NCBI RefSeq assembly: GCF_900112755.1
Contig: NZ_FOMW01000008.1
Location: forward strand, 1-64,000
Source: Sulfitobacter brevis
GTDB taxonomy: Bacteria > Pseudomonadota > Alphaproteobacteria > Rhodobacterales > Rhodobacteraceae
Direction: 5' to 3'
DNA: 64,000 bases
Shown: positions 1 to 64,000 of the stretch, piece after piece
Position numbering within the stretch: position 1 is the first letter of the stretch
Layout: each line of letters opens with the position of its first letter
Translations under genes and position numbers: made by a program
The notes under the pieces: generated by a model
Database searches by the model: none
The model's input: only the letters and a program-made list of their open reading frames with translations
Told to the model about the DNA's origin: nothing

Positions 1-303
1 CCGCGCAGCGCAAAGGGGTACCGATGCTATGATGATGCCCATGTCAGACGGTTGAAGTTCGTCATGCGCTCCCGCGATCTTGGCTTTTCATTGGAAGAGA
101 TCAGGGGATTGTTGGGATTGGTCGATGATCGGACCCAGACCTGTGCTCAGGTTCAAACTGTTGCCGAGAGCCATCTTCAGGATGTGCAGGAGAAGATCGC
201 CGATCTAATGCGGATCGAGCGCGTCCTGTCAGAGACCGTCGCCCGCTGCACCGGTGATGCTGCCCCGGAATGTGCTGTCATCGACGCGCTTCTCGAAACA
301 TAG
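1..303 (+). CDS. MerR-family metal sensor, 5'-truncated by window edge
   Basis: The frame is open from base 1, so the N-terminal part of the winged helix lies outside the window. What is visible is the end of the DNA-binding domain (LGFSLEEIRGLL), the long dimerisation helix, and a C-terminal loop with cysteines in the motifs TCAQV and RCTGDAAPEC. Three cysteines placed this way are the metal-ligand pattern of MerR (Hg), PbrR (Pb) and ZntR/CadR (Zn/Cd). The family activates an efflux or detoxification promoter on binding metal. The metal cannot be told from sequence. A ynfA-type gene follows 109 bp downstream in the same orientation. Confidence 0.85.
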   Translation, partial: PRSAKGYRCYDDAHVRRLKFVMRSRDLGFSLEEIRGLLGLVDDRTQTCAQVQTVAESHLQDVQEKIADLMRIERVLSETVARCTGDAAPECAVIDALLET

Positions 304-412
304 ATGGAAGAGCGTTTGTGAGACAACAGAGTGGTTGATCGGAAGCGATCCGTTGTTAGCGGATGAGTGAGCGCAAATTGATCGACCTCTCTGTGGAACG
401 GATAAATTATAA

Positions 413-739
413 ATGCAGACGGTTCTAATTTACTTCTTAGCGGCGCTGGCCGAAATTGCGGGATGTTTCGCCTTCTGGGCTTGGTTTCGATTGGACAAAA
501 GCGTGTTCTGGCTGGTGCCGGGGATGTTGCTTCTCGGGGCATTCGCCTGGCTGTTGACCTTCAGTCCCGCGGATCAGGCAGGACGCGCTTATGCCATTTA
601 TGGTGGGGTCTACATTGTATCGTCCCTTCTCTGGCTCTGGGTGGTCGAGGGTCACCGGCCTGACCAGTGGGACGTCATCGGAGCCGTCATTTGCCTTGCC
701 GGTGCAGGCGTAATCCTTTGGGCTCCGCGCAGTATGTGA
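413..739 (+). CDS. ynfA: YnfA/UPF0060 small multidrug-resistance-like membrane protein
   Basis: A 108-residue integral membrane protein with four predicted helices, which is the normal size of the YnfA (UPF0060) branch of the small multidrug resistance superfamily. The family fingerprints are present: an N-terminal helix with [15 protein letters not shown], a middle [10 protein letters not shown] stretch and a final [20 protein letters not shown]. The conserved Glu in helix 1 (ALAEIAG) corresponds to the coupling residue of SMR transporters. Physiological substrates are poorly defined. It lies between two MerR genes, so metal-controlled expression is plausible, but no operator was seen in front of it. 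Confidence 0.9.
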
Positions 740-803
740 GGGATGCCGAAGTGGATGGCGATTATAATGTTGCAAAACGGACCAGGATTGAAAGGATGAA
801 ACA

Positions 804-1211
804 ATGACCGATCTCAAAATCGGACAGGCGGCACGAGCGGCGCAAGTGAGTGTCGAGACGATCCGATACTACGAACGCCGCGGCTTGCTGTCCCAGCCGA
901 AAAAACCTGCGGACGGTCGCCCGCGTCTCTACGACATTGCTTCGGTGAGCCGGTTGCGGTTCATCAAGGACGCACAAGGTATCGGTTTTTCTCTTAGCGA
1001 GATCGCAGATCTGCTTTCTTTAAGGGCGCGTGCTGACGCCAATTGCCGCGACGTTCGTAAGCTGGCGGTCCAAAAACGACGCGAAGTTCAGGAACGTCTG
1101 GAGGGATTGCAAAAGATAGCGACGTTGCTGGACGAATTGATCGACGGTTGCCCCGGAAATGGCGACATTGGTGCCTGTTCAATCATCGGTGCCATCGAGC
1201 GGCCGAAGTGA
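804..1211 (+). CDS. MerR-family metal-responsive transcriptional regulator
   Basis: A complete 135-residue MerR protein. The winged helix-turn-helix covers residues 1-70 (KIGQAARAAQVSVETIRYYERRGLL) and is followed by a dimerisation coiled coil. The metal loop has cysteines in ANCRDV and, about 35 residues on, GCPGNGDIGAC, the three-cysteine pattern of the MerR/PbrR/ZntR groups. A weak GAAAGGATG precedes the ATG. The likely target is the promoter at 1246-1277 immediately downstream, which drives the operon at 1332-4342. MerR genes are more often divergent from their target, so this co-directional layout is slightly unusual. Metal specificity is not assignable. Confidence 0.88.
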   Translation: MTDLKIGQAARAAQVSVETIRYYERRGLLSQPKKPADGRPRLYDIASVSRLRFIKDAQGIGFSLSEIADLLSLRARADANCRDVRKLAVQKRREVQERLEGLQKIATLLDELIDGCPGNGDIGACSIIGAIERPK

Positions 1212-1245
1212 TCGGTCTGAAAGTCGTGTTATACGAAGACTTTTG

Positions 1246-1277
1246 TTGACACCGTACCACGGTACGGCGGTTAACCT
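1246..1277 (+). promoter_or_regulatory. MerR-type promoter/operator with 20-nt spacer
   Basis: TTGACA at 1246-1251 and TAACCT at 1272-1277 are separated by 20 nt instead of the usual 17. The spacer holds a perfect 7-2-7 dyad at 1252-1267 (CCGTACC, AC, GGTACGG). An overlong spacer with a dyad is the hallmark of MerR-activated promoters, and CCGTAC/GTACGG half sites are close to those of mer operators. It lies between the merR gene ending at 1211 and the start at 1332. Confidence 0.8.
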
Positions 1278-1331
1278 GCACCAGAATCAACAACCGCATC
1301 AGTGCGACCATAGATCTACGCCCTGTCCTTC

Positions 1332-2429
1332 GTGAGGGTGAATGGGAGGTACACTGACAAACCCCGACCGGAGATTATCATCGACACCATTTCACCAAAA
1401 CCGCCGTCCCGTACCCTTGTCCGCCGCTGGTTGCCGCCGCTGGTTGGGGGCGTGGTCGCACTTGCGCTGATCTTCTGGCTGTACCGAGATCTTGATTTCG
1501 GCCGTTTTCTAACCGGTCTTCGCGAGGCACATCTTGGTTGGGTGTTGATGCTGACAGGCACGATCCTGCTGGAACAGGTCGCAAACGGCTGGAAGTGGCG
1601 TCAGATTTTGCATGACGTCAAGCCGGTGCGCACCCTGCGGTTAACCGGTGCATTGCTTGCCGGGTATGGGGCCAATGTGCTGGTGCCGCTGGGGATCAGT
1701 CCGCTGGTACGCTCGTGGTTGATCGCGCGGATGGAAGACCTGAAGATGGGCACGGTGTTGTCTACGACGATCATCGCGCGATTCATTGATGGTGTGGTTT
1801 TTGCGCTGTTCGCGGGGCTTGTCGCCATGGCGGGCAAAGTACCGCAGGTTAGTGGCAATCTGGAGCTGGGGCTTGCGGTCGCAGGAGCTATCAATTTTGT
1901 TCTGTTTGGTGGGTTGTTGTGGGCGCTGTTCCGGTTTCGGACGTTGCTGGCTCAGGACGGTCCGTTGATTTGCCGCCTTTTCGATTGGGTGGCAAAGTGG
2001 TTTCGCGCCAATGGTGCACAGTTGCGCGGCTCGCTCTGTGATGGGGTGGTATGGCCCAAGGCACGCAGGCACCGGTTGAACGTGCTGTTGGGTGCCGTCG
2101 CGGCAAAAGTCATCTCGGCCACACACTACGTTTGGGCGGGTCTGGCTGTCGGCATCGTACTTGCCCCGTTCGACTATCTTTTCCTGATGGTATTTGCTGG
2201 TTTTTCCTTGGTTCTGACGCGGTTCATACGGGTGCCGGGTGGCTTTGTGATCGGGTCGGAGTTTGCCTTCAACCTTTTGGGTGTCCCTGAAGAACAAGCG
2301 TTGTTGATGATCCTGTTCAACTGGATGATATCGATCATTGTGGTCGTCGGGGGCGGCCTGATCGTATTGTGGCAATCGGGTCTCGACATCCGTAACCGGC
2401 ATCAGGAGATCGTGCATGCCGGACAATAA
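1332..2429 (+). CDS. Lysylphosphatidylglycerol synthase TM region/UPF0104 (YbhN-like) membrane protein
   Basis: About 365 residues, mostly transmembrane helices, with the pattern of the flippase-like LPG-synthase-TM family (PF03706): an early helix (VVALALIFWLY), then GWVLMLTGTILLEQVANGWKW, GANVLVPLGISPLVRSWL and a C-terminal GGFVIGSEFAFNLLG. No aminoacyl-transferase domain follows, so it is the stand-alone membrane type whose function is not firmly known. The start is uncertain: GTG at 1332 is the earliest in-frame codon after the promoter, but a GGGAGG sits inside the proposed coding region at 1344-1349. The 3' end overlaps the next gene by 14 bp, so it is first in an apparent three-gene operon. 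Confidence 0.75.
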   Translation: MRVNGRYTDKPRPEIIIDTISPKPPSRTLVRRWLPPLVGGVVALALIFWLYRDLDFGRFLTGLREAHLGWVLMLTGTILLEQVANGWKWRQILHDVKPVRTLRLTGALLAGYGANVLVPLGISPLVRSWLIARMEDLKMGTVLSTTIIARFIDGVVFALFAGLVAMAGKVPQVSGNLELGLAVAGAINFVLFGGLLWALFRFRTLLAQDGPLICRLFDWVAKWFRANGAQLRGSLCDGVVWPKARRHRLNVLLGAVAAKVISATHYVWAGLAVGIVLAPFDYLFLMVFAGFSLVLTRFIRVPGGFVIGSEFAFNLLGVPEEQALLMILFNWMISIIVVVGGGLIVLWQSGLDIRNRHQEIVHAGQ

Positions 2430-3051
2430 CAGACGACTCTTGCCGACATGTCGGTCGGTGGTTGCCGCCATCGGTCTTGCGCTCGCGGCTCTTTTCACTG
2501 GGACACCAAATGTGGCATCAGCCCACAGTTTCGTCGTAACATTAGATGCGACGGCAGCAGCGGAGCCTTTGAATTTGGCGTCGGCAATCCAAGGTATGCG
2601 CGTGGCCGCCAGTGAGCGTGACAGCCACGCGGCCGAAACCTCGGACGGGCATCTTGGCGGCATTGATCTGTTTATCCGCGTCCAACCCGTAGACGCTGCG
2701 GAAGGCATCACTTGGCTCAAAGGTGCCCCCACGACTGCCGCAACGGTGATCGTGGATTTCAGCGGACCGGACGTGGCACCGTCGCGCATCGCTGCTGACG
2801 GGACCTTGGTCATCACACCGGGTAAACTGCCCCCTGCCGAGATCTGGAGCGGCAATGCGCTCTCATCCCCAAACAGTTTTGCCGCGCGTTACCACGCCGC
2901 GTATGACGGCGCACCCGACAGGCAGGCAGCCCAAGGGTATAACGCAGCCCTGCGCATTGATCGTGCTGTCCGCGACAGCGGTGGCTTGCATGATATCGAG
3001 GCTTTGCGAAAAACGCTCGATCGATCCACCGACGGAATAGATTGGCCATGA
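2416..3051 (+). CDS. Secreted protein resembling the tail of a periplasmic binding protein
   Basis: 211 residues beginning with a long signal peptide (hydrophobic core near residues 15-33, cleavage probably after ASA). The mature part starts HSFVVTLDATAA. The C-terminal third (FAARYHAAYDGAPDRQAAQGYNA then IEALRKTL) resembles the last segment of LivJ/Peripla_BP_6-type substrate-binding proteins, but the protein is only about half their length, so only part of the fold can be present. It overlaps the upstream membrane gene and precedes an MFS gene by 40 bp. I infer an accessory periplasmic role for this metal-regulated operon. No specific function is recognised. Confidence 0.6.
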   Translation: MPDNNRRLLPTCRSVVAAIGLALAALFTGTPNVASAHSFVVTLDATAAAEPLNLASAIQGMRVAASERDSHAAETSDGHLGGIDLFIRVQPVDAAEGITWLKGAPTTAATVIVDFSGPDVAPSRIAADGTLVITPGKLPPAEIWSGNALSSPNSFAARYHAAYDGAPDRQAAQGYNAALRIDRAVRDSGGLHDIEALRKTLDRSTDGIDWP

Positions 3052-3091
3052 CCATGGATCGTATGCGACAAACCTGTGCTGGGTCGATGTA

Positions 3092-4342
3092 ATGGGGAAA
3101 TCGGACCACACGACCGAGCGCGGCCGCTTCTGGCGCATCGCGGGTGCAGGCGCTGCTTTTCAAGCGGGAAGTGCTGCGATCGATTCCGCGACCATCGTGG
3201 CAAGCCTTGTTTTCCAACTGACGGGCAGCGCGTTTGCCGTCGGCTTTGCCAGCGCTGTGCTGCGTCTGGGCTGGCTTCTACCACAACTTGTTGTCGGTTT
3301 CTTGGCTGAACGCGCACATAGACGCATGCCGTTCTACGTTTTCGGTGCCTTTGGGCGGGCGTTGATGGCAGGGTTGATCGCTCTTCTGCTTTGGTTTGGT
3401 GCTGGCATGTCTGCGGTCGCACTGGGATGGGTATTTCTGGGGCTATGGACGCTCTACGCCTTTGTCAGCGGAGTCGTCGCGGTGCCGTATAACGATATCG
3501 TTGGACGGTCGATCCCATCACAGGCGCGCAGCCGGATGTTGGCATGGCGTTTCTTTGGGGGCGGTATTTTCGCACTTGGAGTCGCTGCCTTTGTGCGCAT
3601 GACGCTCGATGTTTTACCGAGTCTTCAGGCCTATGCGCTAATTTTTGGATTGGCAGCACTGTTGATGATCCTGTCTTCGATGTTGTTCGTTTCGGCGGGT
3701 GAACCGCCGATAATACGCCCCAAGGCTGGGCGCAAACCGCCGCAGGATGTGCGGGCGTTCTTAAGCGGCGGTTGGCTTGTCCTGAGGACTGATAGCCGAT
3801 TCCGGTTGTTCCTCCAATCCCAGTGGCTGGGCGGCGCGACCCTGATGGCGTTGCCGTTCTATGTCGTCGCAGCGAACGGTAGCGGTGTGACTGTTGCCGA
3901 CGTCGGCCTGCTGCTCGGGGCGCAGACCGCTGGTGCTCTGGTTTCCAACCCGGTCTGGGGCAAACTTGGCGCTGGCAAGTTGCGGATGTTGCAGACCGTG
4001 GCGCTTATCCGGATCGTGCCACCGCTGCTGGTACTGGTTTTGTTAGGTTTGGGCGCGGGTCTTTGGGCATACATGGCGCTGTTTATGGTCATCGGTGCGA
4101 TGATGAACGGCGTGACGATCGGCTATCTTGGCTACCTGATGGAAATATCACCGGATGACAGGCGTCCGGCCTATTCGGCATACTTCAATGCGCTGGCCTC
4201 GCCTGCGGCGCTTTTGCCGATTTTCGGCGCAGGCCTTGTCACGCTGATCGCAATCCAAGCCGTCTTTGTCGTAGCCATTCTTGCCGCAGTCGCGCAATTG
4301 ATCCTGCTGGTACGCATTTCTCGGATTGTGCCGGGGGCGTAG
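3092..4342 (+). CDS. Major facilitator superfamily transporter
   Basis: 416 residues with about 12 membrane segments. The loop between helices 2 and 3 (GFLAERAHRRMPFYVFG) matches MFS motif A. The sequence keeps strong N/C half symmetry and has no extra domain. It is third in the MerR-controlled operon after a YbhN-like and a secreted protein. Substrate is not deducible; the metal-sensor context favours export of a metal or a metal complex, but that is inference. Confidence 0.8.
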   Translation: MGKSDHTTERGRFWRIAGAGAAFQAGSAAIDSATIVASLVFQLTGSAFAVGFASAVLRLGWLLPQLVVGFLAERAHRRMPFYVFGAFGRALMAGLIALLLWFGAGMSAVALGWVFLGLWTLYAFVSGVVAVPYNDIVGRSIPSQARSRMLAWRFFGGGIFALGVAAFVRMTLDVLPSLQAYALIFGLAALLMILSSMLFVSAGEPPIIRPKAGRKPPQDVRAFLSGGWLVLRTDSRFRLFLQSQWLGGATLMALPFYVVAANGSGVTVADVGLLLGAQTAGALVSNPVWGKLGAGKLRMLQTVALIRIVPPLLVLVLLGLGAGLWAYMALFMVIGAMMNGVTIGYLGYLMEISPDDRRPAYSAYFNALASPAALLPIFGAGLVTLIAIQAVFVVAILAAVAQLILLVRISRIVPGA

Positions 4343-4777
4343 CTCTTCGTCGCTTCGAAATACAGATTTGCGCCGACGGCGACAATTCCTACCCATTGGA
4401 TTTCGCTTTGCGTGGGATCGACGCTTCGTCATTGGAAGCAAACTCGGGACACGGGGGAAGCCGCCATTCGCCGCGTTATGCATGGAAGTCTGCTAAGCGG
4501 ACTTTGCTGTAGTTGCCGCGAAGCCTATATGAATTCTGATTATTGGACATTTCAGAATGCAGGCGAGGACAGACGTCAGACAGTTTGCCATAAATTTTTT
4601 TCGCCAATGCGGAATTTTTTGACACGCGGACCTCTAACTGAACTCAGTAAACATCGATCTCGGTTTCAAAGATTCCCGAACCTCCGTGACCAGCACACTT
4701 CCTGCGCTGCGTCCCTCAGGAAATTGTGATGAGCGAGAAAGGGTGGGGGCATCGACAAACGGGGGCGTGGACATTAG
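4343..4777 (+). other. Non-coding stretch, no gene supported
   Basis: 435 bp between the MFS gene and the copper cluster. Open frames here have no recognisable similarity and no good ribosome site. Bases 4485-4525 resemble, in inverted orientation, a segment at 12933-12974. The promoter of the copper cluster should lie here, but no convincing operator was found. Confidence 0.5.
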
Positions 4778-5134
4778 ATGGGGTCAATGCGCCTCTTAGT
4801 CCGCCTTGCTGCACTCTGCCTTTCGGTTGCTCTTTTGAGCGGCGTGCTCTTGCATGATCTGGCAGGCGCGAAGATGTCACTCGATATGGCCAATTCAGTC
4901 TCTGTGGTCGACGCTGAGCAAGACAGCGTGTGTCCCGCATGCACTCCAGAGGGTCCAAATGTAATTGTCTGCGACATGGACTGCACAGCGCCTGTTTTCT
5001 TGACAGGAAAGGTTTCCCAATCGGAACCGATTGCCGTGGAAACGTCCTTTTTGTGGATGACAAGCAATCTTGATCTCACGGGTATCGAACCGGGGCACGA
5101 TCCATTTCCGCCTCGAAGCACCTTCCTGAGCTGA
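4778..5134 (+). CDS. Small secreted Cys-pair protein of copper clusters
   Basis: 118 residues; a start at the second ATG (4787) is equally possible. The N-terminal signal or anchor helix is RLLVRLAALCLSVALLSG. The mature region has two cysteine pairs, CPAC and CDMDC, the second followed by TAPVF. This layout (signal, CxxC, CxxxC-x-AP) is common in small uncharacterised proteins next to bacterial copper-resistance genes. It opens the plus-strand copper cluster, 97 bp before the BNR gene. A periplasmic copper-binding role is inferred, not shown. Confidence 0.6.
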   Translation: MGSMRLLVRLAALCLSVALLSGVLLHDLAGAKMSLDMANSVSVVDAEQDSVCPACTPEGPNVIVCDMDCTAPVFLTGKVSQSEPIAVETSFLWMTSNLDLTGIEPGHDPFPPRSTFLS

Positions 5135-5231
5135 CCGGCCGCACCGTAGGGTGACGGCTTGGTCCCGCAGCGCCGCCGAATTTCGGCTCGTGTGCGATCG
5201 ACCCTTACCGTCACCTTCGGGAACTACCTTC

Positions 5232-6173
5232 ATGTCTATAAATCAATCGCGCGGGCTCTCGCGCAGGTATGTGATGAGCAGTGGTATCGCCACGTTTGGC
5301 ATTACGCTGGCCCTGCCAAGCGTATCCTTTTCGTCAACACACACGTCCTCAATTCGTGCGATCTGCATGGAGGACAACACCGTCGTAGTTGCTACTGACC
5401 ACGACTTATTGCGGATCTCCGACGCAGGCGATGTCGTGCGTGTGTCACATGCGTTGGCTGTAACAGCCCTCGCCAACCACTCGGCGAAGCCGGGCACGAT
5501 CCTTGCGACGCTCAAGGACGGTGGCTTGAGCCGCAGCGTCGATGGAGGCCTTACATGGGCCACCGTCGGTTCCGGTCTTCCGGCAGCGCAAATCACCGCA
5601 CTGACCATGGCTGCGCTTGAGCCAAGCATGGTCTATGCTGCGCTCGCGGGGGACGGTCTTTGGCGGAGCCAAGACACCGGTGAAACTTGGGAGTTCGTGA
5701 TGGATCGGCCTTACCTCGATGGGGTCGAACATGATGTGTTGAGCCTTGTTTCCGTCGGCAATCCTTCCGGGATGGGCGGCATCTGGCTCTATGCCGGAAC
5801 GCAAGTCGGGCTGACCCGCGTGCCGGATTGTTTCTGCCGCTGGCAGGACGTGACCGCAGGCGATGCGATGGATGCATTAGCCGCCGGTGAGACGCCCCCT
5901 TCGACGGCACCACTGCCCATTGGCGAGCTTGTCGCAGCGCTCGCCCTCGCGCCCGAAGCGCCCGAACGGATCTATGCCGGGCTTACGAGCGGCTTGTGGG
6001 TTTCCACCGACGGGGGCGTGGACTGGGCGCTTGCCTCCACCGGCGCCATTGGCGCCCTTGCCGTCAATTCCTCTGACCCTATGAACCTTGCCGCAGCCCG
6101 CGGCGGCGGCCTCTCCATCAGCTGGGATGGCGGCGCGACATGGACCCTATCAACCCACATTAAGGATATCTGA
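5232..6173 (+). CDS. Exported BNR/Asp-box beta-propeller protein
   Basis: ATG at 5232 is preferred over the upstream in-frame start at 5151 because it begins a Tat-like signal (SRRYVMSSG then a hydrophobic stretch). The 313-residue protein has four Asp boxes (S-x-D-x-G-x-T-W type: SVDGGLTW, SQDTGETW, STDGGVDW, SWDGGATW), each at a blade turn, so a sialidase/VPS10-like propeller is predicted. No sialidase catalytic arginine triad is obvious, so it is unlikely to be a glycosidase. A CFCRW motif sits in the middle. Only 1 bp separates it from the DUF411 start, so it is part of the copper operon, perhaps as an extracytoplasmic scaffold or sensor. Confidence 0.75.
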   Translation: MSINQSRGLSRRYVMSSGIATFGITLALPSVSFSSTHTSSIRAICMEDNTVVVATDHDLLRISDAGDVVRVSHALAVTALANHSAKPGTILATLKDGGLSRSVDGGLTWATVGSGLPAAQITALTMAALEPSMVYAALAGDGLWRSQDTGETWEFVMDRPYLDGVEHDVLSLVSVGNPSGMGGIWLYAGTQVGLTRVPDCFCRWQDVTAGDAMDALAAGETPPSTAPLPIGELVAALALAPEAPERIYAGLTSGLWVSTDGGVDWALASTGAIGALAVNSSDPMNLAAARGGGLSISWDGGATWTLSTHIKDI

Positions 6174-6174
6174 T

Positions 6175-6666
6175 ATGAACACTAAATTTACACTGGGCGC
6201 TGCTGCTGCCCTCACCGCCGCTGGCATCCTCGGCTTTGCCACCTTCGGTATGGCCGAGAGTGATAGCACGCCTGCGGCTGACACTGCCGTTACAGTCGCG
6301 GCTGACCGGCAGATGACCATCTGGCGCGATCCGTCCTGCGGCTGTTGCGATGCCTATGCCGATTACATGGAGGACGAAGGTTATCACGTCACCCGAATTG
6401 ACGACCGCGACTTTGGCAAGCGCTCGGTGGAGGTCGGCGTGCCTGAGCAAGGTCTCGGCTGCCATTTGGCTGAAGTGGATGGATACTACGTCAGCGGTCT
6501 GGTGCCCGCTGAAATTATCCAGCGCCTGACCACGGAACGGCCCGAGATCACCGGCATCACGCTCCCCGGCATGCCCAACAACGCGCCCGGGATGGCGGGC
6601 AAAAGCGGCACACTTAAAACCTACGCATTCGGGGAGGATGGGGTCTCCGTCTATTCCGATGAGTGA
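6175..6666 (+). CDS. DUF411 periplasmic metal-binding protein
   Basis: 163 residues from ATG 6175. There is a signal peptide (residues 1-27), then the DUF411 domain with DPSCGCCDAY (Cys55, Cys57, Cys58) and the second family motif GCHLAEVDGYYVSGLVP (Cys96, His97). DUF411 proteins are widespread in copper and silver resistance loci and are thought to bind Cu(I) through these residues. The gene starts 1 bp after the BNR gene and its last 8 bp overlap the Met-rich microprotein, which indicates translational coupling. Confidence 0.88.
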   Translation: MNTKFTLGAAAALTAAGILGFATFGMAESDSTPAADTAVTVAADRQMTIWRDPSCGCCDAYADYMEDEGYHVTRIDDRDFGKRSVEVGVPEQGLGCHLAEVDGYYVSGLVPAEIIQRLTTERPEITGITLPGMPNNAPGMAGKSGTLKTYAFGEDGVSVYSDE

Positions 6667-6805
6667 GTGTCCGATGATGGACATGATGAGCGGACCAATG
6701 ATGGCCGCAATGATGGGGATCGGTGGGGTGCTGCTGCTTCTTGTGATTGCGGTACTGGTGCTGAGCGTTCTGGCCTTGGTCAAGTTTCTTCGGAGACCTT
6801 CATGA
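6659..6805 (+). CDS. 48-residue Met-rich single-TM microprotein
   Basis: A complete small frame from ATG 6659 to TGA 6803-6805. The first 20 residues carry seven methionines after the start (PMMDMMSGPMMAAMMG) plus one Cys, followed by one strongly hydrophobic helix (IGGVLLLLVIAVLVLSVLAL) and a basic tail (KFLRRPS). It overlaps DUF411 by 8 bp, and its stop shares bases with the cytochrome start (ATGA at 6802-6805). Such tight coupling on both sides argues that it is real. Clustered Met next to a membrane helix suggests Cu(I) binding at the membrane, as in other Met-rich copper proteins. Function is inferred. Confidence 0.72.
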   Translation: MSECPMMDMMSGPMMAAMMGIGGVLLLLVIAVLVLSVLALVKFLRRPS

Positions 6806-7275
6806 AGATATTCATCTTTACAGGATTGGCGGGCGCCGCGGCACTGGCTGCCGTGGCTGTCTGGACCGTTAGCGTCGAGAAGGAGACCTCGGCGTTCACC
6901 GTTCTCGGCGAGCCAGTGGACGCTGCGCTGATCGAGCAAGGGGAGAGTATTTATGCCGTAACCTGCGCCTCCTGTCATGGCGCTAAGCTTGAAGGGCAGC
7001 CGGACTGGCGGCGACGGTTGGAGAATGGCCGCATGCCGGCTCCGCCTCATGATGCGGACGGCCATACCTGGCACCACGCGGACCGACAGCTTTTCACCAT
7101 CACCAAGCACGGGGTCGGCGCTGTCGTCCCCGGCTACGAAAGTGACATGCCTGCCTTCGAAGGCACGCTGACCGACGCTGAGATCGTTGCGATACTTGCA
7201 TATATCAAAAGCACGTGGCCTGAGCGTGAGCGGGCTTTTCAAGCGGAAGTAACAGCGAACGATGAGGGTGGATAA
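6802..7275 (+). CDS. Membrane-anchored or secreted c-type cytochrome
   Basis: 157 residues from ATG 6802. An N-terminal hydrophobic segment (residues 5-22) is a signal or anchor. Class I cytochrome c features are present: CASCH haem motif (Cys55, Cys58, His59) and a probable axial Met in SDMPAF (Met116). A histidine-rich stretch (PPHDADGHTWHHADRQ) lies between them. It is coupled by ATGA to the Met-rich microprotein. In this copper cluster it could carry electrons to or from a copper centre, or serve Cu(I) oxidation; the partner is unknown. Confidence 0.88.
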   Translation: MKIFIFTGLAGAAALAAVAVWTVSVEKETSAFTVLGEPVDAALIEQGESIYAVTCASCHGAKLEGQPDWRRRLENGRMPAPPHDADGHTWHHADRQLFTITKHGVGAVVPGYESDMPAFEGTLTDAEIVAILAYIKSTWPERERAFQAEVTANDEGG

Positions 7276-7366
7276 TGAGCAGGCCTGCAGGCCACGCTGC
7301 CCCCTTGGTTGCCACGCCGCGTGTGGCTTCTTTCAAACTCGCTATCTTAAAAGGACGAACCAGCCG

Positions 7367-7633
7367 ATGACACAGGTATCAAATAAAGGCCGCGATACAT
7401 TTTCAATACCCATGCCCTCGCGGCGCCAGACCCTGATGTTGGTGGGCTTTGCCACCATTGGCGGAGGAAGCGCCCTGAACTGGGATTGGCTTACCGCCGT
7501 CGGTTTAGCGCCTTTGATCCTTAGCCTCGCTCCCTGCGCTGCCATGTGCGCGCTGGGGCTGTGCATGCGGGGAGGTTCTGCCTCCTGCGCCAAGAACGAT
7601 CCGGCGTTGAAGCCGGAAATATCCAATGATTGA
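7367..7633 (+). CDS. Small Cys-rich membrane protein, unknown
   Basis: ATG 7367 is chosen because AAAGGAC precedes it; an in-frame start at 7262 would overlap the cytochrome gene and add an uncharacteristic leader. The 88-residue product has a hydrophobic region with LAPLILSLAPCAAMCALGLCMRG, with four cysteines near its C-terminal half. No family is recognised. Its place between the cytochrome and a Met-rich secreted protein suggests a copper-related membrane role. Confidence 0.6.
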   Translation: MTQVSNKGRDTFSIPMPSRRQTLMLVGFATIGGGSALNWDWLTAVGLAPLILSLAPCAAMCALGLCMRGGSASCAKNDPALKPEISND

Positions 7634-7655
7634 ACTTCACCTGAAAGGACTAAGG

Positions 7656-7928
7656 ATGACTTACAAAACAAATCTACTCGCCGCCGCGCTGACCGCCGCA
7701 TTGCTAACAACATCTGCACAGGCGCAGGACGCAACTTCTCAGGCCGACGATATGCCGATGAGCAAAGAGCATTCAATGAGGGAGGGAGGCATGGCCAGCA
7801 TGGACGGCATGATGCCCATGTTGAGGATGATGGCGCAGATGGGCCCGATGATGGAGGCCTGCACCGAGATGATGGCATCCATGAACGAAGATATGAAAAC
7901 AGCCGAGCCCGAAGTCGACAAGGGTTGA
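7656..7928 (+). CDS. Met-rich periplasmic protein
   Basis: ATG 7656 follows an AAAGGACTAAGG ribosome site. The 90-residue product has a clean signal peptide ending AQA, then a mature chain dominated by methionine (MASMDGMMPMLRMMAQMG), with one Cys and one His. Met clusters of this kind bind Cu(I) in periplasmic copper proteins such as the PcoE, CopC and CusF types, though no homology to those families is visible. Inferred role: periplasmic copper buffering. Confidence 0.7.
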   Translation: MTYKTNLLAAALTAALLTTSAQAQDATSQADDMPMSKEHSMREGGMASMDGMMPMLRMMAQMGPMMEACTEMMASMNEDMKTAEPEVDKG

Positions 7929-7985
7929 ACTCTTGGCCCGCCTGGTCGCAAGGCCGGATGGGCCTTACTGTGAAAGAAATACTCC

Positions 7986-8630
7986 ATGACCCAGATCACT
8001 TCAGCCCATCGCAAGCTCCGTATTATCTTGTGGTCCGGCGCCATCACTGCCGCCGTTCTGACGCTGGGCCTTGCCGCCTTCCGCATGGGCGATGACCCTT
8101 CGCACAAAGTGACTTATACGGGGGAGGCCGACATTCGCTCGCAGTTCTCCCTGACCAACCACGAAGGCCAATCCGTCACGGAAGGCGATTATGCTGGCCG
8201 CTGGCAACTCGTCTTCTTCGGATTTACGCATTGCCCCGACATCTGCCCGACAACCCTGGCCTACATGGGAACTGTGCTGGATGAACTGGGCCCGAAGGCA
8301 GAGAATGTGGCGCCGCTCTTCGTGACGGTAGACCCAACACGCGACACGGTTGAGATCTTGAAAGAATACGTCGCGGCCTTCCATCCCCGGCTAATTGGGT
8401 TGACGGGAAGCGAAGCACAGGTGGCAGAGGCCGCCGAAGCTTTCAAGGTCTACTACGAGCGGTTCGAAGAAGAGAGTGCCCCCGCCGGATACCTGATGGC
8501 CCACGCCGGCCACATCTACTTGATGCGCCCCGATGGTAGATTCGAGGCAGTGTTTCTTGAAGGAAACCAACCGGCAGACGCACTGGCCGAAGAAATAACC
8601 ATTCGCATAGCAAAAGAAATGAGAAGTTAA
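7986..8630 (+). CDS. SCO1/SenC-family copper chaperone
   Basis: 214 residues with one N-terminal membrane anchor (residues 11-32) and a thioredoxin-like SCO domain. The copper site is intact: CPDIC (Cys83, Cys87) in FGFTHCPDICPTTL, and His173 in YLMAHAGHIYLM, aligning with the DH histidine of SCO proteins. The VTVDPTRDT motif is also present. SCO proteins deliver copper to the CuA site of cytochrome oxidase or act as thiol reductases. The gene overlaps the PCu(A)C gene by 1 bp, a common pairing for CuA assembly. Confidence 0.92.
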   Translation: MTQITSAHRKLRIILWSGAITAAVLTLGLAAFRMGDDPSHKVTYTGEADIRSQFSLTNHEGQSVTEGDYAGRWQLVFFGFTHCPDICPTTLAYMGTVLDELGPKAENVAPLFVTVDPTRDTVEILKEYVAAFHPRLIGLTGSEAQVAEAAEAFKVYYERFEEESAPAGYLMAHAGHIYLMRPDGRFEAVFLEGNQPADALAEEITIRIAKEMRS

Positions 8631-9070
8631 TGATCCGAACTGTTCTGATAGCGGCAACGCTATTTGCCACACCCGCATTTGCCGATGTTACCGTAACCGC
8701 CCCATGGGCGCGCGCGAGCATACTCGCCTCTCGTCCGGGGGCTGTATACTTGGCTATAAATGCTGACCCTGCGGATACTCTACTCGCTGTCAGTACACCT
8801 ATAGCAAAAGCTGCCATGATACATTCGGTAGAAACCGGGGAAGATGGCATCGCTCGGATGAGCGCTCTGGCGACGCTTCCGCTCGCGGCTGGCGCGGTCG
8901 TCACGATGGCGCCGGGAGACATGCACATCATGCTGACGGACCTTACCGAGAAGCTGCTGGAAGGCGAAACATTCCCTTTGGACCTGACCTTCGAGACCGG
9001 TGGTGAGGTGACAATAGATGTCCCGATCCTCGGCATCGCTTCCAAAGGTCCTGTGGAGGCGACGCAATGA
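8630..9070 (+). CDS. PCu(A)C periplasmic copper chaperone
   Basis: 146 residues with a signal peptide (cleavage after AFA). The copper motif of the family is complete: His65 in MIHSVE, Met77 in ARMSAL, and His99/Met101 in GDMHIML, fitting H-x11-M-x21-H-x-M. The family binds Cu(I) in the periplasm and passes it to SCO or directly to CuA. It is coupled to the SCO gene upstream (1-bp overlap) and to the SCO-like gene downstream (ATGA, 4-bp overlap). Confidence 0.92.
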   Translation: MIRTVLIAATLFATPAFADVTVTAPWARASILASRPGAVYLAINADPADTLLAVSTPIAKAAMIHSVETGEDGIARMSALATLPLAAGAVVTMAPGDMHIMLTDLTEKLLEGETFPLDLTFETGGEVTIDVPILGIASKGPVEATQ

Positions 9071-9678
9071 GGTCGACAGCCTTGGCGCTCGCCCTTTTGG
9101 TCGCAACGCCTGCTTTGGCCAATCATCCGGGGGAGAACCTGAACCAGGTGATGGTCGCGAAAGAAGCAGCTTTCGAGCCTGTTACGTCACGTCCTGCACC
9201 AGCGGTCGAATGGAAGGACGATACCGGCAACGGTGTCGGGCTGGAGGAGTTGCACGGGAAAATCGTTGCCGTCAGCTTCGTGCCAGCCGAATGCGGAGCG
9301 CCTTGCGCAGATCAACAAGCCAAGCTGGCGGAAACGCTCGCCTCCCTGAACGCAAGTCCGATGCGCGAGATGGTACAGTTCGTGACGCTGAACGATGGGG
9401 AGGCCGGAACGCCCACAGAGTTCGAAAACTGGACAGTTGCTCAGGCGTCAAATGGAAAGCCTATGGGTGACTTGGTCGCCGCTTTCGCCACCAGTAGCGA
9501 CCGAATTGGTGGTGCGCCAATGATCCATTTGCTCGACCGCGCGGGTCATCAGGTGGGAATATTCCACGATTCCGAGTTTGTACCGCTAAACCTCATTCTT
9601 TACATTAACGGGCTGACTAACGCGCACCCTCATCCCAAGCCCGGTATGTTCCAGCGTCTTTTCGGGTGGCTGCTATGA
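9067..9678 (+). CDS. SCO-like thioredoxin-fold protein with CxxxC
   Basis: 203 residues with a signal peptide ending ALA. A CGAPC motif (Cys76, Cys80) sits where SCO proteins have CxxxC, in VAVSFVPAECGAPCADQQ. The rest is diverged, and no clear SCO histidine was located, though HPHPKPGM near the C-terminus could bind metal. It may work as a thiol-disulfide reductase for the copper sites rather than as a chaperone. It overlaps PCu(A)C by 4 bp and the next gene by 4 bp. Confidence 0.75.
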   Translation: MRSTALALALLVATPALANHPGENLNQVMVAKEAAFEPVTSRPAPAVEWKDDTGNGVGLEELHGKIVAVSFVPAECGAPCADQQAKLAETLASLNASPMREMVQFVTLNDGEAGTPTEFENWTVAQASNGKPMGDLVAAFATSSDRIGGAPMIHLLDRAGHQVGIFHDSEFVPLNLILYINGLTNAHPHPKPGMFQRLFGWLL

Positions 9679-10157
9679 CATCATCGCTCATGATCGACAA
9701 GCCAGACTGGCTCTCTGCGATGCGCCGCTTCGCGCTATTCACACTGGTTGGGCATCTGGTCTGGGAAGCCGCACATATTCCGCTTTACACAATCTGGGTC
9801 GAGGGCACGTGGGGCGAAATTACTTTTGCCATTGTGCACTGCACTGGGGGCGATGTGTTGATTGCCATGAGCAGCCTGCTGCTGGCGCTGTTTGTGTTCG
9901 GCACGGGGGCGTGGCCGCGGGAACGGACTATTCCGGTTTTGTTGGCGGTGATTGCCTTTGGCGTCGGATATACGATCTTCAGCGAATGGCTAAACATTGT
10001 TGTGCGCGAGGCTTGGGCGTACCGCGAGATCATGCCGGTCATTCCAATAATCGATGCCGGCCTGACGCCGGTCCTGCAATGGGTGGTCATTCCCACACTG
10101 GCTTACCTTGGCGCTGTGAAACAGTGGCCCGAGACCCGAAGAACTGCGCTTGCTTGA
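9675..10157 (+). CDS. Integral membrane protein ending the copper operon
   Basis: 160 residues starting at ATG 9675 (ATGA overlap with the previous stop). Four to five hydrophobic helices carry polar residues inside the membrane: GHLVWEAAHIPLY, VHCTGGDVLIAMSS, FSEWLNIVVREAWAYREIMP and GLTPVLQWVVIP. The invariant-looking Glu, His, Trp and Tyr suggest a functional membrane protein, but I cannot name the family. It is the last gene of the copper cluster. Confidence 0.65.
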   Translation: MTSSLMIDKPDWLSAMRRFALFTLVGHLVWEAAHIPLYTIWVEGTWGEITFAIVHCTGGDVLIAMSSLLLALFVFGTGAWPRERTIPVLLAVIAFGVGYTIFSEWLNIVVREAWAYREIMPVIPIIDAGLTPVLQWVVIPTLAYLGAVKQWPETRRTALA

Positions 10158-10905
10158 AGTCTCTTCGCTGAGGGCGATAGTGGCACTTCTTACAGGACGA
10201 TCTCGTTGGTGTCGCCGTGCGTTTTTCCACTGGTGCCAAGCACCTCAGCGTCTTTTCTTGATGGTTGCTTAAGACGTTACGGATCCGGGATGGATTGAAT
10301 AAATCTGACTTGCAGCCTTCCGGCGCTGGAAATTGATCATCCAAACAACGAGTTAACTTCAACGTTAGGCATAATTGAGAGAAATATGAAATAATGGACG
10401 ATGGGATGATGTTTGGCATGGAGTCTGGTGGTTACTGATCCTCGTTTTTTTGGTGCTCGTGATCATGTGTCTGGCCACAACTTGATCTCACTCTGTAGCA
10501 CAACCAGAGAGGGGAACTGCGGCAGCCCGTTGGCCGCACAATGGCGGATAATTGATTGCATCAGTCCGCCCTGACCGCCGATTTTACGGTAGCAGGTGAA
10601 CCATTCTTCCTCGGGTTCGTTAATGGGCTTAACGGCACTGCTTCGGGCGGGGAGGCTCAGCATAACATACCGCCCGTTGTTTACCGCGGCACATTCTACA
10701 CTGCGCCATTAAAGATTAAAAAAGTGACGGTGCTTGAGATCGCAATGGCCCAGCCCCGTCGGTGCAGCCGTCATGCTGATTGGTGTGCTGACTACCCAAC
10801 CAAAATCCATTAAACTGATGTTTCGGGCTACAGCCGTTTCCCGCAACACCAACTGCGATGATCCGCAACAGACGTTTGACACTCATATCTCAAAAGGGGA
10901 CGAAC
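10158..10905 (+). other. Intergenic stretch with a decayed Met-rich mini-ORF
   Basis: 748 bp without a convincing intact gene. At 10394 an ATG starts MDDGMMFGMESGGY and stops at 10436-10438. In a second frame, bases 10426-10485 read a hydrophobic helix (WWLLILVFLVLVIMC). Joined by a frameshift, these resemble the short Met-rich single-TM peptides found near copper genes. Longer frames at 10463-10663 (minus) and 10556-10813 (plus) have no recognisable similarity. Confidence 0.45.
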
Positions 10906-11091
10906 ATGCTTCGCAAGATTGCGCTGCTGCTGATCGGAGTGGTGATCATCGCTTGCTACGCTCTGCCATACCTTTTTATCGGACAGATTGCCGCCTGGAC
11001 TGGCAGTTTCCTGTTCTGGTGCCTCGCTGGTGTCGCCATCGTCCTCCTCAATGCCGCCGCCATGGCGGGATTTACCGAGGATGACAGATGA
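10906..11091 (+). CDS. Small two-helix membrane protein paired with symporter
   Basis: 61 residues from ATG 10906, preceded by AGGGGACG. It has two hydrophobic helices (IALLLIGVVIIACYALPYLF and FLFWCLAGVAIVLLNAAAMA) and ends FTEDDR. Its last 4 bp overlap the sodium:solute symporter start. Several SSS-family transporters have a small membrane partner encoded just upstream (compare the YhdT/PanF arrangement); this gene fits that layout, although I do not recognise a specific family. Confidence 0.65.
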   Translation: MLRKIALLLIGVVIIACYALPYLFIGQIAAWTGSFLFWCLAGVAIVLLNAAAMAGFTEDDR

Positions 11092-12581
11092 ACACCTCTT
11101 ATGTCGTGACCGGCATTTTCATCTATATCGTCATTTCGCTGGTTGTCGCCTGGATCTCGCGGCAGGGGAAAGCGACCTCGATGTCGGGCTACTTTCTTGG
11201 CGACCGGTCGATGGGGGGAATCATATCAGCCCTCAGCTATTCGGCCACAACCTATTCCGCCTTCATGATGATCGGCCTCGCCGGGTTGACCTATCGCGGT
11301 GGCGTCGGCGCATTGGGTTTCGAGATTGTCTATTTCGCCGGCGTCTCTCTGGTCGCAATCTTCGGGCCGCGGTTCTGGCGAGCGGGCAAAAAGTACGGCT
11401 ACGTCACGCCGTCAGAGATGCTGGGCCACCGCTATGGCTCGCGCAGCGTCGCGATTGCGGCGGGGATCACGAGCCTTGTGTTCCTGATCCCCTATTCCGC
11501 CGTACAGTTGTCAGGTGTCGGGTATCTTCTGTCGGGCATGACCGATGGCAGTATATCTTTCATGACGGGCATCATCATTGCAACCGCGCTGGCGATCGTT
11601 TTTTCTTATATTGCCGGCATAAGGTCCGTCATGTGGACCGATAGCCTTCAAGCTTTGGTGATGATTGTCGCCTCGGTCATGGTGGCGGTTCTGGTCGTGC
11701 AGGGACTGGGTGGCTTCACCGCCATGTTTGGCACGATCGCCGAAACGACGCCGGAGATGTTACAGGTCCCCGGACCCGGCCTTTTCAGCTTCAAGACCTT
11801 CCTGGGGCTGACAGTGCCCTGGTTCTTCTTTTCTATTTCGAACCCGCAGGTCAGCCAACGCCTGTTCATGCCGGCGAACCTTGTGGCGCTGCGCCGGATG
11901 CTGTTGATCTTTTTGTGCTTCGGTCTGATCTACACCATCGTGTCGGTGATCTGGGGCTTTGCCGCCTTCGTTGCCTTCCCAACGCTGGAACAGCCTGACC
12001 TCGCGACCGCGACCCTGCTGGCGTCGGACTATGTCCCGCCGGTTCTGGGTGTGACCGTGATGGTGGGCATTCTGGCCGCCGCCGTCTCGACCATCGACTC
12101 AATCCTGCTGACGCTGTCGTCGGTTTTTGCCCGCGATGTTTATGGCAACTTGGGCGGGTCTCAGGACGACCGCCACCAGCTGATGATCGGCAAGTTCGTG
12201 ATCCCGGTGATCTCGATCTTGGCGCTGATCTTCGCAGCAGCAGAGTTTTCCATGATCGCAGTACTCTCGGTCGCAGCCTCGGCCGGTCTCGTAGTTGTGG
12301 TACCTGCGATCGTCGGTGCCTTCTTCTGGAGGGGCGGCACGGCCATGGGGGCGCTGGCATCCATCGTGGGGGGCGCGGTCTTCGTTATCTGGATGTATCT
12401 GACCGGCAACAGCCTGTTTGGCCTGAATGCCGGCGTGCTGGGTCTGCCAATGTCGTCTCTATTGTTCGTTGTGATCAGCCTTGTCACCAAGCCAACTGCC
12501 GCATCAGTCACCGACGGGTTCGTCGACGAGACACCGGATCCAAAGGGGATACTCCACCCTAAGTTGGGGGCTTTGAAATAG
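11088..12581 (+). CDS. Sodium:solute symporter (SSS family)
   Basis: 497 residues with about 13 membrane segments typical of the SSS family (PanF/PutP/MctP relatives). Visible marks are the early SGYFLGDRSMGGIISALSYSATTYSAFMMIG region, the YVTPSEMLGHRYGSR loop and AAAVSTIDSILLTLSSVFARDVY, which carries the Na2-site Ser/Thr pattern of helix 8. Substrate cannot be fixed from sequence; monocarboxylates, amino acids or pantothenate are possible. Translationally coupled to the small upstream membrane protein. Confidence 0.9.
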   Translation: MNTSYVVTGIFIYIVISLVVAWISRQGKATSMSGYFLGDRSMGGIISALSYSATTYSAFMMIGLAGLTYRGGVGALGFEIVYFAGVSLVAIFGPRFWRAGKKYGYVTPSEMLGHRYGSRSVAIAAGITSLVFLIPYSAVQLSGVGYLLSGMTDGSISFMTGIIIATALAIVFSYIAGIRSVMWTDSLQALVMIVASVMVAVLVVQGLGGFTAMFGTIAETTPEMLQVPGPGLFSFKTFLGLTVPWFFFSISNPQVSQRLFMPANLVALRRMLLIFLCFGLIYTIVSVIWGFAAFVAFPTLEQPDLATATLLASDYVPPVLGVTVMVGILAAAVSTIDSILLTLSSVFARDVYGNLGGSQDDRHQLMIGKFVIPVISILALIFAAAEFSMIAVLSVAASAGLVVVVPAIVGAFFWRGGTAMGALASIVGGAVFVIWMYLTGNSLFGLNAGVLGLPMSSLLFVVISLVTKPTAASVTDGFVDETPDPKGILHPKLGALK

Positions 12582-13237
12582 ATTACGAAAGCTATTGAAT
12601 AGGTCAGATTTCAGCAACAAGGGCACTGTCGGCGACGCGCAAAGTATTCGCGCCGAACAATTGTATGTTCTTCCCTACAATGCTGTTTAGGTGATGCTGG
12701 CTTAGACATTGGCCAATTCCTTTCCAGAATGGAGCCTGCGTAAGTTGGCTCTGGGCGAAAGGCATTGCGTACTTAGAGATCAATCCGGCTTCGGACTTGC
12801 CGCTGTCCGGTTTGAGAACTTCTGCGCGTCACGTCAATTGCAACTTGATGAAGACCGGGTTGTCGCAGGGAGTTTTAGTAAACTACGGGCGTGGGCAGGG
12901 AGTGACACACTTACAAAGGGCGGACAGCCGACTTTCGCTGCAGCAACTATGAATGTCTGCTCAGCGGAGACTTCTGTAAGCGCTATTCGATTTTGGGCGC
13001 GGGTGTCGATGAAAACAGACACTTTACGTGTCTGGCGGCAACTGGGATGGCATTTTGCCAAGGCCGTATTTCCTGCAAAACTTCTGGCGGATAAAAATGA
13101 TCCTCACGAACGCCAACACGAGTCCGGAGATCAGTTCATCGATCATCGGAAAGCTGGGAAACATCGCGCATTTTTTATGGTAAGCGCGCCAGTGCGGCGA
13201 CGGCTCGTTGTTTCGAAAATATTAATACGTTTCCCAT
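12582..13237 (+). other. Intergenic stretch, no gene supported
   Basis: 656 bp between the symporter and the convergent cysteine synthase. A long plus-strand frame (12709-13326) runs into the cysK 3' end antisense and has no similarity or plausible start, so it is not called. Bases 12933-12974 resemble the inverted segment at 4485-4525 and may be part of a dispersed repeat. Confidence 0.5.
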
Positions 13238-14320
13238 TCAGCCGATCTGGGCACCGGGTGTGGAGTGTGAGATCGCAAGCTCATCGTCATCCATGTTTTC
13301 TTCGATGGTTTCGAACATCGGCGTAGATAGGTAGCGTTCTCCGGTGTCTGGCAACATACACAGGATTACGGCACCATCGGGGGCTGTTTCCGCGACCGCG
13401 AGCGAGATGGCAAAGGTCGACCCACCCGAAATGCCGGTGAAGATTCCTTCTTTGCTGGCCAACTCTTGTGCAAGTTTGATCCCGTCGGCACCAGTGACCG
13501 GGATCAGATCGTCGTAGTATTGGCCGTCAATTGCCTCTTGCAGCACTGCCGGAATGAAATCCGGTGTCCAGCCCTGGATCGGATGCGGCTCAAAAGCCGG
13601 ATGGCTGAGTGTGGGCGCGCCATTGGCGTTGCGTTCCTGCGCGTGACCACTGCCCAGAAGCTGCGCATTTGCAGGTTCTGTCAGGATGATCTTGGTGTCT
13701 GGCCGCTCCTTGCGCAGGACACGTGCCGTTCCTGTAACCGTGCCACCGGTGCCATAGCCGCTCACAAAATAGTCCAGCCGCGACCCAGCAAAATCTGCGA
13801 TGATCTCCCGTGCCGTAGTGCTCTCATGAATGTCGGCGTTGGCCTCGGTTTCAAACTGCGACGCCAGAAACCAACCGTGCTTTTGAGACAGTTCGACCGC
13901 TTTGCGGTACATTCCGATTCCCTTTTCCGCACGCGGGGTCAGAACCACCTTGGCACCGAACATGCGCATGAGGCGCCGCCGCTCGACCGAGAAGCTGTCT
14001 GCCATTGTCACGACAAGCGGATATCCCTTCTGGGCGCAGACCATCGCGAGACCGATCCCGGTGTTCCCGCTGGTCGCCTCAACAACTGTTTGACCGGGTT
14101 TCAGGGCACCGGACCGTTCCGCCGCCTCTATGATGTTTACTGCCAGCCGGTCCTTGACGGAACCCGCTGGATTGAACGCTTCGGCCTTGACGTAAATCGT
14201 GGCCCCATAGGTCGGAATGTTATTAATGCGGATCACGGGGGTATCGCCGATGGTCTCGAGGACACTGTCGTAAAGACGTCCACGGCCTTTGGTGGTCCTG
14301 ATTGCTGCGTCGGCTGGCAT
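13238..14320 (-). CDS. cysK: Cysteine synthase (O-acetylserine sulfhydrylase)
   Basis: The ATG at 14320 is chosen because AAAGGAC precedes it; the frame stays open upstream but with an atypical leader. 360 residues of fold-type II PLP enzyme: PLP lysine Lys56 in NPAGSVKDRLA, substrate loop TSGNTG at 84-89, phosphate loop GYGTGGTVTGTARVL, and GISGGSTFAIS near the end. It condenses O-acetylserine with sulfide to give cysteine. It is 30-40 residues longer than typical CysK because of an acidic tail (EENMDDDELAIS). Cystathionine beta-synthase-like use is possible. Its presence suits the sulfur theme of the window. Confidence 0.9.
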   Translation of the reverse strand: MPADAAIRTTKGRGRLYDSVLETIGDTPVIRINNIPTYGATIYVKAEAFNPAGSVKDRLAVNIIEAAERSGALKPGQTVVEATSGNTGIGLAMVCAQKGYPLVVTMADSFSVERRRLMRMFGAKVVLTPRAEKGIGMYRKAVELSQKHGWFLASQFETEANADIHESTTAREIIADFAGSRLDYFVSGYGTGGTVTGTARVLRKERPDTKIILTEPANAQLLGSGHAQERNANGAPTLSHPAFEPHPIQGWTPDFIPAVLQEAIDGQYYDDLIPVTGADGIKLAQELASKEGIFTGISGGSTFAISLAVAETAPDGAVILCMLPDTGERYLSTPMFETIEENMDDDELAISHSTPGAQIG

Positions 14321-14526
14321 GAATTGTCCTTTCACTGGTTGCGGTCCAAGTGCGGTCTGCAGCCCGGCCACAGACTTCGTCGTTCTGGCCGGGGACCTTT
14401 GCTTTGCTTCGCCGAAGTTCTCTTTGATCCCGGCGCTCAACAGTTTTCATCCGCTGCGTCGACAGGCCGCTTGGCGGTCAGCTGGGGTGAGAATTGCAGA
14501 TATTGTGCCTTGTGTCGCCATTCTTG

Positions 14527-15075
14527 TCAGGGCGCCGTCTTTGCCTCGACAGGCAGCATGACATGCGCCAGCGGCGTTTCACCCCACATGACATAGGGAC
14601 CTCCGGCAAAAGGATCGCGAGGGAGATCGGCGAGCATGTCCATGTTCGGAAACAGCATCATTGTGTGGGGTCCTTCCTGGACCCATACGCCACCGCCGTT
14701 GGGGTCCGTGGCCATCGGATCGTCGTTGTTCACCATAGCATCGCCCATCAGCATGTAGGACACGCCGACGACGTCAGTCGAAAACGCAGACCCTGACCCC
14801 GCGGCTGTCATCCATTTCATCCAGACAGCATCATTGCACATCGGATGCTGATCGCCGGGGATCAGACCGATGCCCGGCAAGCACACCCACCCGTTCGATC
14901 CTTCGCGCAGGATTGTGCCGTCAACATCCATGATCCTGGCGTCATCACTGATATCCGACGGAGCAGCGCTCATTGCGCGTGCGATCTTGTCCTCGGCCGT
15001 TTCGGCGGCGGCGCTCGTGGTGGTGCCGACAAGGGACATGATAACAACGGCAGTGAGGTTTGATATTTTCGACAT
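14527..15075 (-). CDS. Conserved-looking secreted protein, unknown
   Basis: 182 residues when started at MSKISN (15075), which gives a normal signal peptide (cleavage after AAA near residue 24). A longer start at 15111 is less likely. The mature chain is rich in Met, Trp and Gly: GWVCLPG, HPMCNDAVWMKWM and GPHTMMLFPNMDML. Two cysteines may form a disulfide. I recognise no family. It is divergent from the CadC-like regulator at 15196, so regulation by that protein is plausible. Confidence 0.65.
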   Translation of the reverse strand: MSKISNLTAVVIMSLVGTTTSAAAETAEDKIARAMSAAPSDISDDARIMDVDGTILREGSNGWVCLPGIGLIPGDQHPMCNDAVWMKWMTAAGSGSAFSTDVVGVSYMLMGDAMVNNDDPMATDPNGGGVWVQEGPHTMMLFPNMDMLADLPRDPFAGGPYVMWGETPLAHVMLPVEAKTAP

Positions 15076-15195
15076 TTTGAACTCTCCTGTGATGCATGAA
15101 TGACTGAGCAATATCTACCAGATCGCGATTGCGTGTGCTTGAGGACAACTTGAGATTTTCTTGGTGAATTGCTCGCAGTCGACTAAGGAGAATAT

Positions 15196-16761
15196 ATGCG
15201 CTACGAGTTTGAGCCTTTCACTCTGGACATTGATCGGGGCTTGCTGCTCAAGTCGGGAGAAGACTTGGCGATCGAACCGCGGGCGTTAGAGTTGCTCTCG
15301 CTCCTGGTGGTGAATCAGGACCGTGTGGTCAACAAGGACGAGATCGTCGAAAAGATTTGGGGGGGACGGATCGTGTCCGAAGCTGCCATTTCCACGGTGA
15401 TCAAGACGACGCGCAAAGTTCTTGGCGATGATGGGGTTACACAAAAGTATATCCGAACGCTACGTGGTCGCGGTGTGCGTTTTGTCGGAATCGCTCATGT
15501 AGCTTTGCCCGCGCAGGCCAAGGCTTCCGAAGCCCAAATGCCGACTGACGATACGATGGCTGACTCCGGGCGTCCTTCGATTGCCATCTTGCCGTTTCGA
15601 ATGGTCGGATACTCCGAAGCCTACAGCGCCATCGCCGATGCCATTCCGACCGAATTGATTTCCTGCCTGTCACGCTTGCGGTGGCTGACGGTGATTTCAC
15701 GGGGGTCGACATTCCGCTTTCGGCACGACGATCCGGACTTGTCCGCTATCCACGCAATACTTGGCGCGCACTACTGCCTTACCGGACTGGTGGAGATTTA
15801 CGGCGCTGTGATCGCGGTGTCGGTGGAACTGTCGGATACCCGCACTCAGGCCGTGATCTGGAGCGAACGGTTCTCCGGAACGGTCAGTGACGTGAACAAA
15901 ACCAGAAACGAAATCGTGACACATGTGATTTCGGCGCTCGAACTGCACGTGCCCCTGAACGAGGCCAAGCGTGCCCGCCTGCGCCCGCCCGAAAACTTGG
16001 ATGCCTGGGGCATCTATCACCTTGGTCTGCAGCACATGTACCGCTTCAACAAGACCGACAACCAGATTGCTGCAGGCCATTTTGAATGCGCGACGCAGCT
16101 CGAGCCCGGGTTTGCGCGGGCCTACGCGGCACGATCCTTTACCAGTTTTCAGACAGCCTTTCTGAGGTACACCACAGACACGACGCAAGACGTGAGCGAC
16201 GCCCGCCGCTTTGCAGAGAAATGTGTCGAGATTGATCCGGTAGACCCTTTTGGTAATTTTACATTGGGTCGGGCGCACTGGCTCAGGGGCGACCCGGAGG
16301 CTGGGATGCCTTGGATCGACCGATCAGTCGAGCTTAGCCCGAATTTCGCACAGGGTTTCTATGCGCATGGCTGGGCTGACGTCATGGCGGGAAGAGGGAC
16401 CGAGGCACTGGCACAACTCGAAAAAGCCATTGCTCTCAGTCCACTCGATCCGCTCCTATATGCGATGCAATGCGCTCGCGGATTGGCCTATCTACAACTT
16501 GAAGACTACGACAATGCCTTTCTTTGGGCAGAAAAAGGGGCACGCGCGCCGGGCGCCCACTTTTTAATCCGGGCCATCGCCGCGATGATTTGCAAGATCA
16601 GAGGCGATGATGAAAAAGCACAATACTGGGCTAAGGCAATGCGAGAGCGACGGCCGGATACCTCGGTGGCAATGTTTTTCAATGCCTTTCCATTTGAGAA
16701 CACCGAGATACGCGCTCTGATGGCGTCGGCACTGGTTTCAGTGGGGTTGAAAAACGACTGA
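15196..16761 (+). CDS. CadC-like winged-helix regulator with TPR domain
   Basis: 521 residues. Residues 1-98 form an OmpR/CadC-type winged helix (FEPFTLDIDRGLL, then EKIWGGRIVSEAAISTVIKTTRKVLGDD and YIRTLRGRGVRFVG). Residues about 130-240 resemble a TolB-like domain (SIAILPFRMVGYSE), and the C-terminal half holds tetratricopeptide-like repeats (ALAQLEKAIALSPLDP). No membrane helix separates them, so it is a soluble regulator of the type often annotated as an adenylate-cyclase-like TPR protein. A GGAG precedes the ATG. The target is unknown; the divergent secreted protein is the nearest candidate. Confidence 0.82.
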   Translation: MRYEFEPFTLDIDRGLLLKSGEDLAIEPRALELLSLLVVNQDRVVNKDEIVEKIWGGRIVSEAAISTVIKTTRKVLGDDGVTQKYIRTLRGRGVRFVGIAHVALPAQAKASEAQMPTDDTMADSGRPSIAILPFRMVGYSEAYSAIADAIPTELISCLSRLRWLTVISRGSTFRFRHDDPDLSAIHAILGAHYCLTGLVEIYGAVIAVSVELSDTRTQAVIWSERFSGTVSDVNKTRNEIVTHVISALELHVPLNEAKRARLRPPENLDAWGIYHLGLQHMYRFNKTDNQIAAGHFECATQLEPGFARAYAARSFTSFQTAFLRYTTDTTQDVSDARRFAEKCVEIDPVDPFGNFTLGRAHWLRGDPEAGMPWIDRSVELSPNFAQGFYAHGWADVMAGRGTEALAQLEKAIALSPLDPLLYAMQCARGLAYLQLEDYDNAFLWAEKGARAPGAHFLIRAIAAMICKIRGDDEKAQYWAKAMRERRPDTSVAMFFNAFPFENTEIRALMASALVSVGLKND

Positions 16762-17200
16762 AACGTGGAGCGGACCTTTGCCTGACCATTTTTGACGCGC
16801 TGCATGCTGGCACCCATTTTCCGGATGGGGCAAATTTTAGTGAAGCATTTTTATTTAAGATTTGTGTAGTCCCCAGAATTTGATTTGCAGGCGAAGTTTG
16901 GAAATCTCGAAGCTTAGCTGCCGTTTGCTGGATAATCGCCGAAGGTCGGCTAAGGGCCGATCGGGCCAAGGCTATGCTGTCCCTCGCCCTTGTGCGGCTG
17001 AGCCCTGTAAACTCCCAGTGTATTTGTGGGTGTCGCGAGGCTTCAGTGAGGCGTCATACGCCACCAAAGCGTCAAAAAGTTTTATTGAGGACAAAATTGA
17101 TACTTTCTGCCACGATAGGGCGGAACGTCCAAGGGTTTTGATAAGGTCGAAGGAAAAGGCGGAATTAAGAAAATATTTCAGCATTAAAGGGAGCAAAGAC
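16762..17200 (+). other. Leader region of the methanethiol oxidase gene
   Basis: 439 bp. The reading frame of the downstream gene stays open back to 16862, but that upstream part has no SBP56 similarity and no ribosome site. It is taken as an untranslated leader or promoter region. No operator was recognised. Confidence 0.5.
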
Positions 17201-18565
17201 ATGTCTGATCCAAACGGAAGTTGCTGTGCAGGTCCTGGCTACGCATCGCCGCAGGACGCCATCAAGGCACCACGCGAAAAAGTTGTCTACACGATTTGCA
17301 TTTATACCGGAACCGGTGTCGAAAAGCCTGATTATCTGGCGACTATTGATGTTGATCAAAACAGTCCGACGTATAGTCAGGTGATCCATCGCACCGAAAT
17401 GCCCGTTATTGGCGACGAATTGCACCATATGGGCTGGAACGCCTGCTCGTCGTGCAACACCGACGGCAGCATGGAACGCAAGTATCTAATCATTCCCGGC
17501 GTGCGCACCACAAATTTCTACATTGTCGACACTGCGACCGATCCGCGTAAGCCGACGCTTTTCAAGACGATCGACGGCGATGAGATCAAGGCCAAAACGA
17601 ATCTTTCCGCCCCGCATACGGTGCATTGCCTTGGCGCGGATATCATCGTGTCGATGCTTGGCGATGCTGATGGCAACGGACCGGGCGGTTTTCTTCATCT
17701 GGACAAGGATTTCAACATTCTCGGTCGTTGGGAAAAAGATCTCGGCGAAATGAAATACAACTATGATTTCTGGTATCAGCCACGCCACAACATGATGATC
17801 TCGACGGAATGGGCCGCGCCCAACACCTTCATGCCGGGATTTGATCTGGACGATGTGGCACGGGGGAAATACGGCCAGCACATCCATTTTTGGGATTTCG
17901 AGAACCGTAAGGTTGAGCAGTCCATCGATCTTGGACCGGAAGGCATGATCCCGCTCGAGGCGCGTTTTCACCACAATCCTGACAGTACCCACGGCTTTGT
18001 CGGGGCGGCGCTGGCGTCAAATATTTTCCATTTTCACAAGGACAACGGTAAGATCGAGGTGACCAAAGTGATCGATGTCCCCACGGTCGATGTCGAGGAT
18101 TTTCCAGTCCCGATGCCAAGTCTGATCACGGACATCCTTGTGTCGATGGACGACAAGTATCTTTACTTCTCGAACTGGTTGCACGGAGATCTGCGGCAGT
18201 ACGATATATCCGATCCTGCGAACCCGAAACTGACCGGTCAGGTCTGGATCGGCGGATCGCTCGGAAAAGCGCCAGAGGTCAACGGCAAAACTGTGAACGG
18301 TGCCCCCCAGATGATCCAGTTGTCGCTGGACGGCAAGCGCATGTACGTCACCACATCGCTGTTCTCGACCTGGGATAACCAATTTTATCCATCGATGAAG
18401 GACAATGGTGGGCTTATGCTGGTGGTCGATTGTGACACCGAAAATGGCGGCATGAATATCCGTGACGATTTCCTCGTTGATTTCAATGATGAGCCTCACG
18501 GACCGTCCAGGGCCCACGAAACCCGTTATCCCGGTGGCGATTGTTCGTCTGACATCTGGATCTGA
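17201..18565 (+). CDS. mtoX: Methanethiol oxidase / selenium-binding protein SBP56 family
   Basis: 454 residues from ATG 17201, with AAGGGAGC just upstream. The start MSDPNGSCCAGPGYASP and the motifs DELHHMGWNACSSC, APHTVHCLG and ALASNIFHFHKDN are characteristic of SBP56/MtoX. Bacterial MtoX is a copper-dependent enzyme converting methanethiol to formaldehyde, sulfide and hydrogen peroxide. No Sec signal peptide is obvious, although known bacterial forms act in the periplasm. A ferredoxin gene follows. MtoX loci usually include SCO and MauG genes; here SCO genes lie about 8 kb away instead. Confidence 0.9.
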   Translation: MSDPNGSCCAGPGYASPQDAIKAPREKVVYTICIYTGTGVEKPDYLATIDVDQNSPTYSQVIHRTEMPVIGDELHHMGWNACSSCNTDGSMERKYLIIPGVRTTNFYIVDTATDPRKPTLFKTIDGDEIKAKTNLSAPHTVHCLGADIIVSMLGDADGNGPGGFLHLDKDFNILGRWEKDLGEMKYNYDFWYQPRHNMMISTEWAAPNTFMPGFDLDDVARGKYGQHIHFWDFENRKVEQSIDLGPEGMIPLEARFHHNPDSTHGFVGAALASNIFHFHKDNGKIEVTKVIDVPTVDVEDFPVPMPSLITDILVSMDDKYLYFSNWLHGDLRQYDISDPANPKLTGQVWIGGSLGKAPEVNGKTVNGAPQMIQLSLDGKRMYVTTSLFSTWDNQFYPSMKDNGGLMLVVDCDTENGGMNIRDDFLVDFNDEPHGPSRAHETRYPGGDCSSDIWI

Positions 18566-18582
18566 AATCGCATTCTATCATT

Positions 18583-18605
18583 CCCCTTGCTCTGCTGAGC
18601 AGGGG
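18583..18605 (+). terminator. Hairpin between mtoX and ferredoxin
   Basis: CCCC and TGCTC (18583-18592, one T bulged) pair with GAGCA and GGGG (18597-18605) around a TGCT loop. It is followed only by TGAATTTTC, so it is a weak terminator or an attenuator that lowers ferredoxin expression. A GTG start at 18605 would lie in the stem, which favours ATG 18626 for the ferredoxin. Confidence 0.6.
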
Positions 18606-18625
18606 TGAATTTTCTCGGGAAGCCC

Positions 18626-18973
18626 ATGCACAAGCACAAGGTTACATTTCGCAATCGCGGCGGCCTGTCTTTTGACGTTGGTCAAGACGAGGCGATCATC
18701 GACGTGGTCGAGGCAGCAGGATACGTTTTACCCATTGCCTGCCGATATGGCGGGTGCATTACCTGCGCAGCCAAAATGATTTTGGGGTCTGTGCGTCAGC
18801 CCAAAGGGACGGCGCTGAACAAACGGCAGGTTTCCGAAGGTTACGTGCTGCTTTGCGTCGCGCGTCCGAATGAAGATTGCGTATTTGACGTCGGCGTGGA
18901 AAGCCACGACCGCCTTTATATGAACCCATTTGCCAGCGTCGCCGCTGTGTCCAGCTTGAACGAAAACGAGTGA
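18626..18973 (+). CDS. Plant-type 2Fe-2S ferredoxin
   Basis: 115 residues. The cluster ligands are Cys39, Cys44, Cys47 and Cys77, i.e. C-x4-C-x2-C-x29-C in ACRYGGCITCAAKM and YVLLCVAR. This is the standard plant/cyanobacterial-type ferredoxin spacing. It lies 60 bp after mtoX, so it may take part in methanethiol or sulfide electron transfer, or serve an oxygenase outside the window. The C-terminal extension (LYMNPFASVAAVSSLNENE) is unusual. Confidence 0.88.
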   Translation: MHKHKVTFRNRGGLSFDVGQDEAIIDVVEAAGYVLPIACRYGGCITCAAKMILGSVRQPKGTALNKRQVSEGYVLLCVARPNEDCVFDVGVESHDRLYMNPFASVAAVSSLNENE

Positions 18974-19545
18974 AATGACGTGTCGGGGGAAATGAATGTT
19001 GGCCGCGTCTAACTGGAGGCGAATGCATTTGCGGATGGGAGCTAAGATTTCGGTAGGGTCAGGCTCCAGAAACCAATTCGAACCTACGCAACAATATTTC
19101 GCAGTCCTTGATGGCGAAGGGGGCTGGAACGTTGATACCATGCAGCCACAGCAACGCCCGTTTTCCAAACCTTCCATGGCGTCGTGAACCGAGAAATAAG
19201 ATAATAAAAATGTCGCTTGGGTCGAAATTCCGCCACCGAAGCATTCGGGAAAAAGGGCGGAAAGTGTGCATTCGCTACAGGTTCGAGGTTGCCGTGTGTC
19301 GATGGCGAAAGCTGAAATTCAAGCAGCCACGGAACAAGTATTTGTGCTGCGGTGCGGAAGGCGGCTTGGAGGCCAAAATTCCGAATGCTGCACTGTGCAT
19401 CATTGCCCGCTCATGTGGCTCAGGCTTGAGTAAGGCGTGAAGGTGACAAATAACTTGTGCAAAGAATCTCAATCGAGTTGTCATCGCGGCCGCGCCTTGT
19501 AACCGTAGAAATACGGATTGGTGTTTGCGCGCGCACCTGCGATGA
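18974..19545 (+). other. Intergenic stretch, no gene supported
   Basis: 572 bp between the ferredoxin and the sensor kinase. Several short open frames exist on both strands, but none has a ribosome site or recognisable sequence. The promoter of the two-component system should be here. Confidence 0.5.
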
Positions 19546-21066
19546 ATGCAAATGGCTGTCTCATACTTAAAAAATTACTGGCGAAACGTTATGGTATGGG
19601 CAATTGCCGTCATACTCGCGCTTGGTGGGGTAGCGTTTTTTGAACGGCAGAACTTGGTGCGTGAGCTGACGGTTAAAAGTGCAACGTTGCACCGCTTGGC
19701 CTCCCAACGAGCGGATCAGCACGATGCCCATTTGACGTCTTTGTCCGCGATTTTTGTTGCAGGCGGGGTGGAGCGACAAGATTTGTTGCTGGATGTTGCC
19801 GCAACGATAATGCGGTTCTATCCACGTATTACGTCGGTAAACATCGTCCCATATGGCCAGTTCCAACCAATGATCGAAACGCACCCTGGTCTGTCAGTTC
19901 AGGCAAAGGCACAGGTAGTTAAACTTGCTCTCCGCTCAACCGGAGCTTTGGAAATCGGGCAGGTGCCAGACCTGCCGGATCACTATCTGCTTGTGAAACG
20001 CACGCCCAATTCTGATGCGGCGCAGCACGGTTTGGCGCTGGTGATAAACGCCCGCGCGTTGGTTGCCACGGACGATCCGTTTTGGGATGCGCCATCAGCA
20101 TCTTTGCGTCTTTCCACGCCGGACGGCCAAACGGCATTGGTGGGTCAGATTTCATCCACTGAGTCTGGGTTTTCTAAACCGCTTGGCAGTGTGTCTCAGC
20201 CTTTGGTATTTGAAACTTCTTTGGCTATCGGGCTGTCTGACCTCTTGCCGGTCGGGACCGTGGTCTCTGTCATCGCATCGGTCACGGCCCTCTTTTTGCT
20301 GTCAGCCTTCGGGTTCAAGCAACGCGCGCGCACCAAGGAGGCAGAATACCGCGCCAAGCTGAGCGCGCAGGAGACCCGACTGGCCCATGCCTCCCGCGTC
20401 AATGCAATGGGTGAAATGGCCAGCGGCATGGCGCATGAACTGGCGCAACCGCTAACTGCGATCCTCAGCCAAGCACAGGCTGGTCGTCACTTGGCACGGC
20501 GCGGTGATGTTGAACGCCTTAGCACGGTGTTAGACGACACGGTTTCCCAGGCACAACGCGCGGCGAATATCCTTGACCGCCTGCGACGCTGGAGCAAACC
20601 GAACCGTGCACCGTCTGAGGTCTGTTCTGTCCATGAAGCCGCCCAAAGCGTTCAGAACCTGCTGGCATTGGAGGCCAAAACGAAGGGGGCTACAATTAGA
20701 CTATCGCTGCATGATAATCCCCTGTTTATCGACGCCGATCCGGTCGAGTTGGAACAGGTTGTGTTTAATTTGGTGCTCAACGCCCTTGAAGCCTCGGACC
20801 GTGCAAAGGTCACGATCAGCACGCGTGTTGATGGTCCGTCGGCTGTTCTGGATGTCAGCGATACCGGGCCGGGAGTGCCTGACCACCTCAAGTCCCGTGT
20901 CTTTGAACCATTCGTGACAGGTAGACCGGACGGAACCGGGCTGGGCCTCGCGCTGTGTCAAAGGCTGATTGAGGAAATGGGCGGTGATATCATTCTGTTG
21001 GACGGCACCGACCAGACCACTTTTCGTTTATCTCTTCCGCGCTCAAACAAGACGGCGGCACCATGA
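19546..21066 (+). CDS. Membrane sensor histidine kinase
   Basis: 506 residues. Two membrane helices (about 14-31 and 237-256) flank a periplasmic sensor of about 200 residues with no named fold. The kinase core has the H box MAHELAQPLTAIL (His297), N box NLVLNALEAS, G1 DTGPGVPDHL and G2 GTGLGLALCQRLIEEMGG, of the NtrB/FixL/TodS class. Its last 4 bp overlap the response regulator start. That regulator is split by an IS element, so the kinase has probably lost its partner. Confidence 0.9.
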   Translation: MQMAVSYLKNYWRNVMVWAIAVILALGGVAFFERQNLVRELTVKSATLHRLASQRADQHDAHLTSLSAIFVAGGVERQDLLLDVAATIMRFYPRITSVNIVPYGQFQPMIETHPGLSVQAKAQVVKLALRSTGALEIGQVPDLPDHYLLVKRTPNSDAAQHGLALVINARALVATDDPFWDAPSASLRLSTPDGQTALVGQISSTESGFSKPLGSVSQPLVFETSLAIGLSDLLPVGTVVSVIASVTALFLLSAFGFKQRARTKEAEYRAKLSAQETRLAHASRVNAMGEMASGMAHELAQPLTAILSQAQAGRHLARRGDVERLSTVLDDTVSQAQRAANILDRLRRWSKPNRAPSEVCSVHEAAQSVQNLLALEAKTKGATIRLSLHDNPLFIDADPVELEQVVFNLVLNALEASDRAKVTISTRVDGPSAVLDVSDTGPGVPDHLKSRVFEPFVTGRPDGTGLGLALCQRLIEEMGGDIILLDGTDQTTFRLSLPRSNKTAAP

Positions 21067-21286
21067 CAAATTATGTTTACCTTGTTGATGATGATGAGGC
21101 CGTCCGCAACGCGCTGAGCCTACTATTGGAAACTGTCGGGCTGAATGTGCGTAGCTTTGCATCGCCCGAGACATTCCTGATGCAATCGGCAGACCTGACG
21201 CCGGGATGTTTGATCCTCGATATCAGGATGCCCGCTATTTCGGGCCTGAAACTCCAAGAAAAGCTGACCGATCGAGGCGTATCATG

Positions 21287-21292
21287 GCCTAC
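21287..21292 (+). repeat. Left copy of IS21 target-site duplication
   Basis: GCCTAC immediately before the IS left end; the same hexamer follows the right end at 23842-23847. IS21-family elements make 4-8 bp duplications. Confidence 0.9.
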
Positions 21293-21376
21293 TGCGTATT
21301 CCGGAACATCCGGCCACCTGTTCCGACGCATTCGGCCACCTGTGACGCGTTGCCGTAAGGCAGCGTGTTTCGGGTA

Positions 21377-22135
21377 TCAGGTTTGAGGCATTTCGTCATC
21401 CATTTTAGCGATGGTTTTGCGCATAGACGCCCCTTCCAGCTCGATGCGATATGCGTTGTGGACTATGCGATCAAGTATGGCGTCAGCGAACGTCGGCTCC
21501 CCGATGACGTCATGCCAAGCCTTGATGGGTAATTGGCTGGTGATCATGGTTGAGCCGCGGCCGTAGCGCTCTTCGACGAGCTCCATGAGATCCCGGCGTT
21601 GCGTGGCGGTCAGTCGGTCTGGCCCCCAGTCATCAAGGATGAGCAGCTGTGCTTTGGTGATGCTGCGGAACAGGCGGGGGAAGCGCCCGTCGTCATGGGC
21701 CAGTTCGAGTTCTTCGAAGAGACGCGGCATCCGCTTGTAGGCCACAGTGACACCGTCGCGACAGGCCGTTTGCGCCAATGCGCAGCCGAGCCAAGTTTTG
21801 CCGACACCACAGGGGCCGGTAATGATCAGATTGCGCTTGTCGGTGATCCATCTACCGGTGAGCAGGTTCTGGAACAGCGCCTTGTCGAGACCACGGCGCG
21901 CGCGGTAATCGACATCTTCCGGGCAGGCGCCCACATGACGCAGCCTGGCGGAGCGCATCCGGGCTTCAAACCGCTTGGTCTCACGGCTGGCGACCTCACG
22001 ATCAACGAGCAAGCCAAGCCATTCAGCGTGGCTGAAGTCTGCTGCAGCATCCTGCGCCTGCAGCTCGGCAAAAGCTTCGGCCATACCGTCCAGCCGCAGG
22101 GCCTTCAGATGATCGAGGGTTGGGTGATCAAGCAT
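21377..22135 (-). CDS. istB: IstB-type IS21 transposition helper ATPase
   Basis: 252 residues from ATG 22135, preceded by GAAAGGAAC; the frame is open further upstream only because it overlaps istA. AAA+ features: Walker A GPCGVGKTWLG, Walker B LLILDDWG, and STMITSQLP sensor region. IstB binds ATP and directs IstA transposase to target DNA. It starts 10 bp after istA ends. Length is normal for the family. Confidence 0.93.
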   Translation of the reverse strand: MLDHPTLDHLKALRLDGMAEAFAELQAQDAAADFSHAEWLGLLVDREVASRETKRFEARMRSARLRHVGACPEDVDYRARRGLDKALFQNLLTGRWITDKRNLIITGPCGVGKTWLGCALAQTACRDGVTVAYKRMPRLFEELELAHDDGRFPRLFRSITKAQLLILDDWGPDRLTATQRRDLMELVEERYGRGSTMITSQLPIKAWHDVIGEPTFADAILDRIVHNAYRIELEGASMRKTIAKMDDEMPQT

Positions 22136-22145
22136 TGTGTTCCTT

Positions 22146-23675
22146 TCAATGGAAATAATCGGCGCCACGGATGTTGGGATGGGTGATGGCAGGCTCCTCC
22201 GTGGCGCGGGTGTGGGGCTTGCTCTCCAGCCCATTCTTGAGAATGGATTGGAGTGACGAGTAAGAACGGGCGTTGATCTCGAGCGCGCGGCGGCACGCCG
22301 CATCAAGGCGGTCGGCACCGAACTTGTCGGCCAGCCGAATGACGCCCAGACAGCTCCGGTAGCCCTGTTCGGGGTGCTTGCGTTCACGCATCACAACCTC
22401 TGCGAAGGTGGCGACATTCGGCCCGACACGAGCGGCCCGTACGATGATACGTTGTGGTGTCCAATCCTCGCGGAACTTGTGGTGCGCCGGCATGTGGTCG
22501 CGCTGTGTCGAATGTTTGCCGTTTCCAGAGGTGCGCACATGGGAAGCAACACGCTGTCCAACGTGAAAGACTTCGACCGTGCGGGCGGTGAAGCGGGCCC
22601 ACAGCTCTTTCTTCAGCAACTGATGGGGCACGGAGTAGTAATGTTTGTCGATCGCGACGTGATAATCGAGTCCCGCTCGGCACTTCTTCCATTCGGCATA
22701 GACATAGGGAGCCGTCGGCAGCGGCTTCAGAGCGGGCTTATCCAACTGCTCGAACAGCTGCCTGCGGCTGGACCCAAGATGTCGCGAGACTTTCTCGTTG
22801 AGCTGATCAAGCAGCGGGCGAATGGCAGCGTTCACATCCCCGAGGCTGAAGAACTGCCGATTGCGCAACCGCGCCAGAATCCAGCGCTCGACCAGCAAGA
22901 CCGCCCCTTCGACCTTTGCCTTGTCCTTTGGTTTATGCGGCCGCGCGGGCACAACGGCTGTGTCGTAATGTGTGGCGAGATCCGCATAGGTTCGGTTGAT
23001 CACAGGGTCGTAAAAGCACGCTTTGGTGACCCCGGCCTTCAGGTTGTCGGACACGACCTGCGCCGTCACACCCCCGAGGAAGCCAAAGGCACGCACATGG
23101 CTCGATATCCAGTCCGGCAGGCTCTGCGTCCACGTCGCTTCAATATAGGTGTAATTGGACGCGCCCAACGTTGCGACAAAGATCTGCGCTGTGCGCACCT
23201 CGCCGGTTTTGGGACAGACAACATCCACGGTGTGGCCGGCATAGTCGACAAACAGGCGCTCGCCAGCAGGGTGACGTTGACGCATCACCGGCGACAGCTT
23301 GCCTTCCCACCGCGTGTAAAGTTCGCAAAATCGGGAGTAGCCGTATCCCTCGGGGTGATCTGCGCGATATTCTTCCCACAAAAGCGACAGCGTTACGCCC
23401 TTCCGACGTAACTCGCGGTGGATATGTGCCCATTCAGGCTGGGTCGCACGATTTGAAACATCACGCGCTGTCCGCGGAAAAATCAGCCGCTCAAGGTCGG
23501 TGTCAGATATAGCTGGCGGCAGCGGCCAGACCACCTTAGCGTCCCGAGCGCGATCCAGATAACCCTGAAGTGTGGTGCGCCCAATCGCCAAGCTTGCCGC
23601 AATCTGTCGGGTCGACAGACCCTCCGCTGACAGCCGTAAAACGTCTCGAATCTTCCGCATAGACAATCTCTTCAT
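22146..23675 (-). CDS. istA: IstA-type IS21 transposase
   Basis: 509 residues. The N-terminal HTH (LSAEGLSTRQIAASLAIGRTTLQGYL) is followed by an rve/DDE integrase core with Asp in LFVDYAGHTVD, Asp in VVSDNLKAG and Glu in KAKVEGAV, then a C-terminal beta domain. All three catalytic residues are present and the frame is unbroken, so the enzyme is probably functional. Confidence 0.95.
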   Translation of the reverse strand: MKRLSMRKIRDVLRLSAEGLSTRQIAASLAIGRTTLQGYLDRARDAKVVWPLPPAISDTDLERLIFPRTARDVSNRATQPEWAHIHRELRRKGVTLSLLWEEYRADHPEGYGYSRFCELYTRWEGKLSPVMRQRHPAGERLFVDYAGHTVDVVCPKTGEVRTAQIFVATLGASNYTYIEATWTQSLPDWISSHVRAFGFLGGVTAQVVSDNLKAGVTKACFYDPVINRTYADLATHYDTAVVPARPHKPKDKAKVEGAVLLVERWILARLRNRQFFSLGDVNAAIRPLLDQLNEKVSRHLGSSRRQLFEQLDKPALKPLPTAPYVYAEWKKCRAGLDYHVAIDKHYYSVPHQLLKKELWARFTARTVEVFHVGQRVASHVRTSGNGKHSTQRDHMPAHHKFREDWTPQRIIVRAARVGPNVATFAEVVMRERKHPEQGYRSCLGVIRLADKFGADRLDAACRRALEINARSYSSLQSILKNGLESKPHTRATEEPAITHPNIRGADYFH

Positions 23676-23841
23676 CGGGCTTCCTTCGTGCCAAAAGAGC
23701 GGAAGGTAGCCGGTTACAGATTGCCTCGCAGCAGCACGTCACAGGGGGTGGCCGGATGCCCCGGAATCGTTGGCCGGATAAAATCGGAATGGGTGGCCGG
23801 ATACTTTCGGAATCAGTGGCCGGATGACCCCGGAATACGCA

Positions 23842-23847
23842 GCCTAC
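23842..23847 (+). repeat. Right copy of IS21 target-site duplication
   Basis: GCCTAC directly after the IS right end, matching 21287-21292. The following T completes the split Thr codon of the response regulator. Confidence 0.9.
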
Positions 23848-24329
23848 TGTTATTATCAGCGGACACGGCGATATCGAGGCGTGCAGGCGCGCGTTTCGCA
23901 ATGGGGCAATTGATTTCCTCAGCAAGCCTGTGGACGAGCAAGACTTGATCGACGCGATCCAAAAAGGCCATGCGGAGCTTGAAATTCGCCAACAAGTCTC
24001 TGCTGAACGTGCAGAGGCGGTGGCGTTGGTGCAGCATTTGTCCGCACGCGAACAACAGGTTCTTGAGATGATCGCAAAGGGTCTGACGACCAAGCAAATC
24101 GCTGACGCGCTGAGCCTGTCGCCCCGCACAGTTGAAAGCCACCGTGCGGCCATTGCGGTCAAGGCGGGCACGTCCTCGGCGGCGGAATTGACCCGTTACT
24201 GGTTGGATGCACAGGCAGATTAACACACTGATCAGTAGAACTACGGACCCCTTTGCGGATGCTACGAATATCGCCGATCACAGCGGCGAATTAGAACAAG
24301 GGCATCAGTTCAACAAAAGGAAATATAAA

Positions 24330-24812
24330 ATGATCCGTTCCATCGCACTTGCTGCAGCTCTGCTGACACCTTTCGCAGCCTTTGCCCAAGACCTGCCCAC
24401 AGCACCTTACTTGCCGCTCGAGATGGCAACCACAGCCGCACAAGCCGCTGTCGCAGCATGTTCTGCTGAAGGCCACAACGTCAGCGTCGCAATCGTTGCG
24501 CGCAGCGGCGAGACTAAAGTGCTTTTGCGTGCCGACAGCGCAGGCCCGCACACCGTCGGGTCCAGCACAGGCAAAGCGTTCACATCCGCAAGCTTGGGCC
24601 GTGACACGGCAGGCCTTGCGGGGTTTATTGGTAGCAACCCTGAAAATGGTGGTCTACGCGATATGGACAGCCGTCTGGTGATCCAGGCTGGCGGACTACC
24701 CGTCCGGATCGGTGGCGCATTGGTTGGTGGCATCGGTGTCGGTGGCGCACCATCCGGCGCGATTGACGAGACATGCGCCCGTGCAGGTCTTGACGCAATC
24801 GGCGCTGAGTAA
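24330..24812 (+). CDS. Secreted HbpS/GlcG-family (DUF336) protein
   Basis: 160 residues from ATG 24330 (AAAGGAAAT upstream). It has a signal peptide ending AFA, then the GlcG/HbpS fold: ATTAAQAAVAACSAEGHNVSVAIVARSGE, a HTVGSSTGKAFTSASLG segment and GALVGGIGVGGAPSG. In Streptomyces, extracellular HbpS binds haem and tunes the SenS sensor kinase. Here the gene is next to a sensor kinase and its regulator, so a similar accessory-sensor role is an attractive inference. Other members are of unknown function. Confidence 0.8.
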   Translation: MIRSIALAAALLTPFAAFAQDLPTAPYLPLEMATTAAQAAVAACSAEGHNVSVAIVARSGETKVLLRADSAGPHTVGSSTGKAFTSASLGRDTAGLAGFIGSNPENGGLRDMDSRLVIQAGGLPVRIGGALVGGIGVGGAPSGAIDETCARAGLDAIGAE

Positions 24813-24819
24813 CCCACAC

Positions 24820-24844
24820 GGCCCGTCCCTTATTGGGGCGGGCC
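24820..24844 (+). terminator. Strong GC hairpin after the HbpS-like gene
   Basis: A 10-bp arm (24820-24829) pairs with 24835-24844 around TTATT, followed by ATTCAATTT. Eight bases after the stop codon; likely a rho-independent or attenuating terminator before the ankyrin gene. Confidence 0.7.
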
Positions 24845-24866
24845 ATTCAATTTGAAAGGTTACAAC

Positions 24867-25532
24867 ATGCGTCGTTTCTCACTGCTCGCTTTGGCAATCG
24901 GCACCGCTGGGTCTGCGATCGCGCAGACAGCCCCATCCGCATCAGACATCGCGTCTTATGCAGGTTTACATCTTGCGGCCCATGAGGGTGACGTGGATGA
25001 GATCAACCGTCTGATTGCAGCAGGAGCCGATGTGGATATCCGTGATCGGTCCCAGCGCACGCCTGCACACATCGCGGGTTTTGCATCACACGATGACGCG
25101 CTGACAGCACTGGCAAACGGTGGCGCTGATATGAACGCCTTGGAAAATCGCGCCTATGACGTGCTGACAATTGCCGCCGTCGCGGACGATCCTGAATTGG
25201 TATCGCTCGCAATGGAACTTGGGAACGCCCCGGACCAAATCACCAGCGTTTATGACGGCACAGCCCTTATTGCCGCAGCCCACCTCGGACATCACGACGT
25301 GGTCGCGCGTCTTGTCGAAGGTGGCGCACCTCTCGACCATGTCAACAATCTGGCATGGACGGCGCTGATTGAAGCGGTCGTATTGGGCGACGGTGGCCCT
25401 GATCATATCAAGACGGTGCAAATCCTCGTTGATGCTGGAGCAGATAAATCCATCGGAGATAGCGATGGGATATCGCCGCTGCAACATGCCATATCCCGCG
25501 GCTACGCCGAAATGGTCGAAATTCTGAAATAG
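24867..25532 (+). CDS. Secreted ankyrin-repeat protein
   Basis: 221 residues from ATG 24867 (GAAAGG upstream). Signal peptide to IAQ, then about five ankyrin repeats: LHLAAHEGDVDEINRLIAAGADVDIRD, TPAHIAGFASHDDALTALANGGADMN, ALIAAAHLGHHDVVARLVEGGAPLDHV and two more. Ankyrin repeats mediate protein contacts, and periplasmic members often pair with catalases or redox enzymes. It lies in the same direction as the HbpS-like gene behind a hairpin and may be co-expressed at lower level. Confidence 0.85.
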   Translation: MRRFSLLALAIGTAGSAIAQTAPSASDIASYAGLHLAAHEGDVDEINRLIAAGADVDIRDRSQRTPAHIAGFASHDDALTALANGGADMNALENRAYDVLTIAAVADDPELVSLAMELGNAPDQITSVYDGTALIAAAHLGHHDVVARLVEGGAPLDHVNNLAWTALIEAVVLGDGGPDHIKTVQILVDAGADKSIGDSDGISPLQHAISRGYAEMVEILK

Positions 25533-25689
25533 GAGATATGGCGATGACCTTGCCAAATCGTACTGCTTCGGAATGGCTGCTGCGCTCACTAAGCTCGTTG
25601 CGAACTTCCCATAATCCACCCATCAGTCAATTTTACTTTCAGGCCGAAACACTTTAGTCGATTCGTAGAAACTTCTGGGATACTTACTG

Positions 25690-25971
25690 ATGAACATTCG
25701 AGTTTGGCTTGTGGGATGTGCGGCTTTGCTGGTTGCAGCCTGCGGGGATGTGCAGAGCACGACTGGCAGCCCCTCCGAGGGGTTCTTCAAAGAATTGCCT
25801 GAGGGCGTTCTTGCAATCGCAGCAAATAACCAAGATCTGACCACCGTTCGGATAGACCCTGCTGATGGTTGTTATGTCTATCGACATGTCGGCCCTGTCG
25901 AAACGACATTTCTACCGCTTCGTGCGGAGAATGGCCGCCCTATTTGCAGCCGCCCAGCAGTGACTGGATGA
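25690..25971 (+). CDS. Small lipoprotein (copy 1)
   Basis: 93 residues. The signal peptide ends in a lipobox (LLVAAC, lipidated Cys at residue 18). The mature part is short and polar, with DPADGCYVYRHVGPVETTFLPLR and a second and third cysteine (GCY, ICS) that could form a disulfide. No family is recognised. It is convergent with an L,D-transpeptidase and always occurs with it in this window (second copy at 48914, with five amino-acid differences), suggesting a linked envelope role. Confidence 0.78.
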   Translation: MNIRVWLVGCAALLVAACGDVQSTTGSPSEGFFKELPEGVLAIAANNQDLTTVRIDPADGCYVYRHVGPVETTFLPLRAENGRPICSRPAVTG

Positions 25972-25975
25972 ATTG

Positions 25976-25996
25976 GAAAAGCGCTTGGCGCTTTTC
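25976..25996. terminator. Bidirectional hairpin of copy 1
   Basis: GAAAAGCGC (25976-25984) pairs with GCGCTTTTC (25988-25996) around TTG. The A-rich and T-rich flanks make it a terminator usable from both sides, between the convergent lipoprotein and transpeptidase genes. Confidence 0.82.
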
Positions 25997-26023
25997 TAAA
26001 TTCTTCGCCCTAACTTAAGCGAG

Positions 26024-26689
26024 TTAGCTGTTTGCAGTGGCCAGTTCTTCCGGAGCATACAGGATCGCTGTGGAGCCAGAACTAACCTGCTCATAAAGAT
26101 CATTTATGTGCGGCATAATCATCCGCACGCAGCCGGAACTGGCTCTGCCACCAATCGAACGTGGGCTGGGTGATCCGTGGATGCGCAGATATGTGTCTCT
26201 ATTTCCAACAAAGAGATACAAAGCGCGTGATCCAAGCGGGTTTGAGGGCCCGGCATCCATGCCATCCGCATGCTGCTCATACAATTCCGGATCGCGCTTA
26301 ATCATCGCCGGGGTCGGCGTCCAAGTTGGCCACTTAGCTTTGCGCCTGATGGAGTAAGTTCCCGGTTCATAGAGGTTACCCCGTGCGATGGCCACGCCGT
26401 ACCTCATTGCGGTGCCGTTATCACGGATGTGATACAGATAGCGCGCAACAGCATCGACATGGATATCACCCGCAGTCAGGTTTGCATTTGCTTCGACCAC
26501 GCGAGGAAGGAACCGCGATGCGACACCCCAAGGATTGGTTGTGCTGGGGTCATAACCGGCAGGCGTCACTTGCGCGTCCCATGCATCCCACTTCGACCGA
26601 TCTGTTGTCGCTGCAACTGCGGATGAAATTGAAAGCGGTGCGGAAAATAGCGCTGCAGTAGAAATGATAAAATGGCGTTTGGTTAACAT
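26024..26689 (-). CDS. YkuD-type L,D-transpeptidase (copy 1)
   Basis: 221 residues from MLTKRHF (26689). An in-frame start at 26710 is not shared by copy 2. The Tat/Sec-like signal ends near residue 27. The YkuD catalytic region has His171 in YLRIHGSPSP and Cys187 in RASSGCVRM, i.e. S-x-G-C instead of the commoner SHGC. The family makes 3-3 peptidoglycan crosslinks or attaches proteins to peptidoglycan. The protein is identical to the copy at 49247-49912 although the DNA differs. Confidence 0.9.
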   Translation of the reverse strand: MLTKRHFIISTAALFSAPLSISSAVAATTDRSKWDAWDAQVTPAGYDPSTTNPWGVASRFLPRVVEANANLTAGDIHVDAVARYLYHIRDNGTAMRYGVAIARGNLYEPGTYSIRRKAKWPTWTPTPAMIKRDPELYEQHADGMDAGPSNPLGSRALYLFVGNRDTYLRIHGSPSPRSIGGRASSGCVRMIMPHINDLYEQVSSGSTAILYAPEELATANS

Positions 26690-26708
26690 GTTTGTGCTCC
26701 TGATCGTC

Positions 26709-26950
26709 ACGAACGTATCAAGTTTTCATCGGGATGTAATTACCTGCGCGTTCAGCATCGGGTAAAATGCCTGTGTACAGCAGTTAGGGCCGCAAGGGGT
26801 CATCACTTACCCAAGAGCGAGCGGCATAAATGTCCAAACGCCAAAACGTCGTTATAAAACGTCGTTATATTGTGCGGCGACATTCCGGATGTGTCCAGAG
26901 CGACCAATTTTGCTACGGTTTCAAAACTTTGTTAATTTCTAAGCCGCGCG
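26709..26950 (+). other. Intergenic with a tandem 13-mer
   Basis: The 13-mer AAAACGTCGTTAT occurs twice in tandem (26843-26855 and 26856-26868). Nothing else is recognisable. Confidence 0.5.
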
Positions 26951-27802
26951 CTACCGATCATTTTCCGGTCTTTGTTCGGTGCTGTTCAGAGGATAGCCAG
27001 AGGCTGGGCCGCGGAACGGCTGGAGCAGCAGGCGATCGATCCACAGATCTCGTTTGGTCCGAAACTGCTCGATGCCTATGGTCATCCCGACATGCCCCGC
27101 GCTTGGTTGTGCAAGATAGGTTCCCAAGAGCCGGTCCCACCATGGCAGGTTGAAACCAAAGTTGCTGTTGGTCTCTGAGGGCAAGATCGAATGATGCACT
27201 CGGTGCATGTCCGGTGTGACGATGATCAGACGCAGCAATGCATCCAGTCGAAACGGGAGCCGCACGTTCGAATGATTGAACAAGGACGTTCCGTTCAACA
27301 AGACTTCGAAGATCAGCACTGCAATGGCGGGCGGGCCAAGCGCCAGTATAAGAAGTAGCTTGATCGCCATGGAAATCAGGATCTCGAGCGGGTGGAAACG
27401 AACGCCGGTTGTCACATCAAATTCCAAATCCGCATGATGCACCCGATGCAAACGCCACAAGGCCGGAACCGCATGGAATAATACATGTTGCAGATAAATT
27501 GCGAGATCGAGCGCCAGAACTGCAAGGATCACTGCAATCCAACCGGGGACGGGAAACTGGTTGAATATCCCCCAGTCGTTTTCCGTGGCGATAGCCGCCA
27601 AGCCCACCGCCACAATGGGGAAAGCAAGCCTGACAAGCACGGAATCCAACACCACGAGGCCTAAGTTGTTCGACCATCTTACCAGCCGGGGAATCTCGAC
27701 CCGTCGCCGTGGTGCTGCAAGCTCCCAAATGGCCATGACAATCAAGATGCCAAAAAAGACTGCCATCCGGATCGCAGGTTCATAGTTAATGATGTTTTCC
27801 AA
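26951..27802 (-). CDS. Sterol desaturase/fatty-acid hydroxylase superfamily membrane enzyme
   Basis: 283 residues with about five membrane helices. The eight-histidine di-iron motif is present: HVLFH, then HRVHHAD, then HRVHHSI, plus RFHPLE and NHSN histidines. This superfamily inserts hydroxyl groups or double bonds into lipids, sterols or carotenoids using oxygen and a ferredoxin-type donor. The substrate is not inferable. It stands alone, 267 bp from the CDF gene on the same strand. Confidence 0.88.
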   Translation of the reverse strand: MENIINYEPAIRMAVFFGILIVMAIWELAAPRRRVEIPRLVRWSNNLGLVVLDSVLVRLAFPIVAVGLAAIATENDWGIFNQFPVPGWIAVILAVLALDLAIYLQHVLFHAVPALWRLHRVHHADLEFDVTTGVRFHPLEILISMAIKLLLILALGPPAIAVLIFEVLLNGTSLFNHSNVRLPFRLDALLRLIIVTPDMHRVHHSILPSETNSNFGFNLPWWDRLLGTYLAQPSAGHVGMTIGIEQFRTKRDLWIDRLLLQPFRGPASGYPLNSTEQRPENDR

Positions 27803-28069
27803 AGCCGTAATTCCCTATGCCCAGCGATACCACAAGCCGGCCAGCAAAGTCTTGTTAGACATGCAGCGGCCATATCGATGAGTGCTCCGATATACTCGTG
27901 CCTACCGTCTCGAGCGCTAAAAAAACACCGATCTCGGCGGCTTCGCTGAACGCATAATGTGGCAGCCCGATTTTCTATTGTAAGGCGCTGGACGCTCCGA
28001 AGGTCAGGATCCGCTAAGACGTTTGCTATTCTCGTTATACATAGCGTGCCTAAAGTTCACTGGATGTCC

Positions 28070-28942
28070 CTAAACAACCTCAACTGTCGAATGCTCAATA
28101 TTAAATTTGGAGCTCAGGACGTCTTTCACTTCCTGCTTTACAGATTTGATATTGTGCTCAGCATCAACCTCTATCTCCATCGTCACCATGGGCCGCTCTT
28201 GGGTAACTGACCAAGCGTGTATGTGATGAACGGCGGTGACGCCCTCGACGTCCTGCAGTAGGATTTCAGAGACCTGTCTTCGATCAAAACCTTTCGGGGC
28301 ACCTTCAAGAAGGATGTGAGAACTTTCCTTCACAACTGCCCAGGCAGATTTCAGGATGATCAAAACGACAAGAACAGAGAGCAGCGGGTCAATAGGGGTC
28401 CAGCCGGTGTAGATGATTACAATAGAGGCGATCAGGGCTGCGACCGAGCCGAAAAGGTCCCCTGCGACATGGAGCGTCGCCGCTCGGACATTCAGGTTTT
28501 CGCTCTCGCCACGGGTCAGCATCCAGAATGAAACGAGATTGATCACCAGCCCGCCCACAGCAACCCACAACATGACCCCGCCAAGGATTTCTTGTGGGTC
28601 CTGAAATCGTCGGATCGCTTCGATAGTGATCCAGATCGCAATCGCAAACAGCGACAAGCCATTGACCAAAGCCGCCAGCACCGAAAACCGGTCAAACCCA
28701 TAGGTTAACTTCCAATCCGCTGGCTTGCGGGCCAGCCGGATGGCGAACCACGCCAGCAAAAGTGAAGCAAAATCAGTCAACATATGACCTGCGTCTGCGA
28801 TCAAGGCAAGAGATCCGGATACGACGCCACCGATAACCTCGGCGAACATGAACCCACCTGTCAGTATTGCCGCAATCGCAAGTTTGCGTTCGTTTTTTGG
28901 AACGTGGCTATGCCCTGGTTCGTCGTGATTATGATCGCTCAC
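28070..28942 (-). CDS. Cation diffusion facilitator (CzcD/ZitB-like)
   Basis: 290 residues with six membrane helices. It starts with a His-rich tail (SDHNHDEPGHSH). The transport site has DAGHMLTD in helix 2 (Asp50, His53 and Asp57 region) and HVAGD in helix 5, the Zn/Cd pattern. A cytoplasmic ferredoxin-like domain follows (VHHIHAWSVTQERPMVTMEIEV). CDF proteins export Zn, Cd or Co in exchange for protons. It belongs to the metal block 28-32 kb but is separated from the MFS gene by 190 bp. Confidence 0.92.
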   Translation of the reverse strand: MSDHNHDEPGHSHVPKNERKLAIAAILTGGFMFAEVIGGVVSGSLALIADAGHMLTDFASLLLAWFAIRLARKPADWKLTYGFDRFSVLAALVNGLSLFAIAIWITIEAIRRFQDPQEILGGVMLWVAVGGLVINLVSFWMLTRGESENLNVRAATLHVAGDLFGSVAALIASIVIIYTGWTPIDPLLSVLVVLIILKSAWAVVKESSHILLEGAPKGFDRRQVSEILLQDVEGVTAVHHIHAWSVTQERPMVTMEIEVDAEHNIKSVKQEVKDVLSSKFNIEHSTVEVV

Positions 28943-29132
28943 TCAGAATTCCTTCTCGATTTTTCGATCGGTATAAATCCGATGTTAATTTAACATATTT
29001 CGACTGTCGCCAAATTCCACCCATCAGTTTTTGATGCGCGTCGCGGCTAAAGTCAGTTCCCAGACAATACGTTCCAAAGGCCGCAACGTATCCAATGTCC
29101 GGATCGCATTCCCTCGCTGTTTATCTTGGTTA

Positions 29133-30470
29133 TCATCGTGATGTCGTATCGCCCACGCGGGGCCAATGTGGGTGGTAGTCATCGATAACGATCGGATGGC
29201 TGTGCGATCGCCCGTCACGCAGGTGAGGATGATCCTCAGGCAAATCTTCATGTACATGTGCAAGAGCCTCTGCATCATTACGTGGCCAGAGGAGCACACC
29301 ACCAACCAGTCCGAGAGCGGCCAATAACGCGAGGCTGACAAGGGCCGTCGCGGGTCCTGAGGCAGTGATCAGCCATCCGGCAAGCGGATAGGTTACCAGC
29401 CAGCAAGCATGGGACAGGGCAAATTGGGCGGCATAGACCGCAGGCCGGTCTTCGGGATGCGCCGAGCGCTTCAACAGCCGCCCTGAGGGGGTCAAAACAG
29501 TCGAATATCCGAGGCCGATGACAACCCATCCGGCGAGCAATAAATACCACTGCAGACCAATCACGATACCGATAGCAGCAAGTCCCAACAGGGTGACCAC
29601 CAAGATCGCCGCACCCCCGATCATCACAGGTCGATCCGCCCAAGTATCCAACATTCGAGGGAGCACCAGTGCAGCAAGCATCGAGCCGCCGCCAAACGCG
29701 CCAAGCGCGATGGCGACTTGGGTGTCTCCCAGCCCCAAGTCAACTTTGACAAGAATGACCGTGTTTACCAACACCATCGCACCCGCTGCGGCCGCCGCAA
29801 GGTTCAGCGACAAAAGGCCCCGAAGACGCGGTGTCGCAAGGTAAATCCGCAACCCTCGCGTTGTTCGGTCATAGATCCCGCGCGGCGCTGTTTCTTGCGG
29901 GCTGGGAAGCATCACGGAAATCACCAGCAATGCGGAGCCTACGAACCCCACCACAGTGCCGAAGAACAACGTCTGATAGCTGACGACGGCCAGCAGAAGG
30001 GCGGCCAAAGCAGGACTAACCAGATTCTCCAGATCATAGGCCAAGCGAGAGAGGGACAGCGCGCGCGTGTATCGCTCTTCTTCCGGCAAGATGTCGGGGA
30101 TGGTCGCCTGGAACGTCGGCGTAAAAGCGGCAGAGGCGGATTGCAGAACGAAGATCAACACATAGACCTGCCAGATTTCATTCACAAAAGGCAGGCAGAG
30201 GGCGACGGCGGCGCGGATCAAATCGAGGCTCACGAGCATCGTCCGACGGGGCCAGCGGTTGGCAAATGCGCCAGCGATCGGGGCTACCCCGACATAGGCG
30301 ACCATCTTGATTGTAAAGACCAAGCCCAATACCAGCGCCGCGTTTTCGCCCGCAAGATCATAGGCGAGCAGGCCGAGGGCAATGGTGGCAAGACCGGTCC
30401 CTAAAAGCGCAATGATTTGGGCCAAAAACAGGTGGCGGTAAGTGCGGTCTGCAAGAATGGCGAGCATCAT
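29133..30470 (-). CDS. MFS exporter with His-rich C-terminal tail
   Basis: 445 residues with 12 predicted helices. Motif A-like ANRWPRRTM lies in loop 2-3. The C-terminal cytoplasmic tail is rich in His, Asp and Glu (HVHEDLPEDHPHL, then HSHPIVIDDYHPHWP), resembling NreB-type nickel exporters. It starts 6 bp after the CsoR-type regulator gene, so the two form an operon. I infer metal efflux controlled by that repressor; Ni, Co or Cu are the candidates. Confidence 0.85.
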   Translation of the reverse strand: MMLAILADRTYRHLFLAQIIALLGTGLATIALGLLAYDLAGENAALVLGLVFTIKMVAYVGVAPIAGAFANRWPRRTMLVSLDLIRAAVALCLPFVNEIWQVYVLIFVLQSASAAFTPTFQATIPDILPEEERYTRALSLSRLAYDLENLVSPALAALLLAVVSYQTLFFGTVVGFVGSALLVISVMLPSPQETAPRGIYDRTTRGLRIYLATPRLRGLLSLNLAAAAAGAMVLVNTVILVKVDLGLGDTQVAIALGAFGGGSMLAALVLPRMLDTWADRPVMIGGAAILVVTLLGLAAIGIVIGLQWYLLLAGWVVIGLGYSTVLTPSGRLLKRSAHPEDRPAVYAAQFALSHACWLVTYPLAGWLITASGPATALVSLALLAALGLVGGVLLWPRNDAEALAHVHEDLPEDHPHLRDGRSHSHPIVIDDYHPHWPRVGDTTSR

Positions 30471-30476
30471 GACCTC

Positions 30477-30755
30477 TCAAAGGTATTTGGTGATGTCCTT
30501 GAAATCAGAGATCGTTCGCGCGCTTTCATCTTTGGGTGCAGCCAGTACCGCATCAAGACAGTGGTCGATGTGGTCCTGAATCAACGTGCGTTTGGCTTGC
30601 GCGATAGCCTTCTCGACGGCGTGAAGTTGCTGAGCCAGATCGACACAGGGCCTCTGCGCCTCGATCATGCTAATGACACTCAGCAAATGTCCGTTGGCAC
30701 GTTTCAGCCGTTTCACGATTTCAGGGTGGGTTGCATGCGGCAAATGATCTGTCAT
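30477..30755 (-). CDS. CsoR/RcnR-family (DUF156) metal-sensing repressor
   Basis: 92 residues, all-helical DUF156 fold. The metal positions are Cys37 (RPCVDL), His62 and Cys66 (DHIDHC), with spacings of 25 and 4, the Cys-His-Cys triad of Cu(I)-sensing CsoR. An N-terminal His10 is also present, as in Ni/Co sensors of the RcnR/NreA type. Apo-repressor would bind a GC-rich dyad. The divergent region to 30830 contains CCCCCGGAGGGG (30770-30781), close to typical CsoR-family sites. It is coupled to the MFS exporter gene. Confidence 0.87.
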   Translation of the reverse strand: MTDHLPHATHPEIVKRLKRANGHLLSVISMIEAQRPCVDLAQQLHAVEKAIAQAKRTLIQDHIDHCLDAVLAAPKDESARTISDFKDITKYL

Positions 30756-30765
30756 AAGAAAGTTC

Positions 30766-30785
30766 TATCCCCCCGGAGGGGATAG
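30766..30785. promoter_or_regulatory. Candidate CsoR-family operator
   Basis: Bases 30766-30785 contain a G/C-tract palindrome (TATCCCCCCGGAGGGGATA-like, arms ATCCCC and GGGGAT). It lies 11 bp upstream of the repressor start (30755) and 45 bp before the divergent His-rich gene (30830). DUF156 repressors recognise such C/G-tract dyads. Position between divergent genes fits control of both. Confidence 0.65.
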
Positions 30786-30829
30786 AGCAAGCGGGCAGGC
30801 CACCCAGAACCCGTAGGAAAACGAGCAGG

Positions 30830-31189
30830 ATGAAACGGCAGATTACAAGGCTCTTTCGGCACGCCCTGACCTTCGCCTTGGCGATTGGCATCCTGCTGGC
30901 CGCCAATGCACGCATCGTTTCGCACAATCCGCCGGACCTCGCCCAGATCGCAACACAGCAACAAACAAGTATCGAAGATCACGGCCATGAACACGTTGAT
31001 CTGGTAGAGTTAGTGGACGCTTATCACGGGCACCCCCATGACATGGTTGACCATGATCATGCGGCGGCCATTCTGCCGCAGCGGCGAGAGGCCAGTTACC
31101 TCGCCCTTACGAGTACAGTCTGGATCATGATCGCTTCGGATCTGCCAGACCACAAACCAATCGATTTTGATCGACCTCCGCGCGGATAG
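30830..31189 (+). CDS. Small His-rich membrane-anchored protein
   Basis: 119 residues. One N-terminal hydrophobic helix (ALTFALAIGILLAANARI) acts as signal or anchor, followed by a His/Asp-rich part (DHGHEHVDLVELVDAYHGHPHD, then DHDHAA) and a second hydrophobic stretch. Such segments bind Zn, Ni or Co. It is divergent from the CsoR-type repressor across the candidate operator and is followed by a HupE/UreJ gene, so it is probably a periplasmic metal-binding accessory. Confidence 0.7.
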   Translation: MKRQITRLFRHALTFALAIGILLAANARIVSHNPPDLAQIATQQQTSIEDHGHEHVDLVELVDAYHGHPHDMVDHDHAAAILPQRREASYLALTSTVWIMIASDLPDHKPIDFDRPPRG

Positions 31190-31242
31190 ACACGGCCTTT
31201 CGGCCTGCTCGTCCCATAACTTACCAAGCGGAAAATCTCAAA

Positions 31243-31977
31243 ATGACACACAACCGAGCCTTTGGTTCGGGGGCAGACCTGCACGCGTTGCGCCGGCCCC
31301 TGATCCTACTGGCGATGATCCTGCTGGCCCTCACGGCCTTTGCATCATCTGCCTATGCCCATGCCGTCACCGCCGGTGACAAGGGCTATATCATGGAGGT
31401 CAGCGGGATGAAGCTGATCCCGTTCATGTATCTCGGGGCCAAACATATGGTCACGGGCTATGACCATCTGCTGTTCCTGTTTGGCGTCGTCTTCTTCCTC
31501 TACAAGATGAAGCACGTCGCCATCTATGTCAGCCTATTTGCCATCGGGCATTCAACCACCATGCTGGCCGGGGTCTACTTCGGCTGGAACTTCAGTTCTT
31601 ACCTGATCGACGCCATCATCGGGTTGTCCGTCGTCTACAAGGCGCTCGACAATCTGGGCGCCTATCAGCGGTGGTTCGGCTTCCAACCCAACACTAAGGC
31701 CGCGACCCTGATCTTCGGGTTCTTTCACGGGCTGGGTCTGGCCACCAAAATCCTCGACTACAACATCGCCAAGGACGGGCTTTTGCCCAACCTTCTGGCG
31801 TTCAATGTGGGCGTGGAACTGGGCCAGATCCTCGCGCTTGCCGCGATCCTGATTATCATGGGCTTTTGGCGTAAGACGGCTGGCTTCTGGAAGCATGCCT
31901 ATACCGCGAATGTCGTCATGATGTCGGCCGGGTTCATTCTGGTCGGATACCAGTTGACCGGCTTCTTTCTCACGTAA
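31243..31977 (+). CDS. HupE/UreJ-family membrane protein
   Basis: 244 residues, with an N-terminal leader (signal or helix 1 ending SSAYAHA) and about six more helices. The family motifs are present: GYDHLLFLFGVVFF, FAIGHSTTMLAG, DAIIGLSVVYKALDN and FGFFHGLGLATKI. HupE/UreJ proteins are nickel permeases linked to hydrogenase and urease, but many stand-alone members have unknown cargo. It lies 18 bp before the next gene and downstream of a His-rich protein. Confidence 0.85.
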   Translation: MTHNRAFGSGADLHALRRPLILLAMILLALTAFASSAYAHAVTAGDKGYIMEVSGMKLIPFMYLGAKHMVTGYDHLLFLFGVVFFLYKMKHVAIYVSLFAIGHSTTMLAGVYFGWNFSSYLIDAIIGLSVVYKALDNLGAYQRWFGFQPNTKAATLIFGFFHGLGLATKILDYNIAKDGLLPNLLAFNVGVELGQILALAAILIIMGFWRKTAGFWKHAYTANVVMMSAGFILVGYQLTGFFLT

Positions 31978-31995
31978 CTCAAAGGAAAACTCGAA

Positions 31996-32637
31996 ATGCA
32001 CAATGGTAACAAACCCACCCCCGAAGACCTGCCGACCTCGGCGCAATTGTTGAAGTCGACTGCAATCGCGGCGGCCTCGGCTGTGGCGATCCTGACGCTG
32101 GTAGTGCTGCCTGCTGAATACAACATTGACCCCACCGGCGTCGGCAAAGCCTTGGGGCTCGCCGAGATGGGCGAAATCAAAACCCAGTTGGCGGAGGAAG
32201 CTGAAGAGGATCGTCTGATGCAGCTGCAGACCGCACCTGTGGTCGAAGAACAGTCCAGCGTCTCGGGCGGAATCTTTGGTATCTTCTTCGGAGCAGCCTA
32301 TGCCGAAGAAGTCGTCGCGGCGGAATGGACCGAACAATACAGCCTCATCCTGACACCGGGCGAAGGGGCTGAGGTGAAGTTGGCCATGGAAGAAGGCGCT
32401 GAGGCTGAGTTTCTCTGGGTCGCAGAAGGCGGGGTGGTCAATTATGACCTGCATGGCGACGGCGGCGGCAAGGACATCAGCTATGAAAAAGGCCGGGCAG
32501 AGCCGCGCGGCGAAGGCGTTCTGACGGCCGCCTTTAGCGGCAATCACGGCTGGTTTTGGCGCAACCGCGACAAACAGGATGTGACCGTGACACTTTACGC
32601 GCGGGGCGATTACAGCGAGATGAAACTACCAAAGTAG
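31996..32637 (+). CDS. Membrane-anchored protein partnering HupE
   Basis: 213 residues. One membrane helix near residues 24-40 (AAASAVAILTLVVLP) is followed by an acidic, coiled stretch (EMGEIKTQLAEEAEEDRLM). The beta-rich C-terminal domain has SLILTPGEGAEVKLAMEEGAEAEF and FSGNHGWFWRNRDKQDVTV. Proteins of this layout are commonly found directly after HupE/UreJ_2 genes and are annotated as transmembrane anchors. Function unknown. Confidence 0.7.
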   Translation: MHNGNKPTPEDLPTSAQLLKSTAIAAASAVAILTLVVLPAEYNIDPTGVGKALGLAEMGEIKTQLAEEAEEDRLMQLQTAPVVEEQSSVSGGIFGIFFGAAYAEEVVAAEWTEQYSLILTPGEGAEVKLAMEEGAEAEFLWVAEGGVVNYDLHGDGGGKDISYEKGRAEPRGEGVLTAAFSGNHGWFWRNRDKQDVTVTLYARGDYSEMKLPK

Positions 32638-32644
32638 AAGCGAG

Positions 32645-32674
32645 GTGGTCCCCCGCCATCTACGGGGGGATCAC
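32645..32674 (+). terminator. GC-rich terminator hairpin
   Basis: The left arm 32645-32655 (GTGGTCCCCCG) pairs with 32663-32674 around CCATCTA, with one wobble and one bulge. It begins 8 bp after the stop at 32637. No long T tract follows. Confidence 0.7.
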
Positions 32675-32713
32675 CACCAGCTACTTGGCCATAGCATTTT
32701 TGGCTAAATGTGC

Positions 32714-32809
32714 GTTCAGCAAGACCGGCTGAACGAGGATATCTATCGTTTACAGCACCACCAAGATCATCGCTCAATCGTCGGGTAGTAGTCATGGTGG
32801 TGCTGTAAA
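32714..32809. repeat. Cluster of palindromes incl. 15-bp perfect inverted repeat
   Basis: A perfect 15-bp inverted repeat has arms at 32749-32763 (TTTACAGCACCACCA) and 32795-32809, separated by 31 nt. Just upstream is a 7-bp hairpin, GTTCAGC (32714-32720) with GCTGAAC (32728-32734). It lies between the terminator of the HupE block and a decayed rhodanese gene. It could be the ends of a lost element, a regulator site or an RNA structure. Confidence 0.7.
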
Positions 32810-32834
32810 ATTTCTGCACTAGATTTCTCATAGA

Positions 32835-33132
32835 GAAGTCCACGATCTGCAAGATGCAGCGGACATCACGCCACTGGTGTGCGCAAGCCAGATGAGTGGG
32901 AAAGAGGCATATTCCAGACGCGCCGCACGTATTCTTCGGTGATCTGCGCGACAAGCTGGAGGACCTCGATCGCAAAGGCTCCTACGCGACCTATTGCGCC
33001 AGCGAATTTCGCGCGAGCATCGCATTAAGCCTGCTTGCAGCGAATGGACATGATAACATTCACGATGTGCCCGTCAGTTGGAAGGCACGGACCGCCGCAG
33101 GCTATCCCACGGAGACAGAAAAGAAAGAATGA
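32835..33132 (+). pseudogene. Decayed rhodanese domain with frameshifts
   Basis: Three frames together read a rhodanese domain. 32835-32879 gives EVHDLQDAADITPLV, 32879-32908 gives VRKPDEWERG, and 32909-33132 gives HIPDAPHVFFGDLRDKL then YATYCASEFRASIALSLLAANG and SWKARTAAGYPTE. A small deletion (about 7 nt) and a 1-nt loss explain the breaks. The catalytic Cys is in YCASEFRAS, like the C-terminal domain of metallo-beta-lactamase/rhodanese persulfide enzymes. The 3' end overlaps the DUF442 gene by ATGA, so it probably once formed an operon with it. Confidence 0.75.
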
Positions 33133-33587
33133 ACATTGATATGGACAACGTAATCAACATCGACAGCAATCTCAGCGTCGCACGTTTTGCGCCCTGCTCG
33201 GCTGACCTAAAGAAGGCCGCCGAGCAGGGCTTTATGAGCATCGTGAACTTTCGCACCAGCGAAGAAAAACAGGAGGTCCAGCCCGGCGAGGAGCAGCGCT
33301 TGGCCGAGCGTGCGGGGCTCACATATCTACATCATCCAGTATCTGCGGAGACTTTGGATGATGTGACCGTCGATATATTCCGACACAGACTCGCCAAGCT
33401 GCCCACGCCAGTGTTGTTGCACTGCGCCTCTGGCAAGCGCGCGGGCGCAATGGCGCTGATGGCGCGGGCTGTGGAGGACGGGCTGACAGGTGAAGAGGCG
33501 ATCGCGTTGGGTCAGAAATACGGTCTCGATTTATCCGAAGAGAAAATCGGTGCGTTTGTGAAGTCGTATGCAGATCGGAATGCTTGA
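33129..33587 (+). CDS. DUF442 protein-tyrosine-phosphatase-like protein
   Basis: 152 residues. DUF442 domain with the P-loop HCASGKRAG (Cys99, Arg104). This is the fold of the N-terminal part of beta-lactamase-hydrolase-like (BLH) proteins and of the TIGR01244 sulfur-transferase family, tied to sulfide and persulfide metabolism in alphaproteobacteria and Xylella. It starts within the stop of the decayed rhodanese gene (ATGA). In this sulfur-gene block a role in persulfide handling is more likely than protein dephosphorylation. Confidence 0.85.
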   Translation: MNIDMDNVINIDSNLSVARFAPCSADLKKAAEQGFMSIVNFRTSEEKQEVQPGEEQRLAERAGLTYLHHPVSAETLDDVTVDIFRHRLAKLPTPVLLHCASGKRAGAMALMARAVEDGLTGEEAIALGQKYGLDLSEEKIGAFVKSYADRNA

Positions 33588-33709
33588 GGATTAACTTTTG
33601 CCTGCGTGCAGTCCGATAAGAGCTTAGGCAGATCCCTTGAAATGATAAACAATGACGCATTTGCGTTCATTGGCTATTGTGAGGCTAAATCAACCGTAGG
33701 GATAAAGGG

Positions 33710-34309
33710 ATGCTAGAGATGAAGCGACTGGTATTGGCGATTACTTTGTTATTTGCAGCTAGTGTGGGGCGCGCGGATGTCACTGTCGGCATCACCAAGG
33801 ATATGCCGTCCGTCGCTGTGCAGACCCCCGGCGGTCTGGTCGAGATCAACAGGATTCAGGATACCGAGAACGAGATTAAAGGCGAGTGGGCTAAGACCTC
33901 GCGTCCGTGTCCCGACTTCTGCATCCAGCCCTTCACCCCCGCCGAAGGTGTGACCACGATCGGCGAGTTGGAGTTAATTGCGATGCTTCAGGACCCTGAG
34001 GCAGTTGTCGTCGACAGCCGCACCAGCGACTGGTTTCAGGGCGGCACGATCCCCGGCGCGGTCAATATCCCCTACACCTTCATCCTTGATCAATTGGGCC
34101 AGTTAGGCTGCGAGCCAGATTTTGACGGATGGATTTGCGACAGCGCAAAACCAGTGGCGCTGTTCTGCAACGGCATTTGGTGCGGGCAATCCCCGACCGC
34201 CATTCGCAACATGATTGAGGCGGGCTATCCCGCGGATCGTATCTCCTACTATCGCGGGGGCATGCAGGTCTGGCGCATGCTGGGTTTAACCGTGACAGGA
34301 GAGGACTGA
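33710..34309 (+). CDS. Periplasmic rhodanese-like protein
   Basis: 199 residues; start at 33710 or at the second Met (33719). Signal peptide cleaved after GRA. Cys67 and Cys71 (RPCPDFC) lie in an N-terminal segment, and the rhodanese domain covers about 80-199, with VVDSRTSDWFQGGTIPGAVNIP and the active-site loop LFCNGIWCGQS (Cys153, Cys158). Rhodaneses carry sulfane sulfur on the loop Cys. Several exported rhodaneses of this type occur next to thiosulfate-oxidation genes. Precedes the one-component regulator by 129 bp. Confidence 0.86.
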   Translation: MLEMKRLVLAITLLFAASVGRADVTVGITKDMPSVAVQTPGGLVEINRIQDTENEIKGEWAKTSRPCPDFCIQPFTPAEGVTTIGELELIAMLQDPEAVVVDSRTSDWFQGGTIPGAVNIPYTFILDQLGQLGCEPDFDGWICDSAKPVALFCNGIWCGQSPTAIRNMIEAGYPADRISYYRGGMQVWRMLGLTVTGED

Positions 34310-34438
34310 GGGGCTCTTGTATAAGCGTGAGACCCTCAGTGTAAATGTTGCATTCTGAAGCGGCCACGGTAAGCTCGATTACAGGCTAACGCTCAGACCT
34401 GATGTGCCCATCTCCCTCCGGAAAACGCGGGAAATTGT

Positions 34439-35704
34439 ATGAACAGCATTGCCGCAATACCGAGTTGTCTAAGACTGCTTTTCCGCTGCCTGCAGGCCTT
34501 TGTTTGCGGTGTCGGTCTCTGTTTCAGCAGCGTTGCGGTGGCACAGAGCGCCCCTAGCGAAGCCCGTATAGGGGTGCTGGCTTATCGCGGGTCCGATCAG
34601 TTGCAAATCAGATGGCTGGCTCTGCGCGATTATCTCAATGCAACAATTCCCGACTGGTCGTTCGAGATTGTCCCGATAACGCTATCCTCGGCCAATCAGC
34701 AGATTGATGCAGGGCAACTGGACTTTCTCATCACCAACCCGGGGCACTTTGTAGCACTGAATAAATCATATCGTCTCAGCGTGCTTGCCTCCCGTTCGCA
34801 GTGGAAGTCGGACGGCACCCTGTCTGGCGAATTTGGCAGTACGATCTTCACATTGAAAGGCAGCGGCATTGCTACGCTGAAGGATACCGCGGAAAAGTCG
34901 GTCGTCGCGGTTGATCGCAACGCTTTTGGTGGGTTTCAAATGGCGTGGTACGAGTTTGACCGCGCGGGTGTAGACCTGCTGGGGGGCGACCAAGACATTC
35001 GGTTTGTTGGCTTCCCCATGGATCAGGTGGTGCTGCAAGTTTTGGCGGGCAAGGCCGATGTTGGCATTGTGCGCAGTGGCCTGATCGAGGAGATGTCCCG
35101 CGAGGGGCGCATTGATCCAGAGGCTTTTGCCTACCTCAATACCAATGTGACCTATAGCCACCCTGACAGGGTAAGCACGGGGCTTTACCCGGAGTGGCCC
35201 TTCGTCGCGGTCGCAGGGACTAGTCAAACGCTGAAAAACAGGGTCACGCTGGCGCTGTTGCAAGCGCAGGGCAGCCCGATTGCCAAAACACTAGGCGTCA
35301 CAGAGCTTTGGTCGGCGCCGGTTCCCTACCATGGGGTGCTAGAGGTGCTGGAGGCGTTTAAAGCCCGCACCGCGCGGCCGCAGATTGAAAGCCCATGGCC
35401 CATTCGCCTGTGGTTCGGTGGTATCTTCATCCTAGCGCTGATCGCCGCAGGCTTGATCTGGCAGCGGCTGCGGTCAATCAGTACGCCCCGCGAAGAAATT
35501 TCAGACCCACCGGATAAAGCCGAAGAAGCGGGTCTAACCCGTAGGGAGCGGCAAGTGCTTGCTCTTGTGGCGCAGGGAGATTCCACCAAAGAGATTGCGA
35601 TAAAACTGCGGATCAGCCCCAAAACAGTAGAGTTTCACCGCGCGAATCTTTTGCGGAAGTTTGGTGCGCGCACCTCGAGCCAGCTCGTCGCGTTGGCAAC
35701 CTAG
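34439..35704 (+). CDS. Membrane one-component regulator: PhnD-like sensor + TM + LuxR HTH
   Basis: 421 residues. Signal/anchor 1-36. Residues 41-310 form a PhnD/TtrS-type periplasmic binding domain (RIGVLAYRGSDQLQIRWLALRDYL, DFLITNPGHFVAL, LAGKADVGIVRSGLIEEM). A single helix spans about 325-341 (FGGIFILALIAAGLIW), and residues 363-421 are a LuxR HTH (LTRRERQVLALVAQGDSTKEIAIKLRISPKTVEFHRANLLRKFG). In TtrS the same sensor domain is joined to a histidine kinase and detects tetrathionate; here it is joined directly to the DNA-binding output. Neighbouring rhodanese and DsrE genes suggest a sulfur-oxyanion ligand. Confidence 0.88.
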   Translation: MNSIAAIPSCLRLLFRCLQAFVCGVGLCFSSVAVAQSAPSEARIGVLAYRGSDQLQIRWLALRDYLNATIPDWSFEIVPITLSSANQQIDAGQLDFLITNPGHFVALNKSYRLSVLASRSQWKSDGTLSGEFGSTIFTLKGSGIATLKDTAEKSVVAVDRNAFGGFQMAWYEFDRAGVDLLGGDQDIRFVGFPMDQVVLQVLAGKADVGIVRSGLIEEMSREGRIDPEAFAYLNTNVTYSHPDRVSTGLYPEWPFVAVAGTSQTLKNRVTLALLQAQGSPIAKTLGVTELWSAPVPYHGVLEVLEAFKARTARPQIESPWPIRLWFGGIFILALIAAGLIWQRLRSISTPREEISDPPDKAEEAGLTRRERQVLALVAQGDSTKEIAIKLRISPKTVEFHRANLLRKFGARTSSQLVALAT

Positions 35705-35717
35705 GGTAAGCCCTAGG
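35700..35717 (+). terminator. Perfect hairpin at regulator stop
   Basis: CCTAGGG (35700-35706) pairs with CCCTAGG (35711-35717) around TAAG. The TAG stop codon lies inside the left arm. No T tract, so termination strength is uncertain. Confidence 0.6.
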
Positions 35718-35821
35718 CGAATTTGGCGCAAAGCTCAGGGCTTCGCTTAGGTTTCACGATCACCCATTCCTGCCATGATTTCCGTGCCCGTGTTTCAAGG
35801 GCGAAATCCAGGGAGGATCTT

Positions 35822-36286
35822 ATGAAACGTATTTATTTGATGTGCTTATCCGTCGTGCTACTCGCGGCGGCAATGGTTGCGCAAAGCAGCGATGCCGAGG
35901 CGAGCGAGCGATATGGCAAGCAAAAGGTCGTGTATCATATTAACTATGACGGCGGCCCGGAGGACAAGCTTTACCGCGGTGCGATGCAGAATATCCAAAA
36001 CCACATTAACGCGGTTGGCGAAGAGAACATCGAAGTCAAGATCGTCCTGCATGGCAACGGGCTGGGGCTTTTGTCACAGGCGAAAAGCAATGAGAGCCTG
36101 CAGGGTCAGATTTTGGGACTGAAAGGTCAGAACGTCTCCGTACACGTCTGCAACAACACGTTGCAGGGTCGAAATATCTCGTATGAGAACGATCTGTTCG
36201 ACGTGTTTCAGGAAGACATTGTGCCAAGCGGCGTGGCCGAACTCTCGCATCTTCAGCAAATGGGTTATACTTATATTAAACCCTGA
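35822..36286 (+). CDS. Secreted DsrE-family sulfur-carrier-like protein
   Basis: 154 residues, GGAGG 7 bp before the ATG. Signal peptide to about residue 28, then a DsrE/DsrF-like domain: VVYHINYDGGPEDKLYRGAMQNIQNHI, VKIVLHGNGLGLL and VSVHVCNNTLQGRNI, with the conserved Cys110 of periplasmic members. DsrE-type proteins carry persulfide sulfur on this Cys. Immediately after the PhnD-LuxR regulator gene, so a probable regulatory target. Confidence 0.85.
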   Translation: MKRIYLMCLSVVLLAAAMVAQSSDAEASERYGKQKVVYHINYDGGPEDKLYRGAMQNIQNHINAVGEENIEVKIVLHGNGLGLLSQAKSNESLQGQILGLKGQNVSVHVCNNTLQGRNISYENDLFDVFQEDIVPSGVAELSHLQQMGYTYIKP

Positions 36287-36642
36287 GCCGAGCTAATGCA
36301 CGCCGAAGTGGGAAGCTGTGTTGCTTGAGGCTGACGCACGAGATGCCCTTGTTTGTCTCGTGCGCCAGTCTTTTCCGCGTATAGTTTGGCCACCAATGGG
36401 CTCTCAGGGTTCACTTGCTCCCTGCAAACCGAAGAGTCGCACGAAGGCCACCAGTAAACCGATAATCGAAAACGGCTGGAAGCGAGACGTTGCACATCTG
36501 AAATCTGGCGTCATGGGTAGCTATCGCGCGCAGCACCTTGCAATCCATTCAACGCCAGTTTTACCTTTGACCGGGCCGGCGTGTGCAGCCCGGTCAAGTT
36601 TTCCAATACTCTTACACGAATGCCTGCGGGTCGGCAGCGCCC
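36287..36642 (+). other. Convergent intergenic stretch with two hairpins
   Basis: 356 bp between dsrE (plus) and dsbA (minus). A 9-bp hairpin has arms at 36335-36343 and 36356-36364. A second, stronger one is listed separately. No gene supported. Confidence 0.6.
36567..36597 (+). terminator. Terminator between convergent dsrE and dsbA
   Basis: A perfect 10-bp stem (TTGACCGGGC at 36567-36576 with 36588-36597) is followed by GTTTTCC, a standard rho-independent layout for plus-strand transcripts; the A/T flank on the other side may serve the minus strand. Confidence 0.8.
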
Positions 36643-37269
36643 TCAGGCGCGGGCCAGAGCCACAGCTTCGAGAAGTGCTGCTTTGTCCATCGCGCCGGGG
36701 TATATTGTTGTCCCGATAATGAAGGCGGGCGTTCCCTGTAAACCCATGAGCGATGCCTGCTTTGAGTTGCGGCCCAGAAGCCCGTCCCATTTAGCTCGAT
36801 CTGCTTTGTAGGCGGCTTCCAGTGCGGAGGGGTCGAAGCCGGCGTCAGAAAGTGTCTGGCGCACGATCTCATCCGACAAACGGCCCTCCGTCGCCATCAG
36901 CGCATCACTGGCTTTCTCATAGCCACCGCCTTTGGCGGCTCCGAGGGCCAGTTGGCTTGCAGTCACGGAAGGCGCACCGAAGATGGGCCAGTCCTTCATC
37001 ACCAAACGAATGTTTCCATCGTTCTCCACCACATCGGTCAGAATAGGGTGGTTGGCTTTACAATAGGGACATTGGTAGTCGAAATACTCTACAATCGTGA
37101 CGTCGCCGTCAGGGTTGCCTAGCACCGGATTGTCTGGGTCGAACAGCACTTCATCGATGGTCATATCGGCAGTTTCAGCCTTGGCCGCCCCACCTGCAAA
37201 GGTCAGGCTGCTTGCGGCGATAAAACCTGCTGCGGTTCCGAGAATGGTGCGTCGCGTTACAAGTGTCAT
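36643..37269 (-). CDS. DsbA-family periplasmic thiol-disulfide protein
   Basis: 208 residues. A twin-arginine-like signal (TRRTILGTAAGFIAASS) is cleaved near residue 32. Thioredoxin fold with a DsbA insert: active site CPYC (Cys67, Cys70) in EYFDYQCPYCKANHP and the cis-Pro loop GLQGTPAFIIG. The last gene of a four-gene operon after an L,D-transpeptidase (4-bp overlap). With DsbD in the same operon it may be kept reduced and act as a DsbG-like protector rather than as an oxidase; that is inference. Confidence 0.9.
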   Translation of the reverse strand: MTLVTRRTILGTAAGFIAASSLTFAGGAAKAETADMTIDEVLFDPDNPVLGNPDGDVTIVEYFDYQCPYCKANHPILTDVVENDGNIRLVMKDWPIFGAPSVTASQLALGAAKGGGYEKASDALMATEGRLSDEIVRQTLSDAGFDPSALEAAYKADRAKWDGLLGRNSKQASLMGLQGTPAFIIGTTIYPGAMDKAALLEAVALARA

Positions 37270-38024
37270 GTGTTGTCTCCTGAGTTTAGGATTGTATCGG
37301 AATTGGCAATTGCTTGCCCCGCGAGTGGGACGGTGCCCAAGCCGCTTTCTTCTTCGCTCAGCACGACAACCTTGGCGCCTGACGCCACCCTGTCGTGCAA
37401 ATCGACGATGTCTTGGTTGAACAGGCGGATGCAGCCTGCCGATTGTGCCCTGCCGATGGAGCCGGGGTTGTTGGTGCCGTGGATGCGATAAAGCGTGTCG
37501 CGGCCATCCTTAAACATATAGAGAGCCCGCGCGCCGAGTGGGTTGTCGATCCCGCCCTCCATGCCGCCACGATGCGGCGCATAAAGGTCAGGATCGCGTT
37601 TCAGCATGTTGGGCGTTGGCGTCCAGCGCGGCCAGGCGCGTTTGAACGGGATGTTGCCCGTGCCCGAAAAGCCGCGCCCTTGGTCCCCGACCGCGACTCC
37701 ATATCGCATCGCAGTGTTGTCCTCCATCACGAGGTAGAGAAAACGAGCGAAGGGATCGACCACGATCGTGCCGGGTTTTTCCTTGGTCCGATAGTCGACC
37801 AGTTGCCGCCTGTTGCGCTCTGACAAGAACGCATCCGGTACCGCGGGGATTGTCTCTTCTCCATCCTCTATTGCGCTGTAGATCATTTTCAATTCTGGAT
37901 TTACCAACGGATTTGAAGCTGGCGCGGTTGCGAGCGGCTTGGCGGCCGGCTGCGCACAAGCAGCTAGAAACGGGAGCAAAAGCAGCGCAAGCGCCGCCCT
38001 CCCACGGGGGGTATCAATGAACAT
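37266..38024 (-). CDS. YkuD L,D-transpeptidase lipoprotein
   Basis: 252 residues. Lipobox LAAC (Cys23) places it in a membrane, probably the outer one. YkuD domain with TIVVDPFARFLYLV, NPLGARALYMF, catalytic His182 in YRIHGTNNPGSIG and Cys198 in RAQSAGCIRL. It forms 3-3 crosslinks or anchors proteins to peptidoglycan. It overlaps the TlpA-like gene by 11 bp and dsbA by 4 bp. E. coli DsbG guards the single catalytic Cys of L,D-transpeptidases, so this operon context is suggestive. Distinct from the duplicated transpeptidases at 26024 and 49247. Confidence 0.9.
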   Translation of the reverse strand: MFIDTPRGRAALALLLLPFLAACAQPAAKPLATAPASNPLVNPELKMIYSAIEDGEETIPAVPDAFLSERNRRQLVDYRTKEKPGTIVVDPFARFLYLVMEDNTAMRYGVAVGDQGRGFSGTGNIPFKRAWPRWTPTPNMLKRDPDLYAPHRGGMEGGIDNPLGARALYMFKDGRDTLYRIHGTNNPGSIGRAQSAGCIRLFNQDIVDLHDRVASGAKVVVLSEEESGLGTVPLAGQAIANSDTILNSGDNT

Positions 38025-38838
38025 TGGGAACTCCTTTTAAGTCCTTGATCTGTGCGAGCAGGGCAGCCCGCGAAATCTCGCCGGTTCGCACCGATTGCAG
38101 GTGTCCGTCTGACGAGAAAAACAATGTGCTGGGTAGGCCGAGCATGTTCAGCTCGGCCATGAGGTTCATTTGGGGATCAAGGACCATGGCTCCTGTCCTG
38201 AGATTGAGGCGGGTAAGGAAATCGCGGATCGTTGCGGCGCTTTCTCCTTGGTTTGCGAAGGCGAATGTCACATCCTGCTCCGCTGCTGCGACCTCGGTCA
38301 TCATCGGCATCTCGCGGCGGCAGGGCGGGCACCATGTGGCCCAGAGGTTTAGAACAAGCGGTCTGCCGTTTGTTGCCAAGGGTCTCGGATCGCCCCTATC
38401 AAGGCTTGCGTAAAGTCCCTCTGGCAGTTGCCGTAGGGCAGGAGCGGGCACCATCAGGCCGACGGCGATCGCGGTCGTTCCTGCCAGTGCGACGGCCGCA
38501 AACAGCGGCGCAAAGGTGCTTTGGTGGCGCCACAACAGGACCAGCAGTAAAACGGTCACCCCGCAAATACCTGCGAGCGGATCGAACCCGCCCTGCCAGA
38601 AGGCAAAGACATCACGTGGGGATGCCGCGAAGCCGGACAGGTTCGCCAATACGAAACCGACCCGTGCCGTGACCACCCAAGTCACTACCGTGAGCGTCGT
38701 GGCCCAATGAATTGCTTTCGCATGCTCTGGCCGCAGACGTGCAGTTAATTCGGAGACAATCAGCAACACAGCCGCAGCAACGAACGCGAGTACCTGTGCC
38801 TGTGAGAACACGAGGGGTCCGATAGCAATTGGGTTCAT
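38014..38838 (-). CDS. TlpA-like thioredoxin with N-terminal membrane domain
   Basis: 274 residues. The N-terminal half has about four membrane helices (VLAFVAAAVLLIVSELTARLRPEHA etc.), resembling the shortened prolipoprotein-transferase-like region found fused to some TlpA proteins. The C-terminal half is a TlpA/ResA-type thioredoxin, active site WCPPC (Cys170, Cys173), with LGLPSTLFFSSDG at the cis-Pro. Probably a periplasmic thiol reductase fed by DsbD, whose gene overlaps it by 4 bp upstream. Confidence 0.85.
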   Translation of the reverse strand: MNPIAIGPLVFSQAQVLAFVAAAVLLIVSELTARLRPEHAKAIHWATTLTVVTWVVTARVGFVLANLSGFAASPRDVFAFWQGGFDPLAGICGVTVLLLVLLWRHQSTFAPLFAAVALAGTTAIAVGLMVPAPALRQLPEGLYASLDRGDPRPLATNGRPLVLNLWATWCPPCRREMPMMTEVAAAEQDVTFAFANQGESAATIRDFLTRLNLRTGAMVLDPQMNLMAELNMLGLPSTLFFSSDGHLQSVRTGEISRAALLAQIKDLKGVPNVH

Positions 38839-40636
38839 CGGATTGCCTTGAGTGAGGCCAGCACCCGCACCGCCGTCGTATCACCTACGATGCGCGTCGT
38901 TGCTGCCTCTTCTCCGCTGCGGTTCAGAAATACCATCGTCGGAGGACCAACGGCCCCTAATTGGTCGAGCATCTCTTGCCCCTGCGGCCCGAAGTCGGAC
39001 AGGTCCACAGCGATGCTGGCGACGTCTTGCAAAGCCGTCTGAACAGCGGGATCGTTCCAAACTTCGCGTTCAATTACCTTGCAGGTGACGCACCAATCCG
39101 CCGTGACATAGATCAGTGCCGGACGGCCTTTGACTGACCTGAGTGCTGCGCTCAGCGCAATGGAGTCTGTCACCTCCGCGAAGCTGGACTTGGCGCCTTG
39201 GGCCTGCGGTGCCGCGTTTGATTGCGCCAGCATTGCCAGCGGTCGCAGCGGGTCGCTGCCGCCCATCGCCGCACCAACAGCCATTAAAGCTCCGAAGATC
39301 AGCGCGGCGATACCAGCGGTCTTGCCCAGCCGAGCCCACGCACCCGATTCAGGCGACAGACTGTCAAAGGCACCCGCAAACACGCCCGCTGCAATCAAAA
39401 GGACGGACCAAGCCGTGAGGATCCCCGCTCCGGGATTGATGCGGCCAACCAGCCAGATCGCCATCGCAAGGAAAACGAATCCGAACACAGGCTTAACCCT
39501 GTGCATCCACGCCCCCGCCTTTGGCAGGACCCGTGGCCCAAGCGTGCCTGCGATCAGCAATGGAATACCTTGGCCGACACCCAGCGCGAACAGCGCGCCC
39601 GCCCCAAGGGCGACATCGCCGGTACCGGCGATATACAGCAACGCTCCGGCCAGCGGCGCCGTAACGCAGGGGCCCATGATCAAAGCGAGGTGAATCCAAG
39701 TGCCGCAGCGCCGGTAAATGTGCCGCGTGACCCTTTTCCTACGCCGGATAGTTTGCTGGTCCAAGCAGCGGGAAGCTGCAACTCGAATGCGCCGAAGTTG
39801 GACAGGGCAAGAAGGGCAAAGATCGCGGCGACCGTGTAAAGCGCCGCTGGCGATTGCAGCACCATCTGAAGGTTCTGACCAGACCAAGCCGCCGCCACAC
39901 CCAGCAGGCCGAATGCCGAGGCCATCGCCAACACGTACACGCCCGACAACGCAGCCCCGCGCCGCGCGGTCAGCTCGGCTCCCTGGCGTGTCAACAGACC
40001 GGCAAGGATCGGATACATGGGAAACATGCAGGGGGTGAAGGCCAGCAACAGCCCGAAGAAGAGGAACCCCGCGAGCACCAGCGCCACCCCACCGCGTGCC
40101 TGCAGCCCTTCGAGCATGCCCTCGTCGCCTGCGAGATTAAGTTGAGGGGGGGCACCGACAGTCGCGGGGACTTGCGCGGCGACCTCGACCGCACTCAAAG
40201 CTTCCTGAACCGGCGGGTAGCAGATGCCGTAATCCTGACAGCCCTGATAGGTCACGACCAGCGAACCTTCGACAGCAGCGAATGCTACCTGAGCTTCGTC
40301 ATAGTAGATTTCGACCGACCCGAAGGTCGGATCGTCCTTAGTGACTCCGGGCTGAGTGGTGATCGCAACCGCTTTGCCATCGGAAGTTTCTACCTTGAAG
40401 AACTCGCGGTAGAGATAGTAGCCCTCCGCGATGTCCCAGCTCAGCAATCTGCTGCCATCACCGTCGACAGAAGCCGTCATCCGGAACGCTTCGGCGACGG
40501 GCAGGGGTGCGGACAAGCTGCCGGACCGCGCTTGTACGGATAACGCCTGTGCGAACAGGAGTGATAGCGACAGGGCCAACCTTAGGAAAAATAGGCCGAG
40601 GGCGCGCGGTGTGTAGATTAATGAGGGCTGTTTCAT
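38835..40636 (-). pseudogene. dsbD: DsbD thiol:disulfide interchange protein, single frameshift
   Basis: Two frames together encode a full DsbD. ATG 40636 (GGAGG upstream) starts a signal peptide and the alpha domain with CQDYGIC, then membrane helices with FTPCMFPM. This frame ends at 39680 after GFTSL. The second frame resumes at LIMGPCVTAPLAG and runs to the gamma domain (TADWCVTCK), stopping at 38835. One base is missing near 39687-39688 (a TCN serine codon reduced to TC). All six redox cysteines are present. It may be a sequencing error, a recent mutation or recoded. DsbD moves electrons from thioredoxin to periplasmic partners. Confidence 0.88.
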
Positions 40637-40720
40637 GCGGGCTTGCTCGCCTCCCCGCCTTAAGCGAGGCTTAAGGCAAGCCCTGCATTCGGTAGAAAGA
40701 GTATTTTTGAAGGGCACCTG

Positions 40721-41386
40721 ATGCGCATCCTGATCGTTGAAGATGACGAGTCGCTGGCCGAGGGCCTCTCGGTCGGATTGCGGCTGTCAGGTCTGACCCC
40801 TGAACTGGTCGGTACCGTTGCGGATGCGAATGAGGCGCTGTTGCAGGGCGGGTTCAGCGCAATCGTGCTCGACATCATGTTGCCGGACGGGTCCGGTCTG
40901 CAATTCCTCGACGCCCTGCGCAGGGCAGGGGACAAAACGCCGGTGTTGCTACTCACCGCATTGGATCAGGTGCAGGACCGCGTTGCAGGTTTGGACATCG
41001 GTGCGGACGACTATCTGGGCAAACCCTTCGATCTGGATGAGGTCGCTGCCCGGCTTCGCGCGATTGTGCGACGGGCCGAGGGGCGCGCCGACGCGACACT
41101 GCAGTGGAACGGGCTCGCGTTGGATCCGGCGCGGATGATCGGCAGCAAGCAGGGCCGTCAGATCGAGTTCTCGCCTCGGGAATTCACCATTCTAATTGCT
41201 CTGCTCGAACGGCCGGGCGGGATATTGTCCAAAGCCAGTTTGGAAGAACGGATCTACGGCTGGCAGGACGGTATCGAAAGCAACGCTGTTGAGGTTCACA
41301 TTCATAAATTGCGCGCCAAGCTCGGAGCGGACTTCATTCAAACCGTGCGTGGCGCGGGATATCGGCTGGCAGGAGATTCCGCATGA
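40721..41386 (+). CDS. OmpR/QseB-type response regulator
   Basis: 221 residues. Receiver domain with phospho-Asp51 in IVLDIMLPDGSG and Lys in YLGKPFDLDE; winged helix with EFSPREFTILIALLERPG, VEVHIHKLRAKLG and TVRGAGYRLAG. Divergent from dsbD with 84 bp between starts, so direct control of the dsbD-tlpA-ldt-dsbA operon is likely. Overlaps the kinase gene by 4 bp. Confidence 0.92.
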   Translation: MRILIVEDDESLAEGLSVGLRLSGLTPELVGTVADANEALLQGGFSAIVLDIMLPDGSGLQFLDALRRAGDKTPVLLLTALDQVQDRVAGLDIGADDYLGKPFDLDEVAARLRAIVRRAEGRADATLQWNGLALDPARMIGSKQGRQIEFSPREFTILIALLERPGGILSKASLEERIYGWQDGIESNAVEVHIHKLRAKLGADFIQTVRGAGYRLAGDSA

Positions 41387-42756
41387 ACTCGATCCGGATA
41401 CGCCTATTCACCATCCTCATTGTCGCAACGGGGATCGTCTGGCTCTCCGCCTTTTCGTGGGTTCAACAATCCACCCGCGCAAAGGTGGAGCGGGTGTTGG
41501 ATGCGCGACTGGCAGAAGCTGGCCAGATGGTTTCCTCGCTGATTTCCGATCGCAGGATTGACGTCGCACAGGCCACGGCACTCGCCACAGACAAATTCAG
41601 CAGGTCAATAGCGGCTCCTGACTCGGCGGAGTATTCCCACAAGTTGTCTTGTCAAATTTGGTCGTTGGAAGGGGTCTTGGTAGGTAGCTCCGCGAGCGCT
41701 CCGGTGGGTAAGCTGACCGACAATGACACGGGGTTCAGCACCAGTCTGGTAGATGGCGAGGAGTGGCGGGTCTATTCGGTCGTGAACGAAGAACTTGGGA
41801 TGCGCATACTTGTGGGTGATAGCTATGTGGTGCGCGACCGGCTGGTTCGCGACGTAACAACCGGTCTGCTTTTGCCTGCGCTCTTTATGTTCCCCATCCT
41901 CGCATTGTTGATCTGGTTTAGCGTGCGCCGGGGGTTGCGCCCGCTTGACCAGATGGCCGAAGCGTTGTCAGACCGTGCGGCAGATGACCTCAGCCCAGTG
42001 TCTGTGCTGCCCCTGCCTCAAGAAGTTAAGCCCATGGGTAATGCGTTGAACGGGCTCTTCTCAAGGGTGGCAGACATGCGGGAGCGCGAAAAGTCGTTCA
42101 CCTCTTTTGCTGCGCATGAATTGAAAACCCCCTTGGCGGGGATCAAGACGCAAGCCCAAGTGGCGGCGATCTCGCAAGATCCGGCAACGCGCCTGCAAGC
42201 GCTGAACCGCATCCAACAAGGGGTCGAGCGCGCCGACAGGATGGTGCGCCAATTGCTGGCACTTGCCGCGCTGGAAGGGCAGGAAAGCGCAAGCCACGCT
42301 AAGGCCTCTGTGGCCTCAGTGGTCCGCGACGTGGCCAGCGACCTGACCCGCATCGCCACTGACCGGAACATCGGGATCGACATCAAAGACCTCGACGCCG
42401 GAGGGATGCGGGCTGATGCAATCTTGCTCAGTGTTGCGGTACGCAACGTGGTGGAAAACGCGATCATTGCTGCGCCGGACGACAGCCGGGTCGAGATTGC
42501 GGTCATAGGCGGTGCCGATGGCTGTCTTGTCACAGTTTCAGACCGTGGGCGCGGCATCGCTGATGCCGACCGGTCTCAGATTTCAGATCGCTTTTTCCGC
42601 GGTAAAGGCGCTGCGGATGGCGGAAGTGGCTTGGGGTTGTCTATCGTTGCCACGGCCTTGCGTCGACTGGGTGGGGAGATCGAGTTTCGGCCGCGTGCAG
42701 GTGGTGGCGAAGTGGTGACGCTGCGCTTGCCGAGCCATACCGATAACCAAGGCTGA
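41383..42756 (+). CDS. QseC-like sensor histidine kinase
   Basis: 457 residues. Two membrane helices (7-27 and 161-181) bound a periplasmic sensor of about 130 residues with a single Cys (KLSCQIW). HAMP-like linker, then H box SFAAHELKTPLAGI (His245), N box NVVENAIIAAPDD, G1 DRGRGIADAD and G2 GGSGLGLSIVATAL. The QseC group responds to varied envelope signals. Pairing with a periplasmic thiol operon suggests envelope redox or metal stress as input. Confidence 0.9.
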   Translation: MNSIRIRLFTILIVATGIVWLSAFSWVQQSTRAKVERVLDARLAEAGQMVSSLISDRRIDVAQATALATDKFSRSIAAPDSAEYSHKLSCQIWSLEGVLVGSSASAPVGKLTDNDTGFSTSLVDGEEWRVYSVVNEELGMRILVGDSYVVRDRLVRDVTTGLLLPALFMFPILALLIWFSVRRGLRPLDQMAEALSDRAADDLSPVSVLPLPQEVKPMGNALNGLFSRVADMREREKSFTSFAAHELKTPLAGIKTQAQVAAISQDPATRLQALNRIQQGVERADRMVRQLLALAALEGQESASHAKASVASVVRDVASDLTRIATDRNIGIDIKDLDAGGMRADAILLSVAVRNVVENAIIAAPDDSRVEIAVIGGADGCLVTVSDRGRGIADADRSQISDRFFRGKGAADGGSGLGLSIVATALRRLGGEIEFRPRAGGGEVVTLRLPSHTDNQG

Positions 42757-42969
42757 CGAGGGGACGCCACTATTTTCCTCCAAGATCTCTGATTGCCAGT
42801 TCAACGCAGCAGCCGGGATGAAATTTGGTAGGAGCGGTGACGCGATGCATATGATAGCGGGTAAGGGGCTGGCCGAAGATGGTTGCGGACGCGCACCATC
42901 CTTTTCGAAACAATTCCATAGCAGCAGCGTTGACCAACGAGTTGCGAAACAGACCGAAAGGGGTTTTCG

Positions 42970-43356
42970 ATGGATTATACGATCAATCGCCTGATAGCAG
43001 ACGCCGACTTTAAAGATGTGGATGCACGCACCCGTGCGGCTTTGGCTGACAAGGGCTTCGGCATTTTGACCGAAGTCGATGTCACCGCCACCATGAAAAA
43101 GAAGCTCGACATCGAGATGCGGGCTTACAGCATCTTGGGCGCGTGTAATCCGAAGATGGCCCATCAGGCCATCGAAATCGAGCCGCGTGTCGGCGCGATG
43201 TTGCCGTGCAATGTGATCCTGCGAGACGTCGAGGGCGGGGTCGAGGTCAGCGCGATTGACCCTGTGGCGTCAATGCAGGCCATTGATAACCCAGAACTAC
43301 ACGCCGTGGCCGGACAAGTGCGAGACTTGCTGGCCGACGCCATCGCTGCCATTTGA
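42970..43356 (+). CDS. DUF302 protein
   Basis: 128 residues covering one DUF302 domain: TINRLIADADFKDVDARTRAALADKGFGILTEVDV, then AYSILGACNPKMAHQAIEIEPRVGAMLPCNVIL. Cys139-like positions (GACNP, LPCNV) are family-typical. Structure of the family is known, function not. AAAGGGG lies 8 bp before the ATG. Stop and next start overlap (TGATG), so it is translationally coupled to a TVP38 membrane gene. Confidence 0.88.
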   Translation: MDYTINRLIADADFKDVDARTRAALADKGFGILTEVDVTATMKKKLDIEMRAYSILGACNPKMAHQAIEIEPRVGAMLPCNVILRDVEGGVEVSAIDPVASMQAIDNPELHAVAGQVRDLLADAIAAI

Positions 43357-44030
43357 TGAGCGTGCGTGGCTATCTCCTTACAGCGATTGCCGTTCTCGGG
43401 ATCGCCGCGCTCGGGATTTGGTGGCTTTCGCCTTCGACATTTGGCGATCTCCGACAGCTTTTGAACCGCGACGCGCTTGAGCAACTGGTCGAGCAATCCG
43501 GTCTGTGGGGGCCGCTGGTGATTATTGGTCTGATGATCCTTGCCGTCGTTGCCAGCCCGCTCCCTAGCGCCCCGATTGCCATGGCTGCAGGCGCCGCTTA
43601 CGGCCATGTCTGGGGAACGGTTCAAGTTGTCATTGGGGCTGAAATAGGCGCTCTGATCGCCTTTGGCCTTGCCCGTGTGCTAGGGCATGACACGCTGCGG
43701 CGAGTGTTCGGAGAGCAGATCGACACGGGATTATTCGGGTCGCAGAACGCGCTGACTGGGACAGTGTTTGTCAGCCGTCTGATGCCGTTCCTCTCGTTTG
43801 ACCTCGTCAGCTATGCGGCGGGCCTCAGCAATCTGCATGCTTGGCGTTTTGCCTTGGCGACGCTGGCCGGGATCATACCTGCCAGCTTCTTGATTGCCCA
43901 TGTCGGCGCCGAAGCCGTGAGCGGAGATATGGGGCGAGCCACTTGGGCGGTGCTTGGTCTTGGCCTCGTCACAGGTCTGCCCATACTTTGGGTCGCGGTC
44001 CGTCAGCGTGGTAACAAGAAGAGCAGTTAA
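43356..44030 (+). CDS. TVP38/TMEM64 (DedA-superfamily) membrane protein
   Basis: 224 residues from ATG 43356. About five to six helices with the SNARE-associated/VTT domain: GPLVIIGLMILAVVASPLPSAPIAMAAGAAYGHVWG and FVSRLMPFLSFDLVSYAAGLSNLHAWRFALATLAGIIPASF. VTT proteins are lipid scramblases or ion/proton-linked transporters, and several bacterial members sit in mercury, selenite or sulfide loci. Coupled to the DUF302 gene. Confidence 0.88.
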   Translation: MSVRGYLLTAIAVLGIAALGIWWLSPSTFGDLRQLLNRDALEQLVEQSGLWGPLVIIGLMILAVVASPLPSAPIAMAAGAAYGHVWGTVQVVIGAEIGALIAFGLARVLGHDTLRRVFGEQIDTGLFGSQNALTGTVFVSRLMPFLSFDLVSYAAGLSNLHAWRFALATLAGIIPASFLIAHVGAEAVSGDMGRATWAVLGLGLVTGLPILWVAVRQRGNKKSS

Positions 44031-44118
44031 CGTTGGGCAGTTTACGTATGTCCGATTATTACACGTAGCATGAGGCTGCCTCCGTCCGATACTCTTAGGT
44101 CTGATCGAACCAGTTTCC

Positions 44119-45561
44119 TTACACAATGGTGACTTGGCCTGCACCGGCAACGCTCTTTTGGTCGTTCCAAGCTGGATCAGCAAACCAGCGTTCCATCGCA
44201 GTGATTGCCGTGATCTCAAGATTTTTTCGATCCGTCCCGAATGCCTCAGGCACGCCTTGCGCTGTGATGAAGCTGACGGGGTATTGCGCGTTGGGATCAA
44301 GAGGGCCACCTTGGGTGAAAGCGCCAACGATCCGTTGCGATTTCGGGTTCTCCAGCTTTAATTGTAGCGACAATCCTCGAAACCGTTTTAAGTATCCACC
44401 CATCTGATCGAACGGATCGCAAGCAAACGTGCGTTCGATGTTTTCTTCCATCATCTTCAGGATTTCTTGGCCATACATTGTGACAGTCGAAACCGGTGGA
44501 TTGACGGGGACGATGTTCCACAAATCGTTACAGGTCACGTCCCCTGGCGGAACGGGCACGCCGTAGCGCCATCCGTTTGAGAAAGCAATTTCAGTTCCTC
44601 CTGCCTTTGCAACCGCTGCTAGCAGGACATCATCCATTGGGGCAGTCAGACATGTATTGCGGTGCATGGCGATGGGGGTGCGGCCGACGATCCGCGTCAG
44701 ATCCTCTCCCTTGCTTTGCGCCTCTGCCACAAGTGCGGCCATCTCGGCGTCTTCGGTAATTGTGTCATCAATCTGGATGAGACTATGGGAGCTTTCCACA
44801 ATCTGACCGTCCGCGACCGATAAATCTAGTCGACCGATAAACGCGCCGTGGCATCCGGACTGGATTATTAGGGTTTCTCCGACCGCGACAGGTTCGCTTA
44901 GTCTGTTATGGGTATGTCCACTGAGGATAACGTTAATGCCGCCAACCTGACGTGCAAGCTCTAGGTCCTGCGGCAGCCCTAGGTGGGACAAAACGATGAC
45001 TAGATCCGCGCCTTTTGAGCGGAGCGCCGCGCTCTCAGCCCGCGCTTCGTCCACGCCGTTCGTAAACCGCACACCTTCGGAAAAATGCGGGGGCATGCTT
45101 TTATCGATGATTGTCGCAGCAATGCCAATGACCCCGATTTGCAGGCCTCCGACCTCCCTCATGACCGTTGCGGGGAAAGGCCTGGTGTTGTCTCCCTTCC
45201 GGTAACAGTTTGCCGCTAGAAGAGGATAAGATAGTCGCGCCGCGAGTTCTTCGACATGCGCTGGACCCCATGCGAATTCCCAGTGAGCGGTCATAGCTGC
45301 AAGGCCAAGGGCATTGATCGGTGGAACCAGGGCTTTGCCCTTGGTTGTCACGGCAAGATGGGTACCGTGAAAGGTGTCACCGTTGTCCAGCGCGAGCGTT
45401 GCGCCCGAGGTTTCAGATTTGATCCGATCAAAAAGTGTTTTGATCCGCGCTAAACCGCCGAGCATCGGATACTCCGGCCCAGCGGCGGTCCAAATCAGTT
45501 CAGGGTGCGGGGTCAGATACCCGTGCAAATCGTTCATTTGCAGCAGTGTGATACGAGACAT
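44119..45561 (-). CDS. Cytoplasmic SoxB-like / 5'-nucleotidase-family metallophosphatase
   Basis: 480 residues with no signal peptide (starts MSRITLLQMNDLHG). Metallophosphatase motifs: NDLHG, ALDNGDTFHGT, VIVLSHLG and LSGHTHN, followed by a 5'-nucleotidase C-terminal domain (FSNGWRYGVPVPPGDVT). Where nucleotidases have GNHEF, this has TAHWEFAWGP, the HWEF form seen in thiosulfohydrolase SoxB. SoxB is periplasmic and works on SoxYZ-bound sulfur, but there are no soxYZ genes here. Activity is therefore uncertain. 41 bp downstream of its start lies the AcfC gene end, which follows on the same strand. Confidence 0.8.
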   Translation of the reverse strand: MSRITLLQMNDLHGYLTPHPELIWTAAGPEYPMLGGLARIKTLFDRIKSETSGATLALDNGDTFHGTHLAVTTKGKALVPPINALGLAAMTAHWEFAWGPAHVEELAARLSYPLLAANCYRKGDNTRPFPATVMREVGGLQIGVIGIAATIIDKSMPPHFSEGVRFTNGVDEARAESAALRSKGADLVIVLSHLGLPQDLELARQVGGINVILSGHTHNRLSEPVAVGETLIIQSGCHGAFIGRLDLSVADGQIVESSHSLIQIDDTITEDAEMAALVAEAQSKGEDLTRIVGRTPIAMHRNTCLTAPMDDVLLAAVAKAGGTEIAFSNGWRYGVPVPPGDVTCNDLWNIVPVNPPVSTVTMYGQEILKMMEENIERTFACDPFDQMGGYLKRFRGLSLQLKLENPKSQRIVGAFTQGGPLDPNAQYPVSFITAQGVPEAFGTDRKNLEITAITAMERWFADPAWNDQKSVAGAGQVTIV

Positions 45562-45602
45562 TTTTTCCCCATTCCAATAAGTAATTCCAGGTGGGCTGAA
45601 CG

Positions 45603-46376
45603 CTAGTCAAATTGCCGTTGCCACCCATGGTTGCCAAAAATGGATGCGCCCATTTCTCCTTTGAGGAATGCAAAAAACTGTGTAACTTCATCACTATCTT
45701 TGCCCTTTTCAGTCCGTGCGATCGAGGCGTCCCTATAAATAGTGAGGTCGGGCTCGGTTGGAACCAGATCTGCAATGTCAGGATTGTCGATCTGCCAATG
45801 GTTCCATATCAGCCAAGCGTCAATGCTGTCGTCGCTGTTCCAGATGTCTCGCGCGGCACCGCTGTTCGGGGCCAAAATGTCTATATGCGAGCGGAAACTT
45901 TTCATTGCATCCACATCGCGCAGTCGGCCGACAACATCTTCCCACATTCCAACCTGACCGGCGCCGTCAACTACCATCAGTCCGAGATCACGGCTGGCCA
46001 AATCGGCAATACCTTTGATCTCTTTCGGGTTCCCTTTGCGTACAAGAATGGCAGAGGGTCGCAGAAATAGCGGTTCTACGCTTTCGTTAATGATGCCACC
46101 ATGTGCAGTGATAAAGTCATCCATCATGTTCTGGGAGCCGCTAAAGATTGCATCGGCATCAATCTTTGCTGACTCCATCCACTTGGATGCAGGCCCCGCT
46201 GTGACCGTGACGGCAATGCCGGTTTGCTTTTCAAAGGCCAGAGCCGCCTCTTTCATCGCTGGCGTCGGACCCCCAGGCCCAAAAATCGAGATGTCGGCGT
46301 TTGCTGAGGAAGTGGCCAGAGTTGCAATTAATGCAAGGTAGACAATTGAGGACCTCGTAGCCATGTTGTGTACCAT
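45603..46376 (-). CDS. AcfC-like periplasmic substrate-binding protein
   Basis: 257 residues; the start could also be ATG 46364. Signal peptide to ANA, then a ModA/sulfate-binding-like fold of the AcfC type: FGPGGPTPAMKEAALAFEKQTG, IFSGSQNMMDDFI, LVRKGNPKEIKGIADL, VVDGAGQVGMWEDV and DAWLIWNHWQ. No ABC transporter genes are adjacent, as is usual for AcfC. It is immediately upstream of the SoxB-like gene on the same strand. Ligand unknown; an oxyanion such as sulfate, phosphonate or molybdate would suit the fold. Confidence 0.86.
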   Translation of the reverse strand: MVHNMATRSSIVYLALIATLATSSANADISIFGPGGPTPAMKEAALAFEKQTGIAVTVTAGPASKWMESAKIDADAIFSGSQNMMDDFITAHGGIINESVEPLFLRPSAILVRKGNPKEIKGIADLASRDLGLMVVDGAGQVGMWEDVVGRLRDVDAMKSFRSHIDILAPNSGAARDIWNSDDSIDAWLIWNHWQIDNPDIADLVPTEPDLTIYRDASIARTEKGKDSDEVTQFFAFLKGEMGASIFGNHGWQRQFD

Positions 46377-46882
46377 CCATTTTGTTATGTATGGTTAAAC
46401 ATTCAAAGTTTGATATATGTTCCGCCCTAAAAGAATTTAGTTTGGGGTATTTTGATCTGACGATGCTTTGAGATTCGCGGCAAACATGATGGGCGGGTTG
46501 TTCCGCTTAGTGCGTCGGCCGACGATGAGTATTGACCAACGCCTTTTATGGGAGAGGGCGCTGTAAGGGCATACCTGAACTGTGGGGTGAGATGCGCCAG
46601 CTCTCATGCTGCATCATGCATTTAGGTCAGCAACCCGCAGGAAGCGATCTTTGCAAAGTTGGGGCATTCCCGGCCTTATGTCTCAAACGCACCAAGGGCG
46701 AAAAGCCCTGCGCACCAAGCGGGTGTAGTGATGATTAAGATGCTGGCGCAACTGGTGTTAAGCTTAGGTCATTTTTCCGCCGGGCATCGGGGAGGTGTAT
46801 ATGTCCGATCCTGCTGTGGGGATTTTTTGGAATGTGAGTGTCAAGCTTTTAGAGACCATCAACTTAAGTAGGGATGATGGTT
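46377..46882 (+). other. Intergenic stretch next to an IS remnant
   Basis: 506 bp. Open frames at 46532-46738 and 46659-46871 have no recognisable similarity. The last 100 bp or so may belong to the left flank of the IS3 remnant that begins at 46883. Confidence 0.5.
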
Positions 46883-47276
46883 ATGACAAAAAGCAAAATG
46901 GCAAATACTCGCCAGAGGTCCGCGCACCTGCGGTCCGGATGGTGTTTGAGCATCAAGGTTCATACGGAAACGCAAGCGGGCGCGATTGCGGTTACTGCAC
47001 CCAAGATTGGCTAAGGCTGGCATCGAACCGTCGGTCGGCAGCGTCGGGGATTCCTACGACAACGCCCTCGCTGAAACGATGAATGGTCTCTACAAAACCG
47101 GGCTGGTTCATCGTCAGGGCCCGTGGCGCAACATGCAGAATCTGGAAATACCCACCCTTGGCTGGGTCGATTGGTTCAACAACCGGCGTCTGCTTGGTCC
47201 CATCGGAAACATCCCGCCAGCGGAGGCTGAACAGAACTTCTATGCACAGCACGACGTGCTCGATATGGTCGCGTAA
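46883..47276 (+). mobile_element. IS3-family remnant, internally deleted
   Basis: The 5' part encodes an OrfA start with frameshifts (NGKYSPEVRAPAVRMVFEHQGSY, then ETQAGAIAVTAPKIG in another frame). From about 47010 it jumps to the C-terminal end of the OrfB integrase (GIEPSVGSVGDSYDNALAETMNGLYK, then GWVDWFNNRRLLGPIGNIPPAEAE). The middle, with most of the DDE core, is missing. TGACTTGACCCC near 47403 may be the right end. Inactive. Confidence 0.85.
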
Positions 47277-47450
47277 AATGAAGCTACAGGTCGCCGGTGA
47301 GACCGGGGCGATTCACCCCTGAATTTGGGATTTCCACAGAAACGGGTGCAAAATCAGCAAAGATTGTTGGAATGAACGAATTTCGCACCCCGCATGTTAC
47401 GCTGACTTGACCCCACTGGCAGCGACCAGCCTTCGCTAACTGGTTAAAAT

Positions 47451-48422
47451 CTATCTACCGATCATCCATGAGCCCTCAGGCCAGAAAGCATGAAATGCGA
47501 AGGCAAACATCACATCGTGCGCCACGTCGCGCCCCTGATCGTCGCGGACACGGATCGTCCCGACATCACGCCCCTTCGCAATTATATCTGTATCCAGGGC
47601 TGACGCCTGTCCTGCTTCCCAACTGATTTTGATCCCTGCTTCATCCACGCCGCCTTCGTCGCGAACCCGAGAAACGGGCCAGGCTTTGTTGCCGACCCTA
47701 ACGACCCTTGCCACCGGAGAAATGCCATGCGGTGGCATCTCTCCATTGTACAGGAACGGACGAGCCGAAGTGTCATACCCCTGATAGGGATTGCGACCAT
47801 AAGCCCGCGATGTCGCCGGTTGTTTCATCACCAATCCAGTCCCGCTGTTGCGTTCACGAAACTGAGACCAACTTTCCATCCAACTGGGCAACATCTTCAA
47901 TTCAGTGCCCGTCAGATTCCCAACGATTGCCTCGCCGGTGGCCTGTTGCCACCAGCTTTGCGTCTCACGGTCGAACATCACCATGTCGGAGTTGCGCAGC
48001 TTACCTGAAACGCCAAACGTCAGGACGCCGTGGTCTGTCTGCCTGTCGAAAGTGACACCGGAGTTGCAAAGCGGGCAGAACGTGACAGCGATTGGGGCAC
48101 CGTCAATGGTGTCGTTGACGATCTCGTGCCAGATCAGGTAGCGGATCGGATAAGCCCGCTCCCTTTGGCCGGCGATCGCCACAGTAAGCACGGGCTCATT
48201 GGCCTCCAGACGGCCTTCTTTGACATCGCTTTGAAATTTAGGAGTGTTGATCGCTGGGATACCATCTTTGGGAGGGCCACCTGACAGAATTTCTGTCCAG
48301 CTCTTTATACTGGTTTTGCTGAAGTTTGTGGTTGGCCACTCTTGCTTCCAGATATCCGGTTCTGCAAGGGCAGGGGTGTTGACCAACAAAAGGGCAACCA
48401 TTATCTGTATCAGTCGCTGCAT
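47451..48422 (-). CDS. Secreted DUF3179 protein
   Basis: 323 residues from ATG 48422 (GGAG 7 bp upstream; an in-frame GTG is at 48428). Signal peptide to ALA. DUF3179 motifs: AYPIRYLIWHEIVNDTIDGAPIAVTFCPLCNSG, LRNSDMVMFDRETQSWWQQATGEAIVG and WMESWSQFRE. The CPLC pair could be redox active or bind metal. Function of the family is unknown. It stands alone between an IS3 remnant and the second transpeptidase cassette. Confidence 0.88.
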   Translation of the reverse strand: MQRLIQIMVALLLVNTPALAEPDIWKQEWPTTNFSKTSIKSWTEILSGGPPKDGIPAINTPKFQSDVKEGRLEANEPVLTVAIAGQRERAYPIRYLIWHEIVNDTIDGAPIAVTFCPLCNSGVTFDRQTDHGVLTFGVSGKLRNSDMVMFDRETQSWWQQATGEAIVGNLTGTELKMLPSWMESWSQFRERNSGTGLVMKQPATSRAYGRNPYQGYDTSARPFLYNGEMPPHGISPVARVVRVGNKAWPVSRVRDEGGVDEAGIKISWEAGQASALDTDIIAKGRDVGTIRVRDDQGRDVAHDVMFAFAFHAFWPEGSWMIGR

Positions 48423-48847
48423 CGGCACACTCCATAGATCACGGGTTTATCGTATGATGCATGTCGAGGGAGGGTCTGCCTAGCCAAGCCACGGCAATGT
48501 GAGAACTCGGTAATTGGGGTTAACTGCGCAAATTGCGAGGTGCCTTTCCGCCCAAGCTGGACCTTTATGTGTTTCGCCGCTCGCGATCGCTGTACTCTAA
48601 GTGCTGAGGCTGCGCTTGGCTTTACCATAGCTATTCACAGTTAAAATGCTTCCCAGGATTGCAGTAGCCGAATGTCGCAGAAGGGGACGAGCTGCGCGGA
48701 CCTTCTGAGTCCTGAAACCGCGTGCACTGTGTTGCCGCTATCCCAAACCAAATGTTGGCGTATCGCTCGCTGATCGAAAACCAGAGGGCGACTTCGCAAA
48801 ACGATCTGAACGCTGAATACTCTTAAGATCGCGCTTTAAGGAGGCAA
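48423..48847 (+). other. Intergenic stretch, no gene supported
   Basis: 425 bp up to the left border of the duplicated cassette. No open frame with similarity, no clear hairpin. Confidence 0.45.
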
Positions 48848-48913
48848 CAGTCGATTTTACTTTGCGGCCGAAACACCTTAATGGAATCGTAGAAACTTCT
48901 GGGATATTTACTG

Positions 48914-49195
48914 ATGAACACTCGAGTTTGGCTTGTGGGATGTGCGGCTTTGTTGGTTACAGCCTGCGGGGATGTGCAGAGCACGACTGGCAGCCCCGCC
49001 GAGGGGTTCTTCAAAGAATTGCCTGAAGGCGTTCTTGCTATCGCAGCAAAGAACCAAGATCTGACCACCGTTCGGATAGACCCTGCTGATGGTTGTTATG
49101 TCTATCGACATGTCGGCCCTGTCGAAACGACATTTCTGCCGCTGCGTGCGGATAATGGCCGGCCGATTTGCAGCCGCCCAGCTGTTACAGGATGA
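48914..49195 (+). CDS. Small lipoprotein (copy 2)
   Basis: 93 residues. Lipobox LLVTAC (Cys18). Differs from the copy at 25690 at five positions (residues 3, 16, 28, 46 and 80), all outside the conserved core DPADGCYVYRHVG. Convergent with the second transpeptidase copy. Function unknown. Confidence 0.78.
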   Translation: MNTRVWLVGCAALLVTACGDVQSTTGSPAEGFFKELPEGVLAIAAKNQDLTTVRIDPADGCYVYRHVGPVETTFLPLRADNGRPICSRPAVTG

Positions 49196-49199
49196 AAAG

Positions 49200-49220
49200 G
49201 AAAAGCGCTTGGCGCTTTTC
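49200..49220. terminator. Bidirectional hairpin of copy 2
   Basis: GAAAAGCGC (49200-49208) pairs with GCGCTTTTC (49212-49220) around TTG, exactly as in copy 1. Confidence 0.82.
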
Positions 49221-49246
49221 TCGTTCGTTGCCCTAACTCAAGCGGG

Positions 49247-49912
49247 TTAGCTGTTTGCAGTAGCCAGTTCTTCCGGAGCATATAGGATCGCTGTGGAGCC
49301 AGAACTAACCTGCTCATAAAGATCATTTATATGCGGCATAATCATCCGCACGCAGCCGGAACTGGCTCTGCCACCAATCGAACGTGGGCTGGGTGATCCG
49401 TGGATGCGCAGATAAGTGTCTCTATTTCCAACAAAGAGATACAAAGCGCGTGATCCAAGCGGATTTGAGGGCCCGGCATCCATGCCATCCGCATGCTGCT
49501 CATACAATTCCGGATCGCGCTTGATCATCGCCGGGGTCGGCGTCCAAGTTGGCCACTTAGCTTTGCGCCTGATAGAGTAAGTTCCCGGTTCATAGAGGTT
49601 ACCCCGTGCGATGGCCACGCCGTACCTCATTGCGGTGCCGTTATCACGGATGTGGTACAGATAGCGCGCAACAGCATCGACATGGATATCACCCGCAGTC
49701 AGGTTTGCATTTGCTTCGACCACGCGAGGAAGGAACCGCGATGCGACACCCCAAGGATTGGTTGTGCTGGGGTCGTAGCCGGCAGGCGTCACTTGCGCGT
49801 CCCATGCATCCCACTTCGACCGATCTGTTGTCGCCGCAACTGCGGATGAAATTGAAAGCGGTGCGGAAAATAGCGCTGCAGTAGAAATGATGAAATGGCG
49901 TTTGGTTAACAT
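49247..49912 (-). CDS. YkuD-type L,D-transpeptidase (copy 2)
   Basis: 221 residues with the same amino-acid sequence as the product of 26024-26689. Every difference checked in the DNA is silent (for example in the codons for Thr167, Asn150 and Ser113). Catalytic His171 and Cys187 (SSGCVR) are kept. Both copies are therefore probably functional and under selection, or were recently homogenised. Confidence 0.9.
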   Translation of the reverse strand: MLTKRHFIISTAALFSAPLSISSAVAATTDRSKWDAWDAQVTPAGYDPSTTNPWGVASRFLPRVVEANANLTAGDIHVDAVARYLYHIRDNGTAMRYGVAIARGNLYEPGTYSIRRKAKWPTWTPTPAMIKRDPELYEQHADGMDAGPSNPLGSRALYLFVGNRDTYLRIHGSPSPRSIGGRASSGCVRMIMPHINDLYEQVSSGSTAILYAPEELATANS

Positions 49913-50074
49913 ATTTATGCTCCTGATCGTCTTCTAACTTAATCAGCTGCACAGAGTCCATATCTGTGCCCGGGTTGCTGATCGTTGAGCTGCCGCTGAA
50001 CCAGAGATCACTACCTTCAATTTGCGAATTAGACTGGCCATTTCTAAGGTGCGTTTCATATAGCTCACGGAAGC

Positions 50075-50385
50075 TTGTGCTCATCGTGGGATGTCCCCGG
50101 TGAAGTGGTCCACCAATTGGGATATGATCATCCCGTTTTAGGAGGACTAAACGATAGCTGGACAACGGGAAAAGCCAGAAGGCTGATTAACCGCGCGGTA
50201 TTCTATACGTTACGCGAAGCTCAGATCCTGATCGAGCGTTGGCGGCGCCACTTCAACACAGTCAGACCGCATAGCGCGCTGCGCTACCGCCCGCCCGCCC
50301 GCGCCACAAAGCATGATGCCGATAAACCAGAGGCCGACCATGCATTAACATTCAAACTGGACCACCCGATGGGGGCACTCCAACG
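50075..50385 (+). mobile_element. IS3-family remnant
   Basis: Bases 50189-50385 encode the C-terminal end of an OrfB integrase (AVFYTLREAQILIERWRRHF, NTVRPHSALRYRPPA), which includes the last DDE-type Glu region. The upstream part at about 50090-50155 looks like an IS leader (GGAGGACTAAACG), with the body deleted. It is abutted by the IS5 remnant at 50386. Confidence 0.75.
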
Positions 50386-51121
50386 GGGCTGGACTGGGAC
50401 CTGCCTGACTTCAGCACCATCTGCCGACGTCAGAGGACGCTTGTGGTGAACATTCCGTATCGCAGCGCGAAGGGCCCATTGCACCTGCTTATCGATTGCG
50501 CAGGAATCAAGGTCGAAGGGGAGGTCGAATGGAATGCGCGTAAGCATGGCGGCCCCAAACGGCGCGTCTGGCGCAAGAACCACATCGGCATGGATGAGCA
50601 GACGTTGGAAGTCAGAGCGGCCGAGATCACGGGTAGCAACACCGGGGATGCACCGATATTGCCTCATCTACTCGACCAGATCCCGCGCGATCAGGAGATT
50701 GGCAGTGTGACCGCGGATGGAGCATACGACACGCGCAGATGCCACAACGCTATCGCTGACCGCGGAGCTGCTGCGGTCATCCGGCCACGCAAAAATGCCC
50801 AGCCATGGAAGCCAAGCAATGCCGGTGCCATCGCCAGGAACGACGCACTCAGCGCGTCAAAAAATCCGGGTCGGGCACTTTGGCGGAACTGGAGCGGCTG
50901 CCACCGCAGAAGCCGCGTCGAAACAAAGATGCATTGCATGAAACTGCTCGGCCAGCGACTGATGGCACGGCACTTCGACCGCCAGGTGGCCGAAGTTCAG
51001 GTGCGCATCGCGGTCCTGAATGGTTACACCGCCCTTGGCATCCCCATCACAAAGACCGTGGGCTAAATCCGTCTGGGGAAAGGGGAGCCATGTCCGTCAA
51101 CTGATTTGCGCAACAGAGTCC
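50386..51121 (+). mobile_element. IS5-family transposase remnant, 5'-truncated
   Basis: In frame from 50386 (GLDWDLPDFSTICRRQRTL) to the stop at 51066: PLHLLIDCAGIKVEG (first Asp), VTADGAYDTRRCHNAIADRG (second Asp), RRSRVETKMHCMKLLGQRLMAR (Glu), DRQVAEVQVRIAVLNGYTALGIP. The catalytic core is present, but the N-terminal part and left end are lost. The right inverted repeat (ATTTGCGCAACAGAGTCC) ends at about 51121, exactly where the yeiH gene is cut. Confidence 0.88.
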
Positions 51122-51833
51122 CTTCACAATCCGCGCGAGGCTCGTCTTCACACCGAGCGCCGAGATCGCAATCACCAGACACCAGCGCGAAAATACATTG
51201 AGCAGCGCGAGCAAGGGCGCGGGCAGCAAGCCGAGATTGGCTACCATCGCACATCCAGCGAACATCGGCAGGAACCATGGTATGCCCACACGTTGCTGCT
51301 GTGCGCCGCGGAAGCTGAGCATTGTCACCAACATGACGATCGGCAAAAGTGCGACGCGCAGAATTTTGACATAGGTGGCGATCACGCCCGCCTCTTCGCT
51401 AATTGAATAGCCCGCGCCGACGACCTGCGCCACGTCGTGGATTGTCGCTCCGACAAGAAAACCGCTTTCGACGTTATTGAGCCCCAAGGACTGGAAGAGG
51501 ATCGGACGCCATCCGGCGGCCTAAAAGGTAGGACATCAAGGCGCCGCAAGCCAGCGTCGCGAGAACAAATGCGATGACTGCGATGATGGGGGCGAACCCT
51601 AGGCTCATCACCTCCGCCAGACCGAGCCGCAGGCCCAGAAGCCCGACGCCAAAGCGCAGCAGGGTCTTGGCGGCAAAGTCGATGCCCGTAGCGCAAGTCT
51701 CATCCTCTGACAGGAAGTGAAACGCAATGCCGATGAGCAGCGCAAAGAGCATGACGGGGGCTCCGTAATGCTCGGACAGAAAGCTTGCGGCACCGGCGAT
51801 GACCGTGGCGAGCAGGAGGCCGCCCGCCCGCAT
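51122..51833 (-). pseudogene. YeiH-family (putative sulfate/sulfite exporter), broken
   Basis: Start at 51833 (MRAGGLLLATVIAG). The N-terminal helices are intact (GAPVMLFALLIGIAFHFLSEDE, LLRFGVGLLGLRLGLAE) up to LLGRRMASD. There about 50 residues are missing, and the frame shifts to PILFQSLGLNNVESGFLVGATIHDVAQVVGAGYS. The 3' end is cut by the IS5 right end after SLARIVK. YeiH-type exporters accompany many sulfonate-degradation genes. Here the gene lies just downstream of the HisD-type gene and cannot give a normal protein. Confidence 0.85.
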
Positions 51834-51890
51834 AGGGCGTGACCTGTGATGTCACGGGGATGAGCTGGGGTCTTCCTGGCGGTGGCCGGT

Positions 51891-53168
51891 TCAGGCCGGT
51901 TGTTTCCTAAGCCGTAAATCGGCGGCACGGGCATGGCCTTCCATCCCTTCCACGCGACTGATCCGCGCGGTACGCAGCGCCAGTTCGTGCGAGGCTGCCG
52001 CGTTGCAGCGCTGCCATGTCACTGTTTTGGTGAACTTATGCACTGAAAGTCCGCCGGTATAGCGCGCCGCACCGCTGGTAGGCAGCACGTGATTGGGGCC
52101 GGAAGTTTTGTCGCCGAAGGCAACGGTGGTTTCTTTGCCAAGGAAGAGCGAGCCATAGGCCGAGAGGCGCCCGAGCCACCAATCAAGGTCTTCGGCTTGC
52201 ACCTGCAAATGTTCCGGGGCGTAGCCATCGGCGACCTGCGCCGCTTCTTCGCGGCTGTCGCAGAGGACAACCTCGGCACGCTCGTGCCATGCGGTCCGCG
52301 CGGCGGCGCCGTTGGATTCAGGCAGGCTGTCAATCATCGCAGCGACGCTGGCCATGACCGTATCAGCCAGACCCTTGTCAATCGTTACCAACCAAACAGG
52401 GCTGTCGGTGCCATGCTCGGCTTGGCTGACCAGATCCCAAGCGACCGTTTCCGCGCAGGCGGTATGATCGGCCACTACAAGCGAGTCTGTCGGCCCTGCA
52501 AACATATCGATGCCGACCTCGCCAAACAGCATCCGCTTGGCCTCGGCCACATAGCTGTTGCCGGGACCGACGAGGATATCGGCGGGCTTGCCGCCGAAGT
52601 AACCTTTGGCCATCGCCGCAATGCCCTGCACGCCGCCAAGGTTCAGGATCAGGTCGGCGCCGGAAAGCTCCATCGCAAAGACGATCGCGTCGGGGATGCC
52701 GACATTGGGTCGAGTGGGGGAAACGGCGGTAATGTGCGGCACACCCGCGACCTTGGCGGTGGTGATCGTCATCAAAGCGCTTGCGATATGGCTGTAGCGC
52801 CCGCCGGGCACGTAACATCCCGCGCTGCCCACGGGGATTTGCTTTTGTCCGGCGATCAATCCCGGCATCACCTCGATTTCGCATTCCCCCATCGTCGCCT
52901 TTTGTGCCTCGGCGAAGCGGCGGATATTGGCATGGGCGAAACGGATATCGTCCTTGAGGTCTTCAGGCACCCGCGCGCAAGCGGCCTTGCGGGCCTCTGC
53001 GCTGAGCGCGATTTCTCCGGTCCAACCGTCGAGACGCTCTGCATAGTCGCGCACCGCGGCCTCGCCCTCCCGTTCGATATTGGCCAACATGATAGCAACG
53101 ATGTCGCGGATATCCTTGTTTTCTGTCGAAGGGCGGGGGGCGGCCTTTTTCAGATAAGTAATTGCCAT
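51891..53168 (-). CDS. HisD-superfamily sulfonate dehydrogenase (HpsN-like)
   Basis: 425 residues, histidinol-dehydrogenase fold. Zinc and catalytic residues are kept: Gln249/His252 (SQAEHG), Glu319/His320 (YAPEHL), Asp353 (FGDKTSGPNHVLP) and His412 (GMEGHARAAD). It matches the branch containing HpsN, which oxidises R-dihydroxypropanesulfonate to sulfolactate, more closely than biosynthetic HisD (IAGQKQIPVGSAGCYVPGGRYSHIASA). Lack of other his genes and a cuyA neighbour support a sulfonate. HisD-type enzymes oxidise a CH2OH next to an amine, so D-cysteinolate to D-cysteate is proposed. Starts 4 bp after the racemase gene. Confidence 0.87.
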   Translation of the reverse strand: MAITYLKKAAPRPSTENKDIRDIVAIMLANIEREGEAAVRDYAERLDGWTGEIALSAEARKAACARVPEDLKDDIRFAHANIRRFAEAQKATMGECEIEVMPGLIAGQKQIPVGSAGCYVPGGRYSHIASALMTITTAKVAGVPHITAVSPTRPNVGIPDAIVFAMELSGADLILNLGGVQGIAAMAKGYFGGKPADILVGPGNSYVAEAKRMLFGEVGIDMFAGPTDSLVVADHTACAETVAWDLVSQAEHGTDSPVWLVTIDKGLADTVMASVAAMIDSLPESNGAAARTAWHERAEVVLCDSREEAAQVADGYAPEHLQVQAEDLDWWLGRLSAYGSLFLGKETTVAFGDKTSGPNHVLPTSGAARYTGGLSVHKFTKTVTWQRCNAAASHELALRTARISRVEGMEGHARAADLRLRKQPA

Positions 53169-53172
53169 GAGG

Positions 53173-53874
53173 TCAGCTCGATTTCTCTAGGGTGTGGGCA
53201 TGTATCGCGGTGGCCAGAACGTCGATGGTGTCGAGGACGGGGACGGGGGCGGTCAGGGATGGTGCGAGCAGCGAGAACTCGGAGCAGCCGACGAAGAGCA
53301 AATCGGCGCCTTTGCGTACGAGTTCGGTCGCGGCATCTGATAGGATGTGATGCGCCGCTGACGTTGGACCGCTGGCTTTGATGTCACGGATCGCGTCGAG
53401 CATCCGGTCGATATTGTCGGGCCAGACGGCGGTAAGGCCCGCATGGAACAGTGCCGGATCGAACACGCCAGCGCGCTGTACAGCGGGTGATGCAAGGATG
53501 CCCATACGAGCGCCATGGGAGGTGATCTCAGCGGCGCGCGCGACGGCAAGATCGACCATATTCAGCAGTGGTATTGTCACCGAGGCTTCAATCTGCGGCG
53601 CATAGTGGTGCGCGGTGTTGCAGGGCATCGCCAGCGCGGTGGCGCCCGCCGCTTGCAGCCGCCGTGCCATTTCGGCGAGAACTGGGCTTGGGTCTACGCC
53701 GGTACCGTCGATCAAATGAGCGATGCGCGAGGGAACTTGGGGGTTCATGTCGATCAGCAGTGGCAAGTGGTCGGCGTCGTCGCGGGCTTTGACAGTGGCC
53801 AACAGCCGCTGTTGCAGCAGGATCGTCGCCTCCGGCCCCATGCCGCCGAGAATGCCAACAACGTTGCGGCTCAA
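53173..53874 (-). CDS. Aspartate/glutamate racemase family protein
   Basis: 233 residues. Two-base racemase signatures: ILGGMGPEAT at the N-terminus, Cys85 in AMPCNTAHH and Cys197 in FVGCSEFSLL. PLP-independent members invert Asp, Glu or hydantoins. Cysteate is the sulfonate analogue of aspartate, and the gene lies between cuyA/degT and the HisD-type gene, so cysteate racemisation is a reasonable inference. Overlaps the aminotransferase gene by 4 bp. Confidence 0.86.
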   Translation of the reverse strand: MSRNVVGILGGMGPEATILLQQRLLATVKARDDADHLPLLIDMNPQVPSRIAHLIDGTGVDPSPVLAEMARRLQAAGATALAMPCNTAHHYAPQIEASVTIPLLNMVDLAVARAAEITSHGARMGILASPAVQRAGVFDPALFHAGLTAVWPDNIDRMLDAIRDIKASGPTSAAHHILSDAATELVRKGADLLFVGCSEFSLLAPSLTAPVPVLDTIDVLATAIHAHTLEKSS

Positions 53875-55064
53875 GGTGTGACCTCGCGGACGGCGTCGCA
53901 GATCAGCGCGCCGATTTGGGCGCAGTCGGCTTCCGAGAAGCTAAGCGGCAGGCGCATGTCAAAAAGCGTGGCAAGGATGCGGTCGGTCGCGGGCAGGTTT
54001 TGGGGCGCGGTGTAGCGCCAGGAATGATGCGACGAGGTAAACCCAAGAGGCTGCGCTGCGCCGAACCATTTAAGCGCGACCCCGCGGGCCAGTGCTACGG
54101 CCAGCAGGGCGCGGCATTGCGCAGCTGTGAAATCAGGCAGGCGAAACTGGATCGAAGAGCCGACGTGGACCTCCCGAGCGGGCAGGGTGATGGTGACGAT
54201 CTGTCGTTGCCTCTGTAGCGCTTTTTCGACCACGGTGTCGCGGGCGTTCCAGCGGATAATATTCTGCTCAAGCCCGGCAAGTTGCGGGCGCAGAATGGCG
54301 GCGCGCAGGGCGTCCATCCGCGCCGAGCAGTTTGGCATGTCGTAGCGGGCATCGTCGAAAGCGTCTTCGGCAGGACCGGCGCCGTGACGCGCATAGAGCA
54401 TATAGCTGCCCGAGAGGATCGTCGCGCGGGCGACCAGTTCGGGATCATCGGTGGTGAGAAATCCGCCTTCGCCGGAATTCATATGCTTGTAGGTTTGTGT
54501 GGAAAAGCAGGCAACCTTGCCGAAATTGCCGGAGCGTTTCCCGTCCCATCGCGCGCCCAACGTACGCGCGCAATCCTCGATCACCGTGACTTCGGTAGCG
54601 TCGCATATCTGCATCAGCCGTTCCATGTCGCAAAGGTGGCCGCGCACGTGCGAGAGCAGCAGAAAACGCGCGCCAAAACGTGCGATCTTTGCGGCCAGAT
54701 CGTCCAGATCCAGTCGCAGGTTCACATCAATCCCGACCAAAATAGCTTTGCCGCCGGCCGCCTTGATCGCAGCATGCACCGGAGCAAGGGTGGAACCGTT
54801 GGTCAGCACCGTATCTCCGGCGCTGACCCCATAGGCACGCAGGGCAATTTGCAGCGCCTGACCGCTGGAGGTGACGGCGAGGCAATAGCTGCTGCCTTGC
54901 CAGTCCCGATACTCGGCCTCCAACTGCGCCACCTCACCGGCCTCTTCGCCGATGAGGTTGTAGCGGTGCAACCGTCCCGATTGCAGGGCCGCGACAGCCG
55001 CGTCGGGGATCGGCTCCTGCTGGGTGAATGGTCCGGTGTACTTCCGGGCGGCGACGGCTTCCAT
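53871..55064 (-). CDS. DegT/DnrJ/EryC1/StrS-family PLP enzyme
   Basis: 397 residues. Fold-type I PLP enzyme of the sugar-aminotransferase branch: Asp164 in VIEDCARTLGA and Schiff-base Lys193 in CFSTQTYKHMNSGEGGFL. Spacing and length are normal. These enzymes usually aminate nucleotide sugars, but there are no sugar-nucleotide genes here. In this cluster it may transaminate an amino- or keto-sulfonate. It begins 2 bp after the cuyA stop. Confidence 0.82.
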   Translation of the reverse strand: MEAVAARKYTGPFTQQEPIPDAAVAALQSGRLHRYNLIGEEAGEVAQLEAEYRDWQGSSYCLAVTSSGQALQIALRAYGVSAGDTVLTNGSTLAPVHAAIKAAGGKAILVGIDVNLRLDLDDLAAKIARFGARFLLLSHVRGHLCDMERLMQICDATEVTVIEDCARTLGARWDGKRSGNFGKVACFSTQTYKHMNSGEGGFLTTDDPELVARATILSGSYMLYARHGAGPAEDAFDDARYDMPNCSARMDALRAAILRPQLAGLEQNIIRWNARDTVVEKALQRQRQIVTITLPAREVHVGSSIQFRLPDFTAAQCRALLAVALARGVALKWFGAAQPLGFTSSHHSWRYTAPQNLPATDRILATLFDMRLPLSFSEADCAQIGALICDAVREVTP

Positions 55065-55066
55065 GG

Positions 55067-56080
55067 TTACAGGGTGACCCAGCGGTCTGAAGTGTCGAAA
55101 GCAAAGTCATAACCGCCGAGTGCTGCGGCACCGCCGGTGTGCAGAAAGACAACGCGCTCGTCCTTGAACGCGCCTTTGCGGGCCAGATCAATCAGACCAG
55201 CCGCGCCCTTGGCAGAGTAGCAGGGGTCAAGAAGGATGCCCTCAAACTCGGCGAACATGCGGATCGCCTCGATGCCGCTTTCGGTCGGGATGCCATAGCC
55301 TTCGCCGACGTAATCGGTGTTTGCGATCACGTCTTCACGCTTGACGATGCCGGAGCAGCCAAGCTTGTCGACAGTTTTGCAGGCCAGATCATAGACCATC
55401 TGTTCTTGCTTGGGCTGTGGCGCGCGGGTGCCGATGCCCAATATCGGGATCTGTGCGTTCATGGCGCTCATGCCCGCGACCAACCCCGCCTGCGTGCCGG
55501 ACGACCCCGTGGCATGGACCAGACGGTCGATCTTCATGCCGGAGGTATTCACTTGATTGAGCAATTCAAAGGCACAATTGACGTAGCCCAATGCACCGGT
55601 CGGGTTAGAGCCGCCCCCCGGAATGACATAGACATTGTGCCCTTCCGCCCGCCTTTTCTCCGCTGCACGTTCCATCTCGGCGGGCATGTCGTGGCCAGCG
55701 GCGAATTTTTCGGTTGTCGCCCCGTGCAGGTGATCCAGCAGGACGTTGCCGTTGGTGTTGTAGTTGGGGTTGTTATAGCCGGTGCGGTCCTCAAGGAGGA
55801 TATGGCAGGCAAGGCCCAGCTTTGCGGCATAAGCGGCAGTCTGGCGGCCGTGATTGGTTTGGGTCGCGCCTTGGGTCATCACCATATCGGCGCCTTGCTC
55901 AATGGCTTCGGCCATCAGGAATTCCAGCTTGCGGGTCTTGTTGCCGCCGGTCGACATGCCGGTGCAATCGTCGCGCTTGATCCAAAGCTCAACCCCGAGC
56001 TCCTTGGAGAGGCGCTTCATCGGCTCCAGTGGTGTGGGCAGATGGGCGAGGTGAACGCGCGGAAAACGGGAGAGATGCAT
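55067..56080 (-). CDS. cuyA: L-cysteate sulfo-lyase (CuyA) / D-cysteine desulfhydrase family
   Basis: 337 residues. Fold-type II PLP enzyme with Lys48 in [66 protein letters not shown] and a C-terminal [13 protein letters not shown]. The LEDRTG...NGNVLLD form is typical of CuyA of Roseobacter-group bacteria. It releases sulfite and ammonia from L-cysteate, leaving pyruvate. D-cysteine desulfhydrase is the main alternative. First gene of a compact cuyA-degT-racemase-hisD unit, preceded by the CGAATTCG boxes. Confidence 0.88.
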
Positions 56081-56164
56081 TATGGGATCCTTGTAATCTT
56101 GGCTGGGGCAGGGGCCGGTTGGCTTGGCACGCCGGTTAAGCCCGACGCTTTAACAGGGATATAT

Positions 56165-56232
56165 CGAATTCGCGGGCATAGTTCTTGGAAAAATTTGTGC
56201 AGCGGGCGAATTCGCAAACGACCGCGAATTTG
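56165..56232. promoter_or_regulatory. Three CGAATTCG-type palindromes upstream of cuyA
   Basis: The octamer palindrome CGAATTCG occurs at 56165-56172 and 56207-56214 (42 bp apart, four helical turns), and a variant CGAATTTG at 56225-56232. They lie 85-152 bp before the cuyA start, in the 239-bp gap after the DMGDH-like gene. The layout suggests a dimeric or looping regulator. Confidence 0.55.
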
Positions 56233-56319
56233 GTGATGTGTAAATTGCGCTGCTCTACAGCGCAGCGCATCCGCACAAATCCCTGCAACCAGATTGATCA
56301 CGTCGGAGGGTGTCATGTC

Positions 56320-58755
56320 TTATCCGCGCATTCGGGAATAGTCGGGATCGTAAGGGGAGGGGTCGATCACTTCGGCGGCAACAAGCTCTCCGCAACGGTC
56401 CAGCTGCAGGATAGTGCCCGGCGTGCTCAGGCTGGGATCCACAAAGGCATAGGCAAGATTGAGCCCGACACGGTGGCCCCAGTCGCCGGAGGTAATTGTG
56501 CCCACAACCTTATCGCCCTGCATCAACGAGCCGCCGCCAATGGCTGGCCCGTCGGTGGTGTCGATCTTGAGGCTCACAAGCTTGGCACGAGGGCCTGCTT
56601 CCTGACGCTTGAGCAGCGCATCACGTCCGATAAAATCACCCTTGTCGATTTTGACAAATCGGTCGAGGCCGGTCTCGAAAGGGTCGAACTCTGTCAGCAG
56701 ATCGGCCTTCCAATGCAAGAAGCCCTTCTCCATCCGCATCGCATCGACAGCGCGGGCACCAAAGAGCTTCATGCCATGCGCCTCGCCCGCCATTCGCAGC
56801 GCTAGATAGGCGGCATAGAGCGAAGCATTGGGCACATGGATCTCATAGGCGTGCTCGCCGGAAAAGCTGATGCCAAGCACGGTGGCGGGGGAGAAGCCGA
56901 TGTAACATTCGCGCAGGCTGAGCCACGGCAGAGCCTCTTTGGACCAGTCGCCACGCGCGCAGGCCGAGAGCACGTCGCGGGCTTTCGGTCCGGCCAGCAC
57001 GAGGATGGTCTGATCATTTGTAAGGCTGCGGATCTGCACGTCTTCGCTGGGGTGGAGGTGCGCTGTCAGCCAGTCCATGTCGTGGAATTCGCTGGCTGCC
57101 GCCGAGCCGTACCAAACCCGCTGCGCGCCGCGATCAGAGGCGGGAAGGTTCGCTATCGTGGCCTCGCCTTTGACCATGCCGTGATGGTTTAGCAGGTAGC
57201 CCAGCCCGACACGGCCATCGCGCTTGGTGACCGCCCCGCAGAACATCCGGTCAAGAAAGATATGGCGGTCGGCACCGGTAATCTCGAAACGGTTGAAACC
57301 GTTGACCTCGCACAGGCCGACATTTTCGGCGACATTCTTCACCTCGGCGGCAACCACGCCAAAGGCTTCGTCAAAGTTGAAGCTGAGGCTGGGGTGGAAG
57401 TCGGGCGTTGGTTTGATGTAATCGACCCGCTCCCAGCCGTTGACCACAGTGAATTCCGCACCTTCGGCCGCCATGATCGGGGTCAGCGGTGTGGTCTTGG
57501 CCGGACGACCCGCCGGGCGGTGCTCGTGCGGAAAGTGGAAGCGGAATTCGTTCTGGTAATCCTCGATGGCCTTGAGGGCCGTCAGCTCCACATTGGTGTG
57601 GCCGGTAAAGCGGCGCGGGTCGATGACCCATGTGTCATATTGCGCTTCGCCGTGCACGATCTGCTGGGCCAGCAACCACCCGTGACCGCCGCCTTCGCCC
57701 AAACCCGCGCGCAGGCCGATGATACAAAAAGCATTGCGCTTGCCGGGGATCGGTCCGACCAGCGGCGCGCCGTCGATGGTATAGGTGATCGGACCGTTGA
57801 CGATTGCGCGGATACCGGTCTCGGCCAATGCGGGCATACGCTCGAAAGCGCCTTCTAGCACATCCATCACCCGTTCGAGATCGTCAGGGCAGAGCGCGTT
57901 GACGAAGTTCGGGTCAATCCCGTCCATGCCCCAGGTCTTGCACCCCTGTTCGTAAAATCCGATCAGCAGGCCGCTCTTTTCCTGACGGCAGTAGTAGTCG
58001 GAAATCGGGCAGCGCAGCAGCGGCATCCGGTGGCCGGCCTCGACAATGGCGGGAATATCCTCGGTGAGAAAATACTGGTGCTCCATCGAGGCGACCGGAT
58101 GGTGCACACCCATCATCGCGCCCACTTCGTTCACGCGGTAGCCGCAGGCATTGACCACGACATCGCAATCAATGTCACCGTGTTCGGTATGCACGGTCCA
58201 GGTGTCGTCCTTGTGCTGGGTCAGCGCAGTGACGGGCGTGTTGCGGTACACCTCGGCACCGGCTTTGCGGGCGTGGTAGGCCAGCGCCTGACACAGCTGC
58301 GCCGGATCGATATCACCGTCCAACGGATCCCAAAGACCGCCCAGCAGATTGGTGGTGGAGATCAGCGGATGGCGGCGGGCACATTCTTCGGCGTCGATCA
58401 CTTCGAGGTCGACATTCATTCCGCGCGCCATGGATGAAAAGTGGCGGTAGCCTTGCATTTGGGCTTCGGTATTGGCAAGCCGGATCCCGCCGTCGCCGTG
58501 GTGGTAGTTGATCGGATATTCGGGGTTCTCGGCCAGCTCTTTATAGAGGTTGATCGAATGGGTCTTGAGCCCCACCATCGTCTGGTTACCGCCGAAGTTT
58601 GTCACCTGCGCGGCGGAGTGCCATGTGGTGCCGGAGGTCAGCTCGTTGCGCTCGACCAGAACGACATCGCTCCAGCCCTCTTTGGTGAGATGATAGAGGG
58701 TAGAGCATCCGGCGATCCCGCCACCGATGACAACGACCTTTGTTCGCGACTTCAT
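56320..58755 (-). CDS. DMGDH-like FAD oxidase with GcvT C-terminal domain
   Basis: 811 residues from ATG 58755 (GGAGG 6 bp upstream). N-terminal FAD/DAO domain (VVVIGGGIAGCSTLYHL, HSAAQVTNFGG, FYEQGC, GLRAGLGEGGGHGW). From about residue 430 come FAO_M and GcvT domains (FNRFEITGADRHIFLDRMF, MRMEKGFLHWKADLLTEF). This is the dimethylglycine/sarcosine dehydrogenase architecture, which demethylates N-methyl amines and passes C1 to tetrahydrofolate. The substrate here may be an N-methylated sulfonate or a glycine-betaine product. 239 bp upstream of cuyA, same strand. Confidence 0.88.
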   Translation of the reverse strand: MKSRTKVVVIGGGIAGCSTLYHLTKEGWSDVVLVERNELTSGTTWHSAAQVTNFGGNQTMVGLKTHSINLYKELAENPEYPINYHHGDGGIRLANTEAQMQGYRHFSSMARGMNVDLEVIDAEECARRHPLISTTNLLGGLWDPLDGDIDPAQLCQALAYHARKAGAEVYRNTPVTALTQHKDDTWTVHTEHGDIDCDVVVNACGYRVNEVGAMMGVHHPVASMEHQYFLTEDIPAIVEAGHRMPLLRCPISDYYCRQEKSGLLIGFYEQGCKTWGMDGIDPNFVNALCPDDLERVMDVLEGAFERMPALAETGIRAIVNGPITYTIDGAPLVGPIPGKRNAFCIIGLRAGLGEGGGHGWLLAQQIVHGEAQYDTWVIDPRRFTGHTNVELTALKAIEDYQNEFRFHFPHEHRPAGRPAKTTPLTPIMAAEGAEFTVVNGWERVDYIKPTPDFHPSLSFNFDEAFGVVAAEVKNVAENVGLCEVNGFNRFEITGADRHIFLDRMFCGAVTKRDGRVGLGYLLNHHGMVKGEATIANLPASDRGAQRVWYGSAAASEFHDMDWLTAHLHPSEDVQIRSLTNDQTILVLAGPKARDVLSACARGDWSKEALPWLSLRECYIGFSPATVLGISFSGEHAYEIHVPNASLYAAYLALRMAGEAHGMKLFGARAVDAMRMEKGFLHWKADLLTEFDPFETGLDRFVKIDKGDFIGRDALLKRQEAGPRAKLVSLKIDTTDGPAIGGGSLMQGDKVVGTITSGDWGHRVGLNLAYAFVDPSLSTPGTILQLDRCGELVAAEVIDPSPYDPDYSRMRG

Positions 58756-58894
58756 GGGGAACGCCTCCGGCTGCCTGTTGTGTAGATTAAGGCCAGAGTG
58801 GTTGGGCTTGGGCAATGACCTTTGCGCTGTCACTCATTTTATTGAAATCTACATTGGATGAATTGAGAATAAGGCGGCTTCATTTGTGCGGTAA

Positions 58895-58920
58895 GCGCCT
58901 TCGGCGCCTCCCCTTTGGGG
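58895..58920 (-). terminator. Paired hairpins after the LysR gene
   Basis: GCGCC/GGCGC (58895-58899 with 58903-58907, loop TTC) and CCCC/GGGG (58910-58913 with 58917-58920, loop TTT) stand side by side in the 306-bp gap between the LysR gene end and the DMGDH-like gene start. Probably terminates the LysR transcript. The rest of the gap must hold the DMGDH promoter. Confidence 0.55.
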
Positions 58921-59061
58921 CAACAAGGGTGGGGCAGGGCGCGTCTGCGGGCACAAGAGGTTCTGAACAGCCATCGACCCACCTATCTCACAGACGCGCA
59001 GGACAGCGAGATCTGCGGCCAGTTTAATATCATCTGAGCATTTGCCCCGCAGCGGAATTCC

Positions 59062-60036
59062 TTAAGAGAGCAGCTTGAAGCTGTCGGCAAGCCATGGATC
59101 GCTGCGGTGAAATGGTGTGATCGCATGAGTGCTGATCAGCGCGCGCATCCGGCTGTCGACCAGCTCAATCACCGAGCGCGAACAGTCGGGCGTGGTGACG
59201 ATGGCGAGGGTGCGGGAAAAGTTCTTGCCTGGAAACCGGTGCATCCGCAGCTTGGGATGGAACCGCCGCGCACGCGAAAACAACAGCGGCGTCGTGATCG
59301 TCCAACCGGCACCTGCGGCCACCATCGCCATCAGGGTCTGGTTGTTGCTGCACTCGAATCTATGCGCCGATGTCACGCCGATGCGGCGCAATTGGGATTC
59401 AATCTGGCGGGCAATAAAGAGCTGGCCGGAAAAGCGCAGGAAGGGCAGTTTGGTGCGCCCTTCGACGATGTCCGACAGCGCAAGCTCGGTGTTGATCGGC
59501 AGGACAACCACGAAAGGATCGCGCAGCAGGGGGTGAGCATTGAGGTCACGGAGGGTTTCGCTGGGTGTTGCCGTGATCCCCAGATCAAGCTGGCGGTTGC
59601 GCAGCATGTCGATGAGCTCGTCACTGGAATCCGTGTGATACATGAAGTCGCAAACCGGCATCCTCCCCGACAGATACACCGCCAATTCGGGCATGATATC
59701 GCTGTCAAAATCCTCAATCGTGCCGATCCGCAGGTAGCTCGCCTCGGCGACGCTTCCGGCGGAAGCTTCGGCCTTGGCTTTGCGGATGGCATAGAGAGCT
59801 TCGTCGATATTGCGCAGAAAGGCGCGACCTTTGGGGGTCAGGACCATCGGGCGTCTGGCGTGGTTGAACATCTCCACCCCAAGGTGGTTTTCCAGATTAC
59901 GCAGGTGGTGCGAGACAGTGCTGACGGTCAGCCCGGTCTCCTTGGCGGCGGCCTGAAGCGACCCTTTTTGGGCGCAAATCTGAAACAGCTCCAGCGATTT
60001 GAGGCTGAGGTCCTTGGTGGTAGAGTTGCGGGGCAT
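59062..60036 (-). CDS. LysR-family transcriptional regulator
   Basis: 324 residues from MPRNSTT (60036); an in-frame start 15 codons upstream (60081) is possible. HTH: LELFQICAQKGSLQAAAKETGLTVSTVSHHLRNLENHLGVEMFNH. The effector domain follows (LRIGTIEDFDSDIMPELAVYLSG, LDLGITATPSE). It is the only regulator beside the sulfonate cluster and has the same orientation, so control of the DMGDH-like and cuyA units is likely. The effector is unknown. Confidence 0.9.
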   Translation of the reverse strand: MPRNSTTKDLSLKSLELFQICAQKGSLQAAAKETGLTVSTVSHHLRNLENHLGVEMFNHARRPMVLTPKGRAFLRNIDEALYAIRKAKAEASAGSVAEASYLRIGTIEDFDSDIMPELAVYLSGRMPVCDFMYHTDSSDELIDMLRNRQLDLGITATPSETLRDLNAHPLLRDPFVVVLPINTELALSDIVEGRTKLPFLRFSGQLFIARQIESQLRRIGVTSAHRFECSNNQTLMAMVAAGAGWTITTPLLFSRARRFHPKLRMHRFPGKNFSRTLAIVTTPDCSRSVIELVDSRMRALISTHAITPFHRSDPWLADSFKLLS

Positions 60037-60081
60037 AGGATAGGCCGTTTCAATTTCTCGATCCGAGCAGCTTAATAGCAA

Positions 60082-60557
60082 TATGTGAGAACATAAAACT
60101 TATAAACTCTCGCCTCGCTATCCTTTTTCTACCGCCGAGTATTGTCGCTCCCGCGGCGCCCGATGATCTGCGACGGCGAAGTGGATTTGGACGACACCCT
60201 CGAGGCGGTCATGCGCGCCGCCTAGGGTAAATCCGCCGCTTTACTGGCTGTCTTGGAAGACGGGGAGACCGCTGGAGATGAGCCAAATTTTGGCTGCCCT
60301 ATTCCCCTAAACGGCGCTGTGGGAGGCAAAATGAGGTCTCAAAGCTGAACCTTTTGATGGGCGCATTGCATAAAAATTTCTACAATCATGGCTTTTAAAA
60401 ATCGCTTTATGCATGTCAGGCTGGGGCTGCGTTGATGTCGCAAACGCGCACAATAGCGCTCAAGCAAGCTTTCTACACGCGTGTCCTTTGCCTTGCCGGG
60501 CATGGGGGCAAAGCGGATCCTTTCGCCGAATTGCGCCGACCAGTCGTGCATCCGGTG
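60082..60557 (+). other. Intergenic or decayed stretch
   Basis: No intact gene. The frame on the minus strand at 60339-60551 (DWSAQFGERIRFAPM) could be the frameshifted continuation of the sulfotransferase fragment. A 20-codon frame at 60163-60225 is unexplained. Confidence 0.4.
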
Positions 60558-60812
60558 TCACAATGCGGGCTTGGTCTGCGAGCGTCCGTATGCGGTAATT
60601 GTTGCGAAACATGAGATCGTCGACAAGCTGATCCGCCCCGCCGCAAGTCCATATTCTAACGGGCTAAACCCGTAAGTGCGTGGTGGATCGTAGTGCAACC
60701 CGCGTACGGCCAGTGCAGAAACGTTCAAAGCTAGAAACTGTTGAATCGTCGTAGATCCGGTCTTCGGCACACCAATGTGGACGATCGCGTTTTTGCCGGC
60801 TCGTTGATACAC
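60558..60812 (-). pseudogene. Sulfotransferase-family N-terminal fragment
   Basis: 84 residues. The first 45 carry the 5'-phosphosulfate-binding loop of PAPS-dependent sulfotransferases (IVHIGVPKTGSTTIQQFLALN then VRGLHYDPP). The frame then runs out, and only weakly matching sequence continues in another frame to about 60339. Full enzymes have 250-350 residues, so this is a remnant. Confidence 0.6.
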
Positions 60813-61031
60813 AAGTAGCTCATATTCTGCACTGGTTTTGACTTGCGCCCGAAATCCCCCTCCACTTGCGGGGAATCTCGGTTTTAGATTTCTGACATTA
60901 CACCATTATTCTGTCTATCACTATTCGTGGCGAGGAAATTTATGGGCGTGGCAATGGTTCAGAGCACTTACTTTGTACCGTGCAAATACCCTGTGGTCAG
61001 TTGCAAACCTAGCCAGATCGACAGCGCGGCT

Positions 61032-61949
61032 CTACCCGTGTTCCGGAACTGCTGTGATCATCGTGCCGTCGCGCAAGTGTTGAATGACATTATCCACGGC
61101 AAGTTGCCCCATCGCCCTACGCGTCTCGACTGTTGCGCTGCCCACGTGTGGCAGCAAGACGACGTTGGACAGATCCCGCAATGCCTGTGGAATGGCAGGT
61201 TCGTTCTCAAACACATCCAACCCGGCCCAGCCCAGCGTCTTTGTTTGCAATGCAGTGATCAAAGCCGGCTCATCGACAACGGAGCCGCGGCTGACGTTGA
61301 TTAATGTCCCCTGTGGGCCAAGGGCCTCAAGAACCGGCGCATTGACGATATTTTTGGTGCCCGACCCGCCGGGTGTGACACACACCAGTACGTCACAGGC
61401 GGCCGCCATATCGACCAGATTATCATAATAGGGGTAGGGCACGTCTTTCTTTGTCCGGGAATGGTACACAATCTTGGGCGTCCAAGGGGCAAATTTGTCG
61501 GCGATCGCTTGCCCGATACGTCCCAGTCCAAGAATGCCAATCGTCTGATTGTCGGCCGAGCGTGTCAGGGGCGCAGCGCCTGACGTTTCCCAGTTGCCCG
61601 AGCGTGCCCAAGCGTCATCCCGCAGCGCTTCGCGGTAACACATCAGCATCAGCATGACGGTCGTGGTTGCAACCTCGGAGTTCAGGACGTTGGGCGTGTG
61701 TGAAACAATGATGCCTTGGGCCGTCGCTGCATCTATGTCGATTGCATCATAGCCAACGCCATAGTTGCTTATTGCCTTCAGGTTCGGCAGCCCTTCCATC
61801 AGCGTGCGCGCAATGCCCACACCGCTGCTGGTGAGAACGTGGGTGATTTTCTCAGCCGGAAAATCGTCAGGGCTGTGGATGGTAAAGACCCGTGCGAGTT
61901 GTTCACGCATATCATCTGAGATGCGGCCAAGTTGGAGAAGATCAGACAT
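61032..61949 (-). CDS. D-isomer-specific 2-hydroxyacid dehydrogenase
   Basis: 305 residues. NAD(P)-binding GILGLGRIGQAIADKF; catalytic Arg in NVSRGSVVDEPAL, Glu in GLDVFENEPAIP and His in LLPHVGSATVETR. It belongs to the glyoxylate/hydroxypyruvate reductase group. It reduces or oxidises a short 2-hydroxyacid; in this operon it may handle a product of sugar-acid breakdown (hydroxypyruvate, tartronate or a sulfo-analogue). Last gene of the operon, 28 bp after the SDR gene. Confidence 0.9.
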   Translation of the reverse strand: MSDLLQLGRISDDMREQLARVFTIHSPDDFPAEKITHVLTSSGVGIARTLMEGLPNLKAISNYGVGYDAIDIDAATAQGIIVSHTPNVLNSEVATTTVMLMLMCYREALRDDAWARSGNWETSGAAPLTRSADNQTIGILGLGRIGQAIADKFAPWTPKIVYHSRTKKDVPYPYYDNLVDMAAACDVLVCVTPGGSGTKNIVNAPVLEALGPQGTLINVSRGSVVDEPALITALQTKTLGWAGLDVFENEPAIPQALRDLSNVVLLPHVGSATVETRRAMGQLAVDNVIQHLRDGTMITAVPEHG

Positions 61950-61977
61950 AGTATTCCTCGGGTTTAAAATTCTTTGC

Positions 61978-62745
61978 TCAGCTGTCGCCGTTCAGGTGCA
62001 GCCCGCTGTCCAGCGACAGCACGGTTCCGGTCATCAACCGTGCGCCGGTTGATAACCAATAAACATCCGCAGCTACATCTTCGGGCTGGCCTACCAATTG
62101 CAAGGGGGCACGGGCTTCTTGCAACTCGACGCGCGCATCAAAAACCTGCTTGTTCATCCGCTCGACGAACCCGCCAGCAATCAGCGCAGGACAAACCGCA
62201 TTGACCCGCACCTTGGGCGCCAAGACCCGCGCCAAAGACATGGTCAGCGTGTTGGTGGCCCCCTTCGAAGCCGCGTACGCAATAGAGGAACCCGTGCCCC
62301 AGATTGCCCCGTATGATGATACAATTACCACGCTGCCGCCATCTCCGGCTTTCAGCGCGTCAGCACAGGCCCGCACGATCTGGAACGGACCCACCGTATT
62401 GACGGCAGTGGTCAGCATGAAATCGTCCATCGTTAACGCATCAAGATCGGCGTGCGGCACCATCCGCGTTGTTCCAGCACAGGACACCAGCGCGTCGATC
62501 CGGCCAAATGTCATGGTGGCGAGCGCGGCCAGCTCCCTGCAGTCTTCGTCTTTTGTCACGTCCGACTTCAGCGCCACAGCTTGCACGCCAAGGCGCGCGG
62601 CTTCCTGCTCCAACGCGTCGGCAGCGACCTTTTCGCTATCTAGGAAAAAGCTCAGAACGACGTTCCACCCTTCGCGCATGAAGTGTTGGGCGCAGGCGCG
62701 CCCGATGCCCGATGCGCCACCGGTGATAACGGCTGTCTTAGTCAT
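61978..62745 (-). CDS. Short-chain dehydrogenase/reductase
   Basis: 255 residues. Classical SDR: cofactor loop GGASGIGRACA, NAG-like motif SCAGTT (S in place of N), catalytic Ser in VSSYGAIWG and Tyr/Lys in AYAASKGAT, tail TGTVLSLDSGLHLNG. The cofactor loop lacks the Asp strongly favouring NAD, but DSEK after strand 2 suggests NADP use is possible. Overlaps the beta-hydroxyacid dehydrogenase by 4 bp. Substrate probably a sugar or sugar acid. Confidence 0.9.
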   Translation of the reverse strand: MTKTAVITGGASGIGRACAQHFMREGWNVVLSFFLDSEKVAADALEQEAARLGVQAVALKSDVTKDEDCRELAALATMTFGRIDALVSCAGTTRMVPHADLDALTMDDFMLTTAVNTVGPFQIVRACADALKAGDGGSVVIVSSYGAIWGTGSSIAYAASKGATNTLTMSLARVLAPKVRVNAVCPALIAGGFVERMNKQVFDARVELQEARAPLQLVGQPEDVAADVYWLSTGARLMTGTVLSLDSGLHLNGDS

Positions 62746-63647
62746 GGATCAAATCCCTCATCCAGAATGGCAATTTCGTCTTCGTAAAGGCGAACGAGTG
62801 CTGAAAGATCGCTGTCAAACGACAAATCGGGATGCGCCTCCACACGGTCATAAACAGCGCGTGCTGCATCAATGAGCGGGACATCTGCACCGATTTGAGA
62901 CGCCAAGTCTTGCACCAACTCTGCGTCCTTACGCATCAACCCGATAGCGCCCAATCGCGGCTTAAAAGTCTGGCGCGCCATGCGGGGGCCAAAAATACGC
63001 AAGGGTGCGGAATCGGCAAAACCACCTGCAAGTGCAGGTGCGAGGGCCGTAACATCAACACCGGCCTTGCGTGCAAACGCGGTGGTCTCGGCGATAGCGA
63101 TGACATTTGCGGCCACAATCATCTGGTTGCATATTTTTGTCACCTGGCCGCTGCCCGATCCCCCCATATGCGTCACCCGTGCGCTGACGGCGGCGAATAA
63201 AGGCTCCAGCGCCTTGAGGCCCGCCTCGGTTCCGCCAGCAAAAACAATGAGTGCGCCGGTCTCGGCCGCTGCGACCCCACCGCTCACCGGTGCATCAATC
63301 CACGCTATTCCCTGCGCCGCAGCACGTCTGGCAAAGTCGCGGGTGGCGTCTGCGGCGCCGGTCGAAAAATCAGCGATTGCCTGTGCTTTGATGGTTGGGG
63401 CCGAGAACAACCCATCGGCACCAAAAGCAATCGTTGCGACGGCCTCGTGAGAGGACAGGCAAAGCCCGACGAGTTCGGCCTCGGCCATCACCTGTGCAGG
63501 TGTGGTCGCGGCTGTCGCGCCTTCGGCGGCAAGCGTAGCAAGCGGCGCAGGCGATCTGTTCCATGCAATGACCTCATAGCCAGCAGCTAACAGCCGCCGC
63601 GCCATTGGCAGTCCCATGTCACCTAACCCGACAAAGCCGACCCTCAT
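62742..63647 (-). CDS. 3-hydroxyisobutyrate-dehydrogenase-family enzyme
   Basis: 301 residues. NAD loop [17 protein letters not shown], substrate loop [22 protein letters not shown], and catalytic Lys in [11 protein letters not shown]. The family includes tartronate-semialdehyde reductase (GarR), 3-hydroxyisobutyrate dehydrogenase and the sulfolactaldehyde reductase YihU. Coupled by 4-bp overlaps to the IlvD/Edd dehydratase and the SDR. A GarR- or YihU-like role after a dehydratase fits the order. Confidence 0.9.
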
Positions 63648-64000
63648 CCAATCGGGTCCTTTTCCCAGATTACATTGCCGCTGTGTGTCACGGCACCTTT
63701 GTCCGCAGGGCCGACAGTTGCCGCGTATTTCTCCAGCAATCCACCGAGAGCGATAGTTGGACGGTCGGGTCGGTCTGCGCGACGCGCGGCGAGGGTGGCG
63801 TCGTCGATCTGCATGGACAGCGTACAGACGCCTGCGTTGGCATCAATGTCGATGATATCCCCGTCCCGCAGCAGGCCAATCGGGCCCTCGCTCGCGGCCT
63901 CGGGGCAGACATAGCCGATACACATACCACGGGTCGCGCCGGAAAAACGGCCATCAGTGATCAGGGCAACTTTTTCGCCATTTCCTTGGCCGTAAATCAG
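63644..64000 (-). CDS. IlvD/Edd-family dehydratase, C-terminal part (cut by window end)
   Basis: Open to base 64000, so the N-terminal about 450 residues are outside. The visible end reads [34 protein letters not shown] in two adjoining segments, the signature of dihydroxy-acid and phosphogluconate dehydratases, followed by [17 protein letters not shown]. Sugar-acid dehydratases (xylonate, galactonate, sulfogluconate) belong here. The operon lacks branched-chain amino-acid genes, so a sugar-acid substrate is more likely than dihydroxyisovalerate. Confidence 0.88.

Follow-up and report, generated by a model that had tools for sequence, protein, structure and literature searches.

How might a bacterium read a solute in its periplasm and answer it in transcription with a single protein? 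This question is raised by the gene at 34439-35704 of the window, by which we mean the whole 64,000-nucleotide stretch of Sulfitobacter brevis DNA that was analyzed. An initial annotation, made from the sequence alone, described the product as a periplasmic binding-protein domain joined through one transmembrane (TM) helix to a LuxR-type helix-turn-helix (HTH) domain, and suggested that it may be a one-protein sulfur-oxyanion switch. Kinases with this sensor domain have been tested in Escherichia coli, where ThsS answers thiosulfate and TtrS tetrathionate according to Daeffler et al. (2017, PMC5408782). External-sulfur sensing by the regulators of sulfur oxidizers is called poorly understood in PMC11582611. 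Our analysis of the architecture, kinship, distribution, and gene neighborhood of the fusion partly supports the initial interpretation as a whole.

Results

Architecture of the fused regulator

The gene is an uninterrupted reading frame of 421 codons from ATG to stop. Its features and those of its surroundings, all on the plus strand, are as follows.

33078-33587, +: BLH_phosphatase/TIGR01244-like sulfurtransferase-like protein (Pfam, NCBIfam); not conserved beside the sensor
33710-34309, +: exported rhodanese (Pfam); not conserved beside the sensor
34439-35704, +: fused regulator gene, 421 residues; TtrS-type periplasmic sensor, one TM helix, and LuxR HTH
34439-34543, +: predicted signal peptide, residues 1-35 (hydropathy 1.95; cleavage at A-V-A before Q36, by eye)
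34559-35383, +: periplasmic sensor of Phosphonate-bd fold, residues 41-315 (NF040750, PF12974, conserved columns, fold)
35396-35473, +: single TM helix, residues 320-345 (hydropathy, AlphaFold2)
35534-35698, +: GerE/LuxR-type HTH, FixJ/TtrR-like, residues 366-420 (PF00196)
35822-36286, +: exported DsrE-family protein, 154 residues, ATG at 35822, invariant Cys110 (Pfam; conserved downstream of the fusion)
36335-36364, +: terminator-like hairpin of 11 pairs after the DsrE stop (hairpin scan)

A Pfam scan of the fusion places Phosphonate-bd (PF12974) at residues 44-287 (E 5e-35) and GerE (PF00196) at residues 366-420 (E 5e-20), and finds no HisKA, HATPase, or Response_reg domain. The hydrophobic 19-mer between the two domains has a Kyte-Doolittle value of 2.22. 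At the equivalent position, a TM-grade 19-mer is present in all 21 aligned fusions (1.53-2.71), the best 19-mer within their sensor domains reaching only 0.83-1.59. The N-terminal signal peak ranges from 0.84 to 2.39 across the same 21 proteins and is weak in loci L093 and L103. In the AlphaFold2 model (mean pLDDT 87.5), the binding protein has two lobes and is followed by a helix at 320-345 and then by an HTH that is helical. The linker between the TM helix and the HTH measures 20 residues here and 13-31 residues in the 21 aligned fusions, which leaves no room for a receiver or a kinase.

Judged by sequence and model, the chain is thus predicted to carry a periplasmic sensor, one TM helix, and a cytoplasmic HTH, which is the plan of single-TM one-component membrane regulators. 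The continuous frame that the initial annotation had described, running from signal through binding-protein domain and single helix to LuxR HTH, is confirmed by the reading frame, Pfam, hydropathy, and AlphaFold2, and its view that the HTH is tethered to the membrane, with kinase and receiver absent, agrees with the domain scan, the linker lengths, and the predicted topology.

Distribution of the architecture

A search for the architecture in other genomes, which the initial annotation had proposed, found the fusion at 22 loci on 22 different contigs, so that it cannot be a chance frame. The lack of conservation by which the initial annotation would have been refuted is thus not borne out. Among 55 loci collected from public genomes by pattern and tblastn, eight carry full-length relatives (L009-L016, 41-63% identity), and identity to the 34439-35704 protein is 35-63% across the 20 aligned orthologs. 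The identical loci L010 and L098, and likewise L014 and L069, were each counted once. The alignment holds 21 rows; the 22nd locus, L136, was found beside a DsrE gene and stands outside both alignment and tree. Pfam confirmed both domains in L136 as well as in L103 and L104, the two most divergent aligned rows.

Eighteen of the 22 loci are of Rhodobacteraceae type, three belong to Hyphomicrobiales metagenome-assembled genomes (MAGs), and one to a MAG labeled only Alphaproteobacteria. The distribution is patchy. The full fusion occurs in 6 of the 292 genomes of the order draw, own genome included, and at E 1e-60 in 12 of the 394 genomes of the family draw; the latter count is a lower bound, as genome G427 (L136) was missed there and recovered via its DsrE locus. 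In the class draw (385 genomes, E 1e-50), the only fusion is that of the own genome. The closest named relative is from an uncultured Sulfitobacter (63% identity), and of the 15 same-genus genomes among the matches listed, all but the own one lack the fusion.

The sensor domain is TtrS-like

The sensor part of the fusion scores 159.5 bits with the NCBIfam TtrS model NF040750 (E 1.1e-46, residues 41-315, model positions 6-271 of 555), below the whole-model cut-off of 750 bits, whereas the PhnD model gives 22.2 bits (cut-off 261.1) and 3A0109s03R gives 44.3 bits (cut-off 112.05). By these sequence scores, the sensor belongs with TtrS and not with PhnD. The "PhnD-like" label of the initial annotation therefore holds for the fold, which is indeed that of Phosphonate-bd, but not for the type.

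In a sensor tree of 78 rows, the 21 fusions lie on one side of a single branch (SH-aLRT 94), and their sister group consists of eight TtrS-type kinases from the same bacterial family. The tree came from a short search with a midpoint root, and the sister grouping is supported at 84 only. Of the 59 non-fusion relatives in which a sensor domain was matched, 57 entered the tree, and L057 and L063 were dropped as too short. The loci of the eight sister kinases contain TtrC-like genes in all cases, and TtrB-like and TtrA-like genes in seven, as judged by sequence clusters. Locus L177, the only one of them run on NCBIfam, has best hits to TtrA (1143 bits), TtrB (314), TtrC (183), TtrS (288), and TtrR (175), yet none reaches its equivalog cut-off, and for the regulator of this locus FixJ gives the higher score (238). 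The relation to TtrS is thus closer than originally claimed, as it extends to a sister clade of TtrS-type kinases beside ttrBCA-like genes.

Sensor relatives elsewhere have kinase, GGDEF, or GGDEF-EAL outputs, labels that were assigned by regular expressions for the respective motifs. Fusions of TtrS-type sensors with GGDEF or GGDEF-EAL were seen in Sulfuricurvum, Thiobacillus, Thiocapsa, and others (L017, L028, L030, L034, L051, and L060). The Sulfuricurvum locus (L017:2721-4004 and 8001-8912) has a TtrS-type sensor with GGDEF output and, about 4 kb from it, a SoxB above its cut-off (668 bits); owing to this proximity, a TtrS-type sensor may there feed c-di-GMP signaling in response to sulfur.

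The HTH domain and its source

The best solved chains for the fusion HTH are EsrB and FixJ, and HTHs matching those of the fusions are present in all eight sister loci. A hidden Markov model of the 21 fusion HTHs scores six of the eight HTHs from TtrR loci at 65-73 bits, above the best of 11 other LuxR HTHs (63.6 bits); in this comparison, L164 and L167 duplicate genes that also stand among the TtrR rows. Given the small margin, the domain length of about 55 residues, and the origin of the TtrR rows from eight genomes versus three, this result is merely consistent with a TtrR-like source. Most likely, as far as can be read from the sequences, the fusion arose once, in Alphaproteobacteria, by the joining of a TtrS-like sensor to a TtrR/FixJ-like HTH with loss of kinase and receiver. 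A second LuxR-type HTH is found in the window at 24038-24193 (+), in a frame of 131 codons, and is 46% identical to that of the fusion.

A conserved DsrE partner gene

In 18 of the 22 loci, the fusion is followed on its own strand by an exported DsrE gene, with 57-100% identity in 17 of these and 24% in L102. In our locus, a longer frame of this gene, started by TTG, begins at 35723. The protein has a DsrE/YchN-like fold, the nearest structures including 1l1s, 2pd2, 1jx7, 3pnx, and DsrEFH, and Cys110 (numbering of the 154-residue protein) is invariant in the 14 aligned DsrE rows. Assignment to NCBIfam NF041401 was rejected, the score of 19.4 bits against a cut-off of 200 being taken as chance.

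The DsrE gene of L103 is interrupted by the contig end. At L097:338-712 (genome G568), the match stops about halfway and the remainder matches another contig (G568:C84:171989-172177), which reflects either an insertion or an assembly break. No DsrE gene was found downstream of the fusion in L014, L101, and L104, and the contig of L011 stops after 484 bp; a second neighborhood clustering was done without these four loci. In L014 (9347-10342) and L101 (79-1047), a gene for an exported binding protein, SBP_bac_11, replaces DsrE after the fusion, so that these loci may have a different partner or ligand. A gene for an NMT1-like binding protein precedes the fusion in L014. Locus L102, of the same subclade as L014 and L101, combines its 24% identical DsrE protein with a PtxB-like His at sensor position 194.

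This DsrE subfamily occurs in 27 of the 394 family-draw genomes (E < 1e-20), being present in 10 of the 13 sensor-bearing genomes and in 17 of the 381 others (Fisher p 1e-10, to be taken only as a guide because the genomes are related). The recovery of G427 via its own DsrE locus introduces a slight bias in favor of the association; without this genome, the counts are 9 of 12 and 18 of 382. Among 18 DsrE loci from genomes with no sensor hit, L136 proved to be sensor-bearing. The 17 that remain are sensor-less in the sense of no hit in the family draw and no sensor within the 10-16 kb read, and in three of them (L142, L149, and L150) the DsrE gene adjoins sox genes. NCBIfam names SoxA, SoxB, and SoxC in L149 (genome G423) but assigns no Sox name to the cytochrome that we take for SoxD; the rhodanese beside these sox genes is 66% identical to that at 33710-34309.

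Other neighbors and sulfur genes

The initial annotation had pointed to sulfur-type neighbors, namely rhodanese, DsrE, and DUF442 genes. All three kinds are present, the 33078-33587 product being DUF442-like. Of these, DsrE alone recurs next to the sensor: neither the rhodanese nor the DUF442-like gene has a tblastn match at E 1e-8 around the other sensor loci, some of which are represented by short stretches.

SoxB above its cut-off is found in 15 of the 16 sensor-bearing genomes, compared with 244 of all 394 family-draw genomes. Within that draw, the counts are 12 of 13 for sensor-bearing genomes and 232 of 381 for the others (p 0.016, with genomes that are not independent), a weak association. 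The SoxB of the own genome that passes the cut-off is on another contig (G000:C27:140826-142505), and no SoxB homolog was found in the stretches examined around the other fusion genes. A SoxB-like hydrolase at 44119-45561 (-), 8.4 kb from the fusion and on the opposite strand, has SoxB as its best model, with 306 bits against the cut-off of 550 and a match that starts at model position 106. A TtrA-like gene is present in 3 of the 16 sensor-bearing genomes, in every case under the model cut-off, and none was found in the own genome at E 1e-100; a general role as regulator of tetrathionate respiration was rejected on these counts. The sox/DsrE context and the frequency of SoxB (15/16) versus TtrA (3/16) thus link the fusion to the oxidation and transfer of sulfur and not to the respiration of tetrathionate.

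Across 21 loci, the recurrent neighbors are NAD synthetase (8), SDR and photolyase-like genes (7), MORN-repeat genes (6), Zincin_1 (5), and LeuA and GltX (4), all named by eye from sequence except Zincin_1, which was named by Pfam. The gene calls behind these neighborhoods were a crude choice of open reading frames that picked some antisense frames (L010, L103, and several TtrR loci). As these neighbors look like housekeeping genes, no functional link was drawn, and a conserved larger operon was rejected, their recurrence amounting to gene order shared in a subset of loci. In L093 and L100, genes for a Pyr_redox_2 flavoprotein (SQR-like by eye), an arylsulfotransferase, and a sulfotransferase recur near the fusion.

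Farther along the window, 36643-42756 holds genes for DsbA, a YkuD transpeptidase, a thioredoxin-like protein, and DsbD, together with a PmrA/QseB-type regulator and a QseC-type kinase, and forms a periplasmic thiol-redox island adjoining the sensor gene. Its DsbD (38835-40717, -) is divided between two frames, which overlap and correspond to model positions 8-301 and 303-571 in one family, either a natural split or a frameshift.

Promoter and terminator scans of the region gave no more matches than shuffled sequences did, and when four upstream regions, out of 21 extracted, were compared by a simple scan for inverted repeats, no common operator emerged. An inverted repeat with perfect 7-bp arms (CTGAGGG/CCCTCAG) and no T-run after it was noticed by eye at 34306-34339, where it spans the rhodanese stop and lies ahead of the sensor gene.

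Discussion

Proposed mechanism

The fusion is probably a one-protein, membrane-anchored regulator that detects a sulfur oxyanion in the periplasm with its TtrS-type domain and governs the DsrE gene. A ligand of this class is proposed because kinases with the same sensor answer thiosulfate or tetrathionate (PMC5408782). The exported, two-lobed domain would close on a small sulfur oxyanion, with thiosulfate as the first candidate, followed by tetrathionate or sulfite. Closure, probably within a dimer, would be relayed by the single TM helix and the short linker, whereupon the LuxR HTH, tethered on the cytoplasmic side, would pair on a putative DNA target. The paired HTH would then switch, as a presumed activator or repressor, promoters of the neighboring gene for the exported DsrE protein and perhaps of other sulfur genes.

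The sensor domain and other possible ligands

A rather unlikely variant of this scheme retains the one-protein regulator but assigns it a different ligand, such as arsenate or arsenite, phosphite, a sulfonate, or a small organic acid. The fold gives it some footing. The PhnD/PtxB binding-protein fold is present (PF12974; 5o2j with Z 23.7, rmsd 3.3, and 246 aligned residues), and the nearest solved structures are XAC2383, PtxB (phosphite), ArrX (arsenate), HtxB, and AioX (arsenite), at Z 21.6-24.2 (VIA-align; Foldseek was also run), values so close together that the fold rows are hard to tell apart and the ligand type cannot be ranked from them. The SBP_bac_11 gene that stands in for DsrE in two loci and the His of L102 also speak for this variant.

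The residues aligned with the ligand motif of PtxB, the TtrS-type kinship, and the DsrE partner speak against it. PtxB binds the oxygens of phosphite through an STS-H motif (PMC5700983). By profile alignment rather than by comparison of pockets, the STS aligns with A162, F163, and G164 of the fusion, invariant in all 21 rows, and is thus replaced throughout. The His aligns with residue 194, which is Met in our protein, Met or Gln in 19 of the 21 rows, Leu in L104, and His in L102, a replacement in 20 of 21. A phosphite or phosphonate ligand is therefore unlikely; a ligand of PhnD type was set aside on the same replacements together with the low PhnD model scores. Moreover, the sensor domain has no Cys in 19 of the 21 rows, which makes a covalent arsenite site unlikely and also counts against thiol chemistry of sensing. 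Two motifs, TNPGH (99-103) and AFGG (162-165), are invariant in all 21 sensor rows. The Pfam scan found no ABC permease among the nine neighboring genes.

Proteolytic release, decay, and artifact

Less probable still is that the HTH does not act from the membrane, and that ligand-controlled proteolysis of the TM segment frees a soluble cytoplasmic HTH fragment. The single TM helix is followed by a low-confidence linker (347-361, pLDDT < 50) that would fit a cleavable tether, and a freed fragment could dimerize normally. A candidate protease might be sought in the Zincin_1-type metallopeptidase encoded about 5 kb upstream of the fusion in 5 of the 21 loci (e.g., L093:3637-4101), but this gene is part of the gene order shared by a subset of loci. 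To our knowledge, Zincin_1 is not a membrane protease family. The linker, moreover, is conserved in neither length (13-31 residues) nor sequence.

The patchy distribution (at least 12 of 394 family-draw genomes at E 1e-60, plus one found later) could suggest a decaying or repressing remnant with a silent sensor, whose HTH merely marks or represses its own promoter. We regard this as improbable, since both domains and the TM helix are kept in 21 of 21 fusions, with many invariant residues in sensor and HTH, and the pairing with DsrE persists across genera. An accident of annotation or assembly that joined two genes has nothing but the unusual architecture in its favor and is refuted by the recurrence of that architecture at 22 loci on different contigs.

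Relation to known systems

The membrane-anchored one-protein regulator that we favor resembles several known systems in part. The two-component systems TtrS/TtrR and ThsS/ThsR use the same TtrS-type Phosphonate-bd periplasmic sensor and a LuxR/FixJ-type HTH output, whereas the fusion has sensor and HTH on one protein, without kinase, phosphotransfer, or receiver, and its neighbor is an exported DsrE gene instead of ttrBCA or phsABC. It likewise has the GerE HTH of the LuxR/NarL-FixJ response regulators but lacks their receiver with its phospho-Asp. In ToxR, TcpP, and CadC, a periplasmic sensor, one TM helix, and a cytoplasmic, N-terminal winged-helix HTH of OmpR/PhoB type share one chain. The predicted one-helix plan of the fusion is the same, but its HTH is a C-terminal LuxR (GerE) domain and its topology, set by a signal peptide, is reversed; the likeness to a ToxR/CadC tether with a different output, drawn in the initial annotation, would hold in this sense. 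The arsenic systems AioX/AioS and ArrX/ArrS have their binding protein as a separate chain with a kinase as partner. AioX and ArrX thus resemble the fusion in using a like sensor fold (Z 21.6-23.7) in signaling, but the fusion carries sensor and output on one chain.

LuxR HTHs on membrane proteins have precedent in Eggerthella lenta, where DadR, CadR, and HcdR are activators with 10-12 TM helices that respond to enzyme substrates, and 74 of the 83 TM LuxRs counted have 10-12 helices (PMC9734109). Those sensors are polytopic membrane domains, whereas in the fusion a single TM helix follows a large binding-protein domain that is exported. Among the titles and abstract openings listed from open-licence literature, none describes a TtrS-type sensor joined through a TM helix to a LuxR HTH, and the word "phosphonate" is absent from the main text of a 2018 survey of transcription factor companion domains (PMC5882156). 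Thus, membrane-spanning LuxR regulators are already known from Eggerthella, but the combination described here appears to be new within the literature covered.

Implications

There is about an even chance, in our estimate, that the fusion represents a two-component pathway condensed into one tethered LuxR factor, in which a TtrS-type receptor for thiosulfate or a related oxyanion, without phosphotransfer, gives alphaproteobacterial sulfur oxidizers a direct reading of sulfur in the periplasm. The proposed reading of external sulfur would be unlike that of SoxR and sHdrR, which are repressors responsive to sulfane sulfur. The fusion is natural evidence that no kinase is needed to couple a TtrS sensor with a LuxR HTH and, if the proposed function is true, would be a compact one-gene biosensor. 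For the sulfur oxidizers themselves, it is a candidate for direct reception of sulfur in the periplasm, and as such bears on the gap in our understanding of how their regulators sense external sulfur.
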